Source of the DNA: Arthrobacter globiformis
GTDB lineage: Bacteria; Actinomycetota; Actinomycetes; Actinomycetales; Micrococcaceae
Reading direction: 5' to 3'
Length of the DNA: 64,000 bases
NCBI RefSeq assembly: GCF_003261175.1
Contig: NZ_QLNP01000007.1
Coordinates: 1 to 64,000, forward strand
The notes beneath the pieces are model-generated. The model was not told the DNA's origin and searched no databases. It saw only the letters and a program-made list of their open reading frames with translations. The stretch's first letter is position 1. The number at the start of each line of letters is the position of its first letter. Position numbers and translations under genes: made by a program. Positions 1-64,000 of this stretch are shown here, piece after piece.

Positions 1-627
1 CTCGCGTGCCTGCGCCACGTTGCTGCGCGCGGCGCTGAGCAGCCGGCCCCCGGTGGCGGCGATGCCCGCGGCGGCTGCCGTTAAGCCGGTCGCCGCGAAG
101 AAAGCCCGCCGGGAGGTGGCCGGGCGCTCCGGTGCTTTGGCCGCCACATCCGACGGAGCATCCGGAAATGCCTGCAGCCGCCACAGCCGCGACACCAGCA
201 TCCGCAGCACCACCAGCCCGGCCACGGTTCCTAGGAGCGAGGGCACTGCGTCCAGCGGCCTGACGCCCGCGCGGGTCACCACGCTGGCCACGGTCACCGC
301 GCCCATGAACAGCACGCCGGCCGCGCCCAGCGCCCATCTCCGGTACGCCACCACGCCCAGCACGCACGCCAGCACGAAAATTGTCAGGCCCATGCCCACG
401 AAAAGCGCGGCCTTGTCATTAGTGCCGAACGTGGCAATCGCGAAGTCCTTCAGCCATGGCGGCGTGAAGTCGATGAATGTCGAACCGAGGGCAAACAGGG
501 GAGTGGCGCGGGCGGTAAAGAACGCCCCCGCCAGTTCCGCAACGGAAAGTACGACGGCGGCGGCGGCCACCCCGGCGAGGGCCGCCAACGCGGCCGGTCC
601 CCTGAACCACCTCATGAGCTTCTTCAT
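1..627 (-). CDS. Molybdopterin-dependent oxidoreductase, membrane-anchored, 5' part only
   Basis: The frame is open from an ATG at 627 to the window edge (209 codons, no stop), so only the N-terminal part is present. The start reads MKKLMRWFRGP. About four hydrophobic segments follow (roughly residues 10-40, 72-92, 96-117 and 125-145). After them comes a Ser-Arg-Arg stretch (SRRAFFAATG) and a Gly/Ala-rich segment leading into GGRLLSAARSNV. This layout is typical of actinobacterial sulfite-oxidase-family proteins with an N-terminal membrane domain followed by an extracytoplasmic Mo-cofactor domain, which would lie outside the window. A second ATG at 615 is a possible start. Divergent from purD. 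The family call rests on memory of the N-terminal pattern. Confidence 0.7.
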   Translation of the reverse strand, partial: MKKLMRWFRGPAALAALAGVAAAAVVLSVAELAGAFFTARATPLFALGSTFIDFTPPWLKDFAIATFGTNDKAALFVGMGLTIFVLACVLGVVAYRRWALGAAGVLFMGAVTVASVVTRAGVRPLDAVPSLLGTVAGLVVLRMLVSRLWRLQAFPDAPSDVAAKAPERPATSRRAFFAATGLTAAAAGIAATGGRLLSAARSNVAQARE

Positions 628-708
628 GCCATTGGTTCGTAGCGGCGGGCTGCGCGGATTGTCCGCCGGCCGGACCTGAGGGCCGGTCACAGCTTAGGAG
701 CCAGCAGG

Positions 709-2067
709 GTGCACAAAGTACCCTTGGGGACTGTGAAGGTACTCGTCATTGGCCCCGGCGGCCGCGAACACGCCATTGTCCGCTCCCTCCTTGCCGACCC
801 CAACGTTTCCGAAGTCCACGCGGCTCCGGGCAACGCGGGCATCAGCAAGCTCGTCCCCACGCACGCGATCAACGGGAATGATCCGGAGGCGGTGGCGGCG
901 CTCGCCACCCGGCTGGACGTTGACCTGGTGGTCGTTGGCCCCGAAGCTCCCCTTGCGGCCGGTGTGTCCGACGCCGTGCGCGCCGCCGGCATCCCGGTGT
1001 TCGGGCCCAGCAAGGACGCCGCCCAGCTCGAGGCCTCCAAGGCCTATGCGAAGCAGGTCATGGCCGAAGCCGGCGTTCCGACGGCGATGGCTTTGGTGGC
1101 TGCCAACGCGGACGAGGCAGCGGCGGCGCTGGACACCTTCGGCGCTCCGTACGTCGTCAAGGATGATGGTCTCGCCGCAGGCAAGGGCGTGGTTGTCACT
1201 AACAACCGGGACGACGCCCTGGCCCACGCCCAGAGCTGCTTCGACGCCGGCGGAACGGTGGTCATCGAGGAGTTCCTGGACGGCCCCGAGGTCTCCGTGT
1301 TCGTCCTGTGCGACGGCCGCAACACCGTGGCACTGTCCCCGGCGCAGGACTTCAAGCGCATCTACGACAACGACGAAGGCCCCAACACCGGCGGCATGGG
1401 CGCGTACACCCCGCTTGACTGGGCTCCTGAGGGCCTTGTCCAGGAGGTCATCGAACGCATCGCCCAGCCCACCGTGGACGAGATGGCCCGCCGCGGCACC
1501 CCGTTCGTGGGCGTGCTGTTCGTCGGCCTGGCGCTGACCAAGCGCGGCACGCGCGTCATCGAATTCAACGTCCGCTTCGGCGACCCCGAAACCCAGGCCG
1601 TGCTCGCACGGCTCAAGACGCCCCTCGGTTCCCTGCTCCTGTCAGCCGCCAAGGGCGAACTGGACCAGGCAGAAGAGCTGCGCTGGTCCAAGGACACGGC
1701 AGTCGCCGTCGTCGTTGCCTCTGAAAACTACCCCGACACTCCGCGCACGGGTGACCGGATCCGCGGCCTTAAGAAGGTTGACGAGCTGGACGGCGTCCAC
1801 GTGATCCACGCCGGCACCAAGCTCGACGGCGAGGGCAAGGTGGTCTCCGCCGGCGGAAGGGTTCTGGCCGTGGTGGCGCTCGGATCCGACCTCGTGGAGG
1901 CACGGGAAAGGGCGTACGACGGCGTGGAGCTGGTTCAGCTGGAAGGCGCCCAGTTCCGCACGGACATCGCAGGCAAGGCCGCACGCGGCGAAATCAAGGT
2001 GTCGTCCGCCGTCGCCGCCCCGTCGGCTGCTGCCCAGGCCGGCTCCGCTTCGGAAGAAAAGGCGTAA
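709..2067 (+). CDS. purD: Phosphoribosylamine-glycine ligase (GAR synthetase)
   Basis: Second step of de novo purine synthesis: ATP-dependent ligation of glycine to phosphoribosylamine. The N-terminal domain has VLVIGPGGREHAI. The ATP-grasp part includes VVKDDGLAAGKGVVV and the metal-binding end EFNVRFGDPETQ. At 452 residues it is slightly longer than the usual 420-430 because of an Ala/Ser-rich C-terminal tail. The GTG at 709 is chosen because AGGAG lies at 696-700 with an 8-nt spacer; an internal GTG at 733 would start exactly at the conserved VKVLVIG but has no well-placed ribosome site. purC follows after 3 nt, so the two are co-transcribed. Confidence 0.97.
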   Translation: MHKVPLGTVKVLVIGPGGREHAIVRSLLADPNVSEVHAAPGNAGISKLVPTHAINGNDPEAVAALATRLDVDLVVVGPEAPLAAGVSDAVRAAGIPVFGPSKDAAQLEASKAYAKQVMAEAGVPTAMALVAANADEAAAALDTFGAPYVVKDDGLAAGKGVVVTNNRDDALAHAQSCFDAGGTVVIEEFLDGPEVSVFVLCDGRNTVALSPAQDFKRIYDNDEGPNTGGMGAYTPLDWAPEGLVQEVIERIAQPTVDEMARRGTPFVGVLFVGLALTKRGTRVIEFNVRFGDPETQAVLARLKTPLGSLLLSAAKGELDQAEELRWSKDTAVAVVVASENYPDTPRTGDRIRGLKKVDELDGVHVIHAGTKLDGEGKVVSAGGRVLAVVALGSDLVEARERAYDGVELVQLEGAQFRTDIAGKAARGEIKVSSAVAAPSAAAQAGSASEEKA

Positions 2068-2070
2068 CCG

Positions 2071-3009
2071 GTGGCTGAACAGGAAAACACCCGCGGCTTG
2101 GACACCCCCCACGCGGAGCTGCCAGGCTGGAAGCACGTGTACTCGGGCAAGGTCCGCGACCTGTACGAGCCGGCCAGCGATGCCATCAACGAGCAGTTCG
2201 GGCAGGAATGCGTGCTGGTGGTCGCGAGCGACCGCATCAGCGCGTACGACCACGTGCTCAGCAGCGAAATCCCGGACAAGGGACGCATCCTGACCCAGCT
2301 GAGCCTCTGGTGGTTCGACCAGCTGGATGTCGAACACCATGTCCTGGCGTCCACGGTGGAGGAGGGCGTGCCCGCAGCTGTCGAGGGCCGCGCCATGATC
2401 TGCAAGAAGCTGGAAATGTTCCCGGTGGAATGCATCGCCCGCGGCTACCTCACCGGCTCCGGCCTCGTGGAGTACCGGCAGTCCGGCACCGTCTGCGAGA
2501 TCCCGCTGCCCGAGGGCCTGGTGGACGGCTCCCGCTTGGAGCACGCCATCTTCACCCCGTCGGCCAAGGCCGAGGTGGGCGAGCACGACGAGAACATCAC
2601 CTACGACGCCGTCGTGTCCATCGTGGGAGACGATATTGCCGCGCGACTGAGCGAACTGACGCTGGATATCTACACCAAGGCCGAGAGGATCGCCCGTGAA
2701 CGGGGCATCGTCCTGGCCGACACCAAGGTGGAGTTTGGCTACGACGTCGTGAACGGTGCCATCACCCTGGGCGACGAGGTCCTGACGCCTGACTCGTCCC
2801 GGTTCTGGGACGCCGCCACGTACGAGCCCGGCAAGGCGCAGCCCTCCTACGACAAGCAGTTCGTCCGGGACTGGCTGACGTCCGCCGAATCCGGCTGGGA
2901 CAAGGCCTCCGACACGCCGCCGCCGGCCCTGCCCGCGGACATCGTGGACCGCACCCGGGCCCGCTACGTCGAGGCCTACGAGAAGCTGACCGGCCGCACG
3001 TTCGGCTAG
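2071..3009 (+). CDS. purC: Phosphoribosylaminoimidazole-succinocarboxamide synthase
   Basis: Makes SAICAR from CAIR and aspartate in purine synthesis. The 312-residue protein shows the SAICAR synthase signatures: YSGKVRDLYE near the N terminus (nucleotide-binding region), VVASDRISAYD, ECIARGYLTGSG and LADTKVEFGYD. The length fits the longer single-domain type. The GTG start lies 3 nt after the purD stop, and the pair ends at a strong hairpin. No other pur genes are adjacent in the window. Confidence 0.97.
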   Translation: MAEQENTRGLDTPHAELPGWKHVYSGKVRDLYEPASDAINEQFGQECVLVVASDRISAYDHVLSSEIPDKGRILTQLSLWWFDQLDVEHHVLASTVEEGVPAAVEGRAMICKKLEMFPVECIARGYLTGSGLVEYRQSGTVCEIPLPEGLVDGSRLEHAIFTPSAKAEVGEHDENITYDAVVSIVGDDIAARLSELTLDIYTKAERIARERGIVLADTKVEFGYDVVNGAITLGDEVLTPDSSRFWDAATYEPGKAQPSYDKQFVRDWLTSAESGWDKASDTPPPALPADIVDRTRARYVEAYEKLTGRTFG

Positions 3010-3022
3010 CGCTTGCAAGAAC

Positions 3023-3063
3023 GCGTCAGGCGCCCCCGGGACTGTTCCGGGGGCGCCTGACGC
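3023..3063. terminator. Bidirectional intrinsic terminator after purDC
   Basis: A perfect 17-bp stem (3023-3039 pairing with 3047-3063) closes a 7-nt loop GACTGTT and is followed by TTTT on the plus strand. It lies between the convergent purC and the XRE-TPR gene and can serve both. Confidence 0.9.
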
Positions 3064-3079
3064 TTTTGCGTGGTGCCTG

Positions 3080-4342
3080 CTAGCTGGCTTCGGCCGCTGC
3101 CGCACGGCGCTGGGCGAGCCGGATCTCCAGCACGGCATCGAGGGCCTGCTGGACCCGGTCCTGTGCGCCGGCGGCACTGAATTCCTTCTGCGCCTCCTCC
3201 AAATGCACCAGCGCCTCATCCCCTTCGCCCGCAGCCTTCAATGATTTACCGAGAAGCAGCGAAACTTCGCCGGCCGTGTGCTTGGCAAGGTCCTTGCGTT
3301 CGGCGTGGATGTCGCGGAGCTTCTGGACGGCGGCCACGATGTCGCCGGTGAGGTACAGCCAGCGGGCACGGATGAAGGCGACTTCCAGCTGGTCCGTCTT
3401 GTTCCCGCCGACGATGGACAGCGCGAGTTCGGCGCGTTCAATGGCGGACAGGGTCTCCGGCTCAACAATTCCGGAGGAGAGGCGGACGGCGGCTGACGCC
3501 TTGTTGAAGCGGGCCCACAGCTCAATGTCGTTGGCGGGCGAGAGCAGCTTCGCCGCCCGCTCGTGGTGCTTGATGCCCTCCGGGTAGTCGTGCCGCATGA
3601 ACGCGACATTGCCGATCACCCATGCCACCTCACCTGCGAGCTGGGACATCGAACGCTCGTCCATCTGCTCGTTCATGTCCTGGCAGTACTTCCAGGCCTC
3701 GTCCAGCCGCCCGCTCTCGGCCAGGGCGCCAATCAGCGCCCGGAGCGCGCCGATGATCAGCGTTGAGCCCTTGGGCAGCTGCGCGCACAGTTCCACCGCC
3801 TTCTCGGCGTGCTCGACGGCGGTGCCCAGCTGTCCCTGTCCGTGGCACAGGGCGGCGAGCATCTGGCGTGCCCGGACACCGAGGCCGGCCGACTCGGTGG
3901 CCATGGGGTGCTCGGACAGGTGCTCCATGATCTTCTGGCATTCCTTGAGCTGGCCCTGCTTCATGAGGCATTCGGCCTGCATGTAGGTCATGTTCCACCA
4001 GGCGCTGGTGTTCTTGCCGTCGAGTGCGATCCGGGCCGCGTTGGCGGCGTGCTCGGCGGCGAGGGCGTAGTCGCGCAGGTCCCAGGCCTGCCGGGCATAG
4101 AGGCCGGCCAGCACGTATTCGGCGTCGCTGACCGAGATGGGCTGGCTCCATGCTTCGAGCGCTTTCGGCGCGAGCTCCAGCCTGCGGGCGAGCTCTTCGA
4201 TGACGTCGGCTGTGGGTTCCCGCCGGCCGGTTTCCAGCAGGGAAATGTAGCTGGGGGAGTAGAGGTCCCGGCCGAGTTCGGCCTGAGTCAGTCCGCGCTC
4301 CAGCCGCTCAGCGCGGAGCTTCTCCCCGAATCCGTTACCCAC
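3080..4342 (-). CDS. XRE-family regulator with C-terminal TPR repeats (RRNPP-like receptor candidate)
   Basis: 420 residues. The N-terminal helix-turn-helix (about residues 4-60) contains FGEKLRAERLERGLTQAELG and SYISLLETGRREPT, a standard XRE DNA-binding domain. The remaining 350 or so residues are all-helical with repeated TPR-like units (for example ALAAEHAANAARIA, TAVEHAEKAVELC and YPEGIKHHERAAKLL). An N-terminal XRE domain plus a TPR array is the architecture of Rgg/PlcR/NprR-type receptors that bind short imported peptides. The GTG start at 4342 has AGGAGG at 4355-4350 with a 7-nt spacer. The gene is divergent from a small gene encoding a secreted peptide with three identical octapeptides, which makes a receptor-pheromone pairing attractive. 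Ligand binding is inferred; it could also be an unrelated TPR regulator. Confidence 0.85.
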   Translation of the reverse strand: MGNGFGEKLRAERLERGLTQAELGRDLYSPSYISLLETGRREPTADVIEELARRLELAPKALEAWSQPISVSDAEYVLAGLYARQAWDLRDYALAAEHAANAARIALDGKNTSAWWNMTYMQAECLMKQGQLKECQKIMEHLSEHPMATESAGLGVRARQMLAALCHGQGQLGTAVEHAEKAVELCAQLPKGSTLIIGALRALIGALAESGRLDEAWKYCQDMNEQMDERSMSQLAGEVAWVIGNVAFMRHDYPEGIKHHERAAKLLSPANDIELWARFNKASAAVRLSSGIVEPETLSAIERAELALSIVGGNKTDQLEVAFIRARWLYLTGDIVAAVQKLRDIHAERKDLAKHTAGEVSLLLGKSLKAAGEGDEALVHLEEAQKEFSAAGAQDRVQQALDAVLEIRLAQRRAAAAEAS

Positions 4343-4382
4343 TGGGGTTCCTCCTATTCCGGACAGCCTTTGTACAGAATGC

Positions 4383-4413
4383 TTGACACCCTCTGTGGAA
4401 AACATTTTACAAT
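4383..4413 (+). promoter_or_regulatory. Promoter of the peptide gene
   Basis: Perfect -35 hexamer TTGACA at 4383-4388 and TACAAT at 4408-4413 (one mismatch to TATAAT), separated by 19 nt, which is longer than the optimal 17. The peptide gene start lies 63 nt downstream. The long spacer may mean that activation by the adjacent regulator is needed, which is an inference. Confidence 0.6.
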
Positions 4414-4422
4414 ATATGTCAA
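4383..4422. promoter_or_regulatory. Inverted TTGACA/TGTCAA pair in the divergent intergenic region
   Basis: TTGACA at 4383-4388 and TGTCAA at 4417-4422 are exact inverted copies flanking an AT-rich core between the XRE-TPR gene and the peptide gene. They may be the -35 elements of two face-to-face promoters, or the half sites of the regulator's operator. A clear -10 for the minus direction at the expected distance is not visible. Confidence 0.45.
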
Positions 4423-4475
4423 CAAGGACTGTGCTGACTTGGTAACGAATCCGACTCGTATTGAGGAACTCTCAC

Positions 4476-4709
4476 ATGTTGAAGAAGATAGCAGCCGCTG
4501 CCGTTTTGGCGGGGGCCCTCGCATTTTCTGCTGCGGCTCCCGCCGTTCTGTCTGCAGGCTCGATCGCGGACAACGCGGGCACCTCTGTTGCCATTGGCAA
4601 CTGGCCGGATCCGATGCGCGTCAAGGACGTGAACACGACCACTATCGGCAATTGGCCTGATCCCATGGTGTCAAAGACCACCATTGGCAACTGGCCCGAT
4701 CCCATGTAA
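4476..4709 (+). CDS. Secreted pro-peptide with three IGNWPDPM repeats (candidate pheromone precursor)
   Basis: 77 residues. The N terminus MLKKIAAAAVLAGALAF with following Ala-rich residues is a signal peptide; possible signal peptidase sites follow APA (residue 23) or LSA (residue 27). The octapeptide IGNWPDPM occurs at residues 40-47, 57-64 and 70-77, the last copy being the exact C terminus. The linkers (RVKDVNTTT and VSKTT) are unrelated to each other. The repeat DNA copies differ at codons 1, 3, 5 and 7 only by synonymous changes, so the peptide itself is conserved. The ATG has GAGGA at 4463-4467 with an 8-nt spacer; a TTG at 4461 is a weaker alternative. Divergent from the XRE-TPR gene and followed by its own terminator. 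Most likely a multi-copy signalling peptide precursor. A secreted toxin or adhesive peptide is possible. Confidence 0.85.
   Translation: MLKKIAAAAVLAGALAFSAAAPAVLSAGSIADNAGTSVAIGNWPDPMRVKDVNTTTIGNWPDPMVSKTTIGNWPDPM
4593..4706 (+). repeat. Three in-frame 24-bp repeats encoding IGNWPDPM
   Basis: Copies at 4593-4616, 4644-4667 and 4683-4706, in frame with the peptide gene. All differences between copies are third-base and silent (ATT/ATC, AAC/AAT, CCG/CCT/CCC and CCG/CCC). Confidence 0.95.
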
Positions 4710-4724
4710 ACAGCTTCCATGAGG

Positions 4725-4769
4725 AAAACGGCCCCGGAGCATGCGCACATCATGTTCCGGGGCCGTTTT
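4725..4769 (+). terminator. Intrinsic terminator of the peptide gene
   Basis: A 14-bp perfect stem (4725-4738 with 4756-4769) has a 17-nt loop and ends in a T run. It separates the peptide gene from the next gene, so the peptide is probably made from a monocistronic mRNA. Confidence 0.9.
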
Positions 4770-4826
4770 TCTTACCAGAAATGCTTTCTTGCCAGGAACA
4801 GCAGCCGTAACTAAGGAGTGGGGACC

Positions 4827-5180
4827 ATGACACGGAAAGCAGCCGGGGGCCTGCAGCGGGCCTTTTTCCTCTGGACGATCGCCGGCACGTCACTGATTGT
4901 GGCAGCCGCTGCCGGAGCAGCCGTGGTTGAGGTGTTCAGGGGAACGGCCGACGCCGGGACTTTCGTTTGGGGGATGATCGGCATTGCGGCGCTGCTGGAG
5001 TCATTGGTGCTTTTCGCCGTCGGCCTGCGTCTGCGCCACCGCTACCTGAACCAGGTCCAAAGCTACGACAGCCGCGGCGACTACCTGGCGGACGACGGGT
5101 CCAGCCGGCCGAGGATCCCCCTGCTGGGCGACGGGCAGGCGACCCAGAACATCCGCAACCAGAGCCTGGGCGGAAACTAA
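4827..5180 (+). CDS. Small two-helix membrane protein, function unknown
   Basis: 117 residues. Two predicted transmembrane helices span about residues 13-37 (FFLWTIAGTSLIVAAAAG) and 48-70 (FVWGMIGIAALLESLVLF). A basic segment RLRHRYLNQ and a polar tail of about 40 residues follow. AAGGAG at 4813-4818 with an 8-nt spacer supports the ATG at 4827. I do not recognise a family. It lies just after the peptide gene but behind a terminator, so a role in peptide export or sensing is only a positional guess. Confidence 0.75.
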   Translation: MTRKAAGGLQRAFFLWTIAGTSLIVAAAAGAAVVEVFRGTADAGTFVWGMIGIAALLESLVLFAVGLRLRHRYLNQVQSYDSRGDYLADDGSSRPRIPLLGDGQATQNIRNQSLGGN

Positions 5181-5219
5181 GCCCGCACGGGTGGGCGTGA
5201 GCCGTACCCCGAAGAAACA

Positions 5220-5257
5220 GGAAGAGGGCCTCCTCTGGGGGAGACCCTCTTTCCTTT

Positions 5258-5258
<1 letters not shown>
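5220..5258. terminator. Hairpin terminator between membrane protein and tRNA-Pro
   Basis: GGAAGAGGG at 5220-5228 pairs with CCCTCTTTCC at 5245-5254 (one bulge), followed by TTTT. It sits between the convergent membrane-protein gene and the 3' end of tRNA-Pro. Confidence 0.75.
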
Positions 5259-5334
<76 letters not shown>

Positions 5335-5417
5335 ATCCGCTGCTGCGAAAGCAACTGAACAAGAATATCCGATACTGACCAACAAGTGAAATCGGGGTCT
5401 GGAAGAGCCGGGGTGGC

Positions 5418-7295
5418 TCAGACCAGCGAGTCCTTCCAGGCGCTGTGCAGCCGAGCAAAGCGGCCGTTGCCGCCGATCAGTTCATCCGGGGTTCCGTCCT
5501 CCACCACTTGTCCGTCATGGACCACGAGCACCCTGTCCGCCGTCTCCACGGTCGACAGCCGGTGCGCAATGATCAGCGCCGTGCGGGCCGTTCCGCGGGA
5601 CGTTCCGTCGGCGGTCGGCGTTCCCCCAGTTGCGTCGCCGGTGCCGTCCGGTCCGCGCAGGAGCCCCGCGAGGCCGCTCTGCACGAGCCGTTCGGAGGGG
5701 ATGTCCAGCGAGGATGTGGCCTCGTCCAGGATCAGGACCGCCGGCCGGGCAAGGAACGCGCGCGCGAAGCTGATCAATTGGCGCTGGCCCGCGGAGACAC
5801 GGCCGCCGCGCTTGTTGACGTCAGTGTCGTATCCCTCGGGGAGTTCCATGATGAACTCGTGCGCACCCACGGCCTTAGCGGCCGCCTCGATCTCCTCGCG
5901 CGCTGCCCCCGGCCGGCCCAGGGCGATGTTGTCGGCCACCGAGCCGCTAAACAGGAAGGCCTCCTGAGTCACCATCACAATGTTCCGCCGCAGGTCCGCG
6001 GTGGCCAGCTGCCGGACGTCCACACCGTCGAGCGTCACGCAACCGGCGGACACGTCATAGAAGCGGGCAATCAGCTTGGCCAGCGTGGACTTGCCGGCCC
6101 CGGTCTGGCCCACCAGCGCCACGGTCTGTCCCGACGGAATGCTGAGGTTCAGCGTGGGAATGATGAGAGGCCCGGCGCCGTAGCGGAACTCGACGTTCCG
6201 AAATTCAACGGCGCCACGGGCATCGCGGAGTTCCACCGCGTTCCGCGGCGGGCGCACCGTAGGCACCTCCTCGAGCAGGCCCGAGACCTTCTCCAGCGCA
6301 GCCTGCGCGCTTTGAAAGGAGTTGTAGAACATGGCCATCTGGTCCACGGGCTGGAAGAAGCGCTTCGTGGAGAGCATCAGGGCCAGCAGCACGCCCACGG
6401 CCAGCTCACCGGTCAGCACCCGGAAGCCGCCGAACAGCAGCACGGCGGCCACACAGACGTTACCGATCAGCACCAGGCCCGGCTGGAAGACGCCGTTCAG
6501 GTTGATGGACCGGACGGTCGCCCGCCGGTAGTCCTCGGCGAGTTCGCCGTAGCGGCCGGCGTTTTCGCGTTCCTTGCGGAAGGCCTTGACCGCCCGGATG
6601 CCGGTCATGGTCTCGATGAAGTGCACGATGAGCCGGGCCGAGACCACCCGGGACTGGCGGAACGCCATCTGTGAGTGCTTCTGGTACCAGCGCGCCAGAA
6701 AGAACATGGGGACGGCCGCGGCCAGCACCACCAGTCCGCTGCGCCAGTCCAGGGCGAATACGGTGACGGCCGTGAACAGCATGAACAGCGCACCCGAGGC
6801 GAGCGAGCTGACCCCCGAGTCCAGGAGTTCACGCAGAGCCTCCAGGTCCGACGTCTGCCGGGCGATAATCCGCCCCGAGGTGTACTTCTCGTGGAACTCG
6901 AGGCTGAGCCGCTGGGTGTGGCGGAACACCCACAGCCGCAGGTCCAGCAGCATCGCCTGGCTGAGTGCCGCCGTCGACGTTACGTACAGGGCGGTGAGCC
7001 CGGCGGCTGCCAGCGCCGTGATGAGGTAGGCCACGCCGGCCAGCACCAGCGGAAGGCTGTTGCCCGCACGGAGGGCGGGCAACGCGTGGTCGATGCCGAA
7101 GGCGATCAGCGCCGGGCCGGCCACCCTGGCCGCCTGCGACAGGACCACCGTGGCGATCGTGAGCCAGAACCGCAGCCGCACGGGACGGATCAGCGACCCC
7201 AGCAAGGCGAGCGACCGGCGTCGTACGGCCTTGCTGTCGCTCTTGCTGAGGTTGGCGTCGTCCTCATTGGCGGTACCGAAGGCTGTGTTGCTCAC
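5418..7295 (-). CDS. ABC exporter half-transporter, catalytically complete subunit
   Basis: 625 residues: six-helix ABC exporter membrane domain (about 25-330) followed by the nucleotide-binding domain (about 365-620). The NBD has Walker [10 protein letters not shown], an altered signature VSAGQ (usually LSGGQ), Walker [13 protein letters not shown] with the catalytic Glu, and the switch His in IAHRLST. A Thr/Gly/Asp-rich insertion lies between Walker B and the H loop. The GTG start overlaps the stop of the upstream ABC gene by 4 nt, so the two are coupled and probably form a heterodimer. The substrate (drug, lipid or peptide) cannot be told from sequence. Confidence 0.92.
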
Positions 7296-9109
7296 CGGCT
7301 GACCTCCTCGGCGTCGTCGAGGGCCGAAAGCTCGGAGTCCAGGTCGCGGGGCTCCGTTTCCAGGCTCGCGATCACGTGACGGTAATGGCTGTTGCCGGCC
7401 AGCAGTTCGGCGTGGGTTCCGACGGCGGCGATGCGGCCGTCCTCCAGCAGCGCCACCCGGTCGGCCAGCGCGACGGTGGACGGGCGGTGGGCGACGATCA
7501 GCGTCGTGGTGCCGGCCAGCATCTCCCGCAGCCGGTTTTTCACGAGCTCCTCCGTGTTCACGTCCAGGGCGGAGAGGGGATCGTCCAGAACCAACACAGC
7601 GGGCGCGGCTGCGATGGCCCGGGCCAGGGCGAGGCGCTGGCGCTGGCCGCCGGACAGGCTGAGGCCCTCCTCGCCGATGAGGGTGTCCAGCCCCTCGGGC
7701 AGCGAGTAAGCGAAGTGTGCCTGCGCCGTGTCCAGGGCCTCGGCAAGGATCTTTTCCCGGGTTTCGGTGTCTTCGGACTGGACGCCGAGCAGCACGTTGT
7801 CGCGCACCGAACTGGAGAACAGGGTGGTGTCCTCGAAGGCCACGGCCACCAGGGTGCGGAGTTCCTCGATGCTGAAGTCCCGCAGGTCCACGCCGTCGAG
7901 CTCTATGGAACCTGCCGTGACATCGTAGAGCCGCGGCACCAGCTGCAGCAGGGCACTCTTGCCGCTGCCGGTGATGCCCACCAGTGCCATCGTTTCGCCC
8001 GGGCAGATGTCCAGCCGGACGTCCTTCAGCACCGGTTTGTCCGGGGCGTCGTCGAAGGCGAACGTTACGTTGTTGAAGCTCAGCGCGCCTTTGACGTCGG
8101 CCGGGCGGCGGGGTTCGGCCGCGCCGGTAATGGTGTTTTGGGAATCCATGACCTCGAAGTGCCGGTCCAGCGCGGTTTTCGCCGTCAGCGCCATGGCCAG
8201 CAGCATCCCGGAGAACTCGACGGGCGCAGCGACGACGGCGGCGGTGGCGAAGAAGGCCACGAGGGAGCCGATGCTGAGCCGGCCGCTGGCTGCGAGCATG
8301 ATTCCAGTGACCAGGCCCGCGCCCAGCGCCAGCTCGGGCAGCAGCGTCACCACCATGCTGAAGACGGCCTGGTGCCGGGCCTTGGCAATCTCCGTCTGGC
8401 GCAGTTCCTCGGCCTGGCCGTTGAAGGTTTGGAGAGCTTCGCGGCTGCGGCCGAAGGCCTTCAGGACACGGATGCCGTGGACGGACTCTTCAACGGTGGT
8501 GGCGAGGTCGCCGGCCTGGTCCTGGCTGCGCCGGGCAACCTTGCTGAAGCGGGTACGGAACCGGAAACCGTAGACCATCACGGGTCCTGCTGCGGCCAGG
8601 AAGATCAGGGCAAGCTGCCAGCTCATGGTGAACATGACGACGACGCCGATCACCACCGTCAGGGTGGTTACCACCAGCATGATGGCCCCGAATGCCATCC
8701 AGCGCCGGATGAAGTTGAGGTCCGTCATGGCGCGGGAGAGCAGCTGGCCCGAGCCCCAGCGGTCATGGAAGGAGACGGGAAGGTCCTGCAGATGGCCGTA
8801 GAGCGAGACCCTCATCCTGGTCTCCACGGTGGTGGCCGGATTGATCACGAAGGTGCGGCGGAGGGCGACCAGCACGGCTTCGGCGACGCCCAGGGCAAGG
8901 ATGAGGCCGGCCGAGCCCCAGACGGCTTCCGCGGTGGCCCCGGGCCGGAGGGAATCGTTGATGAGTACGCGCAGCACCTGCGGGATGGCAAGGGCAACAA
9001 CACTGGCCAGGAGCGCCGAGAGCAGGCCCATAAGCAGGCGTGGCAGGACCGGCTTCACGTGCGGATAGAGACGGCTGACGGATCGAAAAAATGAACTCTG
9101 CTTGGCCAT
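7292..9109 (-). CDS. ABC exporter half-transporter, degenerate-site subunit
   Basis: 605 residues with an exporter membrane domain and a C-terminal NBD. Walker A is GITGSGKSA and the signature is canonical [14 protein letters not shown], but Walker B reads [12 protein letters not shown], with Asp where the catalytic Glu normally sits. The H-loop His is kept (VAHRPST). The partner gene has the intact Walker B but the altered signature, so the pair predicts one consensus and one degenerate ATP site, as in the TM287/288, BmrCD and LmrCD type. First gene of the two-gene operon; ATG start. Confidence 0.92.
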
Positions 9110-9146
9110 GCCCGCTTCTTGAACTCAGCTCTGTGAAGGCTCTGGT

Positions 9147-9167
9147 GTAGTTTCCCGTAGCAACTAC
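9147..9167. promoter_or_regulatory. Inverted repeat upstream of the ABC exporter operon
   Basis: GTAGTT (9147-9152) and AACTAC (9162-9167) form a 6-bp inverted repeat with a 9-nt spacer, 38 nt upstream of the exporter start. It resembles an operator, but no regulator gene lies next to it in this window. Confidence 0.35.
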
Positions 9168-9203
9168 CCTATGCCATGGGTGACACCCTTCGCAGGTGGC
9201 TCG

Positions 9204-10151
9204 TCAGGCGCGGGGGGTGAGCGTCAGCAGGACGGCCTCGGGCTTGCAGGCGATGCGGACCGGCGCAAAGCGCGAGGTGCCGATGCCGCCTGAGACGTTG
9301 ACCGGCGTCGTACGCCCGTTGCTGCTCCAGTCGTTGAGTCCCTTGGCCCGCCAGGTGGGGATGTCGCAGTTCGCGACGAGGGCGCCGTACCCCGGGATGC
9401 ACAGCTGGCCGCCATGCGTGTGGCCGGCCAGGAGAAGGTCCGCGCCGTCCTCGGTGAAGTGGTCCAGGACCCGCTGGTAGGGGGCATGGATGACGGCGAC
9501 GCGCAGGTGGTCCTTGGCGTTCTGGCCTCGGGTGCCGCGGGGCCAGCCGGCATACCGTTCACGGTTGAGGTGCGGATCATCCACGCCCGAGAAATCGAAC
9601 CGCAGGCCGTTGAGGACGATGGACTGTTGCCGGTTGGTCAGGTCGATCCAGCCGCCCATTCCGAAGCCGGACCGCAGGCGGGGCCAGTCCAGTTCCTCCC
9701 TGTCGGCTGCCGCCTTGGAGGGGCCCAACAGGTAGCGGGCCGGGTTCTTCAGCTTCGGCGCGTAGTAGTCATTGGATCCCGGAACAAACACTCCCGGAAA
9801 CTCCATGAGCGGTGCCAAGGCGTTGAGCAGCGGGTCCACGGCCTTGGGGTGGCTGAGGTTGTCACCGGTGTTCACCACAAGATCGGGCCTGAGCGCCGCG
9901 AGCGACTGCAGCCACTCGGCCTTGGCCTTCTGGCCCGGCACGAAGTGGATGTCGCTCAGGTGCAGGATCCGGAAAGGGGCCCTGCCCTCGGGAAGGATCG
10001 GGACGGTCTCCTCGCGGAGGACGAACTGGTTCTTTTCCCAGAGCCCGTAGGCCGTGGCGGCGAGGGCGGCCGCGGTCCCGGCGCCGGCGGCGACGGCAAA
10101 GCCGCGCCCGATGCTACGGACGCGGCTCGCCACCTGTGAAAGGTCAGTCAC
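9204..10151 (-). CDS. Membrane-anchored metallophosphoesterase
   Basis: 315 residues. A hydrophobic N-terminal segment (about 18-37) is followed by a calcineurin-like phosphoesterase domain with the metal-ligand blocks HLSDIHF, VNTGDN, PGSNDYY and GHTHGGQ. The third block has Ser-Asn-Asp in place of the usual Asn-His-Asp, so the catalytic His is replaced. Otherwise close to the YkuE group. The GTG start lies 2 nt after the stop of the PonA-type gene, so translation is probably coupled. From memory, the same gene pair occurs in mycobacteria (Rv3682-Rv3683). Substrate unknown; a cell-envelope phosphoester or UDP-sugar lipid is plausible. Confidence 0.88.
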   Translation of the reverse strand: MTDLSQVASRVRSIGRGFAVAAGAGTAAALAATAYGLWEKNQFVLREETVPILPEGRAPFRILHLSDIHFVPGQKAKAEWLQSLAALRPDLVVNTGDNLSHPKAVDPLLNALAPLMEFPGVFVPGSNDYYAPKLKNPARYLLGPSKAAADREELDWPRLRSGFGMGGWIDLTNRQQSIVLNGLRFDFSGVDDPHLNRERYAGWPRGTRGQNAKDHLRVAVIHAPYQRVLDHFTEDGADLLLAGHTHGGQLCIPGYGALVANCDIPTWRAKGLNDWSSNGRTTPVNVSGGIGTSRFAPVRIACKPEAVLLTLTPRA

Positions 10152-10153
10152 GG

Positions 10154-12499
10154 TCAGCCGTTCCCCTTGTTGCTGTTGCCGTTTCCATTGCTCTTGTTGT
10201 CGTTGTTGCCCGTGCCGCCGGTGTTTCCACCGCTGTTGCCGGTGTCTGTGTTTCCGCCGGTGTTCCCGCCCTGGGACGGGATGTTCGGAATGTTTGGAAC
10301 CGTGGGCTGGAACTGCGGCGTGCCGTAGAGCAGGTTCGACGGCGGTTCCGGGAAGGGGTCCGTGCCGTAGCCCGGAGCGATCTGGGACATGAAGTTCGAG
10401 AACATCGGCCCGGCGATCATGTAGCCGTCGATGCCGGTGTAGAACTTGCCGTTGATGGTCACGTTCTGGCCGGCGCGCTGCTGGCTACCGAGTGGATCAC
10501 CGAACCACGCGGCCGTCGCGAGGCCCATGGTGTGGCCGACAACCCAGGTGGAGCCGTTGTTGTTGGACGTACCCGTCTTGGCGGCGATCGGGAAGCTGGT
10601 CCGCGTGGAGATCCGGGGTTCAATCAGGGAGCCGGATCCCTCGTTCAGGACCTGCTGCAGGGCGTAGTTCACGCCGCGCGCCACCTCGGGCTTGAGTGCG
10701 TCCCGGCAGGCAGGGGCCTGCGCCGGCAGCTGGGCGCCGGTCTGGTCCGTCACCGACGTGATCGCGATAGGCGCGCAGTACTTGCCGTCATTGGCGAACG
10801 TGGCAAAGGCCGCGGCCATGGTCAGCGGGGCCGTCTGCCGGGAGCCCAGCAGGTTGCCGATGGTGGTCATGGTGATCTTCGGGTTCGGATCCACCACCGC
10901 GTTGGTTTCCTTGTCGCGGGTCGGCAGGCCTTCGTGCAGTCCGACAGCATCCACAACCTTCTGGATGCCGCACAGATCAACCTGCGAGGCCGAGGCGAAC
11001 GTCGCCGTGTTGATGGAGTTCTTCAGGCCGTCCAGCACAGTCATGGGCCGGTAGTAGCCATCTTCGGCGTTCTGGAGGTCCTCCGTGCCGTTAGTGCTGT
11101 CATACCAGCCCACGGTGGGGGTCTCACAGGTGTTCGTCCACGGGAAATCCTGCGGGTAACGGCGCTGGGAGGCGTTGACAATGGTGTTCATCGACTTGCC
11201 CTCGTTCAGCCACTCGGCAAACGTGAACGGCTTCATGGTGGAGCCGGGCTGTGCACCGCCCAGGCCGTTCAGGTCGTTGCCCTGCTCGTCGTACTGGTCC
11301 ACGCTGAAGTTGATCTGCGAGTCGAACTTGCCCTTGCCCGCAAACCACGAGGTGTTCTGGGCCATGTTGACGATCTTGCCCGTGCCCGGCTCAAGGGAAA
11401 CCAGCGCGGCGCCCCACTTGTCCGGGTTCGAGCCGGCAGCGGAGTTGACCTGGTCCTGCGCGGCCTTCTGCGCCTTCGGGTCCAGGGTGGTCTTGATGGT
11501 CAGGCCGCCGCGGAACACCTTCTTCTCGCGTTCGGTGGCGTCCGCTCCGTAGGCCGGGTTGTTCAGCAGGAGGTGCAGGACGTAGTCGCAGAAGTACGGG
11601 GCAGTGGGCGAATACGCGCAGCCCTGACGCGCCGGGGTCACCTTGGGTGCGACAGGCGTGGCAACGGCGGCGGTGTACTGGGCCTTGGTGATCTTGTTGT
11701 GCGTGAGCATTGCACTCAGCACCAGGTCCCTGCGCTTCTTGGCGTTGTCCGGATTGGTGATCGGGTCAAAGGCCGAAGGGCTGTTCACCAGGCCGGCAAG
11801 CAGTGCGGCCTGGGGGAGCGTGAGGTTCTTCGCGGTGGTGCTGAAGAAGAACTTGGAGGCGGCCTCAATACCGTACGCGTCACGGTTGAAGAAGACGATG
11901 TTCAGGTAGCCCTCAAGAATCTGCTCCTTGGTGAATTTCTTCTCCAGGGCGATCGCGAGCTTCATTTCGCGGAGCTTGTCGCCGACGCCCTTGTTAACGC
12001 CGTTGAGCTTGATCGCGTCGGAGTTGCCTTCGGCTTCGAGGTTGGCGTTGAGGACGTTGTTAACGTACTGCTGCGTGATGGTGGAGGCACCCTGTTTGTT
12101 GCCCCGCGCCGTGCTGACCAGGGCGCGGAGGATGCCGGTGGTGTCCACACCGCCGTGCTCGTAGAACCGGCTGTCCTCAATGGCGATCACCGCGTCCTTC
12201 ATGTACGGGGAGATCTGGTCCAGCGGAACGCGGGTACGGTTTTCCGCGTACAGGTTGGCGATCACGCTCCCGTCGGCGGCCAGGACCTTGGTGGACTGGC
12301 TCGGCGGGTCCACTTGAAGCTCAGCGGGCAGGGTGTCAAAGAATTCGATCGAGCCGCTGGCCGTGCTGCCTGAGACGGCGGCTGCGGGAACCAGCAGGCC
12401 GGCCACGAGGACGCCACAAATAGCGCTCACGCCAAGGAAGCCAAAAATCTTTCCGAGGGTGGTGGCCGTGTCGAATATGGGGTTCTTACGAGTCGCCAT
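10154..12499 (-). CDS. ponA: Bifunctional penicillin-binding protein, class A (transglycosylase/transpeptidase)
   Basis: 781 residues. One N-terminal membrane helix (about 18-42). The glycosyltransferase domain has EDSRFYEHGG, STITQQYVNN and EGYLNIVFF. The transpeptidase domain has the active-site Ser in GSTMKPF, the second motif SIN and KTGTS. The protein polymerises and cross-links peptidoglycan at the outer face of the membrane. The C terminus is a low-complexity tail of about 45 residues made almost only of Gly, Asn, Thr, Ser and Lys, probably unstructured and surface-exposed. No PASTA domain is seen. First gene of an operon with the phosphoesterase; divergent from the DUF4177 gene with only 37 nt between starts. 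Confidence 0.95.
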   Translation of the reverse strand: MATRKNPIFDTATTLGKIFGFLGVSAICGVLVAGLLVPAAAVSGSTASGSIEFFDTLPAELQVDPPSQSTKVLAADGSVIANLYAENRTRVPLDQISPYMKDAVIAIEDSRFYEHGGVDTTGILRALVSTARGNKQGASTITQQYVNNVLNANLEAEGNSDAIKLNGVNKGVGDKLREMKLAIALEKKFTKEQILEGYLNIVFFNRDAYGIEAASKFFFSTTAKNLTLPQAALLAGLVNSPSAFDPITNPDNAKKRRDLVLSAMLTHNKITKAQYTAAVATPVAPKVTPARQGCAYSPTAPYFCDYVLHLLLNNPAYGADATEREKKVFRGGLTIKTTLDPKAQKAAQDQVNSAAGSNPDKWGAALVSLEPGTGKIVNMAQNTSWFAGKGKFDSQINFSVDQYDEQGNDLNGLGGAQPGSTMKPFTFAEWLNEGKSMNTIVNASQRRYPQDFPWTNTCETPTVGWYDSTNGTEDLQNAEDGYYRPMTVLDGLKNSINTATFASASQVDLCGIQKVVDAVGLHEGLPTRDKETNAVVDPNPKITMTTIGNLLGSRQTAPLTMAAAFATFANDGKYCAPIAITSVTDQTGAQLPAQAPACRDALKPEVARGVNYALQQVLNEGSGSLIEPRISTRTSFPIAAKTGTSNNNGSTWVVGHTMGLATAAWFGDPLGSQQRAGQNVTINGKFYTGIDGYMIAGPMFSNFMSQIAPGYGTDPFPEPPSNLLYGTPQFQPTVPNIPNIPSQGGNTGGNTDTGNSGGNTGGTGNNDNKSNGNGNSNKGNG

Positions 12500-12523
12500 G
12501 TTCTCCAGTTTACCGGCAACGAT

Positions 12524-12529
12524 TAGGCT
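12524..12529 (+). promoter_or_regulatory. -10 element TAGGCT placed for a leaderless mRNA
   Basis: TAGGCT ends 7 nt before the ATG at 12537, so the transcript would begin at or next to the start codon. No Shine-Dalgarno sequence is present. Confidence 0.55.
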
Positions 12530-12536
12530 TTATTTC

Positions 12537-12692
12537 ATGACCAAATGGGAGTACGCCACGATTCCGCTCATCATCCACGCCACGAAGCAGATTCTGGACC
12601 AGTGGGGAGACGACGGCTGGGAGCTTGTCCAGGTAGTCCCCGGACCCGACGGCAACGGACTTGTCGCCTACCTCAAGAGGGAGAAGCAGTAG
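12537..12692 (+). CDS. DUF4177 small protein
   Basis: 51 residues beginning MTKWEYATIPLI and including WGDDGWELVQVVPGP, the DUF4177 pattern (a short beta-alpha-beta protein of unknown function). It directly precedes ridA with 1 nt between stop and next ATG. An equivalent small gene next to a RidA gene occurs, from memory, in mycobacteria, so the pairing looks conserved. Confidence 0.88.
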   Translation: MTKWEYATIPLIIHATKQILDQWGDDGWELVQVVPGPDGNGLVAYLKREKQ

Positions 12693-12693
12693 C

Positions 12694-13227
12694 ATGACCA
12701 CCCCCCAGGAAACCGCTTCCAGCGCTGATCTGACGCCGTCGTCCGCCGTCGAACAGCGTCTTTCCGAGCTCGGGCTGACCCTCCCCGAAGTTGCCGCCCC
12801 CGTCGCCGCCTACGTGCCGGCGGTCGTCACTGGCAACCACGTTTACACCTCGGGACAGCTGCCGTTTATTAACGGCAAACTCGAAGCTACGGGCAAGGTG
12901 TCCGCCGGCACCGAGGGCACCTCGGACGAACCGACTGTGTCCCCGGAAGACGCCAAGGCATACGCCGCCGTCTGCGCCGTGAATGCCCTGGCCGCCGTGA
13001 AGAGCGTCATCGGCGACCTCGACCGCATCACGCGCATTGTCAAAGTTGTGGGGTTCGTCTCCTCCGACCCGTCCTTCACCGGCCAGCCCGGTGTCATCAA
13101 CGGCGCGTCCGAGCTCCTGGGCCGGGTCTTCGGTGACGCGGGCCAGCACGCCCGTTCCGCCGTCGGCGTTTCCGTCCTGCCGCTCGACTCTCCCGTGGAA
13201 GTCGAACTGATCGCCGAATTCAGCTAG
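12694..13227 (+). CDS. RidA-family protein (Rid/YjgF/YER057c/UK114)
   Basis: 177 residues, longer than the usual 130 because of an N-terminal Ala/Ser/Thr-rich extension and inserts. Core features are NHVYTSGQLPF, AVNALAAVKSVIGDLD and VKVVGFVSSDPSF. RidA proteins hydrolyse reactive enamine/imine intermediates; whether the substrate-binding Arg of true RidA is present is not clear here, so it may belong to another Rid subgroup. Likely in one transcript with DUF4177 and the NUDIX gene. Confidence 0.9.
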   Translation: MTTPQETASSADLTPSSAVEQRLSELGLTLPEVAAPVAAYVPAVVTGNHVYTSGQLPFINGKLEATGKVSAGTEGTSDEPTVSPEDAKAYAAVCAVNALAAVKSVIGDLDRITRIVKVVGFVSSDPSFTGQPGVINGASELLGRVFGDAGQHARSAVGVSVLPLDSPVEVELIAEFS

Positions 13228-13242
13228 GAGCAGTAGGTTCCT

Positions 13243-14154
13243 TTGCCCCAACTAGCACGCCGGCTCTTTGTTCTTCCTCCCGATCTTGAGGGGGCGGCGC
13301 AAAGCTGGCTCGAACACGGCGAACGGACTCCGCGCAAGCCCCGTTTCGCGTCCTCCGTGGTACTCCTGCGGGATTCGCCCACCGGACTGGAAACCTGGCT
13401 CGGGTACCGTCCGGGCTCGTCCCCGCTGGGCGTCCTCGCCTTCCCGGGCGGCTCCCTGGACCCCTCCGACGACGACGCCGTCGGCTGGCTGGGGCCCTCG
13501 CCCCAGCACTGGGCCGAGCAGATGGGGACGGACGACGTCGGCCTGGCCCGCCGCCACGTGGTGGGTGCGGTCCGCGAGCTGTTCGAGGAGACCGGCGTGC
13601 TGCTGGCAGGCCCGGACCTGTCCTCCACCGTGGAGGCAACGTCCACGGTGGAGTGGATGAAGGCCCGCGAAGCGGTCGCGTCGCAGGAAAAATCGTTCAC
13701 CGAGGAGCTGGCCAAGCGGGGCCTGTCCCTGCGCACCGACCTGCTCAAGCCGCTCGTGAACTGGCTGAGCCCGGACTTCGCGCACCGGCGCTTCAACACC
13801 CGGTATTTCGCCGCCACCGTCCCCATGAACCAGCAGCCCTCCATCCTGGAGAGCAAAGGCGTCTGGGGGCGGTGGGTGTGCGCCACCAAGGCGATCGCCG
13901 AGCGCGACACGACAGTGCTGGGCGACGAGGTGGGCCAGGAAAACACCGTAGGCCTCACCCTCGGTCAGCTCATGGTCCCCGGCTCCGAGATCATGCTGGA
14001 GAAAATGGCCAAAGCCAACGGCTGCATCGCCTACCTCAGCTACAAGCGCACCCCGCACGTCTACCAGCCCCGGCTCGTCGACGAAAACGGGACGCTGATG
14101 CTCGAAGTAGAGGCAGCCAAAACGGTAGCCGGAGAGCCCCAGCGCGAGCGCTAA
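13243..14154 (+). CDS. NUDIX hydrolase, NUDT19-like layout
   Basis: 303 residues. The NUDIX box is split by an insertion: AFPGGSLDPSD lies about 40 residues before AVRELFEETGVLL, which carries the metal-binding REXXEE. Large insertions between these halves are typical of the NUDT19/RP2-type branch, which includes CoA-diphosphate hydrolases. The substrate here is not certain. TTG start with AGGAG at 13226-13230 (12-nt spacer) and GTAGG closer in. Last gene of the run starting at 12537. Confidence 0.85.
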   Translation: MPQLARRLFVLPPDLEGAAQSWLEHGERTPRKPRFASSVVLLRDSPTGLETWLGYRPGSSPLGVLAFPGGSLDPSDDDAVGWLGPSPQHWAEQMGTDDVGLARRHVVGAVRELFEETGVLLAGPDLSSTVEATSTVEWMKAREAVASQEKSFTEELAKRGLSLRTDLLKPLVNWLSPDFAHRRFNTRYFAATVPMNQQPSILESKGVWGRWVCATKAIAERDTTVLGDEVGQENTVGLTLGQLMVPGSEIMLEKMAKANGCIAYLSYKRTPHVYQPRLVDENGTLMLEVEAAKTVAGEPQRER

Positions 14155-14466
14155 GCTCCCGCCCCCTCCGTGGTTCCGTCCGCCGGGCGGCGGCCCTTCG
14201 GCGTCGCTTAGCGCGTAGGTCCCTTCCCAACACTCGCAAGCTCGCGTCGGGGCCCTCGGGACGACGCTTACGACGCATAGGGGCCCCTCCGGTCGCTGGG
14301 CGACCTCCGGCCCCGATGCGCCGCGATGCGCTCCTATCCGAAGACCCGCAGCCCGGCTCGTGCGTATCTCCCCGGACGCTCGCGCAGTTTCTACCGGTTT
14401 TCCTTCAACCCTCTCGCCCCTGGCCACTGCTGAGCCGCCTTCCGCCTGCTGGTGAGTTAAAAAGCG
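14155..14466. other. Intergenic stretch without a recognisable gene
   Basis: About 310 nt of GC-rich DNA between the NUDIX gene and the terminator, with several short inverted repeats (for example around CGGGCGGCGGCCC and GGGGCCCTCGG). No convincing reading frame with a ribosome site was found. Confidence 0.5.
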
Positions 14467-14496
14467 AAGGCCGCCCCAAACGAGCGGGGCGGCCTT
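14467..14496. terminator. Bidirectional terminator between the NUDIX gene and crp
   Basis: A perfect 11-bp stem AAGGCCGCCCC/GGGGCGGCCTT with an 8-nt loop lies between convergent genes; short A and T runs flank it. Confidence 0.85.
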
Positions 14497-14511
14497 TGCT
14501 GCTAGCGGGAC

Positions 14512-15189
14512 TTAGCGGGAGCGCTGGCGGAGGCGCTGCATGTCCAAGATCACGACGGCGCGGGCTTCGAGGCGCAGCCAACCGCGCTGGACGAACTCGG
14601 CCAGAGCCTTGTTGACAGTTTCGCGGGACGCGCCGACGAGCTGGGCCAGCTCTTCCTGGGTGAGCTCGTGAGCCACGAGAACGCCGTCGGTGGCGGGGCG
14701 GCCGAAGCGGTCGGCGAGGTCCAGGAGGGCCTTGGCCACGCGGCCGGGCACGTCGGAGAAGACCAGGTCGGAGAGAGAGTCGTTGGTGCGGCGGAGGCGG
14801 CGGGCCAGCGCCTGCAGCAGCTGGGCCGAAACCTCGGGACGGGTCCGCAGCAGGGAGTTCAGGCTCTCGTTCTTGAGGCCGGCCAGGCGGGTCTCCGAGA
14901 CGGCAGTGGCCGTGGCGGTGCGCGGACTCGGGTCGAACAGGGCCATCTCGCCGAAGAGCTCACCCGGGCCGAGGATGGCCAGCAGGGATTCGCGGCCGTC
15001 GGGGGACGTGCGGCCGAGCTTCACCTTGCCGGAGACGATGAAGTAGAGCTGGTCACCCTGGTCGCCCTCGCGGAAGACGGATGCACCGCGGGACAGATCG
15101 ACCTCGGTCAGTTCGTCCGTCAGCAGGCGGAACGCGTCGTCGTCCAGCGTGGCGAAAAGGGGTGCGCGTCGCAATACCTCGATGTCCAT
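14512..15189 (-). CDS. crp: Crp/Fnr-family cAMP receptor regulator (Crp/GlxR type)
   Basis: 225 residues. The cyclic-nucleotide pocket is intact: PGELFGEMALFDPSPRTATA carries the Glu and Arg-Thr that contact cAMP. The C-terminal helix-turn-helix reads LTQEELAQLVGASRETVNKAL. Overall very like corynebacterial GlxR and mycobacterial Rv3676. A global regulator of carbon metabolism that binds TGTGA-N6-TCACA. The ATG at 15189 has AGGAG with a 5-nt spacer. Divergent from the marP-like gene. Candidate binding sites for it occur in its own upstream region and before both sugar operons in this window. Confidence 0.95.
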   Translation of the reverse strand: MDIEVLRRAPLFATLDDDAFRLLTDELTEVDLSRGASVFREGDQGDQLYFIVSGKVKLGRTSPDGRESLLAILGPGELFGEMALFDPSPRTATATAVSETRLAGLKNESLNSLLRTRPEVSAQLLQALARRLRRTNDSLSDLVFSDVPGRVAKALLDLADRFGRPATDGVLVAHELTQEELAQLVGASRETVNKALAEFVQRGWLRLEARAVVILDMQRLRQRSR

Positions 15190-15254
15190 AAATTCTCCTG
15201 AGTAAAAGTGTCGTCTGGGGCGCTTGTGCCATTGTTTCAGAATTTTCAACGTTC

Positions 15255-15270
15255 TGTGACGTACTTGGCA
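15255..15270. promoter_or_regulatory. Candidate Crp/GlxR site upstream of crp
   Basis: TGTGACGTACTTGGCA matches TGTGA-N6-TCACA at 8 of 10 half-site positions and keeps the central TA. It lies 66 nt upstream of the crp start, so autoregulation is plausible. Confidence 0.45.
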
Positions 15271-15381
15271 GCTGAAACGCCCTAAAAGACGCCGCGAGAC
15301 CGGCGCAGGCTCCACGCATCCACGGCAATTTGTCAGACTTCGCCAGTAGAATCGGGGCTTAGCTGCTTGTGAGGAGACCCG

Positions 15382-16569
15382 GTGTTTGGCCTGACCGTTC
15401 TGGACCTTGCGTTGATACTCACGCTTTTGTCCTATCTGATCTACGGCCTGCGCAACGGCTTCCTGGTGACCGTCGGCGGACTGGCCGGCTTCACGGCGGG
15501 CGCCGTGGCCGCATTCCTCTCCGTTCCGCTGGTCAGCGACTTCGTTGAGGACAGTGGGTGGCGCCTGACCGCCATCATCGGCACTGCAGTCCTACTGGTG
15601 GTCCTCGGCAACGCGCTCGGAACCATGATCGGGCGCAGTATCCGCAGCGCCGTTCGCATGCGGCCGCTCCGGGCTGTGGACAGACTCATTGGCGGGGCGG
15701 TCAACCTGGCCGTGTCCGCGCTGGTCATGTCCATGCTGGCGTTCAGTATCAGCGCGCTTGGTGTGCCCTTCGTCTCGCAGCAGCTGGCCGAGTCCAAGGT
15801 GATCCGTTTCATAGACGGACTGACGCCCAACCCGGTCAAATCGGCGATGGCGCAGCTGCGCTCCGCCGTTATGGGCGACGGCATCCCCACGCTAATTGAG
15901 GGCATCGGCCAGGACCAGCAGCAGCTCCCGGTTCCGGATGCCAGCACGGACACGCCGGCCCTGAACAAGGCAGCCGGTTCGGTCCTGAAGATCGCTGGGA
16001 CCGCGTTCCAGTGCGGGCAGAACCAGACCGGAACAGGCTTCGTGGTGTCATCAGGACGCGTGGTGACCAACGCGCACGTCGTTGCGGGGGTGTCACAGCC
16101 TGTTGTGGAGGTCCCCGGCGGCGGTGCCATGCCGGGCCGGGTGGTCTACTTCGACAGCAAGCGGGACCTGGCAGTCCTGGCCGTAGACGGACTGCCCACC
16201 GAGGCGCTGCCCCTGAGCTCCGACCTGCCCGCGGGAACCGCCGCCGCGTTTGCCGGCTACCCGCATGGCGGCCCCTACCAGTCCAAGCCGGCCACTGTGC
16301 AGGGCATTTCCACGGTGCTGGTGCCGGACATCTACGGCAACAACCCTGTTCCGGACGAGGTGTACAAGCTTGCCGGCGACGTCCAGCCCGGCAACTCCGG
16401 CGGCCCGCTTCTCACCACCAACGGAGAGGTGGCAGGCGTCATCTTTGCAAAGACGACTTCCAACGCAGCTCTGGGGTTCGCGATTCCGATGATCGATCTC
16501 CGTCCGGTGGCAGCAGAGGCACCGAGCCTGTCCAGCCCCGTGTCGTCGGGGGAGTGCATCCAGCAGTAG
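15382..16569 (+). CDS. marP: MarP-like membrane serine protease (CvpA plus trypsin-like domain)
   Basis: 395 residues. Four hydrophobic helices in the first 130 residues form a CvpA-like domain; a periplasmic-side chymotrypsin-fold protease follows. The catalytic triad is readable as His232 (TNAHVVAG), Asp262 (KRDLAVL) and Ser339 (GNSGGPL), nearly the same spacing as in M. tuberculosis MarP. The family protects against acid and oxidative stress by processing cell-wall enzymes. GTG start with GAGGAG at 15371-15376, 5-nt spacer. A 16-bp tandem duplication spans the stop codon. Confidence 0.93.
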   Translation: MFGLTVLDLALILTLLSYLIYGLRNGFLVTVGGLAGFTAGAVAAFLSVPLVSDFVEDSGWRLTAIIGTAVLLVVLGNALGTMIGRSIRSAVRMRPLRAVDRLIGGAVNLAVSALVMSMLAFSISALGVPFVSQQLAESKVIRFIDGLTPNPVKSAMAQLRSAVMGDGIPTLIEGIGQDQQQLPVPDASTDTPALNKAAGSVLKIAGTAFQCGQNQTGTGFVVSSGRVVTNAHVVAGVSQPVVEVPGGGAMPGRVVYFDSKRDLAVLAVDGLPTEALPLSSDLPAGTAAAFAGYPHGGPYQSKPATVQGISTVLVPDIYGNNPVPDEVYKLAGDVQPGNSGGPLLTTNGEVAGVIFAKTTSNAALGFAIPMIDLRPVAAEAPSLSSPVSSGECIQQ

Positions 16570-16588
16570 CGGCATCCAGCAGTAGCGG
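16557..16588. repeat. Tandem 16-bp repeat across the marP stop codon
   Basis: Two exact copies of CATCCAGCAGTAGCGG (16557-16572 and 16573-16588) with a partial third copy CATCCAGC at 16603. The stop TAG lies inside the first copy. Confidence 0.9.
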
Positions 16589-16625
16589 CACCGGCAATCG
16601 GGCATCCAGCGAGAGGATCAGCCGG

Positions 16626-17693
16626 TTACAGCCAGTCCAGGCTCTGGCCGTGCGGGCCGGTGATGGCCACCGGCTGGCCGTTGTGCAGCAGCAGGAAGTT
16701 GCCGCGGAGCCGGGCGGGATCCATCTCCGGTACGACCACCGAGCCGTCCTCCTGGATGATCACGGTCTCGCCCTCGTTGGACAGCCAGTGGCAACCCCGG
16801 TCCCGCGCCAGGCTCTGCATGATGGCCCGGAACCTGGCGCGCCCGTCAGCGCTGACATAGCCCATGACGGCACTGTGGAACACCACTAGTGCGGCGTCGG
16901 GAGGGGCCTGCCCGGCCAGCGACAGCAGCTGTTCGTTGAGATCGCCGGCAACGAGTAAAGGCGGTTCCTGGCGCGCCACGGCAATGGCCCGGCGCAGCCG
17001 CTCACGGCGGAACTCCTGCTCCGGCCAGATCAGCGCCTCAAGCCAGGCGACATCGTCGGGATTCAGCACGTCCAGGGGATTGAGGTCGATCCCGGCCCGC
17101 CACACCACAGAAGGCAAGCTGTCAGGCAGGGGAACCGGGCCTGCCGTCCTGCAGCGCAGGACGGGAGGCTCCGGCCGATGGACGGGAGGCCCGGGCCGAC
17201 CGCCGGACCCGGCCTGCAGTTCGCCGGAGGCGCCGGGATCCAGCCGCGTGACTGACGCGCCGTCGTCGAACTCGTAGCTGTAGCGGTCCGGGAACAGGGC
17301 GAGGCCGGCGGAGGCGCCCACCTCGATCAGCGCGAGCGGCCGGCCCTCGGCGGCCGCGATGGCCGCGAGCGACGGAAGCAAGGCGGCGCAGCGGCCCACC
17401 TCGTTTGTCTGGGTGGCGCGGGACATGACGGTGCGCGAGACCTCGGCCCAGTGGTCGTCCAGGAAGGCCCGGAACTCCGGGTACGGGGAGACCTTGGCGC
17501 CGAGGAAACGGGCGGCGGCCAGCATCAGCAGGGGCTGGCGCTTGTTGTACGGCCAGCGGTCGATCCGGGCGATCAGCTCAGGATCGTCGGCGATGTGCAG
17601 CGACCAGCCGGCGTAGCAGGGCGAGGAACCGGGGGCATCAACCGTGCCGAAGTGCCGGTACCACTCTGCGGTGCCGAGGGCCGCCGCCGGCAT
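16626..17693 (-). CDS. DUF2332 family protein
   Basis: 355 residues. N-terminal YAGWSLHIADDPELIARI, LIEVGASAGLALFPDRYSY and a late segment VVFHSAVMGYVS match the DUF2332 pattern found across actinobacteria. The EVGASAGL segment resembles a nucleotide or SAM-binding loop, so a methyltransferase-like fold is possible, but no activity is established. A Pro/Gly/Arg-rich insertion lies near residues 155-190. The ATG follows the aroQ stop after 2 nt, so it is translated from the same mRNA. Confidence 0.85.
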   Translation of the reverse strand: MPAAALGTAEWYRHFGTVDAPGSSPCYAGWSLHIADDPELIARIDRWPYNKRQPLLMLAAARFLGAKVSPYPEFRAFLDDHWAEVSRTVMSRATQTNEVGRCAALLPSLAAIAAAEGRPLALIEVGASAGLALFPDRYSYEFDDGASVTRLDPGASGELQAGSGGRPGPPVHRPEPPVLRCRTAGPVPLPDSLPSVVWRAGIDLNPLDVLNPDDVAWLEALIWPEQEFRRERLRRAIAVARQEPPLLVAGDLNEQLLSLAGQAPPDAALVVFHSAVMGYVSADGRARFRAIMQSLARDRGCHWLSNEGETVIIQEDGSVVVPEMDPARLRGNFLLLHNGQPVAITGPHGQSLDWL

Positions 17694-17695
17694 GG

Positions 17696-18172
17696 TCAGG
17701 CCTTGCCGGTATTCAGGTCGGCGAGGTACTCCACGGCGAACCGGTATCCCATGATCCCGGCACCGGCGATCACGGCCTTGCTGATGTCGGAGAGGTAGGA
17801 GTGGTGGCGGAATTCCTCGCGGGCGTGCACGTTGGTGATGTGGACTTCCACTGCGGGGAGCTGGACCGCGGAGATCGCGTCCCGGATTGCCACCGAGGTG
17901 TGGGTGTAGGCCCCGGCGTTCAGAACGATGCCGATGGCCTTGCCGCGGGCGGCGTGGATGGCGTCCACCAGCGCGCCCTCATGGTTGGACTGGAAGCACT
18001 CGACGTCGAGCCCGTGGGCGGCGGCGGTGTCCTTGGCGAGCTGCTCGACGTCGGCCAGCGTGGCTGTGCCGTACTTTTCCGGCTCGCGGGTGCCGAGGAG
18101 GTTCAGGTTGGGGCCGTTGAGGACGAGGATGGTGCCGCGGCCGGCTTCGGTGGCGGAGGGGGCTTCAGTCAT
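17696..18172 (-). CDS. aroQ: 3-dehydroquinate dehydratase, type II
   Basis: 158 residues. Third step of the shikimate pathway. [19 protein letters not shown] contains the catalytic Arg/Tyr region; [30 protein letters not shown] and [16 protein letters not shown] supply the catalytic His and substrate-binding residues. A 13-residue N-terminal extension precedes the core. Start ATG at 18172. The only shikimate-pathway gene in the window. Confidence 0.96.
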
Positions 18173-18238
18173 GCCTGCAAATCTATCGCGTCGGGTTGCC
18201 GGGCTCCGAGGGCTGGGCTTTCGTTACGGAAGATGCGG

Positions 18239-18278
18239 CGTCCCGCACCGCCGGCTGGAGTGCCGGCGGTGCGGGACG
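18239..18278 (-). terminator. Strong hairpin after the alpha-galactosidase operon
   Basis: A 17-bp perfect stem (18239-18255 with 18262-18278) and a 6-nt loop TGGAGT lie downstream of the alpha-galactosidase stop. There is no T run, as is common for actinobacterial terminators. Confidence 0.65.
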
Positions 18279-18327
18279 GAGGTTGCTGAGCGGGAAGAAC
18301 GACGGCGGGCGGCAGCGCCCGCGCAGC

Positions 18328-20535
18328 TCAGAGGGCCGTGACCTTCAGCACCAGCGCGTGCTCCGGGTTGAGGCTGGGCATCGGGAGTCCCACCTCGGCC
18401 AGGAAGCGGCCGCTGGCCTCCGCGCCGGAAGCCAGCCATGCCGGCGGCTGGACCTGGGTGAAGGTGTGGGCGTAATCGGCGTCCACCGGAGCCGGGAAGA
18501 TGGCCTCCACCCGGTAGCGGCAATCCGCCTCGAGCCCGGGCAGGGCGACCCGTCCCAGCTGCTCGGCGAAAGAGGTGCGCGTGCTCACCAGGGCGAACAG
18601 GGCCGCCGTCGTGCCCGCAGCAACGGCACCGGAATCGGAAACTGTACCGGCACCGGAACCGGCCACCACACCGTGGAGCATGAGCGACTCGTCGGGCACG
18701 TCGGCCCGGACCATCCGGCCGCTGTGGATCAGCCCGCGGTGCTCCTTGTACAGCTCGATGAAGCGCTTGAGCTCCTCACGCTGCTCGCCCTGGACCTCCC
18801 GGACATCCCATTCCATGCCGAAGTGGCCGAACAGTGCGGTGATGGCACGGAAGGACAGATCGTGGGTGCGGGCGGTGGTGTGGGACGTGGTGGGGCCGAT
18901 ATGGCCGCCCACCATTTCGGGCGGAACTACGACGCCGGTCCACCGCTGGATGGTCTGCCGCTCCAGGGCGTCGTTGCAGTCCGAACCCCAGATACGGTCG
19001 GTGCGTTCGAGGATGCCGAGGTCCACGCGTGCCCCGCCGGAGGAGCAGCTTTCAATTTCGACGCCGGGATGGGCCTTCCGGAGCTCATCGAACAGGCGGT
19101 AGGCGGCGAGGGTCTGCTCGTGGACGGAGGAGCGCCCGGTGTGCCCGTGCTCGGTGAGGTCCCGGTTCTGGTCCCACTTCAGGTAGCTGATGTTGTTTTC
19201 GCGCAGGAGAGCGTCGATCCGGTCAAAGATGTACTGCCACGCCTCCGCGTTCACCAGGTCGATGATGTGCTGGTTCCGCCACGCCAGCGGCAGGCGTCCG
19301 CCGTCCTTGTGCGAGACGGCCGCGGGTCCAACGATCCAGTCCGGGTGTGCCCGTGCCACGTCCGAGTTGAGGTTGATCATCTCGGGTTCCACCCAGAGGC
19401 CGAACTCGATGCCCCGGGACGTGACCGCGTCGATGAGCGGCGTCAGCCCGTCCGGCCAGAGCGTCTCGTCCACGAACCAGTCGCCGAGCCCGGCCGTGTC
19501 GTCGCGGCGGCCGCGGAACCAGCCGTCGTCGAGGACGAAGCGCTCCACGCCGAGGTCTGCGGCAGAGTCCGCGAGTTCGATCAGGGTGTCCAGGTTGTGG
19601 TCGAAATAGACGGCCTCCCACGTGTTGAGCACCACGGGGCGCGGCTTTCCGCCGCCCGCGGCCGGGAGCACGTGGTGCGGGCGCGAGCGGAACCAGCTGT
19701 AGAACGCTTCGCTGATGCCGTCCAGGCCGCGGTCGGAGTAGGCGGCGAAGAGCTTGGGGGTGCCGTAGCTTCCGCCGGGCTGGAGGATGACCTCGGCAGG
19801 GCCCAGCAGTTCGGAGCCGCCGATCATGGTGCGCCCGTCGGCGAGGGTGTCCGCGAACTGTTCGTGGTTGCCGCTCCAGGCCAGGTGCGTGGCCCAGACC
19901 CGGCCGTGGCGGTTGCCGAAGCCGGCGGTGCCGGCCGCGAACAGCAGCGAGGAGTCGTGCCCGGTGCGGCCGTGCCGGCCGGTCCGCACCCACGTGCCCT
20001 GCTGGATGGGTCGGCGCTGCGGGTGCCGCTCCCGGCACCAGCGCCCGGTCAGGTCGAGGAGTTCGACGGCGTCCGGAGCCACCGGGAGGACTGTCGCCAG
20101 TTCGTCGAGCTGGAACGGCGTGGTTCCGGTGTTCGTGACGGTGTGCTGCAGTTCCAGCAGGCCGCCGTCGTGCAGGGTGAGCGCGGATTCCACGGTGATG
20201 CCGGCGTCGGCGTCCTGCTGGACGATGGCGGCGGAGCGGCCGTTAGCTGTGGCCCGCACGGCGCGCAGGCGAACGGAGAAGTCGAGTCCGGAGACGCCGT
20301 CGGCAATCCGGTGCCCGCGCAGGCCCGGCCGCCCGCGCCAGCTGGAGGACGCCTGGGGGAGCAGTCCCGCCGGGACGGTGGCGTCGATGGCGGAGTTCGG
20401 GATGGCCTCCGTGAGGATGGACAGGTCAGGGAGTTCACTGCCAAGATCGGCACCCCAGTGGATGACCTCGGCCTCCCCGCTGCTGAAGCTGATCGCCAGG
20501 CTGGTGCCGGCGGAACGGAGGTGCAGGGGATCCAT
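18328..20535 (-). CDS. Alpha-galactosidase, glycoside hydrolase family 36
   Basis: 735 residues with a beta-sandwich N-terminal part and a TIM barrel. Family 36 signatures: FVLDDGWFRGRRDD, WVEPEMIN, the nucleophile Asp455 in YLKWDQNRD and the acid/base Asp519 in WGSDCNDALERQ. It hydrolyses alpha-1,6-galactosides such as melibiose and raffinose. No signal peptide, so it acts in the cytoplasm on imported sugar. Last gene of the operon with the upstream CUT1 importer genes, which fits import followed by intracellular hydrolysis. Confidence 0.94.
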   Translation of the reverse strand: MDPLHLRSAGTSLAISFSSGEAEVIHWGADLGSELPDLSILTEAIPNSAIDATVPAGLLPQASSSWRGRPGLRGHRIADGVSGLDFSVRLRAVRATANGRSAAIVQQDADAGITVESALTLHDGGLLELQHTVTNTGTTPFQLDELATVLPVAPDAVELLDLTGRWCRERHPQRRPIQQGTWVRTGRHGRTGHDSSLLFAAGTAGFGNRHGRVWATHLAWSGNHEQFADTLADGRTMIGGSELLGPAEVILQPGGSYGTPKLFAAYSDRGLDGISEAFYSWFRSRPHHVLPAAGGGKPRPVVLNTWEAVYFDHNLDTLIELADSAADLGVERFVLDDGWFRGRRDDTAGLGDWFVDETLWPDGLTPLIDAVTSRGIEFGLWVEPEMINLNSDVARAHPDWIVGPAAVSHKDGGRLPLAWRNQHIIDLVNAEAWQYIFDRIDALLRENNISYLKWDQNRDLTEHGHTGRSSVHEQTLAAYRLFDELRKAHPGVEIESCSSGGARVDLGILERTDRIWGSDCNDALERQTIQRWTGVVVPPEMVGGHIGPTTSHTTARTHDLSFRAITALFGHFGMEWDVREVQGEQREELKRFIELYKEHRGLIHSGRMVRADVPDESLMLHGVVAGSGAGTVSDSGAVAAGTTAALFALVSTRTSFAEQLGRVALPGLEADCRYRVEAIFPAPVDADYAHTFTQVQPPAWLASGAEASGRFLAEVGLPMPSLNPEHALVLKVTAL

Positions 20536-20578
20536 AGATAAGTCTCTTTCGTGATGAGCAGATATGTGTGTGGGGTGC

Positions 20579-20617
20579 TGCGGGGCCGGGCGCGGTGTGT
20601 GCGATCCCGGCCCCGCA
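20579..20617 (-). terminator. Intra-operon hairpin between binding protein and alpha-galactosidase
   Basis: A perfect 12-bp stem (20579-20590 with 20606-20617) with a 15-nt loop and no T run. It may protect the 3' end of the binding-protein message or partly reduce read-through into the alpha-galactosidase gene. Confidence 0.6.
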
Positions 20618-20668
20618 GGTGTGGTGCTGTGCGGATGCCTGGACTTTGATTTTCGCCCAGTTACGGCC

Positions 20669-22009
20669 CTACTTGAAGAGGGCGTTGACCTGGTTGTTGG
20701 CTTCGGTCAGGGAACTGGCGGGCTGCTTGCCGGATACCACGGCGTCCATGGCGGGTTCCATGATGCCCTTGACCTTGGCGGTGTTGTCGGTGATGGGGTA
20801 CAGGAACGTGGTCTTGTTCTTGACGTGCTCGGTGAAGGCCGTGACGTCAACGCCCTTGGCCTTGAACGCTGCAGCGGCCTTGTCAGAGGAGGCCTTGAGG
20901 GCCGGGAAGACCACAGCCTTGGACGCAACGACGTCCTGGCACGATGCCGAGGCGAGGTATTCCACCCACTTGATGGCTGCATCCTTCTTCTTGGTTCCGG
21001 CCCAGATCGAGTCGGCCAGGCCGTTGAACATGGACGCGCGCTTGCCCTCCGGGCCCGTCGGAGTCGGGGCGATGCCGACCTCGATGCCCTTGTAGCCCGT
21101 GTACTGGCCGACCATCCATGAGCCATGGGCGTTGATGGCTGACTTGCCGGCAGCGAAGGTATCGGCCATGGCTGCGCCGACGGTGGATTCGAGCTTCGGC
21201 ATGTAGCCCTTCTTGACCAGTCCGGCGAACCAGTCGATGGAGGCCTGGAACTTGGGGTCGTCGTAGTTGTAGTGCGTGCCCCACGGGTTCTTGTCCGTGT
21301 GGGACCAGCCGGTGGTGTTGGCGAAGTAGCTCCACTCCGTCTGGCCTGAGGAGTCGCCGCCGCCGTTGAGTCCGAGGCCGTAGACCGCCACGTTGTTCTT
21401 GTCGAAGCCGGCTTCGTCCCCGCGCTTGCCGCTCTTGTCAACGGTCAGGTGGGCGATGACTTTCTCGTACGTTCCGCCGTCCTGCGGGTTCCAGGTCAGG
21501 TTCTTCATCTGGTCCTCGGAGATGCCGGCCTTGGTGAGCATCGCCTTGTTGTAGAAGAGCCCGATGGTGTCCCAGTCCTTCGGCAGGCCGTAGCGCTTGC
21601 CGTCCTGGCCCACCCACAGGTCCGCAAGGCCCTCGTTGTAGGCGGCAAGGTCCACGTTGTCCTTCTTGACGGCGTCGTCAATGGGCAGCAGCTGCTTGTT
21701 TTCGGCGAGTTCGCCGTAGCGCCCCAGGTGGTTGGTGAAGACGTCGGGGGCCGTGCCGCCGACGAACCCGTTGGTGAGGGTGCTCCAGTAGTCGTCCCAC
21801 CCGCGCTGGGTGATCTTGACCTTGATGTCGGGGTTGGCCTTGGTGAAGTCGTCGGCGCACTGCTGGTACGCGGGAAGCTGGTTGGCGTCCCAGAGCCAGT
21901 AGCTGACTTCGCCCTTGGCCGATTCTGCAGAGGATCCTGAGCCGCCGCAGGCGGAGAGGGAGAGGGCCATGGCCGCGGCGACGGCGACGGTGCCGAGGGA
22001 TTTCTTCAT
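20669..22009 (-). CDS. Sugar ABC transporter substrate-binding lipoprotein (CUT1)
   Basis: 446 residues. The signal sequence MKKSLGTVAVAAAMALSLSAC ends at a lipobox Cys (residue 21), so it is a membrane-anchored lipoprotein. The body has the solute-binding type 1 pattern: YWLWDANQLPAYQQCADDFTKANPDI near the start and NGLADSIWAGTKKKDAAIKWVEYL near the end. The substrate is probably an alpha-galactoside, judged from the linked GH36 enzyme. The ATG at 22009 is chosen because it opens a standard signal peptide with GGAAAG upstream. Third gene of the operon. Confidence 0.93.
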   Translation of the reverse strand: MKKSLGTVAVAAAMALSLSACGGSGSSAESAKGEVSYWLWDANQLPAYQQCADDFTKANPDIKVKITQRGWDDYWSTLTNGFVGGTAPDVFTNHLGRYGELAENKQLLPIDDAVKKDNVDLAAYNEGLADLWVGQDGKRYGLPKDWDTIGLFYNKAMLTKAGISEDQMKNLTWNPQDGGTYEKVIAHLTVDKSGKRGDEAGFDKNNVAVYGLGLNGGGDSSGQTEWSYFANTTGWSHTDKNPWGTHYNYDDPKFQASIDWFAGLVKKGYMPKLESTVGAAMADTFAAGKSAINAHGSWMVGQYTGYKGIEVGIAPTPTGPEGKRASMFNGLADSIWAGTKKKDAAIKWVEYLASASCQDVVASKAVVFPALKASSDKAAAAFKAKGVDVTAFTEHVKNKTTFLYPITDNTAKVKGIMEPAMDAVVSGKQPASSLTEANNQVNALFK

Positions 22010-22056
22010 TGTTTTCTTTCCGTTCGGGATGGGTGGAGACAGGAGGGAGCGGGTGC

Positions 22057-22998
22057 TTACTTGATTCCGGAGAATCCGATGGAGTTGACGATCTTCTTGC
22101 CGAAGGCGGCGAAGAGGACCAGGACAGGCAGCGCCGAGACCAGGGTGGCGGCCATGAGGCCGGACCAGTCCGGTGCCCCCTGCGGGGACTGCGACTTGAA
22201 GACGCCGAGCCCCACCTGAAGGACGCGTACCTCGTCCTGGGATCCGACCAGCAGGGGCCAGAAGTACTCGTTCCACTGGCCGATAAAGGTCAGCAGGGCG
22301 AGGGTGGCGATGGGTGCTGCGGCGTTGGGGAGAACGATCTGGAAGAAGATGCGCAGGTGCTTGGCGCCGTCGAGCATGGCTGCCTCCTCAACTTCACGTG
22401 ACATGTTCAGGAAGAACTGCCGGAGGAAGAAGATGGCGAACGGAGTCATGAATACGTACGGCAGGACCATCCCGAGCATGGTGTTGAGCAGGTCCAGGTT
22501 TTTGATCAGGAGGAAGTTGGGCAGGGCGGTGAAGATCGGCGGGACCAGCATGGTGCCCAGGAACAGGCTGAATACAGCGTTCCGGCCCTTCCAGCGCAGC
22601 CGGGCAAAGGCGTAGGCAGCCATTGCGCTGAAGAACACTGCCCCGGCGGTGGTGATGGAGGAGAAGACGATCGAGTTGCGCAGGTACAGCCAGAAGTCGA
22701 TGGCGGCACCGGAACCGCCCTCCGCGACGGCGTCGGCGGGGCTCTGCAGCCCGAAGACGCGCATGAAGGCGCCAACGGTGAAGTCTGCCGGAAGCAGGCT
22801 GGCCGACTGCGTAGCCAGCGCTCCATTGGTGGACAGTGCGGTGCGGAACACCCAAAGGAACGGGAGCACGGAGACGGCGATGGCGAGGGCCAGCAGGGCC
22901 CAGGCGCCCGCGCGGCGGGCGTTGAAAGGACGACGGCGGGTGGTTGCGGGGCGGCGTGCGGCGGCCGGCTGCGGCGCGCGGCTGGTGGTGGTGGTCAT
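22057..22998 (-). CDS. Sugar ABC transporter permease, MalG type
   Basis: 313 residues with six predicted helices. The cytoplasmic EAA loop that docks the ATPase is readable as EEAAMLDGAKHLRIFFQIVLP. A Pro/Ala/Arg-rich cytoplasmic N terminus of about 30 residues precedes the first helix. It lies 10 nt after the MalF-type gene and 47 nt before the binding-protein gene. Confidence 0.94.
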   Translation of the reverse strand: MTTTTSRAPQPAAARRPATTRRRPFNARRAGAWALLALAIAVSVLPFLWVFRTALSTNGALATQSASLLPADFTVGAFMRVFGLQSPADAVAEGGSGAAIDFWLYLRNSIVFSSITTAGAVFFSAMAAYAFARLRWKGRNAVFSLFLGTMLVPPIFTALPNFLLIKNLDLLNTMLGMVLPYVFMTPFAIFFLRQFFLNMSREVEEAAMLDGAKHLRIFFQIVLPNAAAPIATLALLTFIGQWNEYFWPLLVGSQDEVRVLQVGLGVFKSQSPQGAPDWSGLMAATLVSALPVLVLFAAFGKKIVNSIGFSGIK

Positions 22999-23008
22999 GC
23001 GGGACTCC

Positions 23009-23959
23009 TTAGTCCAGGTCCGACTCGTTGCCCTTGAGGAACTTCATCTGAATGAAGGCAACGAGGGCGAGGATGAGGAAGAGGATGACGGCGATGGCGG
23101 ACCCGTAGCCGAAATCCGACTCGGTGAAGGCGCGCTGGTAGATGTAGTACTGGATGACGCGGGTGGCGTTGACCGGTCCGCCCTGCGTGGTCACTGCCAC
23201 GGTGTCGAAGACCTGGAAGGAACCGATCACGGTGACGACGAGCACCAGGACCAGGACCGGGCGAAGCAGCGGCATGGTGATCTTCCGGAAGGTCTGGAAC
23301 GGTGACGCGCCATCCAGTTTGGCCACCTCGTAGAGGTGCTGCGGGATGGCCTGGAGGCCGGCGAAGATCAGCAGGGCGGTGTAGCCCATGTGCCGCCACG
23401 TGTTGATCAGGGCCTGCGTGGGAATGGCCCACTCCTCGCTGCCGAAGAACGCGACACGGGGGAGGCCTGCCCATTCGATGAACTGGTTCACGATGCCGAT
23501 CTGGTAGTCCAGCATCCAGAACCAGAGCAGTGCCGCGATGACGTTGGACATCAGGTACGGCAGGAGCAGGGCGCCCCGGACAAGGGTGGACTTGGCCACC
23601 CTGTCCATCAGGAGGGCCAGGCCGAGGGCCAGGACCGTCTGGAGCACGATGTTCATGAGGACGTACTGCCCTGTGACGGCCAGGGAATTCCAGAACAGGG
23701 GATCCTTGGCAATCGCTGCGTAGTTGTCGAGGCCCACCCACTCCGGGTCGCCGAGGATGTTGTACTCCGTGAAGCTCAGGTAGATCCCCCGGATGGTGGG
23801 CACCACGTAGAAGAGGACGAAGCCGATCATTGCCGGGGCAATGAAGAAGAGTGCGATCTTGAGGTCGCCGTACCGGCGGAGGCCGCCTCGGCGGATCCTG
23901 CCGGGCCGCGCCGAACGCTGATCGCTGCTGGCTGCAGGGTTCTTAGTAAGGGTGGTCAT
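23009..23959 (-). CDS. Sugar ABC transporter permease, MalF type
   Basis: 316 residues, six predicted helices, with the EAA-like loop YEVAKLDGASPFQTFRKITMP. The first helix begins LKIALFFIAPAMIGFVLF. Two adjacent ATGs (23962 and 23959) follow GGAAGGG at 23972-23966; the second gives the better spacer. First gene of the minus-strand operon MalF-MalG-binding protein-alpha-galactosidase, driven from the promoter at 24005-24033 and overlapped by a LacI-type operator. No ATPase gene is in the operon. Confidence 0.94.
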   Translation of the reverse strand: MTTLTKNPAASSDQRSARPGRIRRGGLRRYGDLKIALFFIAPAMIGFVLFYVVPTIRGIYLSFTEYNILGDPEWVGLDNYAAIAKDPLFWNSLAVTGQYVLMNIVLQTVLALGLALLMDRVAKSTLVRGALLLPYLMSNVIAALLWFWMLDYQIGIVNQFIEWAGLPRVAFFGSEEWAIPTQALINTWRHMGYTALLIFAGLQAIPQHLYEVAKLDGASPFQTFRKITMPLLRPVLVLVLVVTVIGSFQVFDTVAVTTQGGPVNATRVIQYYIYQRAFTESDFGYGSAIAVILFLILALVAFIQMKFLKGNESDLD

Positions 23960-23978
23960 CATCGACCCTTCCTGGGTG

Positions 23979-23994
23979 TGTGATGGAACTAACA
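23979..23994. promoter_or_regulatory. Candidate Crp/GlxR site in the leader of the first sugar operon
   Basis: TGTGATGGAACTAACA matches TGTGA-N6-TCACA at 9 of 10 half-site positions. It lies just downstream of the mapped -10, between the LacI-type operator and the start of the MalF-type gene, so bound Crp would hinder rather than help transcription. Confidence 0.5.
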
Positions 23995-24004
23995 ATCGCC
24001 ATCA

Positions 24005-24033
24005 AATCTACGCGAGTAGACAGTGGGGTGCAA
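24005..24033 (-). promoter_or_regulatory. Promoter of the alpha-galactoside uptake operon
   Basis: On the minus strand, -35 TTGCAC (24033-24028) and -10 TAGATT (24010-24005) with exactly 17 nt between. The operator at 24007-24020 overlaps the -10, so bound repressor would block the promoter. Confidence 0.7.
24007..24020. promoter_or_regulatory. LacI-type operator O1
   Basis: TCTACGCGAGTAGA: 5-bp palindromic arms TCTAC/GTAGA around a CG-containing centre, the usual form of LacI-family sites. A second related copy lies 77 bp away, and a lacI-type gene follows downstream. Confidence 0.7.
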
Positions 24034-24083
24034 GGTGTTTTTCCGCTTGATTACTGACTTTAATCTCTGCAGCGTTGTAGACG

Positions 24084-24111
24084 TTGACTCGAGTAGATTC
24101 CACTGTAAGAC
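24084..24111 (+). promoter_or_regulatory. Promoter of the oxidoreductase gene with overlapping operator O2
   Basis: -35 TTGACT (24084-24089), 16-nt spacer, -10 TAAGAC (24106-24111). The sequence TTGACTCGAGTAGA (24084-24097) contains the same ACTCGAGT/GTAGA core as O1 and covers the -35, so the same repressor could silence both directions. Confidence 0.6.
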
Positions 24112-24174
24112 TGTGGCGTAAACAAGTGCGCGCACCGGAAGACGGTGCCGACCATGCCTAGGAAGGCAGGAACA

Positions 24175-25389
24175 ATGACGTTTTCAATCGGTGTAGTCGG
24201 GGTGGGGCAGTTCGGTGGCCAGTTCGCCCATCTCTTCAAGCTCCACCCCGGGGTCAGTGAGGTCTTCGTCGTGGACGAGCGGGCGGACCGCGCGGCCGAG
24301 GCGGTCGCTCAGTACGGCCTAGCCGGTTCCATTGGCACCTTCGATGAACTGCTGGCGTCCGACGTCGACGCCGTCGCCATCTTCACGCAGCGGTGGACCC
24401 ACGGACCGCTGGTGGAGCGCGCCCTCCGGGCCGGAAAGCATGTCTACTCGGCCGTGCCCATGGCCGTCACCGAGGACGAGATCGCGAAAATCATCGACGC
24501 CGTCCGTGAGACCGGCAACGTTTACATGATGGGTGAGACCAGCTACTACAACCCGGCCACGGTGTATGCGCGCGAGCAGCACGCGGCCGGCCGGTTCGGA
24601 AGGGTGTTCTACTCCGAAGGCGACTACGTCCACGACATGGACCTGGGCTTTTACGACGCCTACCAGTACAGCGGCGGGGAGCGCTGGAAGGAAACCGCCA
24701 GCTACCCGCCCATGCTGTACCCGACCCACGCGATCGGCGGTGTCCTCGGCGCCCTGCCGTCGCATGCGGTGAGCGTCAGCTGCGTCGGCGTGAAGGACGA
24801 CCGTCAGGACGGGGTGTTCGACAAGGACATCAGCATGTTCGGGAACGACTTCTCCAACGCCACGGCCCTCTTCGAACTGAACGACGGCGGTGCCATGCGG
24901 ACCAACGAGATGCGCCGGGTGGGCTATCCCTCGCATATCCGCGAGTCCCGCTTCCGGTTCTTCGGCACCGAGGCCAGCTTTGAGCAGCTGGCCAAGGTGA
25001 CGGTGTGGCAGGACAAGGCCAACGTCCATGACATCTCTGAGCAGGTGGAGTCCCGGCCCAGCGTGTCCCTGGACGATCCGTCGCTCGCAAACGTGGCACC
25101 CGAACTGCGGGACGCCTTTGTGTCCGGGCTGGCGCCGGTGCATGACAGCAGCAGGCTGCCGGAGGAGTTCCGCGGTGCCCCCAACGGCCACGAAGGCAGC
25201 CACCAGTTCCTGGTGGACGACTTTGTCACGGCCGTGAACACGGGGTCCCTGCCGCCGGTCAACGCCTGGACGGCCGCAAGGTTCACCCTGCCCGGCATCG
25301 TGGCCCACGAGTCCGCCCGGCGGAACGGCGAACGGCTGCCCATCCGCGACTTCGGCGACGCTCCGGCCACGGTTCAGGACGTGCTGTAG
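24175..25389 (+). CDS. Gfo/Idh/MocA-family NAD(P)-dependent oxidoreductase
   Basis: 404 residues. The Rossmann domain starts MTFSIGVVGVGQFGGQFAHLF (glycine-rich nucleotide loop). The family catalytic region is seen as GKHVYSAVPMAVT, with Ala-Val-Pro where many members have Glu-Lys-Pro, so the usual catalytic Lys is not obvious. The C-terminal domain carries YPTHAIGGVLGALP. Probably acts on a sugar or sugar acid linked to galactoside catabolism. AGGAAGG at 24160-24166 with an 8-nt spacer supports this ATG. Divergent from the importer operon and followed by the LacI gene. Confidence 0.88.
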   Translation: MTFSIGVVGVGQFGGQFAHLFKLHPGVSEVFVVDERADRAAEAVAQYGLAGSIGTFDELLASDVDAVAIFTQRWTHGPLVERALRAGKHVYSAVPMAVTEDEIAKIIDAVRETGNVYMMGETSYYNPATVYAREQHAAGRFGRVFYSEGDYVHDMDLGFYDAYQYSGGERWKETASYPPMLYPTHAIGGVLGALPSHAVSVSCVGVKDDRQDGVFDKDISMFGNDFSNATALFELNDGGAMRTNEMRRVGYPSHIRESRFRFFGTEASFEQLAKVTVWQDKANVHDISEQVESRPSVSLDDPSLANVAPELRDAFVSGLAPVHDSSRLPEEFRGAPNGHEGSHQFLVDDFVTAVNTGSLPPVNAWTAARFTLPGIVAHESARRNGERLPIRDFGDAPATVQDVL

Positions 25390-25403
25390 CTAGCATGGAC
25401 ACT

Positions 25404-26423
25404 ATGACCATTCCGGCAGCGCCCGCCCCGCGGACCCAGGTGACCCGCAAGGATGTTGCCCGGTACGCCGGGGTGAGCACCGCCGTCGTCAGCTACGTAG
25501 TGAATGGCGGGCCGAAGAAGGTGGCACCCGCCACCGAGGCGAAGGTCCAGGAAGCCATCCGGCAGCTGGGCTACCGCCCCAACGCGGCTGCGCGGGCCCT
25601 GAAACTGGGGTCCAGCGAGACGATCGGTCTGGTCATTCCGGACAACAGCAACCCGTTCTTCTCGATGCTTGCCCACGCAGTGGAAGACGCGGCGGGGGCG
25701 CTCGGGTACGCCCTGGTGCTGACCAATTCGGATGGCAACCTCGCCAAGGAGCGCCGGAACATCCGGAACCTGGCAGCCCGGCAGGTGGACGGCGTGGTGC
25801 TTGCCAGCGTCCTGTTCGAACCTGAGCTGGCCGACCTGGAGGCCGCTGAGATCCCGTCCGTGCTCCTGAGCCACAGCGGGAGCTCGGCCGGCGTCACCAC
25901 GGTGGGCGTGGACCTGGCCAAGGGGGCCCGCACCGCCGTCGAGCATTTGATCAGCCACGGCCACACCAACATCGGCCTGGCCATGGGCACCACCACCGGC
26001 AACGAAGCGGACGCCCGCGAAGAGGGCTGGGTGCAGGCGCTTCGGAATGCCGGCCTGCCGGAGGGCCCCATTGCCCGCAGCGCCTTCACGCGGGTTGGCG
26101 GCTACGCGGCAGGGCAGCGGCTTCTGGCGTCGGGGCACCGGCCCACCGCCATCTTCGCCAGCTCTGACATGCAGGCCATCGGCATCCTCCGCGCGCTCCA
26201 CGAGGCAGGCCTGTCCGTCCCGGGGGACATCGCACTGGTCTCCTTCGACGGTTCGGAGGACGCCGAGTACTCCTGGCCGACGCTGACCACGGTGGAGCAG
26301 CCCGTGCGCGACATGGCCGAGGCGGCGGTCCGGGCACTTGTTGGCGCGGACCGGGGCGCTCCGGCCCAGCACCGCGTCTTTCCGACAAAGCTCCTGGTCC
26401 GACAGTCCTGCGGCTGCCCGTAA
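25404..26423 (+). CDS. LacI-family transcriptional repressor
   Basis: 339 residues. The N-terminal helix-turn-helix VTRKDVARYAGVSTAVVSYVVNG and hinge RPNAAARALKLG are followed by a periplasmic-binding-protein-like sensor domain (TIGLVIPDNSNPFFS to TTVEQPVRDMAEAA). It probably represses the divergent galactoside operon and the oxidoreductase through the operators at 24007 and 24084. The ATG at 25404 is chosen over 25395 because TAGCAT (25391-25396) lies 7 nt upstream of it, a leaderless promoter arrangement, and no ribosome site precedes either ATG. Confidence 0.92.
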   Translation: MTIPAAPAPRTQVTRKDVARYAGVSTAVVSYVVNGGPKKVAPATEAKVQEAIRQLGYRPNAAARALKLGSSETIGLVIPDNSNPFFSMLAHAVEDAAGALGYALVLTNSDGNLAKERRNIRNLAARQVDGVVLASVLFEPELADLEAAEIPSVLLSHSGSSAGVTTVGVDLAKGARTAVEHLISHGHTNIGLAMGTTTGNEADAREEGWVQALRNAGLPEGPIARSAFTRVGGYAAGQRLLASGHRPTAIFASSDMQAIGILRALHEAGLSVPGDIALVSFDGSEDAEYSWPTLTTVEQPVRDMAEAAVRALVGADRGAPAQHRVFPTKLLVRQSCGCP

Positions 26424-26434
26424 GGCTGGACGAA

Positions 26435-27214
26435 TTACACCAGCCTCAGCCGGCCCACCCGGTCGCGGAGGATCCGCTGGGCGTCAGGGGACAAGCCCGC
26501 GTCGCAGATCACCTCGTCGGCCTCCTCGAGCTTGGCGATGGTGCTGATTCCCTGCGTGCCCCACTTGGTGTGGTCCGCCAGGACCACCACCTTGCGGGAC
26601 GCTGCGATGAAGGCGCGGTTGGTTTCCGCCTCCAGCAGGTTGGGCGTGGTGTAGCCGGCATCCGCGTCCATGCCGTGCACCCCGAGGAACAGCAGGTCCA
26701 GGTGGAGCTGGCGGAGCGCCGCCGTCGCGATGGGACCCACGAGGGCGTCCGACGGCGTGCGCTCGCCGCCGATGAGGATCACCGTGGAGGCGTGGCGCCC
26801 GGACCCCGCCGAGGCATGGTGGAAGAGGTCGGCGATCTTCACCGAGTTGGTCACCGCGGTGATCCGGGGGCCGTTGGCGAGTTCCTTGGCCAGCGCCCAG
26901 GTGGTGGTGCCCGCGCTCAGGGCCACCGCCATGCCCTCGTGGACCAGCGCGGCGGCCTCCAGGGCAATGGCGCGCTTCTGCGCGGTCAGCTGGGTGGACT
27001 TCAGCTCGAACCCGGGCTCATGCGTGCTGGCATCCCCGGGCAGCTTGGCACCGCCGTGGATCCGTTCCACCTGCCCGCTCTCCTCCAGCATCTCGATGTC
27101 GCGGCGCACCGTCATCAGGGACACGCCCAGCTGCTGGGCCAGATCCGACACGCGGACCACCCGCTCGCGCCGGACGGCGTCCACTATGGACTGGTGGCGG
27201 GCCGCGGGAAGCAT
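26435..27214 (-). CDS. DeoR-family transcriptional regulator
   Basis: 259 residues. The N-terminal winged helix has RHQSIVDAVRRERVVRVSDLAQQLGVSLMTVRRDI, followed by the DeoR signature VERIHGGA. The C-terminal sugar-phosphate sensor domain includes ALSAGTTTWALAKEL, VTNSVKIADLF, GPIATAALRQLHLDLLFLGVHG and LADHTKWG. Last gene of the second sugar-import operon, 44 nt after the MalG-type gene, so it is likely the local repressor responding to a phosphorylated sugar. AAAGGA precedes the ATG. Confidence 0.94.
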   Translation of the reverse strand: MLPAARHQSIVDAVRRERVVRVSDLAQQLGVSLMTVRRDIEMLEESGQVERIHGGAKLPGDASTHEPGFELKSTQLTAQKRAIALEAAALVHEGMAVALSAGTTTWALAKELANGPRITAVTNSVKIADLFHHASAGSGRHASTVILIGGERTPSDALVGPIATAALRQLHLDLLFLGVHGMDADAGYTTPNLLEAETNRAFIAASRKVVVLADHTKWGTQGISTIAKLEEADEVICDAGLSPDAQRILRDRVGRLRLV

Positions 27215-27258
27215 CGGGATCCTTTCAGTAGGCGAAACCTGGTACTGCCCATCATCGC

Positions 27259-28170
27259 CTAGCCCTTGCTGGAACCAAGAGTCAGGCCCGCAACAAACTG
27301 CCGCTGCAGGAGCAGGTAGACGATCAGGGTGGGGATGACCGTGATGACTGCGCCGGCCGCCAGCAGGTTGTAGTTGTTCAGGAACTCGCCCTGGAGGTTG
27401 TTGATCGCGGTGGTGACGGGCAGCCGGTCGCCGCTCTGGATGAACAGCAGGGGCCAGAAGAAATCGTTGTAGATGAAGATGACTTCCAGGGTTGCGAGGG
27501 CAGCAAAGGCCGGCCGGCACAGCGGCATGATGATCTCCCGGTACTGGCGCCAGATCCCGGCACCGTCCACGAGTGCGGCCTCGGTCAGGTCCGCGGAGAG
27601 CGCCTTCATGTAGTTGGACAGCACGAAGGTGCAGAATCCCATCTGGAAGGCCATGTTCACCGCGATGACGATGATGTACGTGTTCAGCATGTTGCCGGAG
27701 TCGCTGAAGGAGTAGGGCACCTGGAAGTGCTTGGCCATCTCGAACAGCGGCGCCGCCAGCACCTGGGGCGGCAGCAGGTTCCCCGCCGTGAACATGATGA
27801 GCAGCGTGACGTTGAACTTCCAGCTGACCCGGCTGACGGCGAACGCCATCATGGAAGCGAAAAAGAGCACCAGCAGCACGGCGGGGACGCAGATGATCAC
27901 CGAGTTCCAGAGGTATTTGGCGAAACCGCCCTGGGACCAGGCCTGGATGAAGTTGTCGAAGTTGAAGTCGCCGGCCAGGCTGAAGTAGCCGTGCTCATTG
28001 GTGGAGGCAATCGGCCGCAGGGCGGTGAACACGGCCCAGACCAGGGGAATCAGCCACATGACCGCCATGGCCGTCAGGAAGATATGCGTGCCGTAATGCC
28101 GTTTCGGCCTGCTGCCGGATCGGGTTGCCGGCCGGCTCGTGGCCGTGCCGGGGGAGACGGCGGCGCTCAT
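27259..28170 (-). CDS. Carbohydrate ABC transporter permease, MalG type (second importer)
   Basis: 303 residues with six predicted helices; the first begins IFLTAMAVMWLIPLVWAVFTALRP. The EAA loop reads LTEAALVDGAGIWRQYREIIMP. The start overlaps the stop of the MalF-type gene by 4 nt (ATGA), so translation is coupled. Substrate unknown; no hydrolase is linked to this operon. Confidence 0.94.
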   Translation of the reverse strand: MSAAVSPGTATSRPATRSGSRPKRHYGTHIFLTAMAVMWLIPLVWAVFTALRPIASTNEHGYFSLAGDFNFDNFIQAWSQGGFAKYLWNSVIICVPAVLLVLFFASMMAFAVSRVSWKFNVTLLIMFTAGNLLPPQVLAAPLFEMAKHFQVPYSFSDSGNMLNTYIIVIAVNMAFQMGFCTFVLSNYMKALSADLTEAALVDGAGIWRQYREIIMPLCRPAFAALATLEVIFIYNDFFWPLLFIQSGDRLPVTTAINNLQGEFLNNYNLLAAGAVITVIPTLIVYLLLQRQFVAGLTLGSSKG

Positions 28171-29138
28171 GCCCTGTTCTCCCTGCCGAAGGTGCGGCTG
28201 AGGTAGAACACGATGGGAACGAGGGAGATGACCAGCAGGACCACGGCAAGGGCGGATCCGACGCCGATCACCTGGCCTTCGCCCACGAGGTTCTGGATCA
28301 CCAGCGCGCTGAGGAGCTCCAGGCCGTTGGTGCCGCGGTTAATGACGTAGACGACGTCGAACGCCCGCAGCGACTCGATGATGGTGATGACGACGATGAC
28401 GATGTTGATGGGCCGCATGGCAGGAAAGACCACACGGAAGAAGGTCTGCGCAGCGTTGGCGCCGTCGATGGCGGCGGCTTCCTTCAGGCTGGGGTCCACG
28501 CCCTTCAGGCCCGCCAGATACAGCAGCATGACATAGCCCGCGTGACGCCACGTGGCGGCGACCATGGCTGCCCAGATGTTTATTGAGGAATCCCCGAACC
28601 AGTCAACGGCCTGCGGCGTCCCCGAGGTTCCGAGCAGGAAGTTCAGCAGGCCGTTGTCACGCTGGTAGAACAGCTGCCAGATGATGCCGATCAGTGCCAG
28701 GGACAGCATCACCGGCGTGAAGAAAATGCTCTGGTAGATTCTGCTGCCGCGGATCTGCTGGTCCAGCAGCACTGCCAGCAGCAGGCCCAGCGGGGTGGCC
28801 ACCAGGGCCAGGAACGCCAGCCACAGCATGTTGTGCTGGATGGCAGGCCAGAACGGCGGGTAGTCCTGCGAGATGTACTGGTAATTGTCGCCGCCCGCCG
28901 GCCTGATGTCGCCCAGCGCCAGGCCGTTCCACCGCGTGAAGCTCAGCCCGACGGACATCACCGTGGGCAGCCAGATGAAAACCAGTTGGATCAGGGTGGG
29001 AAGGCCCACCATGAGCGACAGAACCACCTTGTCCCGTCTGGAGAGCCGGCGGACCTTGCCGCTGCCCACCCGCTTCGCCGGAGTCCCGGACGGAGCCCGG
29101 GACTCCGGCGGGACGAGGTCTCTTGCTGTTGCGCTCAT
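28167..29138 (-). CDS. Carbohydrate ABC transporter permease, MalF type (second importer)
   Basis: 323 residues with six predicted helices beginning VVLSLMVGLPTLIQLVFIWLP. The EAA-like loop reads SLKEAAAIDGANAAQTFFRVVFP. It lies 15 nt after the binding-protein gene. As with the first importer, no ATP-binding subunit is encoded nearby, which suggests a shared MsiK-type ATPase elsewhere. Confidence 0.94.
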   Translation of the reverse strand: MSATARDLVPPESRAPSGTPAKRVGSGKVRRLSRRDKVVLSLMVGLPTLIQLVFIWLPTVMSVGLSFTRWNGLALGDIRPAGGDNYQYISQDYPPFWPAIQHNMLWLAFLALVATPLGLLLAVLLDQQIRGSRIYQSIFFTPVMLSLALIGIIWQLFYQRDNGLLNFLLGTSGTPQAVDWFGDSSINIWAAMVAATWRHAGYVMLLYLAGLKGVDPSLKEAAAIDGANAAQTFFRVVFPAMRPINIVIVVITIIESLRAFDVVYVINRGTNGLELLSALVIQNLVGEGQVIGVGSALAVVLLVISLVPIVFYLSRTFGRENRA

Positions 29139-29153
29139 GAGAGTCCCCGGCTG

Positions 29154-30464
29154 CTACTGGGCGGCGTACAGTGACTTGGCCTGCGCCTCAAGGTTCTTGA
29201 CGTCCATCTTGCCGTTCTTGAGGAAGGTCTGCAGGGCCGGAATCATGACGTTGTTGGCCATGGCGGGCAGGGCGTCCCGGTCGAAGAACTGGCTGATTGA
29301 CTTCGCCTGCGCGATGGTGTCTGCGCATTTCTTGTTCAGCGGCGTGAACTTGGAGGTGTCCGCGCCCTTGGCCGTGGCGATGTTGGAGGCGTCCACCGAG
29401 GCGTAGGTGTCCTGGCCCTCGGGGGTGCCGATGTATTCCATGAACTGGTGCGCAGCTGCGTTCCCGCCGCCTTTCGTGGACAGCAGCAGCCCGTCGATGG
29501 GTGCCTCCACCGCATCGCGACCTTCGGTGGCGATCTCCGGGAACGCAAAGAAATCGATGTCCTTCAGCACCGCAGGATCGGTGAACTGCTGCGTGACGAA
29601 GGAGCCGAGCAGGTACATGCCTGTCTTCTTGGCAGCCAGCGCTCTCGCCGCGTCCTGCCAGGTCTGGCCGAGAGCCGCCGGATCCTGGAAGGGCAGCAGG
29701 GCGGACCAGGTGTCGAAGACGTCTGTCACCTTCTTTTGGTCCCAGGACTCCTTGTGGGCGCACAGGTCCACGTGGAACTGGTAACCGTTGAGGCGCATGT
29801 TGATGTAGTCGAACGTGCCCATGGCGGGCCAGCCGTCCTTGTCCGCAAAACCGATCGGGATGATGCCGTCGGCCTTCATCTTGGCCGCCAGGGTCTTCAG
29901 GGCATCGAAGGTTTCCGGCACCTCGTAACCCTTGCTGGCCCACACGCTCTTCCGGTAGAAGAAACCCCACGGATAGTTGTAGTTGGGGACGAAGTACATT
30001 TTCCCGTCCGGGCCGGTGGACGCCTTCTTCAGGGCGTCCGAGAAGTTGCCCCCGATCTTGGCCCAGACGTCATCAACCGGTGCCAGAAGCCCCTTGCTGG
30101 CATAAAACTGCATCCTGTATCCGGCGAACCAGGTAAAGGCGTCGTCCGGCGAGCCCTGCAGGTACGAGTTGATCTTGTTCTGGAAGTCGTTGTGCGGCAC
30201 CACGTTGGTCCGGACCGTCTTGCCCGTCTTCTGGGTGAAGGCATCGGTGACTGCCTCGTACGCCTTCTTGGGAACTTCGTCGGAGGAACCTGAGCCGAAC
30301 GAGAGGCCGGAGGATTCCGAGCCTCCGGCGGACGGTCCGCTGCCGCCGGTGCACGCCGCCAACAGTGGCACGCCCGCCAGGCCGGCGGCACTCACGCCAA
30401 TAGTTTTGAGGAATGTCCGCCGGGCCGGCCCGGCTGTGGTTGACGTTTCCGGATGTGCTGCCAT
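29154..30464 (-). CDS. Carbohydrate-binding lipoprotein with Tat-type signal (second importer)
   Basis: 436 residues. The N terminus has ARRTFLKTIGVSAAGLAGVPLLAAC: a twin-arginine motif followed by a hydrophobic stretch and a lipobox ending in Cys, predicting export in folded form by Tat and lipid anchoring. The mature part has the extracellular solute-binding pattern, for example ALKTLAAKMKADGIIPIGFADKDGWP and FMEYIGTPEGQDTYAS. The ATG at 30464 is chosen because it opens the signal peptide with GGGAGAG just upstream. First gene of the operon binding protein-MalF-MalG-DeoR. Confidence 0.93.
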   Translation of the reverse strand: MAAHPETSTTAGPARRTFLKTIGVSAAGLAGVPLLAACTGGSGPSAGGSESSGLSFGSGSSDEVPKKAYEAVTDAFTQKTGKTVRTNVVPHNDFQNKINSYLQGSPDDAFTWFAGYRMQFYASKGLLAPVDDVWAKIGGNFSDALKKASTGPDGKMYFVPNYNYPWGFFYRKSVWASKGYEVPETFDALKTLAAKMKADGIIPIGFADKDGWPAMGTFDYINMRLNGYQFHVDLCAHKESWDQKKVTDVFDTWSALLPFQDPAALGQTWQDAARALAAKKTGMYLLGSFVTQQFTDPAVLKDIDFFAFPEIATEGRDAVEAPIDGLLLSTKGGGNAAAHQFMEYIGTPEGQDTYASVDASNIATAKGADTSKFTPLNKKCADTIAQAKSISQFFDRDALPAMANNVMIPALQTFLKNGKMDVKNLEAQAKSLYAAQ

Positions 30465-30486
30465 GATCTCTCCCGGGATGGAGCCT

Positions 30487-30502
30487 TGTGACATCTGTCA
30501 CA
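30487..30502. promoter_or_regulatory. Perfect Crp/GlxR consensus site before the second sugar operon
   Basis: TGTGACATCTGTCACA matches TGTGA-N6-TCACA at all ten half-site positions, with 7-bp palindromic arms. It lies 23 nt upstream of the binding-protein start. If TATAGT on the minus strand (30516-30511) is the -10, the site centres near +10, a repressing position. Confidence 0.75.
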
Positions 30503-30510
30503 TATCAATG

Positions 30511-30516
30511 ACTATA
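30511..30516 (-). promoter_or_regulatory. Possible -10 element of the second sugar operon
   Basis: TATAGT on the minus strand (one mismatch to TATAAT), 47 nt upstream of the start codon. The -35 region at the right spacing (TTCCTG) is weak. Confidence 0.45.
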
Positions 30517-30594
30517 ACCTTGCAAAAGGGAACAGGAAAGATCGCAAAAGAACACGCGGGGTTCCGGCGGCGGGACCTCCTCAGGAGAGCAAAA

Positions 30595-30640
30595 AGGAGG
30601 GCCCGCCCGGCGCTGAACTGCGCTCCGGGCGGGCCCTCCT
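30595..30640 (-). terminator. Terminator of acs
   Basis: A perfect 16-bp stem (30595-30610 with 30625-30640) and a 14-nt loop, followed on the minus strand by a T run (30595-30591). It lies 10 nt downstream of the acs stop. Confidence 0.9.
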
Positions 30641-30649
30641 GTGGCTCCG

Positions 30650-32662
30650 CTACTTCTTCAGGGACGCCGCGATCTGCTGCATGACGGTGTTGTCGGCAAG
30701 CGTGGTTGCGTCTCCGACGTCGCGGCCCTCGGCCACGTCCTTGAGGAGGCGGCGCATGATCTTGCCCGAGCGGGTCTTGGGCAGTTCGGGCACCACCAGG
30801 ATGGTCTTGGGCTTGGCGATCGGTCCGATTTCCTTGCCGACGTGGTTGCGGAGGTCCTGGACGATCTCGTCCCCGGAGTCCACGGCATCGCCGCGGAGGA
30901 TGACGAACGCGACGACAGCCTGGCCGGTGGTTTCGTCGGTGGCGCCAACGACGGCGGCCTCCGCCACGGCCGGGTGGCTCACCAGGGCGGACTCGATTTC
31001 GGTGGTGGAGAGGCGGTGCCCGGAGACGTTCATGACGTCGTCCACCCGGCCCAGGAGCCAGATGTCGCCGTCCTCGTCCTTCTTGGCGCCGTCACCGGCG
31101 AAGTACATGGTTTCGAAGCGGGACCAGTAGGTGTCCTTGAACCGTTCCGGGTCGCCCCAGATGCCGCGCAGCATGGCCGGCCAGGGTTCGCGGATCACCA
31201 GGAAGCCGCCGTGCCCGTCCGGGACCGACGCGCCGTTCTCGTCCACGACGTCCACGGCGATGCCGGGCAGGGGCACCTGCGCGGAGCCGGGTTTGGTGGC
31301 GGTCACGCCGGGCAGGGGGGCGATAATCTGCGCGCCGGTTTCGGTCTGCCACCAGGTGTCCACGATCGGTGCGGGGTTTTGCTTGCCGCCGTTTCCGCCG
31401 ATGACGTCGCGGTACCACATCCAGGCTTCGGGGTTGATGGGTTCCCCGACCGAACCCAGGACCCGGATGGAGGAGAGGTCGTACTTGTCCGGGATGTCCC
31501 GGCCCCATTTCATGAAGGTACGGATCGCGGTGGGGGCGGTGTAGAGGATGGAGACCTTGTACTTTTGCACGATCTCCCACCAGCGGCCCTGGTGCGGGGA
31601 GTCCGGCGTGCCCTCGTACATGACCTGGGTTGCGCCGTTGATGAGCGGCGCGTAGGCGACGTATGAATGGCCGGTGACCCATCCGACGTCGGCCGTGCAC
31701 CAGTAGACATCCGTTTCCGGGTGCAGGTCGAAGACGGCCTTGTGGGTGTAGGCGGTCTGGGTGAGGTAGCCGCCGGTGGTGTGCAGGATGCCCTTGGGCT
31801 TTCCGGTGGTGCCGGAGGTGTAGAGGATGAACAGCGGGTGTTCGGAGTCGTGTCCGACGGCGGTGTGCTCGGCGGAGGCTGCCCCGACGGTGTCTGCCCA
31901 CCAGTGGTCCCGGCCCTCGTGCCAGTCCACGTCCTGGCCGTTGCGCTTGACCACCACGACGTTCTGCACGGTGTGGCCCTCCTGCTCGAGGGCGGCGTCG
32001 ACTGCGGTTTTCAGGGCACTGGGCTTGCCGCGCCGGTAGGTGCCGTCAGCGGTGACCACGAGCTTGGCCTCGGCGTCCTCGATCCGGGACCGGAGCGCGT
32101 CGGCGGAGAAACCGCCGAACACCACCGAGTGCACCGCACCTATCCGTGCGCAGGCTAGCAGCGTGATCACGGCCTCGGGGATCATCGGCAGGTACACGGC
32201 CACCCGGTCGCCCTTGGCCACGCCCAGGGACTCGAAGGCGTTCGCGGCCTTCTTCACTTCCTCGGTCAGTTCCGCGTAGGTGTAGGAGCGGGAATCGCCC
32301 GGCTCGCCCTCGAAGTGGATGGCAACCCGGTCGCCCAGGCCGTTCTCCACGTGCCGGTCCAGGGCGTTGTACGCGGCGTTGACCTCGCCGCCGACGAACC
32401 ACTTGGCGAACGGCGGGTTGGACCAGTCCAGTGCCTGGTCAAAGTCCTTGGACCAGGTCAGGAGTTCGCGGGCCTGCTTGGCCCAGAATGCTGGCCGGTC
32501 GGCTGCTGCCTCTGCGTATACGTCGGCGCCCACCACGGCGTCGGCGGCGAACTCCTCGGAAGGAGCAAACTTACGGTTCTCATGCAGCAGGTTTTCAAGA
32601 GCATCGCCCTGCTGGCTGGTGGTGGCAGCGGTGGCCGTCGAGCCGGGGGTGTCCTGGGACAT
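30650..32662 (-). CDS. acs: Acetyl-CoA synthetase
   Basis: 670 residues, the usual length of AMP-forming acetate-CoA ligases. Motifs: [12 protein letters not shown] (P-loop), [33 protein letters not shown] and the C-terminal [13 protein letters not shown], whose Lys is the conserved site of regulatory acetylation. Activates acetate for entry into central metabolism. GAGG with a 6-nt spacer supports the ATG at 32662 over an in-frame ATG 15 nt upstream. Monocistronic, between the second sugar operon and a divergent membrane-protein gene. Confidence 0.97.
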
Positions 32663-33065
32663 GGTGAACCTCATCATTCATCGATCTTTCCTGCGCGGTG
32701 CGCCGGTCCCGGCCACTGCCCCGCCGCTGCACGGCGTCGGGCAACGGCCCGTCACGGTTAAACCGCAAAGAGCTGTTCCGAGACCAGACTAGCGCGTCCG
32801 GCATCCGCGCGTGGGCGGCGTCACATGAGGAGCCGTGAGCGGTGTCCATTTAGCGGTGAATGGTTCTGTGGGAGGCCGGTGCCGCTTCTGTAAGCGCGCC
32901 GCACCGCGGCCAGTCAGCTAGTGAAGCACCCTCCACTTGGCTAGGCTGAGATGGACTCGTGACAGGGGCCGGATGCAGCCAGACCGCTTGTGGTCAGGCT
33001 CCGGCCGTAAGGCGGAACCACGCAGCGGACACCCGTCCGGGCGCCGCCACGCTAAGGAGAACAGA
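32663..33065. other. Divergent intergenic region between acs and the Ala-rich membrane protein
   Basis: About 400 nt. It holds TAGGCT at 32942-32947, a likely -10 for the plus gene with a weak TAGTGA 17 nt upstream, and TAGTCT on the minus strand (32791-32786), a possible -10 for acs. No good Crp site and no reading frame with a ribosome site were seen. Confidence 0.4.
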
Positions 33066-34661
33066 ATGAATCAGCAAAGCCAGGGCCAGCCGGGCCCGGC
33101 CCGGCAGGACCCAGCTCAGCCGGGCCAGGGCCAGGCGCCGCTCGGGGCGGGACCGTCCGGGCGGCCGGAAGCACACAATGCGGCGCCGAATTTCATGAAG
33201 CAGCAGGGTGTGCGGAATGAGGCCGTTGCCGGACCTTTCACCGTCCGGGACCTGACCGTCTTCGCGGCCACCCTTGTCCTCTTTATCGCATCCCTGATTC
33301 CGATGTTCGCTGTGCGCTACAACCTGTGGAACCTCGGAAGCCTGTTCTTCCTGGGGCTCGGCGTGGTGCTGCCGCTCATTGTTGCGGCGTTGTTTGTGGC
33401 CCGCCGGCTCGCCCCCGACACGAAGGTCCGCATCGGGTCCCTTTCGGTGGACCAGTTCGGTTCCGTGGTGGCCTCGTTCGCGGTGGCCTTCTTCTTCCTG
33501 TCCGTTGCCGGCGCCTACACGCCCAGCCTGCTCGTGGGCCTGATCGGTTCCCTCGTGCTGCTGGCCGCCACTGTGCTGGCCCGGTTCATCCCGTTCTTCG
33601 CCGGCGACTTCCTGGACCGCCCCGACGCCCCGGCCCACATTATGGCGCGGGACTCAGCCGTTCCCGTGCGCAAGCCCAAAGCGCCCAAGGAGCCGAAGCC
33701 TGCCGCTGCCAAGCCGGGTGCTGGTTCCACTAAGGGGGCTGTTGCGGCGGGTGCTGGGGCCGGCGCCGCTGCCGCTGGCGCCGCCGTCCCAGCGGGTCCT
33801 GAAGCCCGCGGCCCTGTTTCCTCTGGTCCGGTTTCCTCCGGGCATGTTTCCCACGGTGCGACGGCGGTCGGCCAGACGGGCAAGGGTGCCGCCCAGGCCA
33901 GCACCGCCGGTGCCGTAATTCCCGGTGCTACAGCCGACATTGCCGGAACCGCCGGTGCAGCTGCTGCCGGTGCTGGGAACGGCGGCGCAGGAACCGCCGG
34001 CGCAGCGCCGGCCACCGGGATGTGGCCCGGCGCTAACGCCGCGAGTAGCGCTGCAGCGTCGCCGGAAACGGGACAGGCCGCCGTCGTTCCTTCTGCGCAG
34101 ACTGTGGACGCGGCCGCGCAGGGGGGTACAGTGCCGTCCGCAAAAGCCGACGCGGCCGCGCAGCGGACCGCGGAAGCCGAGCAGACCCAGCTTGACGGAG
34201 TCACGGCCGCCCCGGCGGCTGCCGCAGGAGCGCCGGCAGCGGAGGCGGCTGCCACCGGGGCGCCCGCAGCGGAAGCCCCCGTCGCAGAAGGCAAGTCCGG
34301 CGCTGCCGGGCGTGAAGCTGCGGAAGAGGCTGCGCGGGCTGCCTCTGCCACGCCTGCCACCGCCGTCCACCCGAGGGTGGATGTGCAGCAGCAGGTGCGG
34401 TCGCAGGAACCGATCGGTGCCACCGTCGATCCGGCAAGCTGGCCGGAGGAGTCCGAACATGAGCAGGTTCACGAGGCCTTCTGGTTTGCCGTGGCCCAGC
34501 ACCGCACTGCCGTCGATGAGCGCACCGGCGCACCGCTGTTCGGCATCGAACCCGGAGGCTGGGTCTTGGCACTGGAAGACCGCGGGGACGAATTCCTGGT
34601 CCAGCACACGGATGGCCGGGTGGGTGTCCTGCGCGACCTCAGCAATATCGAGCGCGGCTAG
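33066..34661 (+). CDS. Membrane protein with long Ala-rich linker and conserved C-terminal domain
   Basis: 531 residues in three parts. Residues 1-50 are Gln/Pro/Gly-rich and polar. Residues 60-180 hold four predicted helices (VFAATLVLFIASLIPMFAV, LFFLGLGVVLPLIVAALFV, VVASFAVAFFFLSVAGAY and LVGLIGSLVLLAATVLARF). A linker of about 260 residues, mostly Ala, Gly and Pro with short repeats such as GPVSSG, leads to a compact C-terminal domain of about 75 residues (EAFWFAVAQHRTAV to VLRDLSNIERG). AAGGAG with a 6-nt spacer supports the start. Function unknown. nth follows after 9 nt. Confidence 0.8.
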   Translation: MNQQSQGQPGPARQDPAQPGQGQAPLGAGPSGRPEAHNAAPNFMKQQGVRNEAVAGPFTVRDLTVFAATLVLFIASLIPMFAVRYNLWNLGSLFFLGLGVVLPLIVAALFVARRLAPDTKVRIGSLSVDQFGSVVASFAVAFFFLSVAGAYTPSLLVGLIGSLVLLAATVLARFIPFFAGDFLDRPDAPAHIMARDSAVPVRKPKAPKEPKPAAAKPGAGSTKGAVAAGAGAGAAAAGAAVPAGPEARGPVSSGPVSSGHVSHGATAVGQTGKGAAQASTAGAVIPGATADIAGTAGAAAAGAGNGGAGTAGAAPATGMWPGANAASSAAASPETGQAAVVPSAQTVDAAAQGGTVPSAKADAAAQRTAEAEQTQLDGVTAAPAAAAGAPAAEAAATGAPAAEAPVAEGKSGAAGREAAEEAARAASATPATAVHPRVDVQQQVRSQEPIGATVDPASWPEESEHEQVHEAFWFAVAQHRTAVDERTGAPLFGIEPGGWVLALEDRGDEFLVQHTDGRVGVLRDLSNIERG

Positions 34662-34670
34662 CCGGCCGCC

Positions 34671-35648
34671 GTGGCCGATTCCGCTTCGCGCCGGCGCGGC
34701 ACGCCGGGCATCCCGGTGGCACCTGCTTCCGGGGACGTTCCCACGGGCGTGTCCGGGGAGGCCCCCGCGGACATGGCCGCCGGGGCTCCCGCGGGCGTCT
34801 CCGGGGACGCTCCCGCGGATACCCTCCCCGCCGGAAGTGGGCCCGGGGACAGCCCGCGGGCCCGCTCGGGCGAGTCGCCCCTGGCCCTGAAGCGCCGGGC
34901 GCGCAGGATCAACCGGGCCCTCGCCGAGCAGTACCCGTACGCCCACGCCGAGCTCGACTTCCGGAACCCTTTCGAGCTCCTCGTAGCCACCGTGCTTTCC
35001 GCGCAGACCACGGACGTGACGGTCAACCTGATCACGCCGCTGCTCTTCTCCCGCTTTCCAGACGCGCGCGCCATGGCGGAAGCGGACACCGCGGAGCTGG
35101 AAGCGATCATCAAGCCGACCGGGTTTTTCCGCGCCAAGACGAGGAATCTCCTCGCGCTGGCCAACCGCGTGGTGGACGAGTTCGACGGCGTGGTGCCCGG
35201 GCGGCTGGAAGACCTGGTGACGCTGCCGGGCGTTGGAAGGAAAACGGCGAACGTGGTGCTGGGCAATGCGTTCGGCATCCCCGGAATTACGGTGGACACC
35301 CACTTCGGGCGACTGGCGCGGCGCTTCGGCTGGACGGAGTCTGATGACCCGGTCCGGATCGAGTCCGACGTGGCGGAACTGTTTGAGCCCCGGGACTGGA
35401 CCATGCTGTCCCACCGCGTGGTCTTTCATGGCCGGAGGGTGTGCCATTCCCGCAAGCCGGCCTGCGGGGCCTGTGCCGTGGCCAACTGGTGCCCCAGCTT
35501 TGGCTCGGGCGAGACGAACCCCGCCAAGGCCGCGAAACTGCTGAAGTACGAACTGGCGCCCGGAAGCGAGGAGCTCCTGGCGAGGCTGCTGGCCGAGACC
35601 CACCGCGCCGCCGAGATCCGGATGGAATCGCAGCGGAGGACGCCATGA
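34671..35648 (+). CDS. nth: Endonuclease III (DNA glycosylase/AP lyase)
   Basis: Base-excision repair of oxidised pyrimidines. The core begins near residue 70. The helix-hairpin-helix [13 protein letters not shown] carries the catalytic Lys, and [15 protein letters not shown] the catalytic Asp. The 4Fe-4S cluster cysteines follow the pattern C-x6-C-x2-C-x5-C in [17 protein letters not shown]. At 325 residues it is about 100 longer than E. coli Nth: the first 70 residues are a low-complexity Pro/Ala/Gly stretch with an internal repeat ([18 protein letters not shown]), which may be an unstructured tail, or the true start may be further in. Confidence 0.95.
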
Positions 35649-36322
35649 CAGCGCGCCAGGACCTGGTGGACCTCGTCCATTCAATCAGGGCTGGTACCGG
35701 TCCTGCCCGGAATCCCTACTGGCGCAGGCTGACCGTTGACGAGTCCGTTGCCCGTAAGGCGGCCGTCCTGATCCTTTTCGGCGCCCTGGACGACGTGCCT
35801 GCAGCCTCCGGCAAGCCGCTCGTTGCTGCCGACTTGGACGTCCTGCTCCTGGAACGCGCCCACACCCTCGACGACCATCCAGGCCAGGTGGCCTTTCCCG
35901 GCGGCGGCATCCACGTGGGGGAGACGCCGGTGGAAGCCGCGCTTCGGGAAGCGGAGGAGGAAACCGGGGTGGACCCGTCCGGCGTCGAAGTACTGGGTGC
36001 CCTGCCGGAACTGGCCCTCCCGCGCGGAAACTTTCTGGTTACCCCGGTCCTGGCCTGGTGGGCCTCCCCGTCGCCGGTCCGGGTGGTGGACTACGGCGAG
36101 TCCGCCCAGGTCTTCCGGGTGCCGGTCCGCGACCTGCTGGACCCCGAGAACCGCACCATGGCTGCTGTGACGCGCATGAACCAGACGTTTCAGAGCCCGG
36201 CGTTCAACGTGAACAGCCTGGTGGTCTGGGGCTTTACGGGCATGATCCTGAACGAACTGTTCGACCAGCTCGGCTGGGCCGTTCCCTGGGACAGGACCAG
36301 GCTTCACCCTCTGGACCTCTAG
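35645..36322 (+). CDS. NUDIX hydrolase, CoA pyrophosphatase type
   Basis: 225 residues. The NUDIX box reads [24 protein letters not shown], preceded by [11 protein letters not shown], which matches the UPF0035/CoA-pyrophosphatase signature upstream of the box. Likely hydrolyses CoA or related diphosphates. The ATG overlaps the nth stop by 4 nt (ATGA), so the two are translationally coupled. From memory, nth and a NUDIX gene are also close neighbours in mycobacteria. Confidence 0.9.
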
Positions 36323-36336
36323 GCGCTACTGCGGTT

Positions 36337-36528
36337 TTAGTGCTGCGATTTCCGCAGGTCCACCACCAGGCCGGTGGCGGCGTTTTCGCGCAATGCGTTG
36401 ATGCCGGCCACTACCCCCGAAACGCTCTTGAACCGCGGCGACTCTGCCACGATGTTTCCGTCCCCATCGATGAGACGGAATTTGTAAGACTGATCGCTGT
36501 CCTGGTGAACTTCAAACTTGCCCGCCAT
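36337..36528 (-). CDS. DUF1508 (YegP-like) small protein
   Basis: 63 residues: MAGKFEVHQDSDQSYKFRLID, then GNIVAESPRFKSVSGVVAGIN. One DUF1508 repeat, a small beta-beta-beta-alpha fold of unknown function; E. coli YegP has two. Convergent with the NUDIX gene, 14 nt apart. Confidence 0.9.
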   Translation of the reverse strand: MAGKFEVHQDSDQSYKFRLIDGDGNIVAESPRFKSVSGVVAGINALRENAATGLVVDLRKSQH

Positions 36529-36871
36529 TGGCGTGGAAACCCCCTGCTGATGCTTCGTCGCACGTGCCGGGCCAACTTATTGCCACTGCCCGGCCACCAT
36601 AGAGCGTAGTGGCCCACACCACACGAAGCGAACTACTCGCCGGTACATTACTCAGTACAACCCCATGTTCCCTGTGCGGCGGATGTGACTTTTGTTTCCG
36701 CTGGGGAAGGGCTAGTCTGCGGCCACCAAGTAGGCCCGGGCGGGGCCGAACGACGCCGTCGTGGGGCACTTTGGTGGTGTCGCCGTCGTGAATTACGACG
36801 GCGGCCGGCGAGTCGCGCGTCAAAGTGCCCCGTTTCGGTCTGGTCGATTCTCCGGGACTGAGCGTCGGCAG
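36529..36871. other. Intergenic region with a large nested inverted repeat
   Basis: About 340 nt between the DUF1508 gene start and the polymerase stop. It contains the inverted repeat at 36763-36841 described separately. No supported reading frame was found. Confidence 0.5.
36763..36841. repeat. Nested inverted repeat downstream of the polymerase gene
   Basis: Outer arms GGGGCACTTTG (36763-36773) and CAAAGTGCCCC (36831-36841) are exact inverses; an inner hairpin GCCGTCGT/ACGACGGC (36782-36789 and 36795-36802) sits inside with a 5-nt loop. It could terminate the polymerase transcript on the minus strand, 31 nt past its stop, or be a small mobile or structured element. Confidence 0.65.
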
Positions 36872-38689
36872 CTACTTTGCGTTGTCGTAGGAATCGACGA
36901 CGGCGACGCTCACCGGGAATTCGACCGGAATGGGGCCAAAGAGCAGCTCCTTGGCGGCGTTGGCGGCGTCCTCGACGGCGCGGATGCAGGCGTCCACGGC
37001 GGAGTCGGGGGCGTGGACCATCACCTCGTCGTGCAGGAAAAAGACGAGTTCCCCGGTGACTGAACCGTCGGCACGCATGGTGCGCAGCCGGCGTCGTAAT
37101 TCTGCCAGCCAGCATGCCGCCCAATCTGCCGCGGAACCCTGGACAACGAAGTTCCGGGTGCATCGTCCGCGGGAACGCGCGATTGAGTCCGCGCGGCGCT
37201 GTTCCTCTGCCGAGGTGGAGCGCTGGCTGAGGAACCACCGTTCAGACGGCGGCGGGCTGCTGCGCCCCAGGCGCGAGGTGACCGTCCTGCCGGCTTCGCC
37301 GTCGCGGGCGGCGCGCTCGACGAAGCCCACCGCACGGGGGTAGATCCTGGCCAGCTGCGGCATCAGCCGGCCCGCCTCCCCGGAGGTGGCGCCGTACATC
37401 GCGCCCAGCAGGGCCATCTTTGCCTTGGCCCGGTCGCCGCCGAAGCCCTTGGCAGCGATTCCCGCGTAGAGATCCTGGTCCCGGGCGGCTTCGGCCATGG
37501 ACGAATCCTGCGCGAGCGCGGCGAGAACACGGGGTTCCAGCTGGGAGGCGTCGGCCACGATAAGCTTATGCCCCGGGTCTGCGTGCACGGCGCCGCGGAC
37601 CTGGCGGGGGATTTGCAGTGCCCCGCCACCGCGTGACGCCCAGCGGCCCGAGACCACTCCGCCCACCACGTATTCGGGCCGGAACCTCCCGTTCCGCACC
37701 CAGGCGTCCAGCCACGCCCAGCCGTTGGCGGTGTGCAGCCGTGACAGTTTCTTATAGGCCAGCAGGGGCGCGATGGCCGGGTGGCTGGATCCCTTCAGCT
37801 CCCATTGCCGGGTGGACTTCACCTCGATGCCGTTGCGGTGCAGGGCTCGCATCAGCTCCTGCGGCGAGTCCGGGTTCAGCGACGGCGCGTTTAGCAGGCC
37901 CCGGAGTTCGGTGTTCAGGGCCTCGAGTTTGGCCGGGCGGTGCCCAAGTGGGGGCCGGGAACCCAGGTGCTCCGCGAGGATCTGTTCGTGCAGCTCCTCG
38001 CGCCAAGGCACGCCGGCATGCTGCATTTCGGCCGCGACTAAGGCGCTAGCCGACTCGGCGGCGAGGAGGAGCTGGAGCCGCTGCCGCCGGTTGCCGTCAC
38101 CTGCGGTGTCTGGTTCGCCGGCGGCTGCGAGGGCCTCCTGCTGGGCTGCATATTCGGCGCGCAGCTCGGCCAGGGTCTGCCGCGGTTGGGCTGCCGTGCC
38201 CGGGTCGTCGAAGAGGGCTCCCTGGTCCGCGGGCGGAGGGGGCGGCTGGAGCAGCCGGGGCGGCTGCAGCTCGTCGTCCTGGGTGAGTTTCTCAGCGTTT
38301 CCCGCGTACGGAGTGTGGGCCGTGAACTCGGAATGAGCCAAAATGGCGCCGCACAGCGAGAGGTCGTAGCAGCGTTCCACGTCGACGCCCGCCGCCAGCA
38401 GCGACGGGTACCAGTCCTGGGTGCGGTGCCAGATCCAGCGCGGGCGGCGCTTCTCGAGCTCGCGGACGAGGGCGGCTAGCCCGGTGCCGCTGCCGGGTGC
38501 GGTTTGCGCTCCGGTCTGCGGGTCGGTTCGGGGTGCGGTCTGGGGCGCTGCGGGTGGCCGGGCTTCCTGGTGGGCTCGCGGACACAGGCTCACGACCCGT
38601 GGCTCCGGATTGGCCGGGTGGGGGAGGCCCTCGGCCGTAAGTTCCTGAATGGCTGCGCCGTCGGGGTGGGCGGCGAGCAACAGATACAT
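36872..38689 (-). CDS. Family A DNA polymerase without 5' nuclease domain
   Basis: 605 residues. The C-terminal half is a family A polymerase: motif A VADASQLEPRVLAALAQD (usually DYSQIELR), motif B RAKAKMALLGAMYGATSG (Lys and YG retained) and motif C FFLHDEVMV with the catalytic Asp. The N-terminal part is divergent, with a Pro/Thr/Gln-rich insertion near residue 50, and looks like the 3'-5' exonuclease-like domain of the bifunctional exonuclease/polymerase proteins annotated in Arthrobacter; exonuclease carboxylates are not obvious. No FEN-type 5' nuclease. This is an extra polymerase beside the housekeeping PolA. Divergent from the tad locus. Confidence 0.85.
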   Translation of the reverse strand: MYLLLAAHPDGAAIQELTAEGLPHPANPEPRVVSLCPRAHQEARPPAAPQTAPRTDPQTGAQTAPGSGTGLAALVRELEKRRPRWIWHRTQDWYPSLLAAGVDVERCYDLSLCGAILAHSEFTAHTPYAGNAEKLTQDDELQPPRLLQPPPPPADQGALFDDPGTAAQPRQTLAELRAEYAAQQEALAAAGEPDTAGDGNRRQRLQLLLAAESASALVAAEMQHAGVPWREELHEQILAEHLGSRPPLGHRPAKLEALNTELRGLLNAPSLNPDSPQELMRALHRNGIEVKSTRQWELKGSSHPAIAPLLAYKKLSRLHTANGWAWLDAWVRNGRFRPEYVVGGVVSGRWASRGGGALQIPRQVRGAVHADPGHKLIVADASQLEPRVLAALAQDSSMAEAARDQDLYAGIAAKGFGGDRAKAKMALLGAMYGATSGEAGRLMPQLARIYPRAVGFVERAARDGEAGRTVTSRLGRSSPPPSERWFLSQRSTSAEEQRRADSIARSRGRCTRNFVVQGSAADWAACWLAELRRRLRTMRADGSVTGELVFFLHDEVMVHAPDSAVDACIRAVEDAANAAKELLFGPIPVEFPVSVAVVDSYDNAK

Positions 38690-38895
38690 ATGTCTAATTC
38701 TGCCTTGTCGCCACGCTGTTGGCGCCGTGCATAGCGTCTCGTGTGCCACCGGACTGTCCGCGCCGCCCCCGCTCCTGTCCTCTGCCTCTGACATCCACGG
38801 GAGCCGGGCTTTCCTCGTCCGAGTCGAGGGCTGGTTTTTCCACATACACTCACTCGTCTCTAACGGGCAGCCGGTCCTTTGGGCACAGTTGCTGC

Positions 38896-40206
38896 ATGAG
38901 CAGGCATCACGCCCGGAACCGGCGACTCCCATCAGACCCGGACACCGCGCTGCCGGATGCTGCGCCGCCAGAGGCCAAGCCGCCCGGTGCTGCGGCGCCT
39001 GGTGCCGACGGTCTTTGGGCAGGGCCGGCGCGCGGCTTCCCGGATGGACCCTCACCGGCGCCTTGGAGCAGCCGGCGGCCAGCGGCCCAGCCCAGACCGG
39101 CGCAGGTGGAGTCACTGACCGGCACTGAACCCGGAACCTGGCTCCCCGCTGACGGCGGCGACGTCCTGCTGGTCACGGCATTTGAGTTCCTGCGGGGTGA
39201 AGTGCAGCGGATTGTTGCAGCCGCCGGAGGGCGGCTCCGGGTGGTGGACGACGTTGTGGAGGCCGCGCCATTCTGGGATTCCGCCGCCGACGTCCTGGTA
39301 GGCAGCGATGTCCGTGAACTGCCGCCCCGGCGCCGTGCCCCCGCCGTCCTCGTCGGGCTGAGCGGGGAAGGGGATACTCTCTGGCATCTGGGAGCCGCCT
39401 TGGGGGCACAACGCGTCGCCGTTCTTCCCGACGCCGCCGCGTGGCTGGCCGAGTACCTCAGCCGGTCACGTTCACCGGAGGCAGGAGGCCTGGTGCTCGG
39501 CATCACCGGGGGCTGCGGAGGGGCAGGCGCCACCACTGCGGCGGCGTGGCTCGCGCAGGCCGCAGCTGAACTCGGTGCCCGGGTCCTGCTCGTCGACGCC
39601 GATCCCTGGGGCGGCGGACTCGAACTGGCCCTGGCCGCGGAGGAGTCCCCCGGTCTCCGCTGGCCGGACCTGGCCGATGCCAGTGGCAGCATTGACCCGC
39701 AGCAGCTCGCGGACGCCTTACCCGTCGCCGGAGGGTTCTCATTTTTGTCCTGGCCCGGAAGCAGGGAACGGCCGCCGCTCGTGGACCCGGTTACCGTGGG
39801 AAACGTCCTCGACGCCGCGCGGCGGGGCTACGAGGTGGTGGTTGTCGATATCGGCCGCAACGCCGAGCCGCTGCGCACGTTCGCCTGGGATTGCGACCGC
39901 CTCCTCGTCGTCGTACCGGCCCAGCTGAAGGCTGCAGTCGCCGCCGCACGGCTGCTGCAGGAACTTCCTCCGGTCGAATCGGCCCTGGTCATCAGGGGAA
40001 AGGCCGGGGTTGCTCTTGACGCCGCGCTGGTGGCCGAGTCCGTGGGGCTCCCCTTGCACGGAGTGATGCCGGAGGTGCGGGGGACGGCCTCGGCCACTGA
40101 ACTGGGCCGCCTGCTCGACCAGGGCAGGCGTAAGACTGTTCGGCGTTTCGCCTCGTCTGTGCTGGGCCTCCTCGCCGGCGACCTGCAGGCCGGGGACCTC
40201 CAGTGA
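38896..40206 (+). CDS. ssd: Ssd/CpaE-like septum-site or pilus-assembly P-loop protein
   Basis: 436 residues. A Pro/Ala-rich N-terminal segment of about 80 residues is followed by a receiver-like region and a MinD/ParA-type ATPase fold. The nucleotide-binding loop region is LGITGGCGGAGATTAAAW, where the usual GKGGxGKT lysine is missing; VLLVDADPWGGGLEL is the Walker A'-like/Walker B region. Equivalent to mycobacterial Ssd (Rv3660c) and the CpaE/TadZ proteins that localise Tad machinery. The first tad gene starts inside its stop codon (GTGA overlap). Confidence 0.88.
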   Translation: MSRHHARNRRLPSDPDTALPDAAPPEAKPPGAAAPGADGLWAGPARGFPDGPSPAPWSSRRPAAQPRPAQVESLTGTEPGTWLPADGGDVLLVTAFEFLRGEVQRIVAAAGGRLRVVDDVVEAAPFWDSAADVLVGSDVRELPPRRRAPAVLVGLSGEGDTLWHLGAALGAQRVAVLPDAAAWLAEYLSRSRSPEAGGLVLGITGGCGGAGATTAAAWLAQAAAELGARVLLVDADPWGGGLELALAAEESPGLRWPDLADASGSIDPQQLADALPVAGGFSFLSWPGSRERPPLVDPVTVGNVLDAARRGYEVVVVDIGRNAEPLRTFAWDCDRLLVVVPAQLKAAVAAARLLQELPPVESALVIRGKAGVALDAALVAESVGLPLHGVMPEVRGTASATELGRLLDQGRRKTVRRFASSVLGLLAGDLQAGDLQ

Positions 40207-41564
40207 GCGCTCATCTGGGAGTGCCCCCGGCCGGTGCCGATGCCGGCGGCCGCGCCGCCCCCGGTTTTCCTGGTGCATCGGTTTCCCGCGCCGCGCTCGC
40301 GGAGACTGCCGGGCGGCGGCGTGCGGCCCGGGTCCTGGACGCAGGGCTTCTTGAGACCGTCCGTGAGTCGGTCATGGCCGACGCCGGGCCGGTGACCCCG
40401 TCGCGGGTGGCGGCTGCGGTGCAGGCCACCGGGAAGCTGCTCGGCACAGCTGGTTCCCTCGCCGCCGCTGAACGCATCAGTGCTGAGCTCAATGGCCTCG
40501 GGCCGCTGCAGCACCTCGTCCGGGACCCGTCGGTCACGGACATCTTCGTGAACGCCCCGGACTCCGTCTGGCTGGACAGGGGCCGCGGCATCGAACGGAC
40601 ATCCGTAACCTTCGCGGGGGAAGCCCAGCTCAGGGCCCTTGCCGCCAGGCTGGTGGCATCGGGCGGCAGGCGGCTGGACGACGGATCGCCGTGCGTGGAT
40701 GTGCGGCTCGCGGGCGGCTACCGGGTCCATGCGGTCCTGCCGCCCATCTCGGCGGCCGGCACGCTGCTCAGCATCAGGATTCGGCGGGAACAGGTTTTCA
40801 CCCTGGACGAGCTCCGGGACGGGGGGATGTTTGGGGCGCTGGTTCAATGCGTTCTGGAACGCATGGTGGAGCAGCGGCTGAGCTTCCTGGTCAGCGGGGC
40901 AACCGGCTCCGGAAAGACGACCCTCCTGTCCACCCTGCTGGGGCTCTGCCATCCGGGGGAGCGGCTGGTCCTGATCGAGGACGCCTCGGAGCTGAACCCG
41001 GTGCACCCGCACGTGGTCTCGCTGGAGTCGCGGCACGGCAACCTCGAGGGAGGTGGCGCCGTGGACCTCGGGGAACTCGTTCGCCAGGCCCTGAGGATGC
41101 GGCCGGACCGCCTGATTGTGGGAGAGTGCCGTGGTGCCGAGGTGCGCGAACTCCTGACCGCCATGAACACGGGCCACACCGGAGGCGGCGGCACCATCCA
41201 CGCCAACGCCGCAGGTGCGGTTCCGGCCCGGCTCACCGCTCTCGGAGCCCTTGCCGGGCTTGGGCAGGATGCGGTCCGGCTGCAGGTCGCCAGTGCCCTT
41301 GATGTGGTGGTGCATGTGGCCCGGTCGAGGCAGGGACGTTATGTCGCGTGCATCGGCGTCCTGGCGGAGCGGCCGGGTGGCCTCGACGTCGCCGTGGCCC
41401 TGGACGTTTCAGCCGGCAGGCCGGTTCCCGGGCCGGCGTGGGAGATCCTTGCCCAGCGCCTGGCACTCGATCCGGGCTTGGCGCTGGATCCGGGCTTAGC
41501 CCTGGAGGCAGGCGCGGTCCCCGTTGCCGGCCTGGCCCGCGACTCCGTCCCCGGTGCGTCGTGA
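40203..41564 (+). CDS. tadA: TadA-type pilus assembly ATPase
   Basis: 453 residues. Secretion-ATPase signatures: Walker A SGATGSGKTTLLS, Asp box LVLIEDASEL, Walker B RPDRLIVGECRGAEV and His box HTGGGGTIHAN. Powers assembly of Flp/Tad pili at the inner face of the membrane. The C terminus has a short repeated LALDPG segment. GTG start overlapping the ssd stop by 4 nt, stop overlapping tadB by 4 nt: tight translational coupling. Confidence 0.95.
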   Translation: MSAHLGVPPAGADAGGRAAPGFPGASVSRAALAETAGRRRAARVLDAGLLETVRESVMADAGPVTPSRVAAAVQATGKLLGTAGSLAAAERISAELNGLGPLQHLVRDPSVTDIFVNAPDSVWLDRGRGIERTSVTFAGEAQLRALAARLVASGGRRLDDGSPCVDVRLAGGYRVHAVLPPISAAGTLLSIRIRREQVFTLDELRDGGMFGALVQCVLERMVEQRLSFLVSGATGSGKTTLLSTLLGLCHPGERLVLIEDASELNPVHPHVVSLESRHGNLEGGGAVDLGELVRQALRMRPDRLIVGECRGAEVRELLTAMNTGHTGGGGTIHANAAGAVPARLTALGALAGLGQDAVRLQVASALDVVVHVARSRQGRYVACIGVLAERPGGLDVAVALDVSAGRPVPGPAWEILAQRLALDPGLALDPGLALEAGAVPVAGLARDSVPGAS

Positions 41565-42364
41565 CCGTGGTCTTTGTTGGCATGCTGGCGCTTGCCGCGT
41601 GGCTGATCCTGACCCCCGGGCGTGGGCCACTTCGGCGCGCACGCAGCGCCTTCGGCCCGGGTGGCGCAACACACGGCCGTGTTCGCCGCGGTGGCAGGCC
41701 TGCCACGACGGGACGGGGCGGGTTGGGCCCCGCCCGGGGCCGCCGCAAGGAGACCACCGTGTCCCTGACAGTTGTGGTTCAGCAGCTGGCGGCCCTGCTG
41801 AAGGGTGGCCGATCTCCTTCGCGCCTGTGGGACGAACTGTGGCAGCTTTACGTGGAGCAGGCGTCCGCAGATGACGATGCACGGCAACCACGGCTCAGCC
41901 CCGGATCGGCAGCAGTACTCTCTGCCGCCCGGGGAGCGGCCGTGCGGGGAGCGCCGGTGGCGGACGCAATACGGTCAGCAAGTTCGCCCGCCCGTCATGG
42001 AGCCGGTGGCCGAGAGCCGCGGATCTGGGCTGAGTTGGCAGCCTGCTTCGACATAGCGGCCGCCAGCGGCTGCGCGCTGGCTGACGTCCTGACGCGCTTT
42101 GCGGCTCAGCTGGAGGTTGAGGACGACGCTGAAGCAGCCCGGCAGACAGCGCTCGCCGGACCGAAGGCGACGGTGGCACTGCTGACCTGGCTCCCTCTGC
42201 TGGGACTGGGACTGGGTGTCTGCCTAGGCGTGGACCCGCTGGCGATGTTGCTGGGCACGCCGTTCGGGATGGCGGCGCTGGTCGCGGGCATCGGACTGAC
42301 CGTTGCCGGCCGCGTTTGGTCCGCGAGGCTTGTCCGGGCAGCGGCCGGCGAGGCTGCGTCATGA
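41561..42364 (+). CDS. tadB: TadB-like type II secretion F-domain membrane protein
   Basis: 267 residues. An N-terminal helix (VVFVGMLALAAWLILTPG), a basic Arg/Gly-rich segment, a cytoplasmic helical domain (DVLTRFAAQLEVEDDAEAARQTALAGPKAT) and two C-terminal helices are the layout of the T2SSF domain in TadB. Forms the inner-membrane platform of the pilus machine together with TadC. GTG start chosen because it overlaps the tadA stop. Confidence 0.88.
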   Translation: MTVVFVGMLALAAWLILTPGRGPLRRARSAFGPGGATHGRVRRGGRPATTGRGGLGPARGRRKETTVSLTVVVQQLAALLKGGRSPSRLWDELWQLYVEQASADDDARQPRLSPGSAAVLSAARGAAVRGAPVADAIRSASSPARHGAGGREPRIWAELAACFDIAAASGCALADVLTRFAAQLEVEDDAEAARQTALAGPKATVALLTWLPLLGLGLGVCLGVDPLAMLLGTPFGMAALVAGIGLTVAGRVWSARLVRAAAGEAAS

Positions 42365-42407
42365 TGACCCGCCAGGCGGCCCGCCGCTGTACCGCCGGAC
42401 CTGCCCG

Positions 42408-43022
42408 ATGAGCGGATCAGTTCTGGCTGCTGCCCTTATCTTCCTGGCACTGGCTGCCGCCGCAGGCCTCGCTTTTAGTCGAACCGCCCACGGCAGATCA
42501 GGGCTCCTCCGCAAGCGCGGCGGGTCGACGGGCGACGGTATTGCGAATGGGGACGATGACACCCAAGATCGGGCAGGGCAGTCCCCGGGATTGCGGGATA
42601 TCGCCATGATGCTCGAGCTGATTGCCGCCATGCTCCATTCGGGTGCGGGTATTGGACGAGCCTTGGAACTGGTGGCCGCCGCGGCCGCACCCGAGTACGT
42701 CCGCGCCCTGCGGCCGGTAGTAGGAGCCATGGCCATTGGTGCCGACTGGGAGACGGCATGGCGGAGTTCGGACGTGCGCTCGCCGGAAATACTGGCCCTG
42801 CGCGACGCCTTGGGCTTCGCCGCGCTGACTGGTGCGCCATCGTCGTCCATCCTTTATGCCCAGGCCGCCAGGATGAGGCGGGAACGCTTCCGGGCCGCGG
42901 AGAAGCGCGCGGCCTCCCTTGGAGTGAAGCTGGTGGTTCCGCTGGGGCTGTGTTCGCTGCCGGCCTTCATTTGCCTCGGAGTCGTTCCAGTGCTGCTCGC
43001 CCTGATCCCTTCGGGCAGCTGA
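42408..43022 (+). CDS. tadC: TadC-like type II secretion F-domain membrane protein
   Basis: 204 residues. First helix VLAAALIFLALAAAAGLAF, then the T2SSF core GLRDIAMMLELIAAMLHSGAGIGRALELVA and a final helix VVPLGLCSLPAFICLGVVPVLLALIP. Partner of TadB. The start at 42408 has no strong ribosome site; the 44-nt gap after tadB leaves the exact start open. Ends the ATPase/platform part of the locus; a 264-nt gap follows. Confidence 0.85.
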   Translation: MSGSVLAAALIFLALAAAAGLAFSRTAHGRSGLLRKRGGSTGDGIANGDDDTQDRAGQSPGLRDIAMMLELIAAMLHSGAGIGRALELVAAAAAPEYVRALRPVVGAMAIGADWETAWRSSDVRSPEILALRDALGFAALTGAPSSSILYAQAARMRRERFRAAEKRAASLGVKLVVPLGLCSLPAFICLGVVPVLLALIPSGS

Positions 43023-43286
43023 GTCCCCTCAGGCAGCTGAGTCTTTTCGCGCAGCGAAGCCCGGCTGGATGTAGCGCTGCCCTGCATCACCGCTGCCTCG
43101 TATTTGGACGCTGCCGGGCGGGCAGACTGCCCGTGCGGCCGCCGCGGATACACCGGTACTTTCCCTCCACAAGCGGCCGATCTGGTCTCTTTTCCACTTA
43201 GGCAAGATCAACCCTTACCGGTCCGGGCGGCGCACGGGAGAGTCGAATGCACCGGCAACTCGCCGGAACTCCAGAAAGGAAAATTC

Positions 43287-43574
43287 ATGTCCCTCAACCA
43301 CCACACCACGGGTGAAGCCGCCCGGCCCTTGCGCAAGGACTCCGAAGAAGCCGATGTGCTGGAGATCTACCCGGGAGCCAGCATGGCCCCGCGGGTGAAG
43401 CCACGGCCACGCAGGCGCCTTACAGGCTCGGAAGCCGGCATGGCGACTGCCGAATATGCCATCGCCACGCTGGCGGCAGTAGGCTTCGCCGGGATCCTGG
43501 TGTTCATCCTGCGAAGCGACGAAGTCCGTGGCTTCCTGCTCAACCTGATCCGTACGGCGCTGGCCCTGCCGTGA
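43287..43574 (+). CDS. DUF4244 Flp-type pilin subunit candidate
   Basis: 95 residues. A polar N-terminal part of about 48 residues ends in a prepilin-like junction GSEAGMATAEYAIATLAAVGFAG: Gly followed by Met/Ala-Thr-Ala-Glu-Tyr, with the Glu-Tyr of Flp pilins, then a 20-residue hydrophobic helix. The leader is long compared with classical Flp prepilins. AAGGA with a 6-nt spacer supports the ATG. The preceding 264-nt gap suggests its own promoter, allowing much higher expression of the structural subunit. Confidence 0.85.
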   Translation: MSLNHHTTGEAARPLRKDSEEADVLEIYPGASMAPRVKPRPRRRLTGSEAGMATAEYAIATLAAVGFAGILVFILRSDEVRGFLLNLIRTALALP

Positions 43575-44092
43575 CACCCGCTCCGCAGACCCTTACGGCG
43601 GCCGGACTTGTGTCCCGCCGGCAGCACAGGAACCCAACCGGAGATGAAACCGGCAGCCGCGGCCAGGGGAAGGCCCGCGGCGCGGTGACCGCTGAGTTTG
43701 CGGTCGCGCTTCCGGCGGTCCTGCTGCTTCTGGCCATGCTGCTGGCGGGGTCTGCGGCGGGGATCACTCAGCTGCGGCTGGAGGATGCGGCCCGGGCCGG
43801 CGCCAGGGCACTCGCGAGGGGTGAGGATCCCGATGCCGTCGACGGTATTGTCCGGAAGCTGGCAGGCCCGTCGGCCTCGTCGGCAGTGGTGCCCGGCGGC
43901 GAATGGATGAGCGTCACAGTGTCCGACCGGGCCGCGGGACCATTGGGCCGCATGGTGCCGTGGACGCTGACCGCCAGGGCCGAGGCCCGCAGCGAAACGG
44001 CATCATCGGCCCCGCCTCCCGGAACTGTGCAGGCGGTGCGGGCGGCACCGGCAGAGCTTGGTCACGGTGTTCCTGCCGGGTGGCTCCTGTGA
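43571..44092 (+). CDS. tadE: TadE-like minor pilin protein
   Basis: 173 residues. After a polar N terminus comes RGAVTAEFAVALPAVLLLLAMLLAG, the TadE signature (Thr-Ala-Glu-Phe then a hydrophobic helix), followed by an Ala-rich extracytoplasmic part. GTG start overlapping the pilin stop by 4 nt (GTGA). Confidence 0.88.
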   Translation: MTPAPQTLTAAGLVSRRQHRNPTGDETGSRGQGKARGAVTAEFAVALPAVLLLLAMLLAGSAAGITQLRLEDAARAGARALARGEDPDAVDGIVRKLAGPSASSAVVPGGEWMSVTVSDRAAGPLGRMVPWTLTARAEARSETASSAPPPGTVQAVRAAPAELGHGVPAGWLL

Positions 44093-44484
44093 ACCGGCGG
44101 CACAAACGGCGCCTCGGCCAGCGCAGGAATCCGGTGCTGGAAGTCGGATCCGAACGCGGATCTGGCACCGTCCTGGCCGCGGGGCTCGGCATGGTGCTTG
44201 TCATGGTCATGTCACTGCTCCTCCTGCTGGCGCAGGCGTCGGCGGCGGCGTCCAGGGCCGCCGCCGCGGCCGACCTCGCCGCTTTGGCCGCGGCTGACGC
44301 GCTCCGCGGCGTTTCAGCGGGAGAGCCCTGCCTCGTGGCTGCCGCGGTGGCTGCCCGCCACAAAGCAAAGCTCACCAGCTGCACCCCGGGAGGCGACCAG
44401 TCCGTCGAAGTCAGCACCGAGCTGACTGCCGGGCCCCTCCTCGGCGTCGCCACCGGCCGTGCCAGGGCGGGACCGCCGCCCTAA
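44089..44484 (+). CDS. TadE-like secreted protein (Rv3654c type)
   Basis: 131 residues. A basic N terminus is followed by ERGSGTVLAAGLGMVLVMVMSLLLLLAQA, a single helix, then an Ala-rich region AAADLAALAAADALRG and a pair of Cys (GEPCLVAA and LTSCTPGG) that could form a disulfide. It corresponds to the helicase-adjacent TadE-like family of actinobacteria. GTG start overlaps the tadE stop; convergent with the helicase gene 37 nt downstream. Confidence 0.87.
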   Translation: MNRRHKRRLGQRRNPVLEVGSERGSGTVLAAGLGMVLVMVMSLLLLLAQASAAASRAAAAADLAALAAADALRGVSAGEPCLVAAAVAARHKAKLTSCTPGGDQSVEVSTELTAGPLLGVATGRARAGPPP

Positions 44485-44521
44485 CTTAGGCGCCGTTCGT
44501 TACCCTGACCGTGTTCCTTCC

Positions 44522-46918
44522 CTAGACCGCGTTGGGTGCCGCCGCGTCCGCCCAGAAATCCTGTGGCGCTGCCGCGTCCCGCGCGTCCTTCAGCAGGACA
44601 CCGATCAGCGTGACAGCTGCGTCCTTGTCCAACGGGTTGTTTTTGTTGCCGCATTTCGGTGACTGGACACAGGAGGGGCAACCTGATTCGCACTCGCAGG
44701 CCTCGATCGCGTCGCGCGTGGCCGAGAGCCACACCTTGGCTTTCTCGAAGCCCCGCTCGGCAAAGCCAGCACCGCCTGGGTGCCCGTCGTACACGAAAAT
44801 CGTCGGCACACCGGTGTCGGCATGGATTGCGGTCGAAACCCCGCCGATGTCCCAGCGGTCGCTCGAGGCAACCAGTGGCAGCAGTCCGATGGCGGCGTGC
44901 TCGGCCGCGTGGAGGGCTCCGGGGAACTGCGCTTCGATGAGTCCGGCGCCTGTGAGTGACCGGTTCTCCACCACAAACCACACGGCCTTCGTAAACAGGT
45001 CCCTGGCTCCCAGTTCGAGGGGTTCCTCGCCCAGGACTTCATTAGAGATCAGGGCCTTCCGCTGAAAGGAAACTACCTGCGTTGTGACCTTGACGTCGCC
45101 GAAGTGCACGGTGACATCACCCCACTGCTCCGTCCGCTGGGTCTCGAGTACCTCAATCTGCGTGATGTCCCGGGCAGTCGTGTAGTAGTCGGGGTTGGCC
45201 CGGCGTACCACCACGCAGTGATCGTCCTCGTTGAGGTCCTCCACCACGTAGCTGGCGCCCTGATGGACGTACACGGCCCCCGTGTGGGCCTGGTAGTGCG
45301 TCTGCGGCGAATCCATGGTTCCCAGCAGCGAACCCGTGTCGGCATCCACGATGCTCACCGGCCCGCCGCCGTCGGCGCGCAGGTTCACCATTGCGGCCGC
45401 GCTCTGCGGGTGGGTCCAGAACCAGCCGGCCGGGCGCCGCCGCAGGTACCCCTGCGCCACCAGCTGCCCGAGGAGTTTCTCTGCTGTGGCTCCGAACAGC
45501 GGCAGCTCGGCCACGCCGAGCGGGAGCTCAGCGGCCGCCGCACAGAGGTGCGGGCCCAGGACATAGGGGTTGGACGGATCAAATACAGTCGCCTCAACGG
45601 ACACATCGAAGATGGCTTCAGGATGATTGACCAAGTAGGTGTCCAGCGGATCATCGCTGGCCACGAAGGCGGCGATGGCGTCCTGTCCGGCACGGCCCGC
45701 CCGGCCGATCTGCTGGAAAAGGGACGCCCTGGTGCCGGGCCAGCCGGCCACCAGCACTGCGTCCAGCCCTGAGATGTCGATGCCCAGTTCGAGGGCCGAA
45801 GTACTCGAAATGCCCAGCAACTGCCCGGTCCGCAGCGCCCTTTCCAAGGCGCGGCGTTCCTCGGGGAGGTACCCGGAGCGGTAAGCTGCCACCCGTTGCG
45901 GCAGGCTTGGGTCGACTTCGTCCAGGAGCCGCTTGGTGATGGAAGAGATGGTTTCGGCGCCGCGCCTGGATTTGATGAAGGCGATGGTGCGGACCCGTGA
46001 CGAGACAAGGTTCGCGAGAAGGTCCGCGGTCTCGGCCACCGCCGTCCGGCGTTCCTTGGCCCCGTTTTCGCCGCGCACCTCGGTGAGTGCGGGTTCCCAG
46101 AACGCCACCGTCGTCGACCCGTGGGGCGAGGAGTCTTCCGAGACTGCCTGGACGGCGGCGCCAATGAGCCGGCCAAAGGACTTTTCCGGTTCGGAAGCGG
46201 TGGCGGACGCCGCGAGGAACACCGGTCCGGCGGAGTTGCCATCGGCCGCGTAGTAAGCGCAGATGCGCCGCAGCCTGCGCATCAGGTTGGCCACGTGGGA
46301 GCCGAAGACACCACGGTAGCTGTGCGCCTCGTCCACGATCACGTAGCGCAGGCGGCGGAAGAACCCCGCCCACCAGGCATGGTTCGGCAGGATGCCGAAG
46401 TGCAGCATGTCGGGGTTGGCCAGAATGAAGTTTGCGTGGTCGCGGATCCAGCGGCGGGAGGCCTGGTCGGTGTCGCCGTCGTAGGTTTCAGCCCGGACGG
46501 TGGGCAGGTTTAGGGACCGGATGGCCGCGAGCTGGTCAGCAGCCAGCGCCTTGGTGGGGGAGAGGTAAAGCGTCACCGCACCGTCGTCGTGGATTTTTCC
46601 GGGATCCGACACGACGCGTAGTTCTGACCGGTGAATCGCATCCAGCGCCGGAAGCTGGTAGGCCAGGGATTTCCCGGACGCCGTCCCGGTTGCAATCACC
46701 ACGTGTCCGCCGCCGTGGGCAATGTCCGCCGCCTGGATCTGATGCCGGTAGGGCTGGTGGATGCCGAGTTTCCCGTAGGCCGTGACAAGGTCCGGGTGAG
46801 CCCAGGCCGGCCACGGTTCGTGCACGGCGTTGCGGGCCGGGATGGTGCGGACATGCCGAAGCTGCTCCGGGTCCGGGCCACGGCCCAGCAACGGAATCAG
46901 CGAGTCATGGGGGTTCAC
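44522..46918 (-). CDS. DEAD/DEAH-box helicase with C-terminal DUF1998 (MrfA type)
   Basis: 798 residues. Helicase core: VIATGTASGKSLAYQLPAL (motif I), YLSPTKALAADQ, YVIVDEAHSYRGVFGSH (motif II DEAH), AASAT (motif III) and QQIGRAGRAGQ (motif VI). The C-terminal DUF1998 region has four clustered Cys (CECESGCPSCVQSPKCG) that probably bind a metal, as in B. subtilis MrfA, which repairs mitomycin-type damage. GTG start. From memory, it is adjacent to the tad locus in mycobacteria too. Confidence 0.93.
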   Translation of the reverse strand: MNPHDSLIPLLGRGPDPEQLRHVRTIPARNAVHEPWPAWAHPDLVTAYGKLGIHQPYRHQIQAADIAHGGGHVVIATGTASGKSLAYQLPALDAIHRSELRVVSDPGKIHDDGAVTLYLSPTKALAADQLAAIRSLNLPTVRAETYDGDTDQASRRWIRDHANFILANPDMLHFGILPNHAWWAGFFRRLRYVIVDEAHSYRGVFGSHVANLMRRLRRICAYYAADGNSAGPVFLAASATASEPEKSFGRLIGAAVQAVSEDSSPHGSTTVAFWEPALTEVRGENGAKERRTAVAETADLLANLVSSRVRTIAFIKSRRGAETISSITKRLLDEVDPSLPQRVAAYRSGYLPEERRALERALRTGQLLGISSTSALELGIDISGLDAVLVAGWPGTRASLFQQIGRAGRAGQDAIAAFVASDDPLDTYLVNHPEAIFDVSVEATVFDPSNPYVLGPHLCAAAAELPLGVAELPLFGATAEKLLGQLVAQGYLRRRPAGWFWTHPQSAAAMVNLRADGGGPVSIVDADTGSLLGTMDSPQTHYQAHTGAVYVHQGASYVVEDLNEDDHCVVVRRANPDYYTTARDITQIEVLETQRTEQWGDVTVHFGDVKVTTQVVSFQRKALISNEVLGEEPLELGARDLFTKAVWFVVENRSLTGAGLIEAQFPGALHAAEHAAIGLLPLVASSDRWDIGGVSTAIHADTGVPTIFVYDGHPGGAGFAERGFEKAKVWLSATRDAIEACECESGCPSCVQSPKCGNKNNPLDKDAAVTLIGVLLKDARDAAAPQDFWADAAAPNAV

Positions 46919-46954
46919 CCCAACATTGTTTCATCCGGGCAAAAATCGCCCGCA

Positions 46955-47008
46955 CGGAACAGCGAACCGGCCCGGAACAGCCAACGGGCACGGACCAGCG
47001 AACCGGCG
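46955..47008. repeat. Three tandem 18-bp repeats between helicase and GNAT genes
   Basis: Units at 46955-46972, 46973-46990 and 46991-47008 share CGGAMCAGCSAACSGGC with one to four differences. They lie just upstream of the helicase start, in noncoding DNA. Confidence 0.8.
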
Positions 47009-47060
47009 CACGCCTGCTTGGCCCGGGACGGAACCCGGCAGGGGCATACGCAGGGGAGGG

Positions 47061-47753
47061 TCAGACCACGGAGAGGTCGGAGCCCTCATCGGAGGCAGAG
47101 AGCATCAGGACGTGGCACACCGAGGACCAGCCCAGATGTGAGTACAGCTTTTGCCCGTCCAGAGAGGCCAGCAGGAGGCCGTCCTCCACGTCGTGCGAAA
47201 ACGCCTGCGCCGCCAGCGCCTTCATGATGAAGCTGCCCAGGCCCCGGCGCTGGAAGGAGGGTTCGGTGACGATCTTGTCGAACACCGCGGTGCCGTTGAT
47301 GACCACCACGCGGCCGCTTACGGCCAGCGTGTCACCGGATCTCACTTCGGCAAAGTGGACCCCGTCGGACTCCCACGTTTTCAGGGACAGGTCGTCGTCC
47401 GAGAGCCACGGGTCCTCGGAATCCTGGGTTTCCATATCCACGACCATCATGGTCTGGGATGCGGACGTGGCGTTGAGGTTGTGTTGTTCAGCCAGGAGCT
47501 TGTAGCGTCCCACATCATTGGTCAGGATGGTCAGGACCCGCTTGGGGGCCTCGGCAGTCTTTGCCGCCAGGTCTGCGAATTCGGCGTCCGTCGGATCAGA
47601 GGCGAAGTATTCCCAGTCCCCGGTGGTGTCCGCACGCAGGGCGGCGGGGAACCGTCCCTCGGTACGCGTCTCATAGCCCCGGCAACCAGCCCAACCGGCT
47701 ACCCAGACTTCAAGCAGATGAGTGATGTCTCCAACCATGGCTTCTGGCGTCAT
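47061..47753 (-). CDS. GNAT-family N-acetyltransferase
   Basis: 230 residues. The acetyl-CoA binding block is EPSFQRRGLGSFIMKALAAQAF (Arg-Arg-Gly-Leu-Gly), preceded by VVINGTAVFDKIVT and followed by GLLLASLDGQKLYSHLGW. The N-terminal half (HLLEVWVAGWAGCRGY) looks like a second, degenerate GNAT half. Substrate unknown. The start is uncertain: ATG at 47753 is used, but ATG at 47780 or 47738 are possible because no ribosome site is clear. Divergent from the trhO gene. Confidence 0.8.
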   Translation of the reverse strand: MTPEAMVGDITHLLEVWVAGWAGCRGYETRTEGRFPAALRADTTGDWEYFASDPTDAEFADLAAKTAEAPKRVLTILTNDVGRYKLLAEQHNLNATSASQTMMVVDMETQDSEDPWLSDDDLSLKTWESDGVHFAEVRSGDTLAVSGRVVVINGTAVFDKIVTEPSFQRRGLGSFIMKALAAQAFSHDVEDGLLLASLDGQKLYSHLGWSSVCHVLMLSASDEGSDLSVV

Positions 47754-47864
47754 GTGATGAGAGTATTCCAGCGCTGTCATAAGCAACAGGGCTTGGGCGC
47801 TTGCTTATGCAATTGTGATAGGAGGCTCTTCCCGGGTCCGAATCCGTCCCCTGCGGCCACCAAG

Positions 47865-47870
47865 TACCCT
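47865..47870 (+). promoter_or_regulatory. -10 element TACCCT for leaderless trhO
   Basis: TACCCT ends 7 nt before the GTG at 47878, and no Shine-Dalgarno sequence is present, so transcription would start at the start codon. Confidence 0.5.
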
Positions 47871-47877
47871 TAAATAC

Positions 47878-48771
47878 GTGGCTTTGAACCGAATCGTACT
47901 CTTTTATGGCTTTACTCCCATCGCAGACCCGGACGCTGTCCGGCTCTGGCAGCGTGCCCTGTGCGAAAAGCTCGGCCTGACCGGACGGATCCTCATCTCC
48001 AAGGACGGCATCAACGCCACCGTCGGCGGGGAGATCGGGGCCGTCAAGCAGTACGTGAAAACCACCCGTGAATACCGGGGCTTCCACGGTATCGACGTCA
48101 AGTGGTCCGACGGCGGTGCGGAGGACTTCCCACGCCTGAGCGTCAAGGTCCGCGACGAGATCGTCTCGTTCGGTGCGCCCGGCGAACTGAAGGTGGACGA
48201 TAACGGCGTCGTGGGAGGCGGGACGCATCTGCAGCCCGAGGAACTCCACGAACTCGTCGACGCGCGGAAGGCCAGCGGCCAGGAAGTCGTGTTTTTTGAC
48301 GGCCGCAACGCCTTTGAAGCGCAGATCGGCAAGTTCAAGGACGCCGTTGTCCCTGACGTCGCCACCACCCACGACTTCATCACCGAGCTCGACTCCGGCA
48401 AGTACGACCACCTCAAGGACCAGCCCGTCGTCACGTATTGCACCGGAGGCATCCGCTGCGAGGTGCTGTCCAGCCTTATGGTGAACCGCGGCTTCAAAGA
48501 GGTGTACCAGCTGGACGGCGGCATCGTGCGCTACGGAGAAAAGTTCAAGGACCAGGGCCTCTGGGAAGGCTCGCTGTACGTCTTCGACAAGCGCATGCAC
48601 CTCGAATTCAGCGAGGATGCCAAGACCATCGGCGAGTGCGTCCGGTGCCAGGCGCCCACGAGCAAGTTCGAGAACTGCTCTAACCCGAGCTGCCGCACGC
48701 TCACCCTTTACTGCGCCGCGTGCGCGGCCAACCCCGAGACGCTGCGCTGCCCGGACGGCTGCGCCGCCTGA
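47878..48771 (+). CDS. trhO: tRNA uridine-34 hydroxylase (rhodanese-type, TrhO/YceA)
   Basis: 297 residues. An N-terminal acylphosphatase-like part ([28 protein letters not shown]) is followed by a rhodanese domain whose active Cys is in [18 protein letters not shown], and a Cys-rich C terminus ([19 protein letters not shown] and CAAC), probably metal-binding. Makes 5-hydroxyuridine at tRNA position 34. GTG 47878 gives the normal family N terminus; no ribosome site is present, and TACCCT lies 7 nt upstream. Confidence 0.93.
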
Positions 48772-48800
48772 ACTGCAGGGACGGCTGGAAGGCCGTTCAG

Positions 48801-49364
48801 TCAGATGCGGCTGATCCGGTAGGCGAAATTGGCGTCCGAGCGCACCTCCACCGTCACCCGAAGCACGGAGTCCTTGGACAGGTGCACCACATTGACGCGG
48901 GACGTGCCGCAGCGGAGGCTCAGGTCAACCAGAGCGAACTCGGCGTCGCGGACTGTGAATGAGACCCGGCGCTCGCTGCGGCAGGCGAGGGTGAGGGAGT
49001 ACGTGCCGCTCGGCAGCTGGCCGGTGGACTCCGTCTTGCTGTGTCCCCCCTCAACGCTGCCGTAGTTCGTACTGAAAACCTGTCCCTCAGCGTCAGGCAT
49101 GACCTCCTTCGCCCAATCCGTGAGCTCCTCGCCCGACACCGGCTCGTTCTCCAGCGGGTCCCGGGGCAACACTGGATCCGTCACCACAGGGCTGGCATCT
49201 GGAAGTTCGCCCCGGCCGTCGTCATAGCTGTATTCACAGCCGCCGAGGACCACGGCAATCAGCACAAGGAAAAGCACGACGGCGGCTGTCGGCGCCCGCA
49301 GCCAAAGCGTGCGTTGCGCCCGCCCCAGGAAACGACGCGCGGAGGCCATCCGCACCGTGGGCAT
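48801..49364 (-). CDS. Hypothetical lipoprotein (paralogue of the next gene)
   Basis: 187 residues. A basic N terminus, helix APTAAVVLFLVLIAVVLGGC with a lipobox Cys near residue 43, then an acidic spacer and a beta-rich C-terminal domain (LPSGTYSLTLACRSERRVSFTVRD to VVHLSKDSVLRVTVEV). The same domain pattern, including two Cys, occurs in the lipoprotein at 49487-49930, so the two are probably paralogues. I do not recognise a named family. A start at 49349 is also possible. Confidence 0.75.
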   Translation of the reverse strand: MPTVRMASARRFLGRAQRTLWLRAPTAAVVLFLVLIAVVLGGCEYSYDDGRGELPDASPVVTDPVLPRDPLENEPVSGEELTDWAKEVMPDAEGQVFSTNYGSVEGGHSKTESTGQLPSGTYSLTLACRSERRVSFTVRDAEFALVDLSLRCGTSRVNVVHLSKDSVLRVTVEVRSDANFAYRISRI

Positions 49365-49486
49365 ATCCCGACTTTAGGCCTGCCGGAGGCGCCGGTACAG
49401 ATGGCAATCCGCCGCGATGAAAAATTATGCCGGGCCGTCCCGGAGCTGGGGCGTCCATGCGGCCCTGCTGCCGACCTTGGCCCGAA

Positions 49487-49930
49487 CTAGCGCGCTGGAA
49501 CCAGATGGTAGGCGTACAGGAGCGGCGCGTCCACGCTGGAGGCGCTGATTTCCATCCGCCCGGCCTTCGGTACCGTGATATCCGCGGTTTCCCGGCTGCC
49601 GTTGCAGGCTGCTCCGGCTTCCGCCAGCTCGTTGCCGGCGAGCGTCACCGCGAAGAACGCCTTCCCGCCGCCGTCGCAGGTAATGGTCAGCGTGTAGTCG
49701 CCCGCCGGGACGCTGGCCGCCGCCTGGATGATCCGGTCCCGGTTGAGGATCTTGCCGGAATCCTCCAGCACTGCTTGGCCGTCGGAGGGCAGGGCGGTGG
49801 CCCGCCACTGCGGAACATCGGCATTTTCGATCGACACCACGGGGGAGCAGGCAGCAGTTGCCAGCAGTATGACGGCGGACGCGGCCGCCCCACCCAGGGC
49901 ACGGGAAATCAGTGGAGAACGGTCAGGCAT
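49487..49930 (-). CDS. Hypothetical lipoprotein (paralogue of the preceding gene)
   Basis: 147 residues. Signal helix GGAAASAVILLATAAC ends in a lipobox Cys (residue 28). The remainder has VPAGDYTLTITCDGGGKAFFAVTLAG and a second Cys in AACNGSRETADITVP, matching the C-terminal domain of the 48801-49364 protein in order and spacing. The ATG at 49930 gives the signal peptide. Function unknown; the two-Cys beta domain suggests a small extracytoplasmic binding module. Confidence 0.78.
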   Translation of the reverse strand: MPDRSPLISRALGGAAASAVILLATAACSPVVSIENADVPQWRATALPSDGQAVLEDSGKILNRDRIIQAAASVPAGDYTLTITCDGGGKAFFAVTLAGNELAEAGAACNGSRETADITVPKAGRMEISASSVDAPLLYAYHLVPAR

Positions 49931-49940
49931 GACTTCAAAC

Positions 49941-50531
49941 TTACCCGTTTGAGGTGCCGCCGGTTGACCTCCCTCTGCTCCCGATCCGCCGCGCGGCCAC
50001 AAAAGAGACAAGTCTGTCTGCCTCTGCCAGGACTTTGGCCGTGCCTGCGGAGGACGACAGCACCCGCTCGCCCCGGGACTCCAGGGTCACGGGGATGACC
50101 GTGCGCCGCGCAGCGCCGGGCGGCCCCGCAGTTTGGTGAGGTGGGGGCTGTGGTTCCGGCCCCTGCGGTTCCGGGGGTGGGGGTTTCGCGGCCTCGCGAC
50201 TGGCGCTCTCCTCGGACAGGGTCAGGGCATCGATCTTGGCACCGCCGATTTTGTCCAGCATCTCGTAGTCCTCGTCCGTGCACAGATCGCTGGCCGCCAG
50301 ATGCTTCAGTGCGACCAGGCCCACGATTGCCCTGCTGAAATCGCGGTCCATGGCAAGGTCGATGGCCCACTGGGTCCGTTTCCACCACTGGTCCCGCCGG
50401 TCCGCCTGGCGGCGCTGGGCGAGCGTGCGGCAGGCGATCCAGGCAGCAATGACGGCGGCCAGCAGCGGTGCGAATGCCGCCGCGTACCGCAACCCATCGG
50501 GATCAGCCGCCACTGCCTGTGTTCCGAGCAT
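49941..50531 (-). CDS. Hypothetical single-helix membrane protein
   Basis: 196 residues. One N-terminal helix (YAAAFAPLLAAVIAAWIAC), a basic stretch TLAQRRQADRRDQWWKRTQWAIDLAM, a helical segment, then a Pro-rich linker (PPPPEPQGPEPQPPP) and an Arg/Gly tail. I do not recognise the family. TACAGT on the minus strand (50543-50538) is 6 nt from the ATG, a leaderless layout. It ends 10 nt before the lipoprotein gene start, so they may be co-transcribed. Confidence 0.72.
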   Translation of the reverse strand: MLGTQAVAADPDGLRYAAAFAPLLAAVIAAWIACRTLAQRRQADRRDQWWKRTQWAIDLAMDRDFSRAIVGLVALKHLAASDLCTDEDYEMLDKIGGAKIDALTLSEESASREAAKPPPPEPQGPEPQPPPHQTAGPPGAARRTVIPVTLESRGERVLSSSAGTAKVLAEADRLVSFVAARRIGSRGRSTGGTSNG

Positions 50532-50537
50532 GGCCCA

Positions 50538-50543
50538 ACTGTA
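50538..50543 (-). promoter_or_regulatory. -10 element TACAGT for a leaderless gene
   Basis: TACAGT on the minus strand with 6 nt to the ATG at 50531; no ribosome site is present. Confidence 0.5.
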
Positions 50544-50665
50544 GCTTCACGCCCCGACAATAATCAGTCGCGGAATAGTCAGGCACCCTACGCCTTGCCC
50601 GGGTCCTCGGCATGCTGCGGCCGGCGGAGCCGGGAGGGTCGGGGCACACGGTCATGGCCGGGAAA

Positions 50666-50671
50666 TAGACT
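50666..50671 (+). promoter_or_regulatory. -10 element TAGACT for leaderless methyltransferase gene
   Basis: TAGACT with 6 nt to the GTG at 50678; no ribosome site is present. Confidence 0.55.
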
Positions 50672-50677
50672 TGGCCG

Positions 50678-52297
50678 GTGACCGAACCAACGCACTTCAC
50701 CGCCGGCAACACTCCCGACGCACCGCGCAGCGACCAGCCCGACCTCCTGCATGCCCTGGCCTCAGACCTCCGCGACGTCGGCTACACCCTGGAAGGCGTG
50801 GCAGATCTGCTGGGGGACTCGGCCTACGCGGCCCTTAACCGGGACCAGCTCATCCCGGCACTGATCGCGACTGAAGCAGCAGCCGCCGGCGAGCCGGGCA
50901 CCGCGGCGCTGGCCGCCGTCGTGCGTTTCTGGCTTCTGGCCGTTCCGCAGGAAGCGGAGGTGCTCGACGCCGCGCTGCCGCGGACGCGCGCCGAAGGCCT
51001 GGTGGCCCTTGGCCTGGCGAAAACCACCGGGACCGAGGTGGCCGCGGAAGCGGATCTGCGCCCCTACGGCTGGGAGTCGGGCGGCAATGGCGGCGTCGAA
51101 ATCTGGGTGGCCAGCGACCTCGCGGCGCACCAGCGGCCCGGCGTCCTCCGGCACGACCACGTCCTGGGCATCGGGCAGGCATCCACCACCCTTGTTCAGA
51201 CGACCATCCGACGCCCTGCCGAAAGAGCACTGGACCTGGGCACCGGCTGCGGCATCCAGAGCTTCCACCTCCTGCAGCACAGCGCCCATGTCACCGCCAC
51301 TGACATCTCGAAGCGTGCCCTTGCGTTCACGCGCTTCAACCTCCTGCTCAATGCCGAGGCCCTAAAGATCGACCCGGCAAGGCCGGAAGAGCGGGTCAGC
51401 CTGCGGATCGGATCGCTCCTCGAGCCTATTGCCGGCGAGGCCTTTGACCTCGTCGTGTCCAATCCGCCCTTCGTCATCACACCGCGCACTGCAGGGGAGG
51501 CCGCGGTGGACCAGTTCACCTACCGCGACGGCGGCCTGCCGGGGGACGACATCGTCGCGTCGCTCATCCGCTCCATGCCCGAGGTGCTCGCGCCGGGCGG
51601 AACGGCCCAGCTTTTGGGTAACTGGGAAATCCCGGACGGCTCGGCATGGGATGAGCGGCCGCAAAGCTGGGCCGGTCCGGATACGGACGCCTGGTTCATC
51701 CAGCGCGAACAGGTGGGGCCGGAGCAGTACGCCGAGACCTGGCTGCAGGATGCCTCCGAAACCCGGGACCGCCGGCACTACCAGGAGGCCTATGCCGCGT
51801 ACCTGGCGGACTTCGCGTCGCGGAATGTCGGCGGGATCGGCTTCGGCATGGTCTTCCTGCGCCGGCCGGTGGGTGAACGGCGGATCCGCCGGTTCGAGGA
51901 GATCACCTATCCGATTGAACAGCCCGTCGGCCCCCACCTGGCGGCAGCGGTGGAACGGGCCGACTGGCTGGCGGACCACGACGTGTCCGCGGCCCACCTT
52001 CTTGTGGCCGAGGACGTCACCGAGGAGCGGCACCAGCGCCCCGGCGCGGAACACCCCGGCGTCATCCTGCTGCGCCAGGGAGCCGGCCTCCGCCGCACCA
52101 ACCTGCTGAGCACCGAACTGGCGGGCTTTGTCTCCGCGTGCGACGGCGACCTGACCGCCGGGCAGATTATCGGCGCCCTTGAGGCGCTGCTGGGCGGAAC
52201 GGAGGGATTCGACGGCGAGACCTTCCGGGCTGCTCTGCTCACCGAAGTGGCCAACCTCGTCCGGGACGGATTCCTGCTGCCGGCTTCTCCGGACTGA
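50678..52297 (+). CDS. Class I SAM-dependent methyltransferase (HemK/RlmG-like)
   Basis: 539 residues. An N-terminal helical domain of about 170 residues is followed by a Rossmann methyltransferase with motif I LDLGTGCGIQSFHLL, ATDISKRALAFTRFN and the NPPF motif (VVSNPPFVITPRT) typical of enzymes that methylate amino groups of glutamine or guanine. A C-terminal domain (about 430-539) is winged-helix-like. Probably modifies rRNA or a protein; the exact target is unknown. From memory, the gene is a conserved neighbour of topA in actinobacteria. Confidence 0.88.
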   Translation: MTEPTHFTAGNTPDAPRSDQPDLLHALASDLRDVGYTLEGVADLLGDSAYAALNRDQLIPALIATEAAAAGEPGTAALAAVVRFWLLAVPQEAEVLDAALPRTRAEGLVALGLAKTTGTEVAAEADLRPYGWESGGNGGVEIWVASDLAAHQRPGVLRHDHVLGIGQASTTLVQTTIRRPAERALDLGTGCGIQSFHLLQHSAHVTATDISKRALAFTRFNLLLNAEALKIDPARPEERVSLRIGSLLEPIAGEAFDLVVSNPPFVITPRTAGEAAVDQFTYRDGGLPGDDIVASLIRSMPEVLAPGGTAQLLGNWEIPDGSAWDERPQSWAGPDTDAWFIQREQVGPEQYAETWLQDASETRDRRHYQEAYAAYLADFASRNVGGIGFGMVFLRRPVGERRIRRFEEITYPIEQPVGPHLAAAVERADWLADHDVSAAHLLVAEDVTEERHQRPGAEHPGVILLRQGAGLRRTNLLSTELAGFVSACDGDLTAGQIIGALEALLGGTEGFDGETFRAALLTEVANLVRDGFLLPASPD

Positions 52298-52310
52298 CGT
52301 CGGTCCCATA

Positions 52311-52374
52311 GCGCGAACGGACAGTTGCGGCCCCGGATCTCAACGGATCCGGGGCCGCAACTGTCCGTTCGCGC
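52311..52374. terminator. 29-bp perfect inverted repeat between convergent genes
   Basis: Arms 52311-52339 and 52346-52374 are exact inverses over 29 bp, with a 6-nt loop TCAACG. There is no T run. It lies 13 nt after the methyltransferase stop and 33 nt from the stop of the opposite gene, so it probably terminates both; it may be a member of a repeated element. Confidence 0.75.
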
Positions 52375-52407
52375 CGTACTTTTCGCGCTGGGAGCGCCGA
52401 GACGCTT

Positions 52408-52725
52408 TCAGTTAATCAGGGCACGGCCCATCCCGGGAGCAGGGACGTCGATGGTGAAGCCGCACATGCAGCGGTAGGTCACGGCGTCGGCGGTGCCCAC
52501 GGCCTTCATGGAGCGGATCAGGCGCTGGCCGTCCACCCTGATGGCCATTTCCAGGGAGAACTCCTGATCCAGGCGCTTCATGGACCGCCGGCAGTGCCGC
52601 GGGGTGCCCGTTCCCGCCGACAGCAGGGAGCTGTCGGTGGCCGCGCCCGTGTCCAGGCTTGAGCCTGTCCGTTCTCCGGCGGACTGGGCTGCCGGCATCA
52701 AAGCGTCTTCGTCGAGGGTAATCAT
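52408..52725 (-). CDS. Small hypothetical protein with a CxC motif
   Basis: 105 residues: an acidic N terminus (MITLDEDALMP), a Ser/Thr/Gly-rich segment and a C-terminal part MKRLDQEFSLEMAIRVDGQRLIRSMKAVGT followed by TYRCMCGFTIDVPA. The Cys-x-Cys could bind a metal. AAAGGA at 52736-52731 with a 5-nt spacer supports the ATG at 52725. An overlapping reading frame in the same place has no such support. Function unknown. Confidence 0.65.
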   Translation of the reverse strand: MITLDEDALMPAAQSAGERTGSSLDTGAATDSSLLSAGTGTPRHCRRSMKRLDQEFSLEMAIRVDGQRLIRSMKAVGTADAVTYRCMCGFTIDVPAPGMGRALIN

Positions 52726-52807
52726 GGTCATCCTTTGGGCTTCTCACGGGGCTGCCAACGCTGGCGGCCCCGCCGCGAACTGCTTGCGGGAGGTCTGTTT
52801 ACGCATG

Positions 52808-52824
52808 TAAGCAAAGCATGCTTA
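52808..52824. promoter_or_regulatory. Palindromic operator candidate upstream of the ArsR-type gene
   Basis: TAAGC-N7-GCTTA with an inner perfect palindrome AAGCATGCTT (52814-52823), between the divergent small protein and ArsR-type genes. Position and symmetry suit a regulator site. Confidence 0.45.
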
Positions 52825-52898
52825 GTATTTCCGGGGCAAGCCGGCGGGACATGGACAGTGGTTATCAAGCATTTGTTTCAGAGCTCCCTGGTGCTGCG

Positions 52899-52904
52899 TA
52901 AACT
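52899..52904 (+). promoter_or_regulatory. -10 element TAAACT for leaderless ArsR-type gene
   Basis: TAAACT with 6 nt to the GTG at 52911; no ribosome site is present. Confidence 0.55.
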
Positions 52905-52910
52905 GATGAA

Positions 52911-53579
52911 GTGAGTACTGACACGCCGTCCCCGGGACCGGCGCCTGAGGCCGCGCCGCGCCGCAGGAACCGGCCGGAAAAGAAAGTGGAAATCACCGAC
53001 CCCAAGGCGATCCGGGCCCTGGCCCATGCCGCCCGCCTGGAGGTCATCTCCGAGCTGTACTCCACGCAGTCCAGCCGCACGGCCACGGAACTTGCCCAGC
53101 AGACCGGGCTCACCCCCAGCGCGATGAGCTACCACCTGCGGGCACTGCAGAAGTGGGGCATCGTGGTCCCGGCCGAGGCGTCGGCCGACGCCCGCGAACG
53201 CCGGTGGAAGGCGGCGGGCACGGATTTTGCGATCAACTCCGGCGGGGCGGTGGCCGGTCCGGACTTCGCGGTGATCGATCTCGAACTGGACGCATTCCGG
53301 CGCCGCGCCAGATCCTATGCCCGGACCCGCGACGAACAGCGCGAACGCGGTGAGTCCGCCGAGCCGGCGTCGGCCGTGCTGCTCGCCAACAACCTTCTCT
53401 ATCTGACCGCCGAGCAGCGCAGCGAACTGACGGAAAGGGTCTTTGAGCTGCTCCGGAACTACGAGCTGGAGGATCCAAACTGCATTCCACCGGGCGCCGA
53501 GCGGATTGCCACCATGTGGTCAATGATTCCGGACGACCGCACCCTGCCAGGGGCCTCAGGCGGCCAGGGCGGCACCTGA
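52911..53579 (+). CDS. ArsR-type winged-helix transcriptional regulator
   Basis: 222 residues. The helix-turn-helix domain (about 28-95) has DPKAIRALAHAARLEVISELYS, ATELAQQTGLTPSAMSYHLRALQKWGIV. No metal-binding Cys pair, so not a classical metal sensor. The C-terminal half is helical with a late VFELLRNYELEDPN, resembling the actinobacterial HTH_20 group. Signal unknown. The divergent small protein may be its target. Confidence 0.88.
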   Translation: MSTDTPSPGPAPEAAPRRRNRPEKKVEITDPKAIRALAHAARLEVISELYSTQSSRTATELAQQTGLTPSAMSYHLRALQKWGIVVPAEASADARERRWKAAGTDFAINSGGAVAGPDFAVIDLELDAFRRRARSYARTRDEQRERGESAEPASAVLLANNLLYLTAEQRSELTERVFELLRNYELEDPNCIPPGAERIATMWSMIPDDRTLPGASGGQGGT

Positions 53580-53753
53580 CCGGCGCGGCGGACGGGCGTG
53601 GGCTGGCCGTCGGGAACCCGCCCGGTCGGCCGGTATCCACAGCCGTGACGGGCGCCACCGTTTTCCACATGACAGCGCAGAATTCTGCAAAATATGGTGA
53701 ACTAGGCCAGTATGGGCTGATCTGCCCGAGCAATCTTTTTCTGTAGGAGCACT

Positions 53754-56477
53754 GTGCCAAGCAAGGCCAAAACCGGCAAGAAACTCGTGATCGTGGAGTC
53801 TCCGGCCAAGAGCAAGACCATCGCCAAGTATCTGGGCGAGGGCTTCATCGTTGAGGCCTCCATCGGTCACATCCGCGACCTGCCGCAGCCGTCCGAGCTC
53901 CCCGCGGACCTGAAGAAAACCTCCCTGGGCAAGTTCGCCGTCGACGTCGAGAACGACTTCAAGCCCTATTACGTGGTCTCCCCGGACAAGAAGAAAAAGG
54001 TGGCCGAGCTCAAGGCCCAGCTCAAAGACGCCGACGCGCTCTATCTCGCAACCGATGGGGACCGCGAGGGCGAAGCCATCGCGTGGCACCTCCTGGAGGT
54101 CCTGAAGCCCAAGGTCCCCGTGTACCGGATGACCTTCGGCGAAATCACCAAGGAAGCCATCCACCGCGCCATGGACAACCTGCGCGACGTCGATGCCGCC
54201 CTGGTTGATGCGCAGGAAACCCGCCGCATCCTGGACCGCCTCTACGGCTACGAGATCTCTCCGGTGCTGTGGCGCAAGGTGGCGCGCGGACTGTCCGCCG
54301 GCCGCGTGCAGTCCGTGGTCACGCGCATGGTGGTGGACCGCGAACGCGAGCGCATGGCGTTCAGGTCCGCGTCCTACTGGGACCTGACCGGGCAGTTTGG
54401 TGCCGACGCCGGCTCCTTCAAAGCCAAACTCGCCGCCGTTGACGGCGCCAAGGTGGCCACGGGGCGGGACTTTAACGACGACGGCGAACTCACCTCGCGC
54501 AATGTTGCGCACCTCAACGAGGAGCTAGCCACCTCGCTGGCCGCCGCCCTGCAGGACGCCGACTTCAGGGTCCGCTCCGTGGACACCAAACCGTACACGC
54601 GCCGCCCCGCCGCGCCCTTCACCACCTCCACGCTGCAGCAGGAGGCCGGCCGCAAGCTGCGGTTCTCGTCCAAGAGCACCATGCAGATCGCCCAGCGGCT
54701 GTATGAGAACGGCTACATCACCTATATGCGTACGGACTCCTCGGCCCTGAGCGACGAGGCCGTCACGGCCGCGCGCCGGCAGGCTGCCGAGCTGTACGGT
54801 CCTGAATACGTTCCGCAGTCACCGCGGGTCTACACCAGCAAGGCCGCCAACGCGCAGGAGGCCCACGAGGCCATCCGTCCCGCCGGTGACTCGTTCCGCA
54901 CTCCGGCCCAGGTGGCCAAGCAGCTCAGCGGCGACGAATTCCGCCTGTATGAGCTGATCTGGAAGCGCACCGTCGCCTCCCAGATGGGCGACGCCAAGGG
55001 ATCCACCGCCACCATCCGGCTGGGCGCAGTGGCCGCCGACGGCCGCGACGCCGAGTTCTCCGCCTCCGGTACGGTCATCACGTTCCCCGGCTTCCTGGCC
55101 GCCTATGAAGAGGGCAAGGACGAAAGCCGCGGCGACGACGACTCCGACGAGGCCCGGCGCCTTCCGAACGTCGCCAAGGGTGACGGCCTGACCGCCTCGG
55201 AGATCATCGCCGTCGGCCACGAGACCTCGCCGCCGCCGCGCTACACGGAAGCTTCCCTGACCGCCGAGCTGGAAAAGAAGGGCATCGGACGCCCGTCCAC
55301 TTATGCCTCCACCATCTCCACCATCCAGGACCGCGGCTACGTGCGGAAACAGGGCTCGGCGCTGGTGCCGAGCTGGATCGCGTTCTCCGTGGTGCGGCTC
55401 CTTGAACAGCACTTCACGGACTATGTGGACTACGAGTTCACGGCCGACATGGAAGGCGACCTGGACAAGATCGCCAACGGCCAGGCCGTGGGTGCCGCCT
55501 GGCTCAAGCACTTCTACTACGGTGAAGACGCCGACCCCGGCCTGCTGAGCATCGTGAACAACCTGGGCGAGATCGACGCCCGCGAGATCAATTCCGTGCC
55601 CATCGCAGACGGCATCACGCTGCGCGTCGGCAAATTCGGTCCGTACCTGGAGAGCTCCCTGCCCACGGTCGACCCGAAGACCGGCGAAGTGGTGGAGTCC
55701 GCCCGCGCCAACGTGCCGGAAGACCTCGCTCCGGATGAGCTCACTGCGCAGAAGGCAGTGGAGCTCATGGAAACGGCCGCCCCTGAGGAACGGGTCCTGG
55801 GCGCCGATCCCCACACCGGCCACACGGTTGTTGCCAAGAATGGCCGGTACGGCGCCTACGTCACCGAGGTCATCCCGGAGATGACCGAGGAACAGCTGGC
55901 CAACCAGCCCGTGGAGTACTACAAGAACGGCAAGCCCAAGCCGCCGAAGAAGCCCGTCAAGGCCAAGCCGCGGACCGGATCGCTGTTCAAGTCCATGACC
56001 GTGGACTCTGTCACGCTCGACGAGGCGCTGCAGCTCATGAGCCTTCCCCGGGTGCTCGGAGAGGATGCCGAGGGCAACCCAGTCACGGTGCAGAACGGCC
56101 GCTTCGGCCCGTACCTGAAGAAGGGCACGGACTCACGGTCCATCGGCTCCGAAGAGGAAATCTTCACCATCACGCTGGAGCAGGCGCTGGAGATCTACTC
56201 CCAGCCCAAGCAGCGCGGTGCCCGCGCCGCCGTGCCGCCGCTGGCCGAGTTCGGTCCGGATCCGGTGTCGGAGAAGAACATCGTGGTGAAGGAGGGCCGC
56301 TTCGGTCCGTACATCACCGACGGCATCACGAACATCACCGTCCCCCGCGACACGTCGCTGGAGGAACTGACCCGGGAACGCGCCGTCGAACTCCTCGCCG
56401 AAAAGCGGGCAAAGGGCCCGGTCAAACGCGCCACCACGCGCAAGGCCCCGGCGAGGAAGGCTGCAGCGAAGAAGTAG
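53754..56477 (+). CDS. topA: DNA topoisomerase I
   Basis: 907 residues; relaxes negative supercoils. The Toprim domain has KLVIVESPAKSKTIAKYLG and TDGDREGEAIAWHLL; the active Tyr is in GYITYMRTDSSALS. The C-terminal part holds repeated modules of the form NGRYGAYV, NGRFGPYLKKG and EGRFGPYITDG, and ends in a Lys/Arg/Ala tail. There are no zinc-finger cysteines, as expected for the actinobacterial form. GTG start with AGGAG at 53745-53749, 4-nt spacer. Confidence 0.97.
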   Translation: MPSKAKTGKKLVIVESPAKSKTIAKYLGEGFIVEASIGHIRDLPQPSELPADLKKTSLGKFAVDVENDFKPYYVVSPDKKKKVAELKAQLKDADALYLATDGDREGEAIAWHLLEVLKPKVPVYRMTFGEITKEAIHRAMDNLRDVDAALVDAQETRRILDRLYGYEISPVLWRKVARGLSAGRVQSVVTRMVVDRERERMAFRSASYWDLTGQFGADAGSFKAKLAAVDGAKVATGRDFNDDGELTSRNVAHLNEELATSLAAALQDADFRVRSVDTKPYTRRPAAPFTTSTLQQEAGRKLRFSSKSTMQIAQRLYENGYITYMRTDSSALSDEAVTAARRQAAELYGPEYVPQSPRVYTSKAANAQEAHEAIRPAGDSFRTPAQVAKQLSGDEFRLYELIWKRTVASQMGDAKGSTATIRLGAVAADGRDAEFSASGTVITFPGFLAAYEEGKDESRGDDDSDEARRLPNVAKGDGLTASEIIAVGHETSPPPRYTEASLTAELEKKGIGRPSTYASTISTIQDRGYVRKQGSALVPSWIAFSVVRLLEQHFTDYVDYEFTADMEGDLDKIANGQAVGAAWLKHFYYGEDADPGLLSIVNNLGEIDAREINSVPIADGITLRVGKFGPYLESSLPTVDPKTGEVVESARANVPEDLAPDELTAQKAVELMETAAPEERVLGADPHTGHTVVAKNGRYGAYVTEVIPEMTEEQLANQPVEYYKNGKPKPPKKPVKAKPRTGSLFKSMTVDSVTLDEALQLMSLPRVLGEDAEGNPVTVQNGRFGPYLKKGTDSRSIGSEEEIFTITLEQALEIYSQPKQRGARAAVPPLAEFGPDPVSEKNIVVKEGRFGPYITDGITNITVPRDTSLEELTRERAVELLAEKRAKGPVKRATTRKAPARKAAAKK

Positions 56478-56527
56478 GGGGACCTGCGGGAATTGCGCCG
56501 TGCCGTGCAACGTGGTCGAGTAGATGC

Positions 56528-56977
56528 ATGACTGAACAGCCGGAACCCGCAGACACCACCCCGCTGAACGACCTTGAGGAAAAGCTGGCCCAGGGCGGCC
56601 AGCCGGACGCCGATCCGGTGGACGTCATCCTGTCGTTCCTCAACAACGAGGTCTACATCGTCAGTTCCGACGCGCTCGAGGGCGAGGATTCCCAGGTTGA
56701 GCCGCTGGTGCTGGGCAACGCTGACGGCCAGCCGGTCCTGGCGGTGTTCTCGCACCCCAGCCGCGTGGACTCGCAGTACCTGGAGGCGGCTCCGAACGTG
56801 CTGGGCACGCAGGGCGCCGCAATCATCGCCAACATTGGCGATGAGCTGGGAATGGTCATTAACCCGGGTGCGGCCTACGGCTTCGAGATCAATCCCGAGG
56901 GCATCGCCAACATCAAGCGCGACTTCAAGCGCGCCGACGAAGTGGACCCCAACCCCGCGGGCCTTGAGGGCGAGTAA
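56528..56977 (+). CDS. SseB-like domain protein
   Basis: 149 residues. NDLEEKLAQGGQPDADPVDVILSFLNNEVYIVS, PVLAVFSHPSRVDSQY and GDELGMVINPGAAYGFEINPEGI follow the SseB N-terminal domain pattern seen in actinobacteria, where it is often paired with secretion or proteasome-related genes. Function unknown here. It lies 50 nt after topA and 84 nt before ppx, same strand. The ATG was chosen as the only start that fits the conserved region. Confidence 0.75.
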   Translation: MTEQPEPADTTPLNDLEEKLAQGGQPDADPVDVILSFLNNEVYIVSSDALEGEDSQVEPLVLGNADGQPVLAVFSHPSRVDSQYLEAAPNVLGTQGAAIIANIGDELGMVINPGAAYGFEINPEGIANIKRDFKRADEVDPNPAGLEGE

Positions 56978-57061
56978 CCCCGCGCGGCCGTCCGCGGACT
57001 CAAGCCCGCAATGTAGGCGGCGGGTTGCGTCCGCTGCGCCGGCGGGAGGAATAATGGCAGG

Positions 57062-58054
57062 ATGCGGCTAGGCGTCCTCGATATCGGTTCCAACACTGTC
57101 CACCTCCTGTTGGTGGATGCCCACCCCGGCGCGCGGCCTGTGCCTTTCGCCTCGCACAAGCGCCCCCTCTCGCTGGTGCAGTACCTCGATGGGGACGGCA
57201 ACATCACCGACGCCGGCCAGCATGAGCTCACGGAGTTCGTGCTCGAGGCCTGGGAGTTCGCGGCGCGGCACAAGGCCGACGACCTGCTGGCCTTCTGCAC
57301 GTCAGCCATTCGCGAGGCCACCAACGGGCCCGCGGTGCTGGCGCGGGTGAAGCACGAAACGACGGTGACGCTGCAGGAACTCTCGGGCAGCGAGGAGGCG
57401 TCCATGACATTCTTCGCCGTCCGCCGCTGGTATGGCTGGGGCGCCGGAACGGTCCTGAACTTCGACATCGGCGGCGGTTCCTTCGAAATGGCATTGGGGC
57501 AGGACGAACTGCCGGAACTGGCAACCTCCGTTCCCCTCGGTGCGAGCCGGCTGACCCGGGATTGGCTGCACGAGGATCCGCCCTCCGCGAAGAGCGTCAA
57601 GGAACTGCGCCGCTACATCAGAGCCACCCTCAAACCGGTGGTGCGCAACTTCAACGAGGTGGGCAGGGCGAACGTCCTGGCCGGCACCTCGAAGACCTTC
57701 CGCTCGCTGGCGCGGATTGCCGGGGCTGCCCCGAGCGACGCCGGCCCCTATGTGAAGCGCGACCTCAACCGCACCGACCTCGGCATCTGGGCACAGCGGA
57801 TCTCTGCCATGAAGACCGAAGACCGGCTGCACCTTCCGGGCGTATCCGAGGCGCGTGCCAACCAGCTGCTCGCCGGTGCGCTGGTGGCTGAAGCGGCCCT
57901 GGAGCTCTTTGAGTACAAGAAAATCAAGATCTGCCCCTGGGCGCTGCGCGAGGGCCTCATCCTCCGCCGGCTCGACCAGCTGGTCGTCGACGGCCCGCTG
58001 GAACCTGCACCGCACGTGGTTGTTCCGCAGGTTTCCGTGCTGCCAGCCATCTAG
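57062..58054 (+). CDS. ppx: Ppx/GppA-family exopolyphosphatase
   Basis: 330 residues. Actin-like ATPase fold with RLGVLDIGSNTVHLLLVDA (phosphate 1), FDIGGGSFEMALGQ (phosphate 2) and the catalytic Glu region in CTSAIREATNG. Hydrolyses polyphosphate or pppGpp; the short, single-domain form matches mycobacterial Ppx1, which is also encoded near proC. AATAAT at 57050-57055 lies 6 nt from the ATG, which could make the mRNA leaderless; GGGAGGA is present but far (11 nt). Confidence 0.92.
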   Translation: MRLGVLDIGSNTVHLLLVDAHPGARPVPFASHKRPLSLVQYLDGDGNITDAGQHELTEFVLEAWEFAARHKADDLLAFCTSAIREATNGPAVLARVKHETTVTLQELSGSEEASMTFFAVRRWYGWGAGTVLNFDIGGGSFEMALGQDELPELATSVPLGASRLTRDWLHEDPPSAKSVKELRRYIRATLKPVVRNFNEVGRANVLAGTSKTFRSLARIAGAAPSDAGPYVKRDLNRTDLGIWAQRISAMKTEDRLHLPGVSEARANQLLAGALVAEAALELFEYKKIKICPWALREGLILRRLDQLVVDGPLEPAPHVVVPQVSVLPAI

Positions 58055-58099
58055 GGCTCGCGTTCCGCGTTCACTCGCCGGCGGGCCTTAAACGAGCAA

Positions 58100-58216
58100 G
58101 CGCCGGCCGGCTACGCAGAAGAAGCTGGGGGGAACACTTCTGCAACCGACCGGCGCCGCGCCAGTCCCGAAGGAACCGGCTCCATCACTCGCACCTGTGA
58201 GGCGTTTTCTACTCTA
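58100..58216 (-). ncRNA. Structured unit A: candidate small RNA or short-peptide transcript
   Basis: On the minus strand: TAGAGT (58216-58211, -10 like), then GGTGCGAGTGATG (58195-58183, shared exactly with unit B), a small hairpin at about 58160-58180, and a nested hairpin: outer GCGCCGG/CCGGCGC (58100-58106 and 58150-58156), inner GCAGAAG/CTTCTGC (58115-58121 and 58137-58143) with six C in the loop. AGGTG precedes the ATG by 6 nt, so a 24-residue peptide (58185-58111) is also possible. Confidence 0.4.
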
Positions 58217-58316
58217 ACGGGGGAGTATGGGTGTTCTGGGGGATTTACCTGAAAGCCGGCTGGGAATCCGACGGGCGCTGGGCGGGGGTTTAACGCGACG
58301 GGGTTAAAAGCAGAGA

Positions 58317-58427
58317 CACCGACGGCCTGCTGCAGAAAAAATGGGCAAAACCACTGCAGACCGTCGGTGCCTGACAAGCATCCCCATGCTTGCTTCATCA
58401 CTCGCACCCTCAATGAGGTACTACCTA
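58317..58427 (-). ncRNA. Structured unit B: second copy of the candidate small RNA
   Basis: On the minus strand: TAGGTA (58427-58422), then GGTGCGAGTGATG (58408-58396), hairpin CAAGCAT/ATGCTTG with a CCCC/GGGG loop (58375-58392), then a nested hairpin: outer CACCGACGG/CCGTCGGTG (58317-58325 and 58361-58369), inner CTGCAG/CTGCAG (58330-58335 and 58354-58359). The order of elements is the same as in unit A although stem sequences differ. Confidence 0.4.
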
Positions 58428-58528
58428 AGTTAGGGGCCGAAGGTGTGTGAATGCTTCGACCAACATGTGAGCTTCCTGTGAATGGCCACCGGTCTGCATC
58501 CGGCGCGGTGAACTGCAATGATGGAGCA

Positions 58529-59362
58529 ATGAGCAACCGAATCGCATTTCTTGGCTGTGGATCAATGAACGAGGCCATCCTGGGCGGCCTGCTGGAGAGC
58601 GGCACGGATCCCATGGAGATCGTGGCCACCGTACGGCGCGCGGAGCGGGCTGCCGAGCTGGCCGAACGGCACTCCGGCATCACGGCCATCGCCGGCAGTG
58701 AAGAACCCGACAACAACAAGCAGGCGGCAAAGGGTGCCGGCATCGTGATTCTCGGCGTGAAGCCCGTGGGCATCGCCGAACTGGCCCGTGAAGTCAGTGG
58801 CTCACTTTCCCCGGACACGATCGTCATCAGCGTTGCTGCCGCCGTTTCCATCGCCCAGCTCGAAGCTGCCCTGCCCCCGGGCCAGCCGGTGATCAGGACG
58901 ATGCCCAACACTCCGGCGAAGCTTGGCCGCGGCGTGGTCTCGGTGTCTGCGGGCACCCACTGCTCGCCCGAGCAGCTCCAGCGGGCGAAAGACATACTCG
59001 GCGCGGTGGGAACCGTCGTCGAAATCCCGGAGGAGCAGGTGGACGCTCTCAGCGCGATCAGCGGTTCCGGCCCGGCTTATGCGTTCTACCTGGCCGAGGC
59101 CATGGCCGCCGCCGGCGTTGAACTGGGCCTTGACGAGGAGCTGGCGCTCCTGCTGGCCCGCGAAACCGTTGCGGGAGCTGGCCTCATGCTCGCGGAACCC
59201 GGCGCCGAACCCTCTGCTCTGCGCAAAGCCGTGACCAGCCCCAATGGCACCACCGAGCGCGCCATCGCCACGTTCGATGACCGCGGCATGCCAGCCATCA
59301 TCGCCGCGGGCGCACGCGCCGCGGCCGACCGCGCCGCCGAAATCACCAAGCAGCTCGGCTAG
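58529..59362 (+). CDS. proC: Pyrroline-5-carboxylate reductase
   Basis: 277 residues. Last step of proline synthesis. Rossmann start RIAFLGCGSMNEAILGGLLESG, VILGVKPVGIAELA, VIRTMPNTPAKLGRG and the P5CR signature region VDALSAISGSGPAYAFYLAEAM, plus KAVTSPNGTTERAI. The ATG at 58529 starts directly at the Rossmann fold; GGAG is close (2-nt spacer), so translation initiation may be weak. Preceded by the long intergenic region with two hairpin units. Confidence 0.96.
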   Translation: MSNRIAFLGCGSMNEAILGGLLESGTDPMEIVATVRRAERAAELAERHSGITAIAGSEEPDNNKQAAKGAGIVILGVKPVGIAELAREVSGSLSPDTIVISVAAAVSIAQLEAALPPGQPVIRTMPNTPAKLGRGVVSVSAGTHCSPEQLQRAKDILGAVGTVVEIPEEQVDALSAISGSGPAYAFYLAEAMAAAGVELGLDEELALLLARETVAGAGLMLAEPGAEPSALRKAVTSPNGTTERAIATFDDRGMPAIIAAGARAAADRAAEITKQLG

Positions 59363-59430
59363 TCCCCACCCGCACCCTTACCTCGCAAGCTCGGCCAGGG
59401 AACCCTGCGGGCGTGGGCCCATCGCCGCCG

Positions 59431-60117
59431 CTACGGCCGGGCGGCGAACCGCTCCAGCAGGTCCACGTGGCCGGACACGATCAGCATGTCGCGGGCGGAC
59501 ACCTTGGTCTCAGGCCGGGCGTAGGTGAAGTCTTCGCCCGGGGACTTCACGCCCACGATGGTCACGCCGTACTTGGACCGGACCTTGGACTCGTCCAGGG
59601 TGAAACCGACCGTTTCACGCGGGGGATACATCTTCACGATCGCGAAGTCGTCGTCGAACTCGATAAAGTCCAGCATGCGCCCGGAGACCAGGTGCGCGGC
59701 GCGGACGCCGGCGTCGGCCTCGGGGTAGATAACGTGGTTGGCGCCGATGCGGGTAAGGATCTTGCCGTGGGAGGGCGTGATCGCCTTGACCCACAGGTGC
59801 TCGATGCCGAGGTCCACCAGGTTCACGGTGATGAGCACCGAGGACTCGATGGACGTCCCCACACCCACCACGGCCGAGCTGAACTCCTGTGCGCCCAGCT
59901 GGCGCAGCGCGTCGATGTTGGTGGCGTCCGCCTCCACCACATGGGTCAGAACGGGTGACCATTTCTGGACCAGGGACCTGTCGCGTTCGATGGCCAGCAC
60001 CTCACGGCCCTGCTTGACCAGCTGCTCGGCCGTGGAGGAACCGAAGCGGCCCAGCCCGATCACCAGCACCGGCGCGTTGTGGGCGGGGCGGTTGGGAGCG
60101 CCTGACGAATTAGCCAA
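59431..60117 (-). CDS. trkA: TrkA/Ktr-type potassium channel regulatory subunit
   Basis: 228 residues: an RCK-N domain with APVLVIGLGRFGSSTAEQL and the acidic VLAIERD end of the second strand (nucleotide binding), followed by an RCK-C domain (FTLDESKVRSKYGVTIVGVKS). Gates K+ uptake by the adjacent TrkH protein in response to nucleotides. TTG start at 60117 with GAGAGG at 60130-60125 (7-nt spacer), overlapping the trkH stop by 8 nt, which implies translational coupling. Confidence 0.92.
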   Translation of the reverse strand: MANSSGAPNRPAHNAPVLVIGLGRFGSSTAEQLVKQGREVLAIERDRSLVQKWSPVLTHVVEADATNIDALRQLGAQEFSSAVVGVGTSIESSVLITVNLVDLGIEHLWVKAITPSHGKILTRIGANHVIYPEADAGVRAAHLVSGRMLDFIEFDDDFAIVKMYPPRETVGFTLDESKVRSKYGVTIVGVKSPGEDFTYARPETKVSARDMLIVSGHVDLLERFAARP

Positions 60118-61543
60118 TGATTGGCCTCTCTTCCGGGTAGTGGTACAGCTGGCTGCGCTGGCGCAGGGCCAGGGCAGCGGCAAGCGTGACGGTGCCGACG
60201 CGGCCTGCGAACATCAGGGCCGACAGCACATACACGCCCTCCGGCGGCAGCTCGGCGCTGAGGTTTGTACTGAGGCCGACTGTGGCGAAGGCTGAAATCG
60301 TTTCGAACAGCACCCGGTCCAGGGATGCGCCGCTGATGTGCAGGAGTAGGAAGGCGGACGCGGACACCAGCGTTGCGCCGGCCACGATCACGGAGATGGC
60401 CACGCGCATGGTGCCCTCCGGGATGGTGCGGCCGTAGACCTTGACGTCGGCGTCGCCGCGGGCTTCGGCGATGATGGCCAGGAACATGACGGCGATGGTG
60501 GTGACCTTGATGCCGCCGGCCGTTGAAGCGGAGCCGCCACCGGCAAACATGAGGGCGTCGGTGAGCAGCATGGTGGTGGATTCCATCTGGTTCTGGTCCA
60601 CCAGGTTGAAGCCGCCGGAGCGCGTCATGACGGAGGCGAAGAGCGAGTGCGTGATCTTGTCGCCGAGGCCCATGCCGCCGATGGTCCGGGCGTTGTCCCA
60701 TTCCATGAGCGCCCACAGCACGGTTCCGGCCGCGAGCAGGATGAACGAGACCTGGATGGTGAGCTTCGTGTGGAGGTTCCACTTTTTCCAGTTCAGCCCG
60801 TTTTGCTGCAGCACCATGACGACGGGGAAGCCGAGGCTGCCGAGGAACACTCCAAGCATGAGCGGGATGAGGATCCAGAGGTCTGTTTCGTAGGGGACGA
60901 TGCCATCCGAATGCGGGGTGAATCCGGCGTTATTGAAGGACGAGATCGAGTAGAAGACGCCGTGCCAGACGGACTGCCAGAAAGGCTCGCCGAGGACCAT
61001 GAAGCGCGGGATCAGGGCGATCGCGAGGACGGCCTCGATGACCACTGAGGTGGTGATGACGATCCGCAGCAGCGTACCCACCTCACCCAGCCGGCCCGCG
61101 TTGTTCATGGCCTCCTGGGCGATGAGCTTGCCCCTGACCCCCAGCTTCTTGCTCACCATGAGGGCCAGCAGCGAGGCCAACGTCAGCGTGCCGAGGCCGC
61201 CGACGAAAATGCCGACCAGGATGATCAGCTGGCCGAAGAAGGACCAGTGCACGGCGGTGGACACCACGGTCAGGCCCGTGACACAGACGGCCGAGACGGC
61301 GGTGAAGAGGGACTGGTGGAGCGGCGTGAAGTCACCGGTTGCCGAGGAGGCCGGCAGGGACAGGAGAGCGGTGAAGAGGACGATAACCACCACGAAGGCG
61401 CTCAGGGCAAGACGGGCCGGCGATGTGTTGGCAATGTCATCGATAAAGTCACGGATGCCCGTGAATATCCACAGGCCCTCACGCTCCGGCGGTGCGAGCT
61501 GCCAGCTGGCCGGGCTCTTGGACCTCGACTGGCTTTGGGTCAT
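60110..61543 (-). CDS. trkH: TrkH/KtrB-type potassium transporter subunit
   Basis: 477 residues with four membrane-pore-membrane repeats. Filter-like segments are visible: TAVSAVCVTGLTVV, SISSFNNAGFTPHS, VMTRSGGFNLVD and ISAFATVGLSTNL, each with the conserved Gly. Forms the K+ (or Na+/K+) pathway across the membrane. GAGGAA lies 9 nt upstream of the ATG. First gene of the trkH-trkA operon, divergent from acuC. Confidence 0.94.
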   Translation of the reverse strand: MTQSQSRSKSPASWQLAPPEREGLWIFTGIRDFIDDIANTSPARLALSAFVVVIVLFTALLSLPASSATGDFTPLHQSLFTAVSAVCVTGLTVVSTAVHWSFFGQLIILVGIFVGGLGTLTLASLLALMVSKKLGVRGKLIAQEAMNNAGRLGEVGTLLRIVITTSVVIEAVLAIALIPRFMVLGEPFWQSVWHGVFYSISSFNNAGFTPHSDGIVPYETDLWILIPLMLGVFLGSLGFPVVMVLQQNGLNWKKWNLHTKLTIQVSFILLAAGTVLWALMEWDNARTIGGMGLGDKITHSLFASVMTRSGGFNLVDQNQMESTTMLLTDALMFAGGGSASTAGGIKVTTIAVMFLAIIAEARGDADVKVYGRTIPEGTMRVAISVIVAGATLVSASAFLLLHISGASLDRVLFETISAFATVGLSTNLSAELPPEGVYVLSALMFAGRVGTVTLAAALALRQRSQLYHYPEERPIIG

Positions 61544-61635
61544 GTGCGGCTGTTCCTCGATTGACTCTGCTTCCTCCAGTAGTAAACCACTAAACACCGC
61601 GCCGTGGCCGGGCTTGGGAACAGACGGGGCTCCGG

Positions 61636-61641
61636 TAGCCT
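61636..61641 (+). promoter_or_regulatory. -10 element TAGCCT for leaderless acuC
   Basis: TAGCCT with 7 nt to the ATG at 61649; no ribosome site is present. Confidence 0.55.
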
Positions 61642-61648
61642 GTGAGTG

Positions 61649-62860
61649 ATGACACTCCACCCCGGACTCAGCCTCCCTGCATTGCCGACGACGGTGGTGT
61701 GGGACGCCGCCATGACGGCCTACAACTTCGGCCCGGGCCACCCCATGGCGCCGGAGCGCCTGGACCTGACCGCCCGGCTGGCAGGCAGCCTGGGCCTGCT
61801 GGATCTTGGGCACGTCACCCTGGCTGCCCCGGACGTGGCCGACGACGGCGAGCTCACCACGGTGCACAGCCCCGACTTCGTGGCCGCGGTGCGCCGGGCC
61901 AGCGACAACCCCGCCGCCGCGGACGAGTCCTACGGGCTGGGCACCGAGGACGATCCCGCGTTCGCCGGGATGCACGAGGCCGCGGCACGCCTGGCAGGCG
62001 GCTCCCTCCTCGCGGCGAGCTCGATCCTGGACGGATCGGCGGTCCGGGCCGTGAACTTCGGCGGCGGCCTCCACCACGCATCCCGGGACCGGGCCAGCGG
62101 CTTCTGCGTCTACAACGATGCTGCCCTGGCGGTCCGGAAACTGCTCGACGGCGGCGTGCAGCGGGTGGCATATATCGACGTCGATGCCCACCACGGGGAC
62201 GGGACGCAGAGCATCTTCTGGGACGACTCCCGCGTCCTCACCATCTCGCTGCACGAAACCGGCATGTCCCTGTTTCCCGGCACCGGCTTCGCCAACGAGA
62301 TTGGCGGCCCCGAGGCCCTGGGCAGCGCGGTGAACGTGGCACTGCCTGCGGGAACGGGGGACGCCGGCTGGCTGCGGGCTTTCCACGCCGTGGTCCCGCA
62401 GCTGGTGGGCGCGTTCGCGCCCGAGGTCATCGTCAGCCAGCACGGCTGCGACTCGCACCGGCTTGATCCCCTGACCCATTTGAACGTGAGTGTGGACGGT
62501 CAGCGCGAGGCCGCTACCGCCGTCGCGAGCCTCGCCGCCCGGTACTGCGGAAACCGCTGGATCGCCACCGGCGGCGGCGGATACCACATCACGGGCGTGG
62601 TGCCGCGGACGTGGAGCCACCTGATCGGCATCGCGGCGAACCGTCCGGTGCCGTTGCGGACCCCCGTGCCGGAGGCGTGGCGGAAGTACGTGCAGGAGCG
62701 CTACGGCGTTGACACGCCGGAGAGCATGGGCGACGACGCCGACGTCTGGTGGCGGTCGTGGGAGGTGGGTTTCGATCCCAACGACGACATCGACCGGACC
62801 GTGATGGCCACCCGCAAGGAAGTCTTCCCGCTTTATGGCCTGGACCCCTGGTTCGACTAG
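61649..62860 (+). CDS. acuC: AcuC-like class I/II histone-deacetylase family protein
   Basis: 403 residues. Zinc-hydrolase signatures: NFGGGLHHASRDRASGFCVYND, YIDVDAHHGDGTQ (Asp and His metal ligands), SLHETG, VSQHGCDSHRLDPL (third ligand Asp) and the Gly-rich TGGGGYHI. AcuC proteins deacetylate acetyl-CoA synthetase, so the acs gene at 30650 is a plausible partner although distant. The ATG is set 7 nt after TAGCCT; a GTG lies directly before it. Confidence 0.92.
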   Translation: MTLHPGLSLPALPTTVVWDAAMTAYNFGPGHPMAPERLDLTARLAGSLGLLDLGHVTLAAPDVADDGELTTVHSPDFVAAVRRASDNPAAADESYGLGTEDDPAFAGMHEAAARLAGGSLLAASSILDGSAVRAVNFGGGLHHASRDRASGFCVYNDAALAVRKLLDGGVQRVAYIDVDAHHGDGTQSIFWDDSRVLTISLHETGMSLFPGTGFANEIGGPEALGSAVNVALPAGTGDAGWLRAFHAVVPQLVGAFAPEVIVSQHGCDSHRLDPLTHLNVSVDGQREAATAVASLAARYCGNRWIATGGGGYHITGVVPRTWSHLIGIAANRPVPLRTPVPEAWRKYVQERYGVDTPESMGDDADVWWRSWEVGFDPNDDIDRTVMATRKEVFPLYGLDPWFD

Positions 62861-62922
62861 TTCCGTTTCTTCACGGGCCGGCCACGGGCGAAATAGTAGA
62901 TGCCATTTGGCGTATATGTCGC

Positions 62923-62928
62923 TAGGGT
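62923..62928 (+). promoter_or_regulatory. -10 element TAGGGT for leaderless ArsR-type gene
   Basis: TAGGGT with 7 nt to the ATG at 62936; no ribosome site is present. Confidence 0.55.
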
Positions 62929-62935
62929 GGGTCTC

Positions 62936-63616
62936 ATGGTGACAGACGACGTATTTGCCGTCATTGCGGAGGCAACGCGGCGCGACATTCTCGTGTCCCT
63001 CCAGGCGGGGGACAAAGCAGTGGGGGAGCTGGTCGAGGAGCTCGCCGCCAGCCAGCCCACCATCTCCAAACACCTCAAGGTGCTGCGTGAAGCCGACCTG
63101 GTGAGCATGCGTGCGCAGGGCCAGAAGCGCTACTACGCGCTCAACCGGAAACCGCTGGCGGGCGTGGCCAGTTGGCTGGAGACGTTCGACGTCGGACGTG
63201 CGGCTTCCGCCGCAGCGTCACCGGACGCCGCCCCTCAGGAGGCCGCGGAAGCCCAGGCCGCTGCTGCCCGTGCCGCCGCCCCAGCCGGAACATCGACCGG
63301 AAGCCCGGTGCCTGCCGCGGCCAACCCTGCCGCGGTCAGCCCTGCCGCGGAAGTCCCGGACGCCTTCGCTGCAGCCGCCGCGGCACATGCCGGCAGCACG
63401 GCGGACGACGCGACCCACGCACCCGGGCGGCCGGCGAGCGGCCAGCTGAGTCCCGCCGTCGTGGTTCCCGGCGGACAGGTGCCAAGCGGTCAGATCCCGG
63501 GCAGCGCCGGCCAGGACGACACCGTCCCGCAGCAGATCGGCCGCACCGTGGGCCGCGCCGCGACGAAGGCCGCCGACCTGCTGGCCAACCTGCCCAAGTT
63601 CGGCCGCAAAAAGTAA
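62936..63616 (+). CDS. ArsR-family regulator with long Ala-rich C-terminal tail
   Basis: 226 residues. The N-terminal 85 residues are an ArsR winged helix: VFAVIAEATRRDILVSLQAGDKAVGELVEEL, SQPTISKHLKVLREADLV and RYYALNRKPLAGVASWL. The last 140 residues are mostly Ala, Pro and Gly with a short basic end NLPKFGRKK, unusual for the family. No metal-site cysteines. It may regulate the downstream convergent dehydrogenase or itself; the target is unknown. Confidence 0.85.
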   Translation: MVTDDVFAVIAEATRRDILVSLQAGDKAVGELVEELAASQPTISKHLKVLREADLVSMRAQGQKRYYALNRKPLAGVASWLETFDVGRAASAAASPDAAPQEAAEAQAAAARAAAPAGTSTGSPVPAAANPAAVSPAAEVPDAFAAAAAAHAGSTADDATHAPGRPASGQLSPAVVVPGGQVPSGQIPGSAGQDDTVPQQIGRTVGRAATKAADLLANLPKFGRKK

Positions 63617-63632
63617 CTGCGGCGGGAGCAGG

Positions 63633-64000
63633 CTACTTGCCGAGGATCCGCACGTGGTCCGGGGTCAGCTCGGAAATGCTGCTGACGCCGAGGAGCGCCA
63701 TGGTGCGGGCCATGTCCTTTTCGAGAATCTGCAGGACGCGGTCGACGCCGGCCCGGCCGCCGGCCATGAGCCCGTAGAGGTAGGCGCGGCCGATGAGCGT
63801 GAAGTCGGCCCCGAGGGCCAGCGCGGCGATGATGTCCGCGCCGCTCATGATGCCCGTGTCCAGCATGATCGCGGCGTTGCTGTTGTCCGCCTTGAGCGCC
63901 TGGGAAACTTCCGGAAGCAGGTGGAAGGGGATGGGTGCGCGGTCCAGTTGGCGGCCGCCATGGTTGGACAGCACGATGCCGTCGGCGCCGTGGTCCACCA
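63633..64000 (-). CDS. FMN-dependent alpha-hydroxy-acid dehydrogenase, C-terminal part
   Basis: The reading frame continues beyond the window edge, so only the last 120 or so residues are seen. [19 protein letters not shown] holds the catalytic His and the FMN/substrate Arg; [33 protein letters not shown] is the phosphate-binding part. Family members are lactate dehydrogenase (LldD), lactate 2-monooxygenase and glycolate oxidase; the segment seen cannot decide between them. Convergent with the ArsR-type gene, 16 nt apart. Confidence 0.9.

Follow-up and report, generated by a model that had tools for sequence, protein, structure and literature searches.

The locus considered here raises the question of whether a small gene and the regulator gene lying back to back with it, in a window of 64,000 nucleotides of Arthrobacter DNA (the whole stretch that was analysed), form a circuit in which bacteria signal to one another by a peptide. 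According to the available part of PMC10075063, actinobacteria typically signal through small molecules, and signalling by peptides is a feature of Bacillota; for Arthrobacter, the available part of a review of actinobacterial quorum sensing gives only LuxR-like and related predictions (PMC4748050). The string 'NWPDPM' occurs in no paper of open-licence PubMed Central. Based on the comparison of genomes below, we consider it probable (about 0.8) that the two genes constitute an RRNPP-type peptide-pheromone, quorum-sensing-like circuit of Micrococcaceae-like actinobacteria.

Results

Genes of the cassette

The first-pass annotation had described a 77-residue secreted-looking protein with three copies of IGNWPDPM, the last at the C terminus, and an XRE-TPR gene divergent from it; both are present as described, and the outer bounds of the pair hold (Table 1). 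The receptor protein matches HTH_31 (E 1.6e-11) and TPR_12 (E 9.9e-8) in Pfam. An alternative, longer receptor ORF starts with ATG at 4405, and the GTG start is preferred because a start codon stands at the same residue in 30 of 36 aligned relatives. The precursor has no Pfam match up to E 1 and two NCBIfam matches, both far under the cut-off, and the DNA of its three octapeptide copies differs at silent positions only.

Table 1. Features of the cassette and its surroundings in the window, and positions of the viral micro-ORFs
Feature	Position	Strand	Remark
XRE-HTH + TPR receptor gene	3080..4342	-	420 aa, GTG start at 4342, stop included
Pheromone precursor (candidate)	4476..4709	+	77 aa, signal-peptide-like N-terminus, three IGNWPDPM; ATG at 4476, stop at 4707-4709, included
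Octapeptide copy 1, IGNWPDPM	4593..4616	+	sequence match
Octapeptide copy 2, IGNWPDPM	4644..4667	+	sequence match
Octapeptide copy 3, IGNWPDPM	4683..4706	+	exact C terminus, stop from 4707
Conserved intergenic block	4382..4427	.	consensus from 125 loci: CTTGACAG.C.CTGTGGAAaacATTTTACAATGtaTGTCAACAaGG; lies between both genes, candidate promoter/operator
Terminator-like inverted repeat AACGGCCCCGGA...TCCGGGGCCGTT + short T run	4727..4770	+	3' of precursor, read by eye
Phosphoribosylglycinamide synthetase	709..2067		Pfam neighbour
SAICAR synthetase	2071..3009		Pfam neighbour
Small membrane-type protein	4827..5180		3' of cassette
Exporter-type ABC gene	5418..7295		Pfam
Exporter-type ABC gene	7292..9109		Pfam
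Viral micro-ORFs	L159 5138; L162 1979; L165 2211; L168 663		
Viral micro-ORFs	L161 2418-2438; L163 9316-9336	-	

With 3 mismatches or fewer, the 20-nt core of the intergenic block matches a single place in its own genome and has no second site there, and it was not found upstream of 23 unlinked genes. With no second site for the core in the genome, the circuit may chiefly regulate itself or act via other regulators. The inverted repeat behind the precursor is absent from the output of the hairpin scan, which was restricted to loops of 3-8 nt. Two exporter-type ABC genes lie near the cassette, so the export route need not be Sec, and this pair is a possible route for the peptide. The genome also encodes six oligopeptide-binding (SBP_bac_5) proteins, none of them tied to IGNWPDPM. 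Note also that the small membrane-type protein 3' of the cassette, with nothing above the Pfam cut-off, is found beside the cassette in several near relatives too.

Conservation within the genus

A receptor match (E <= 1e-20) was obtained in all 121 genus genomes drawn, being split, shortened or broken in three of them (G053, G073, G093), and each genome has, 124-146 nt from the receptor start, a divergent frame that begins with M-x-K-K and a hydrophobic run. This beginning was itself the search criterion for precursors, the signal being judged by pattern and without SignalP, and the precursors were located by way of the receptor, so that the figure of 121/121 covers receptor-linked precursors. 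Thus the small precursor adjacent to the receptor, as looked for in RRNPP systems, was found throughout the genus sample, with a signal assigned by pattern and with the protein ending exactly on the final GxWP copy in 120 of the 121. The observation is real and not due to chance, because NWPDPM occurs in 97 of the 121 genomes against two for the reversed control pattern, and because a precursor stands beside the receptor match in every genome; the central claim of the first-pass annotation, a multi-copy secreted precursor paired with a divergent XRE-TPR receptor, is in this way borne out. The relatives named, among the 80 of 141 loci listed, are Arthrobacter, Pseudarthrobacter and Paenarthrobacter; a receptor of 99% identity is encoded by A. 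globiformis NBRC 12137.

The precursors carry one, two, three or four GxWP copies in 2, 70, 30 and 19 genomes, respectively. Counting each genome once per form, the octapeptide reads IGNWPDPM in 53 genomes, VGNWPDPM in 39, IGNWPDPA in 9, IGNWPDPV in 7, TGNWPDPV in 6, VGNWPDPA in 4 and TGNWPDPM in 4, with rarer forms besides. When the upstream DNA of all 121 genomes and of four further genus genomes was inspected (125 loci), the last eight residues, taken with no motif filter, were G in 124 precursors, N in 123, W in 124, P in 124, D in 119, P in 123 and M in 97, preceded at the first of the eight by I (65), V (42), T (12), S (5) or G (1), while the eight positions in front of them hold 7-14 different residues each. 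Exceptions to the fixed word are a single SGNWPYPV at L068 and the L031 group, where three M copies are followed by a last one in V. The earlier copy counts had used a pattern demanding G-x-W-P, and the unfiltered recount added seven degenerate copies, an extra GNWADQL in each of seven genomes.

Pairing the copies that belong to one gene, with at most 3 mismatches allowed, gave 301 pairs: in 234 of them different DNA encodes one and the same heptapeptide, in 24 the DNA is identical and in 43 the protein differs. The near-fixed C-terminal eight residues and the mostly silent differences between copies point to selection on the peptide itself, as had been proposed from the window alone. It might be argued that tandem-repeat small proteins are common and that the repeats are neutral low-complexity sequence in a coincidental neighbourhood. 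With the conservation in 121/121 genomes, the mostly silent differences and the near-empty reversed-pattern controls, the probability of this explanation is very small, and chance repeats were rejected.

The variants of the peptide follow the receptor. In a FastTree tree of 122 receptors, from which three incomplete ones of the 125 (L123, L189, L200) were left out, the first copy switches motif type 6 times, as compared with at least 21 times in 200 label shuffles. For the receptors in the tree this shows a peptide type inherited with the receptor, i.e. common descent and not specificity. Among the receptor columns that track the last motif residue, 8 of the 12 highest fall at 174-224, with kinship uncontrolled; since relatedness is uncontrolled, a reading of residues 174-224 as the peptide-binding site was not adopted. 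What the genomes show at the level of sequence is thus a conserved divergent pair, a constrained repeat peptide and variants that follow receptor lineages.

The tracking of receptor lineages bears on another explanation, in which the small protein is secreted as an effector, such as an antimicrobial or surface peptide, and the XRE-TPR protein merely regulates it while sensing something else. Such an effector could well be a small, secreted-looking, multi-copy protein adjoining a regulator, and with the two exporter-type ABC genes the surroundings are compatible with an antimicrobial-type gene group. It would be hard to reconcile, however, with peptide variants that go with receptor lineages, with a W-P precursor kept beside a paralogue that matches outside the HTH, and with leaderless and viral copies that hold little besides the octapeptide (see below), and we regard it as very unlikely.

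Kinship of the receptor

The receptor has the size and architecture of RRNPP receptors, with an N-terminal XRE HTH, C-terminal TPRs and 420 aa, the range for RRNPP-type receptors being about 250-500 aa in the available part of PMC10075063. In the receptor set A1, HTH_31 is matched by 36 of 37 members and TPR_12 by 27 of 37, and the Pfam matches listed for the window protein (15) and for A1 (25 of 41) comprise only generic HTH- or TPR-like models. A single receptor sequence matches PlcR through the HTH only (E 0.027), whereas the receptor profile matches PlcR (2qfc) in one colinear stretch, profile positions 4-198, through HTH and TPR (E 8.6e-10). Judged by this profile, the kinship of the receptor with PlcR, a named RRNPP receptor, extends past the HTH. 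It is noted that PPR/TPR proteins that are designed according to their titles or, for some of them, as we take them to be, outrank PlcR in the profile search, which means that similarity of the solenoid type comes cheaply.

Spread in the family, order and phylum

Of 197 family genomes, 88, from 17 of 32 genera, match the receptor or else its TPR part alone; in the order sample 18 of 297 genomes do so, 15 of which belong to the family. A search of other genomes for XRE-TPR genes with NWPDPM-like repeats had been recommended in the first-pass annotation: [IV]GNWPD is present in 30 of the 197 family genomes, namely in 29 of the 88 with a receptor or TPR-paralogue match and in 1 of the 109 without. 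The latter, G241, has one copy, and the reversed control likewise hits one genome. In the two nearest other genera, GNWPD precursors stand at all 14 loci (L041-L054). Outside the genus the repeat copies are often not at the protein end (one precursor, at L048, has a single intact copy), and the peptide word drifts but W-P stays.

At the remoter receptor-like loci, where frames were picked by a W-P filter without control windows, a divergent small W-P frame was seen at 14 of 31, with words such as GNWPDA, GIWPNS, WIWPDS, GDWPH, GEWPH, GNWPDR and GGSWPT. No W-P precursor was found at the other 17 of the 31; some of these loci hold an additional receptor, the precursor of that genome standing at its main locus. 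Other W-P words are repeated beside remote receptors at L175, L090 and L093 (GGSWPT three times; GDWPH several times).

When a 37-receptor profile was run against 346 genomes of the phylum, 32 gave a match, in many cases limited to the HTH. At 12 of 28 phylum loci (10 genera), these being the loci given minus the own genome and its near twin, there is a divergent secreted-type mini-precursor with WP in the last ten residues, with endings such as GYPWPK, AANWPHH and SAGWPKH. This criterion was chosen after the loci had been viewed; applied identically to controls, it picked out 3 of 338 windows in the same loci and 7 of 560 triplet-shuffled stretches. Two further W-P precursor counts overlap the 12/28 set and are not independent, seven loci coming from the same genomes; besides these seven W-P loci they hold one locus with W without P and five with none. 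At L318 a same-strand frame ends in ASIEWP.

A second receptor-like gene

The own genome has a second receptor match, at C9, which spans residues 66-397 only and thus lies outside the HTH. In the group of this paralogue a GAF histidine kinase is encoded upstream and DUF7793 and GGDEF-EAL proteins downstream, and beside the TPR paralogue an antisense frame of secreted type ends in SVGWWPH. At 20 loci of TPR paralogues, where frames were filtered for W near the end without control windows, a divergent small W-P frame occurs in 18, of which 10 have (I/V)GWWP(N/H/D). At L032 the GAF histidine kinase, the antisense SVGWWPH precursor, the TPR protein, DUF7793 and the GGDEF-EAL protein stand together at 4315-9486. 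We propose this region as a candidate second peptide circuit beside c-di-GMP genes.

Copies away from the receptor

The pair is found in 121/121 genus genomes. The repeats occur elsewhere too, in leaderless genes, something that the first-pass annotation had not anticipated: in some genus genomes NWPDPM is also found away from the receptor (at least 24 loci). At 18 of the 24 such loci fetched, an octapeptide frame without a signal peptide stands behind GTCAGGAG, starting 76-90 nt past a gene that ends in [FVY]DPGS[SR]PD; L059, near 9793-9970, is an example. At four others a longer frame terminates in the octapeptide; another has an 11-residue frame, MNRIGNWPDPM; at the last, L080, the motif looks like chance. 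The four longer frames (L060 at 9131, L102, L108 and L115) have no clear signal peptide and end exactly in IGNWPDPM. The leader of 76-90 nt is G+C-rich, and in it GACTGA/TCAGTC can pair over the Shine-Dalgarno sequence, as folded without a shuffle control. Several leaderless genes mix IGNWPDPM with IGWWPDAM or IGWWPNTM, hinting that their products might concern both receptors.

Viral micro-ORFs

GNWPDPM was found in 10 viral contigs, with a stop directly after the motif in 8; each of two codon-permuted control patterns hit one viral contig, neither with a stop after the motif. By their flanks, the 10 contigs are seven distinct sequences, five of them with the direct stop: three have MRIGNWPDPM, each preceded by an AGGAG stretch, and the other two are MMSTIGNWPDPM and a 53-residue membrane-type frame ending in IVGNWPDPM. 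The sixth is MIGNWPDPMGGDDA, whose GTG overlaps the stop of the preceding frame, and in the seventh, L164, rejected as a candidate, the motif lies within a chance-looking frame. The micro-ORFs have 10-14 residues and no export signal. At L159, L162 and L165 a next frame could begin at a GTG that overlaps the final ATGTGA. The viral matches to NWPDPA-stop (1 contig) and GWWPN-stop (11 contigs) lie in chance-like frames, and mimicry is therefore claimed for the NWPDPM form only.

The hints at the hosts of the viral contigs are mixed, with Arthrobacter phages dominating for L159 only (14 phage records, 11 of Arthrobacter). For L165, where terminase and portal genes lie downstream of the micro-ORF, 230 phage records matched; coverage was best for Microbacterium phages, at 20% of the query, and Klebsiella phages supplied the largest number of records, 113, of which those listed cover 2%; a 151-nt query around its micro-ORF gave one weak match to a human-gut phage (E 2). 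A stretch of L161 several kb from the micro-ORF matches Vibrio, Gordonia and Mycobacterium phages. In the stretches read of Persistence and Anekin, two phages of Arthrobacter, no such micro-ORF was present. Viral matches to the receptor, from scans that could miss remote receptors, were in the HTH range only (2 viral contigs and 1 phage record), and the arrangement of AimR-AimP, where the phage encodes both receptor and signal peptide, was not seen in them.

Discussion

Proposed circuit

In the circuit that we propose, the precursor would leave the cell by the Sec route or, alternatively, through the nearby ABC pair; proteases would free the C-terminal peptide, IGNWPDPM, VGNWPDPM or a slightly shorter form; and an oligopeptide permease would re-import it. 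The peptide would then bind the TPR groove of the receptor and alter DNA binding at the intergenic block, and this change would set the expression of the precursor and of further targets. The leaderless host genes and the phage micro-ORFs having the same peptide most likely act on the receptor from inside the cell, in which case phages could set the signal state of the host directly.

These copies are also the chief argument for another explanation, that reading of the peptide is confined to the cell interior, as an internal alarm and not in cell-to-cell signalling, with the secreted precursor being a by-product or slow-release form and with the receptor sensing peptide that comes from leaderless genes, from breakdown of the precursor or from phage. 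Leaderless octapeptide genes at 18 loci with a conserved gene end and a leader of 76-90 nt, and viral micro-ORFs devoid of an export signal, speak for such a mechanism; yet the product of the gene linked to the receptor begins with a signal-peptide-like stretch in 121/121 genomes, by the search criterion, and the paralogue precursors (18/20) and distant mini-precursors are likewise signal-like by criterion. We therefore consider purely internal reading unlikely and retain the secreted pheromone as the preferred explanation.

A wider proposal, to which we give slightly less than even odds, is that the Actinomycetota have an old W-P peptide language read through PlcR-like XRE-TPR receptors, with phages and leaderless host genes, in Arthrobacter and its relatives, producing the ready peptide within the cell (MRIGNWPDPM and similar) and bypassing secretion and re-import. 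If it is true, phages would force or silence a group decision of the host during infection, a receptor-less mimicry of an intracellular pheromone; for such mimicry no precedent was found in the portion of open-licence PubMed Central that was accessible. The viral copies suggest that viruses may feed false messages into bacterial signalling, and they would give a clean handle on the phage manipulation of host communication. Moreover, a conserved circuit in abundant soil actinobacteria would open the peptide signalling of the phylum to testing with synthetic octapeptides.

Comparison with known systems

In the PlcR-PapR system, PapR is a small secreted precursor adjacent to PlcR, and the cassette has the same constituents, an XRE-HTH and TPR receptor with a small secreted precursor beside it. 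PlcR-PapR belongs to Bacillota, whereas the present system lies in another phylum and has a divergent gene order and a W-P peptide core; unlike PlcR-PapR, it has 2-4 peptide copies in 119 of 121 genus genomes and is present in all 121 drawn. The layout of the paralogue circuit is reminiscent of Rap-Phr. Rap lacks an HTH, and so does the aligned part of the paralogue, which here adjoins c-di-GMP genes. Phages use such peptides in the AimR system; they carry their own receptor there, whereas the viral contigs here carry a leaderless copy of the host peptide.

Among NprR-NprX, Rap-Phr and AimR-AimP (RRNPPA) there are precursors that contain the mature peptide several times over, according to the available part of PMC9765709, and the cassette shares this trait; for Rgg and ComR that part of the source reports no multi-copy precursors found (PMC9765709). 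In Rgg-SHP and ComR-ComS of Streptococcus, short precursors are exported by PptAB and not by the standard route, as given in the same part (PMC9765709). These short precursors resemble the unlinked leaderless genes and viral micro-ORFs described here, and ComR matches the receptor profile by the HTH only. The two systems differ from the cassette, in which the precursor linked to the receptor begins in a Sec-like manner.
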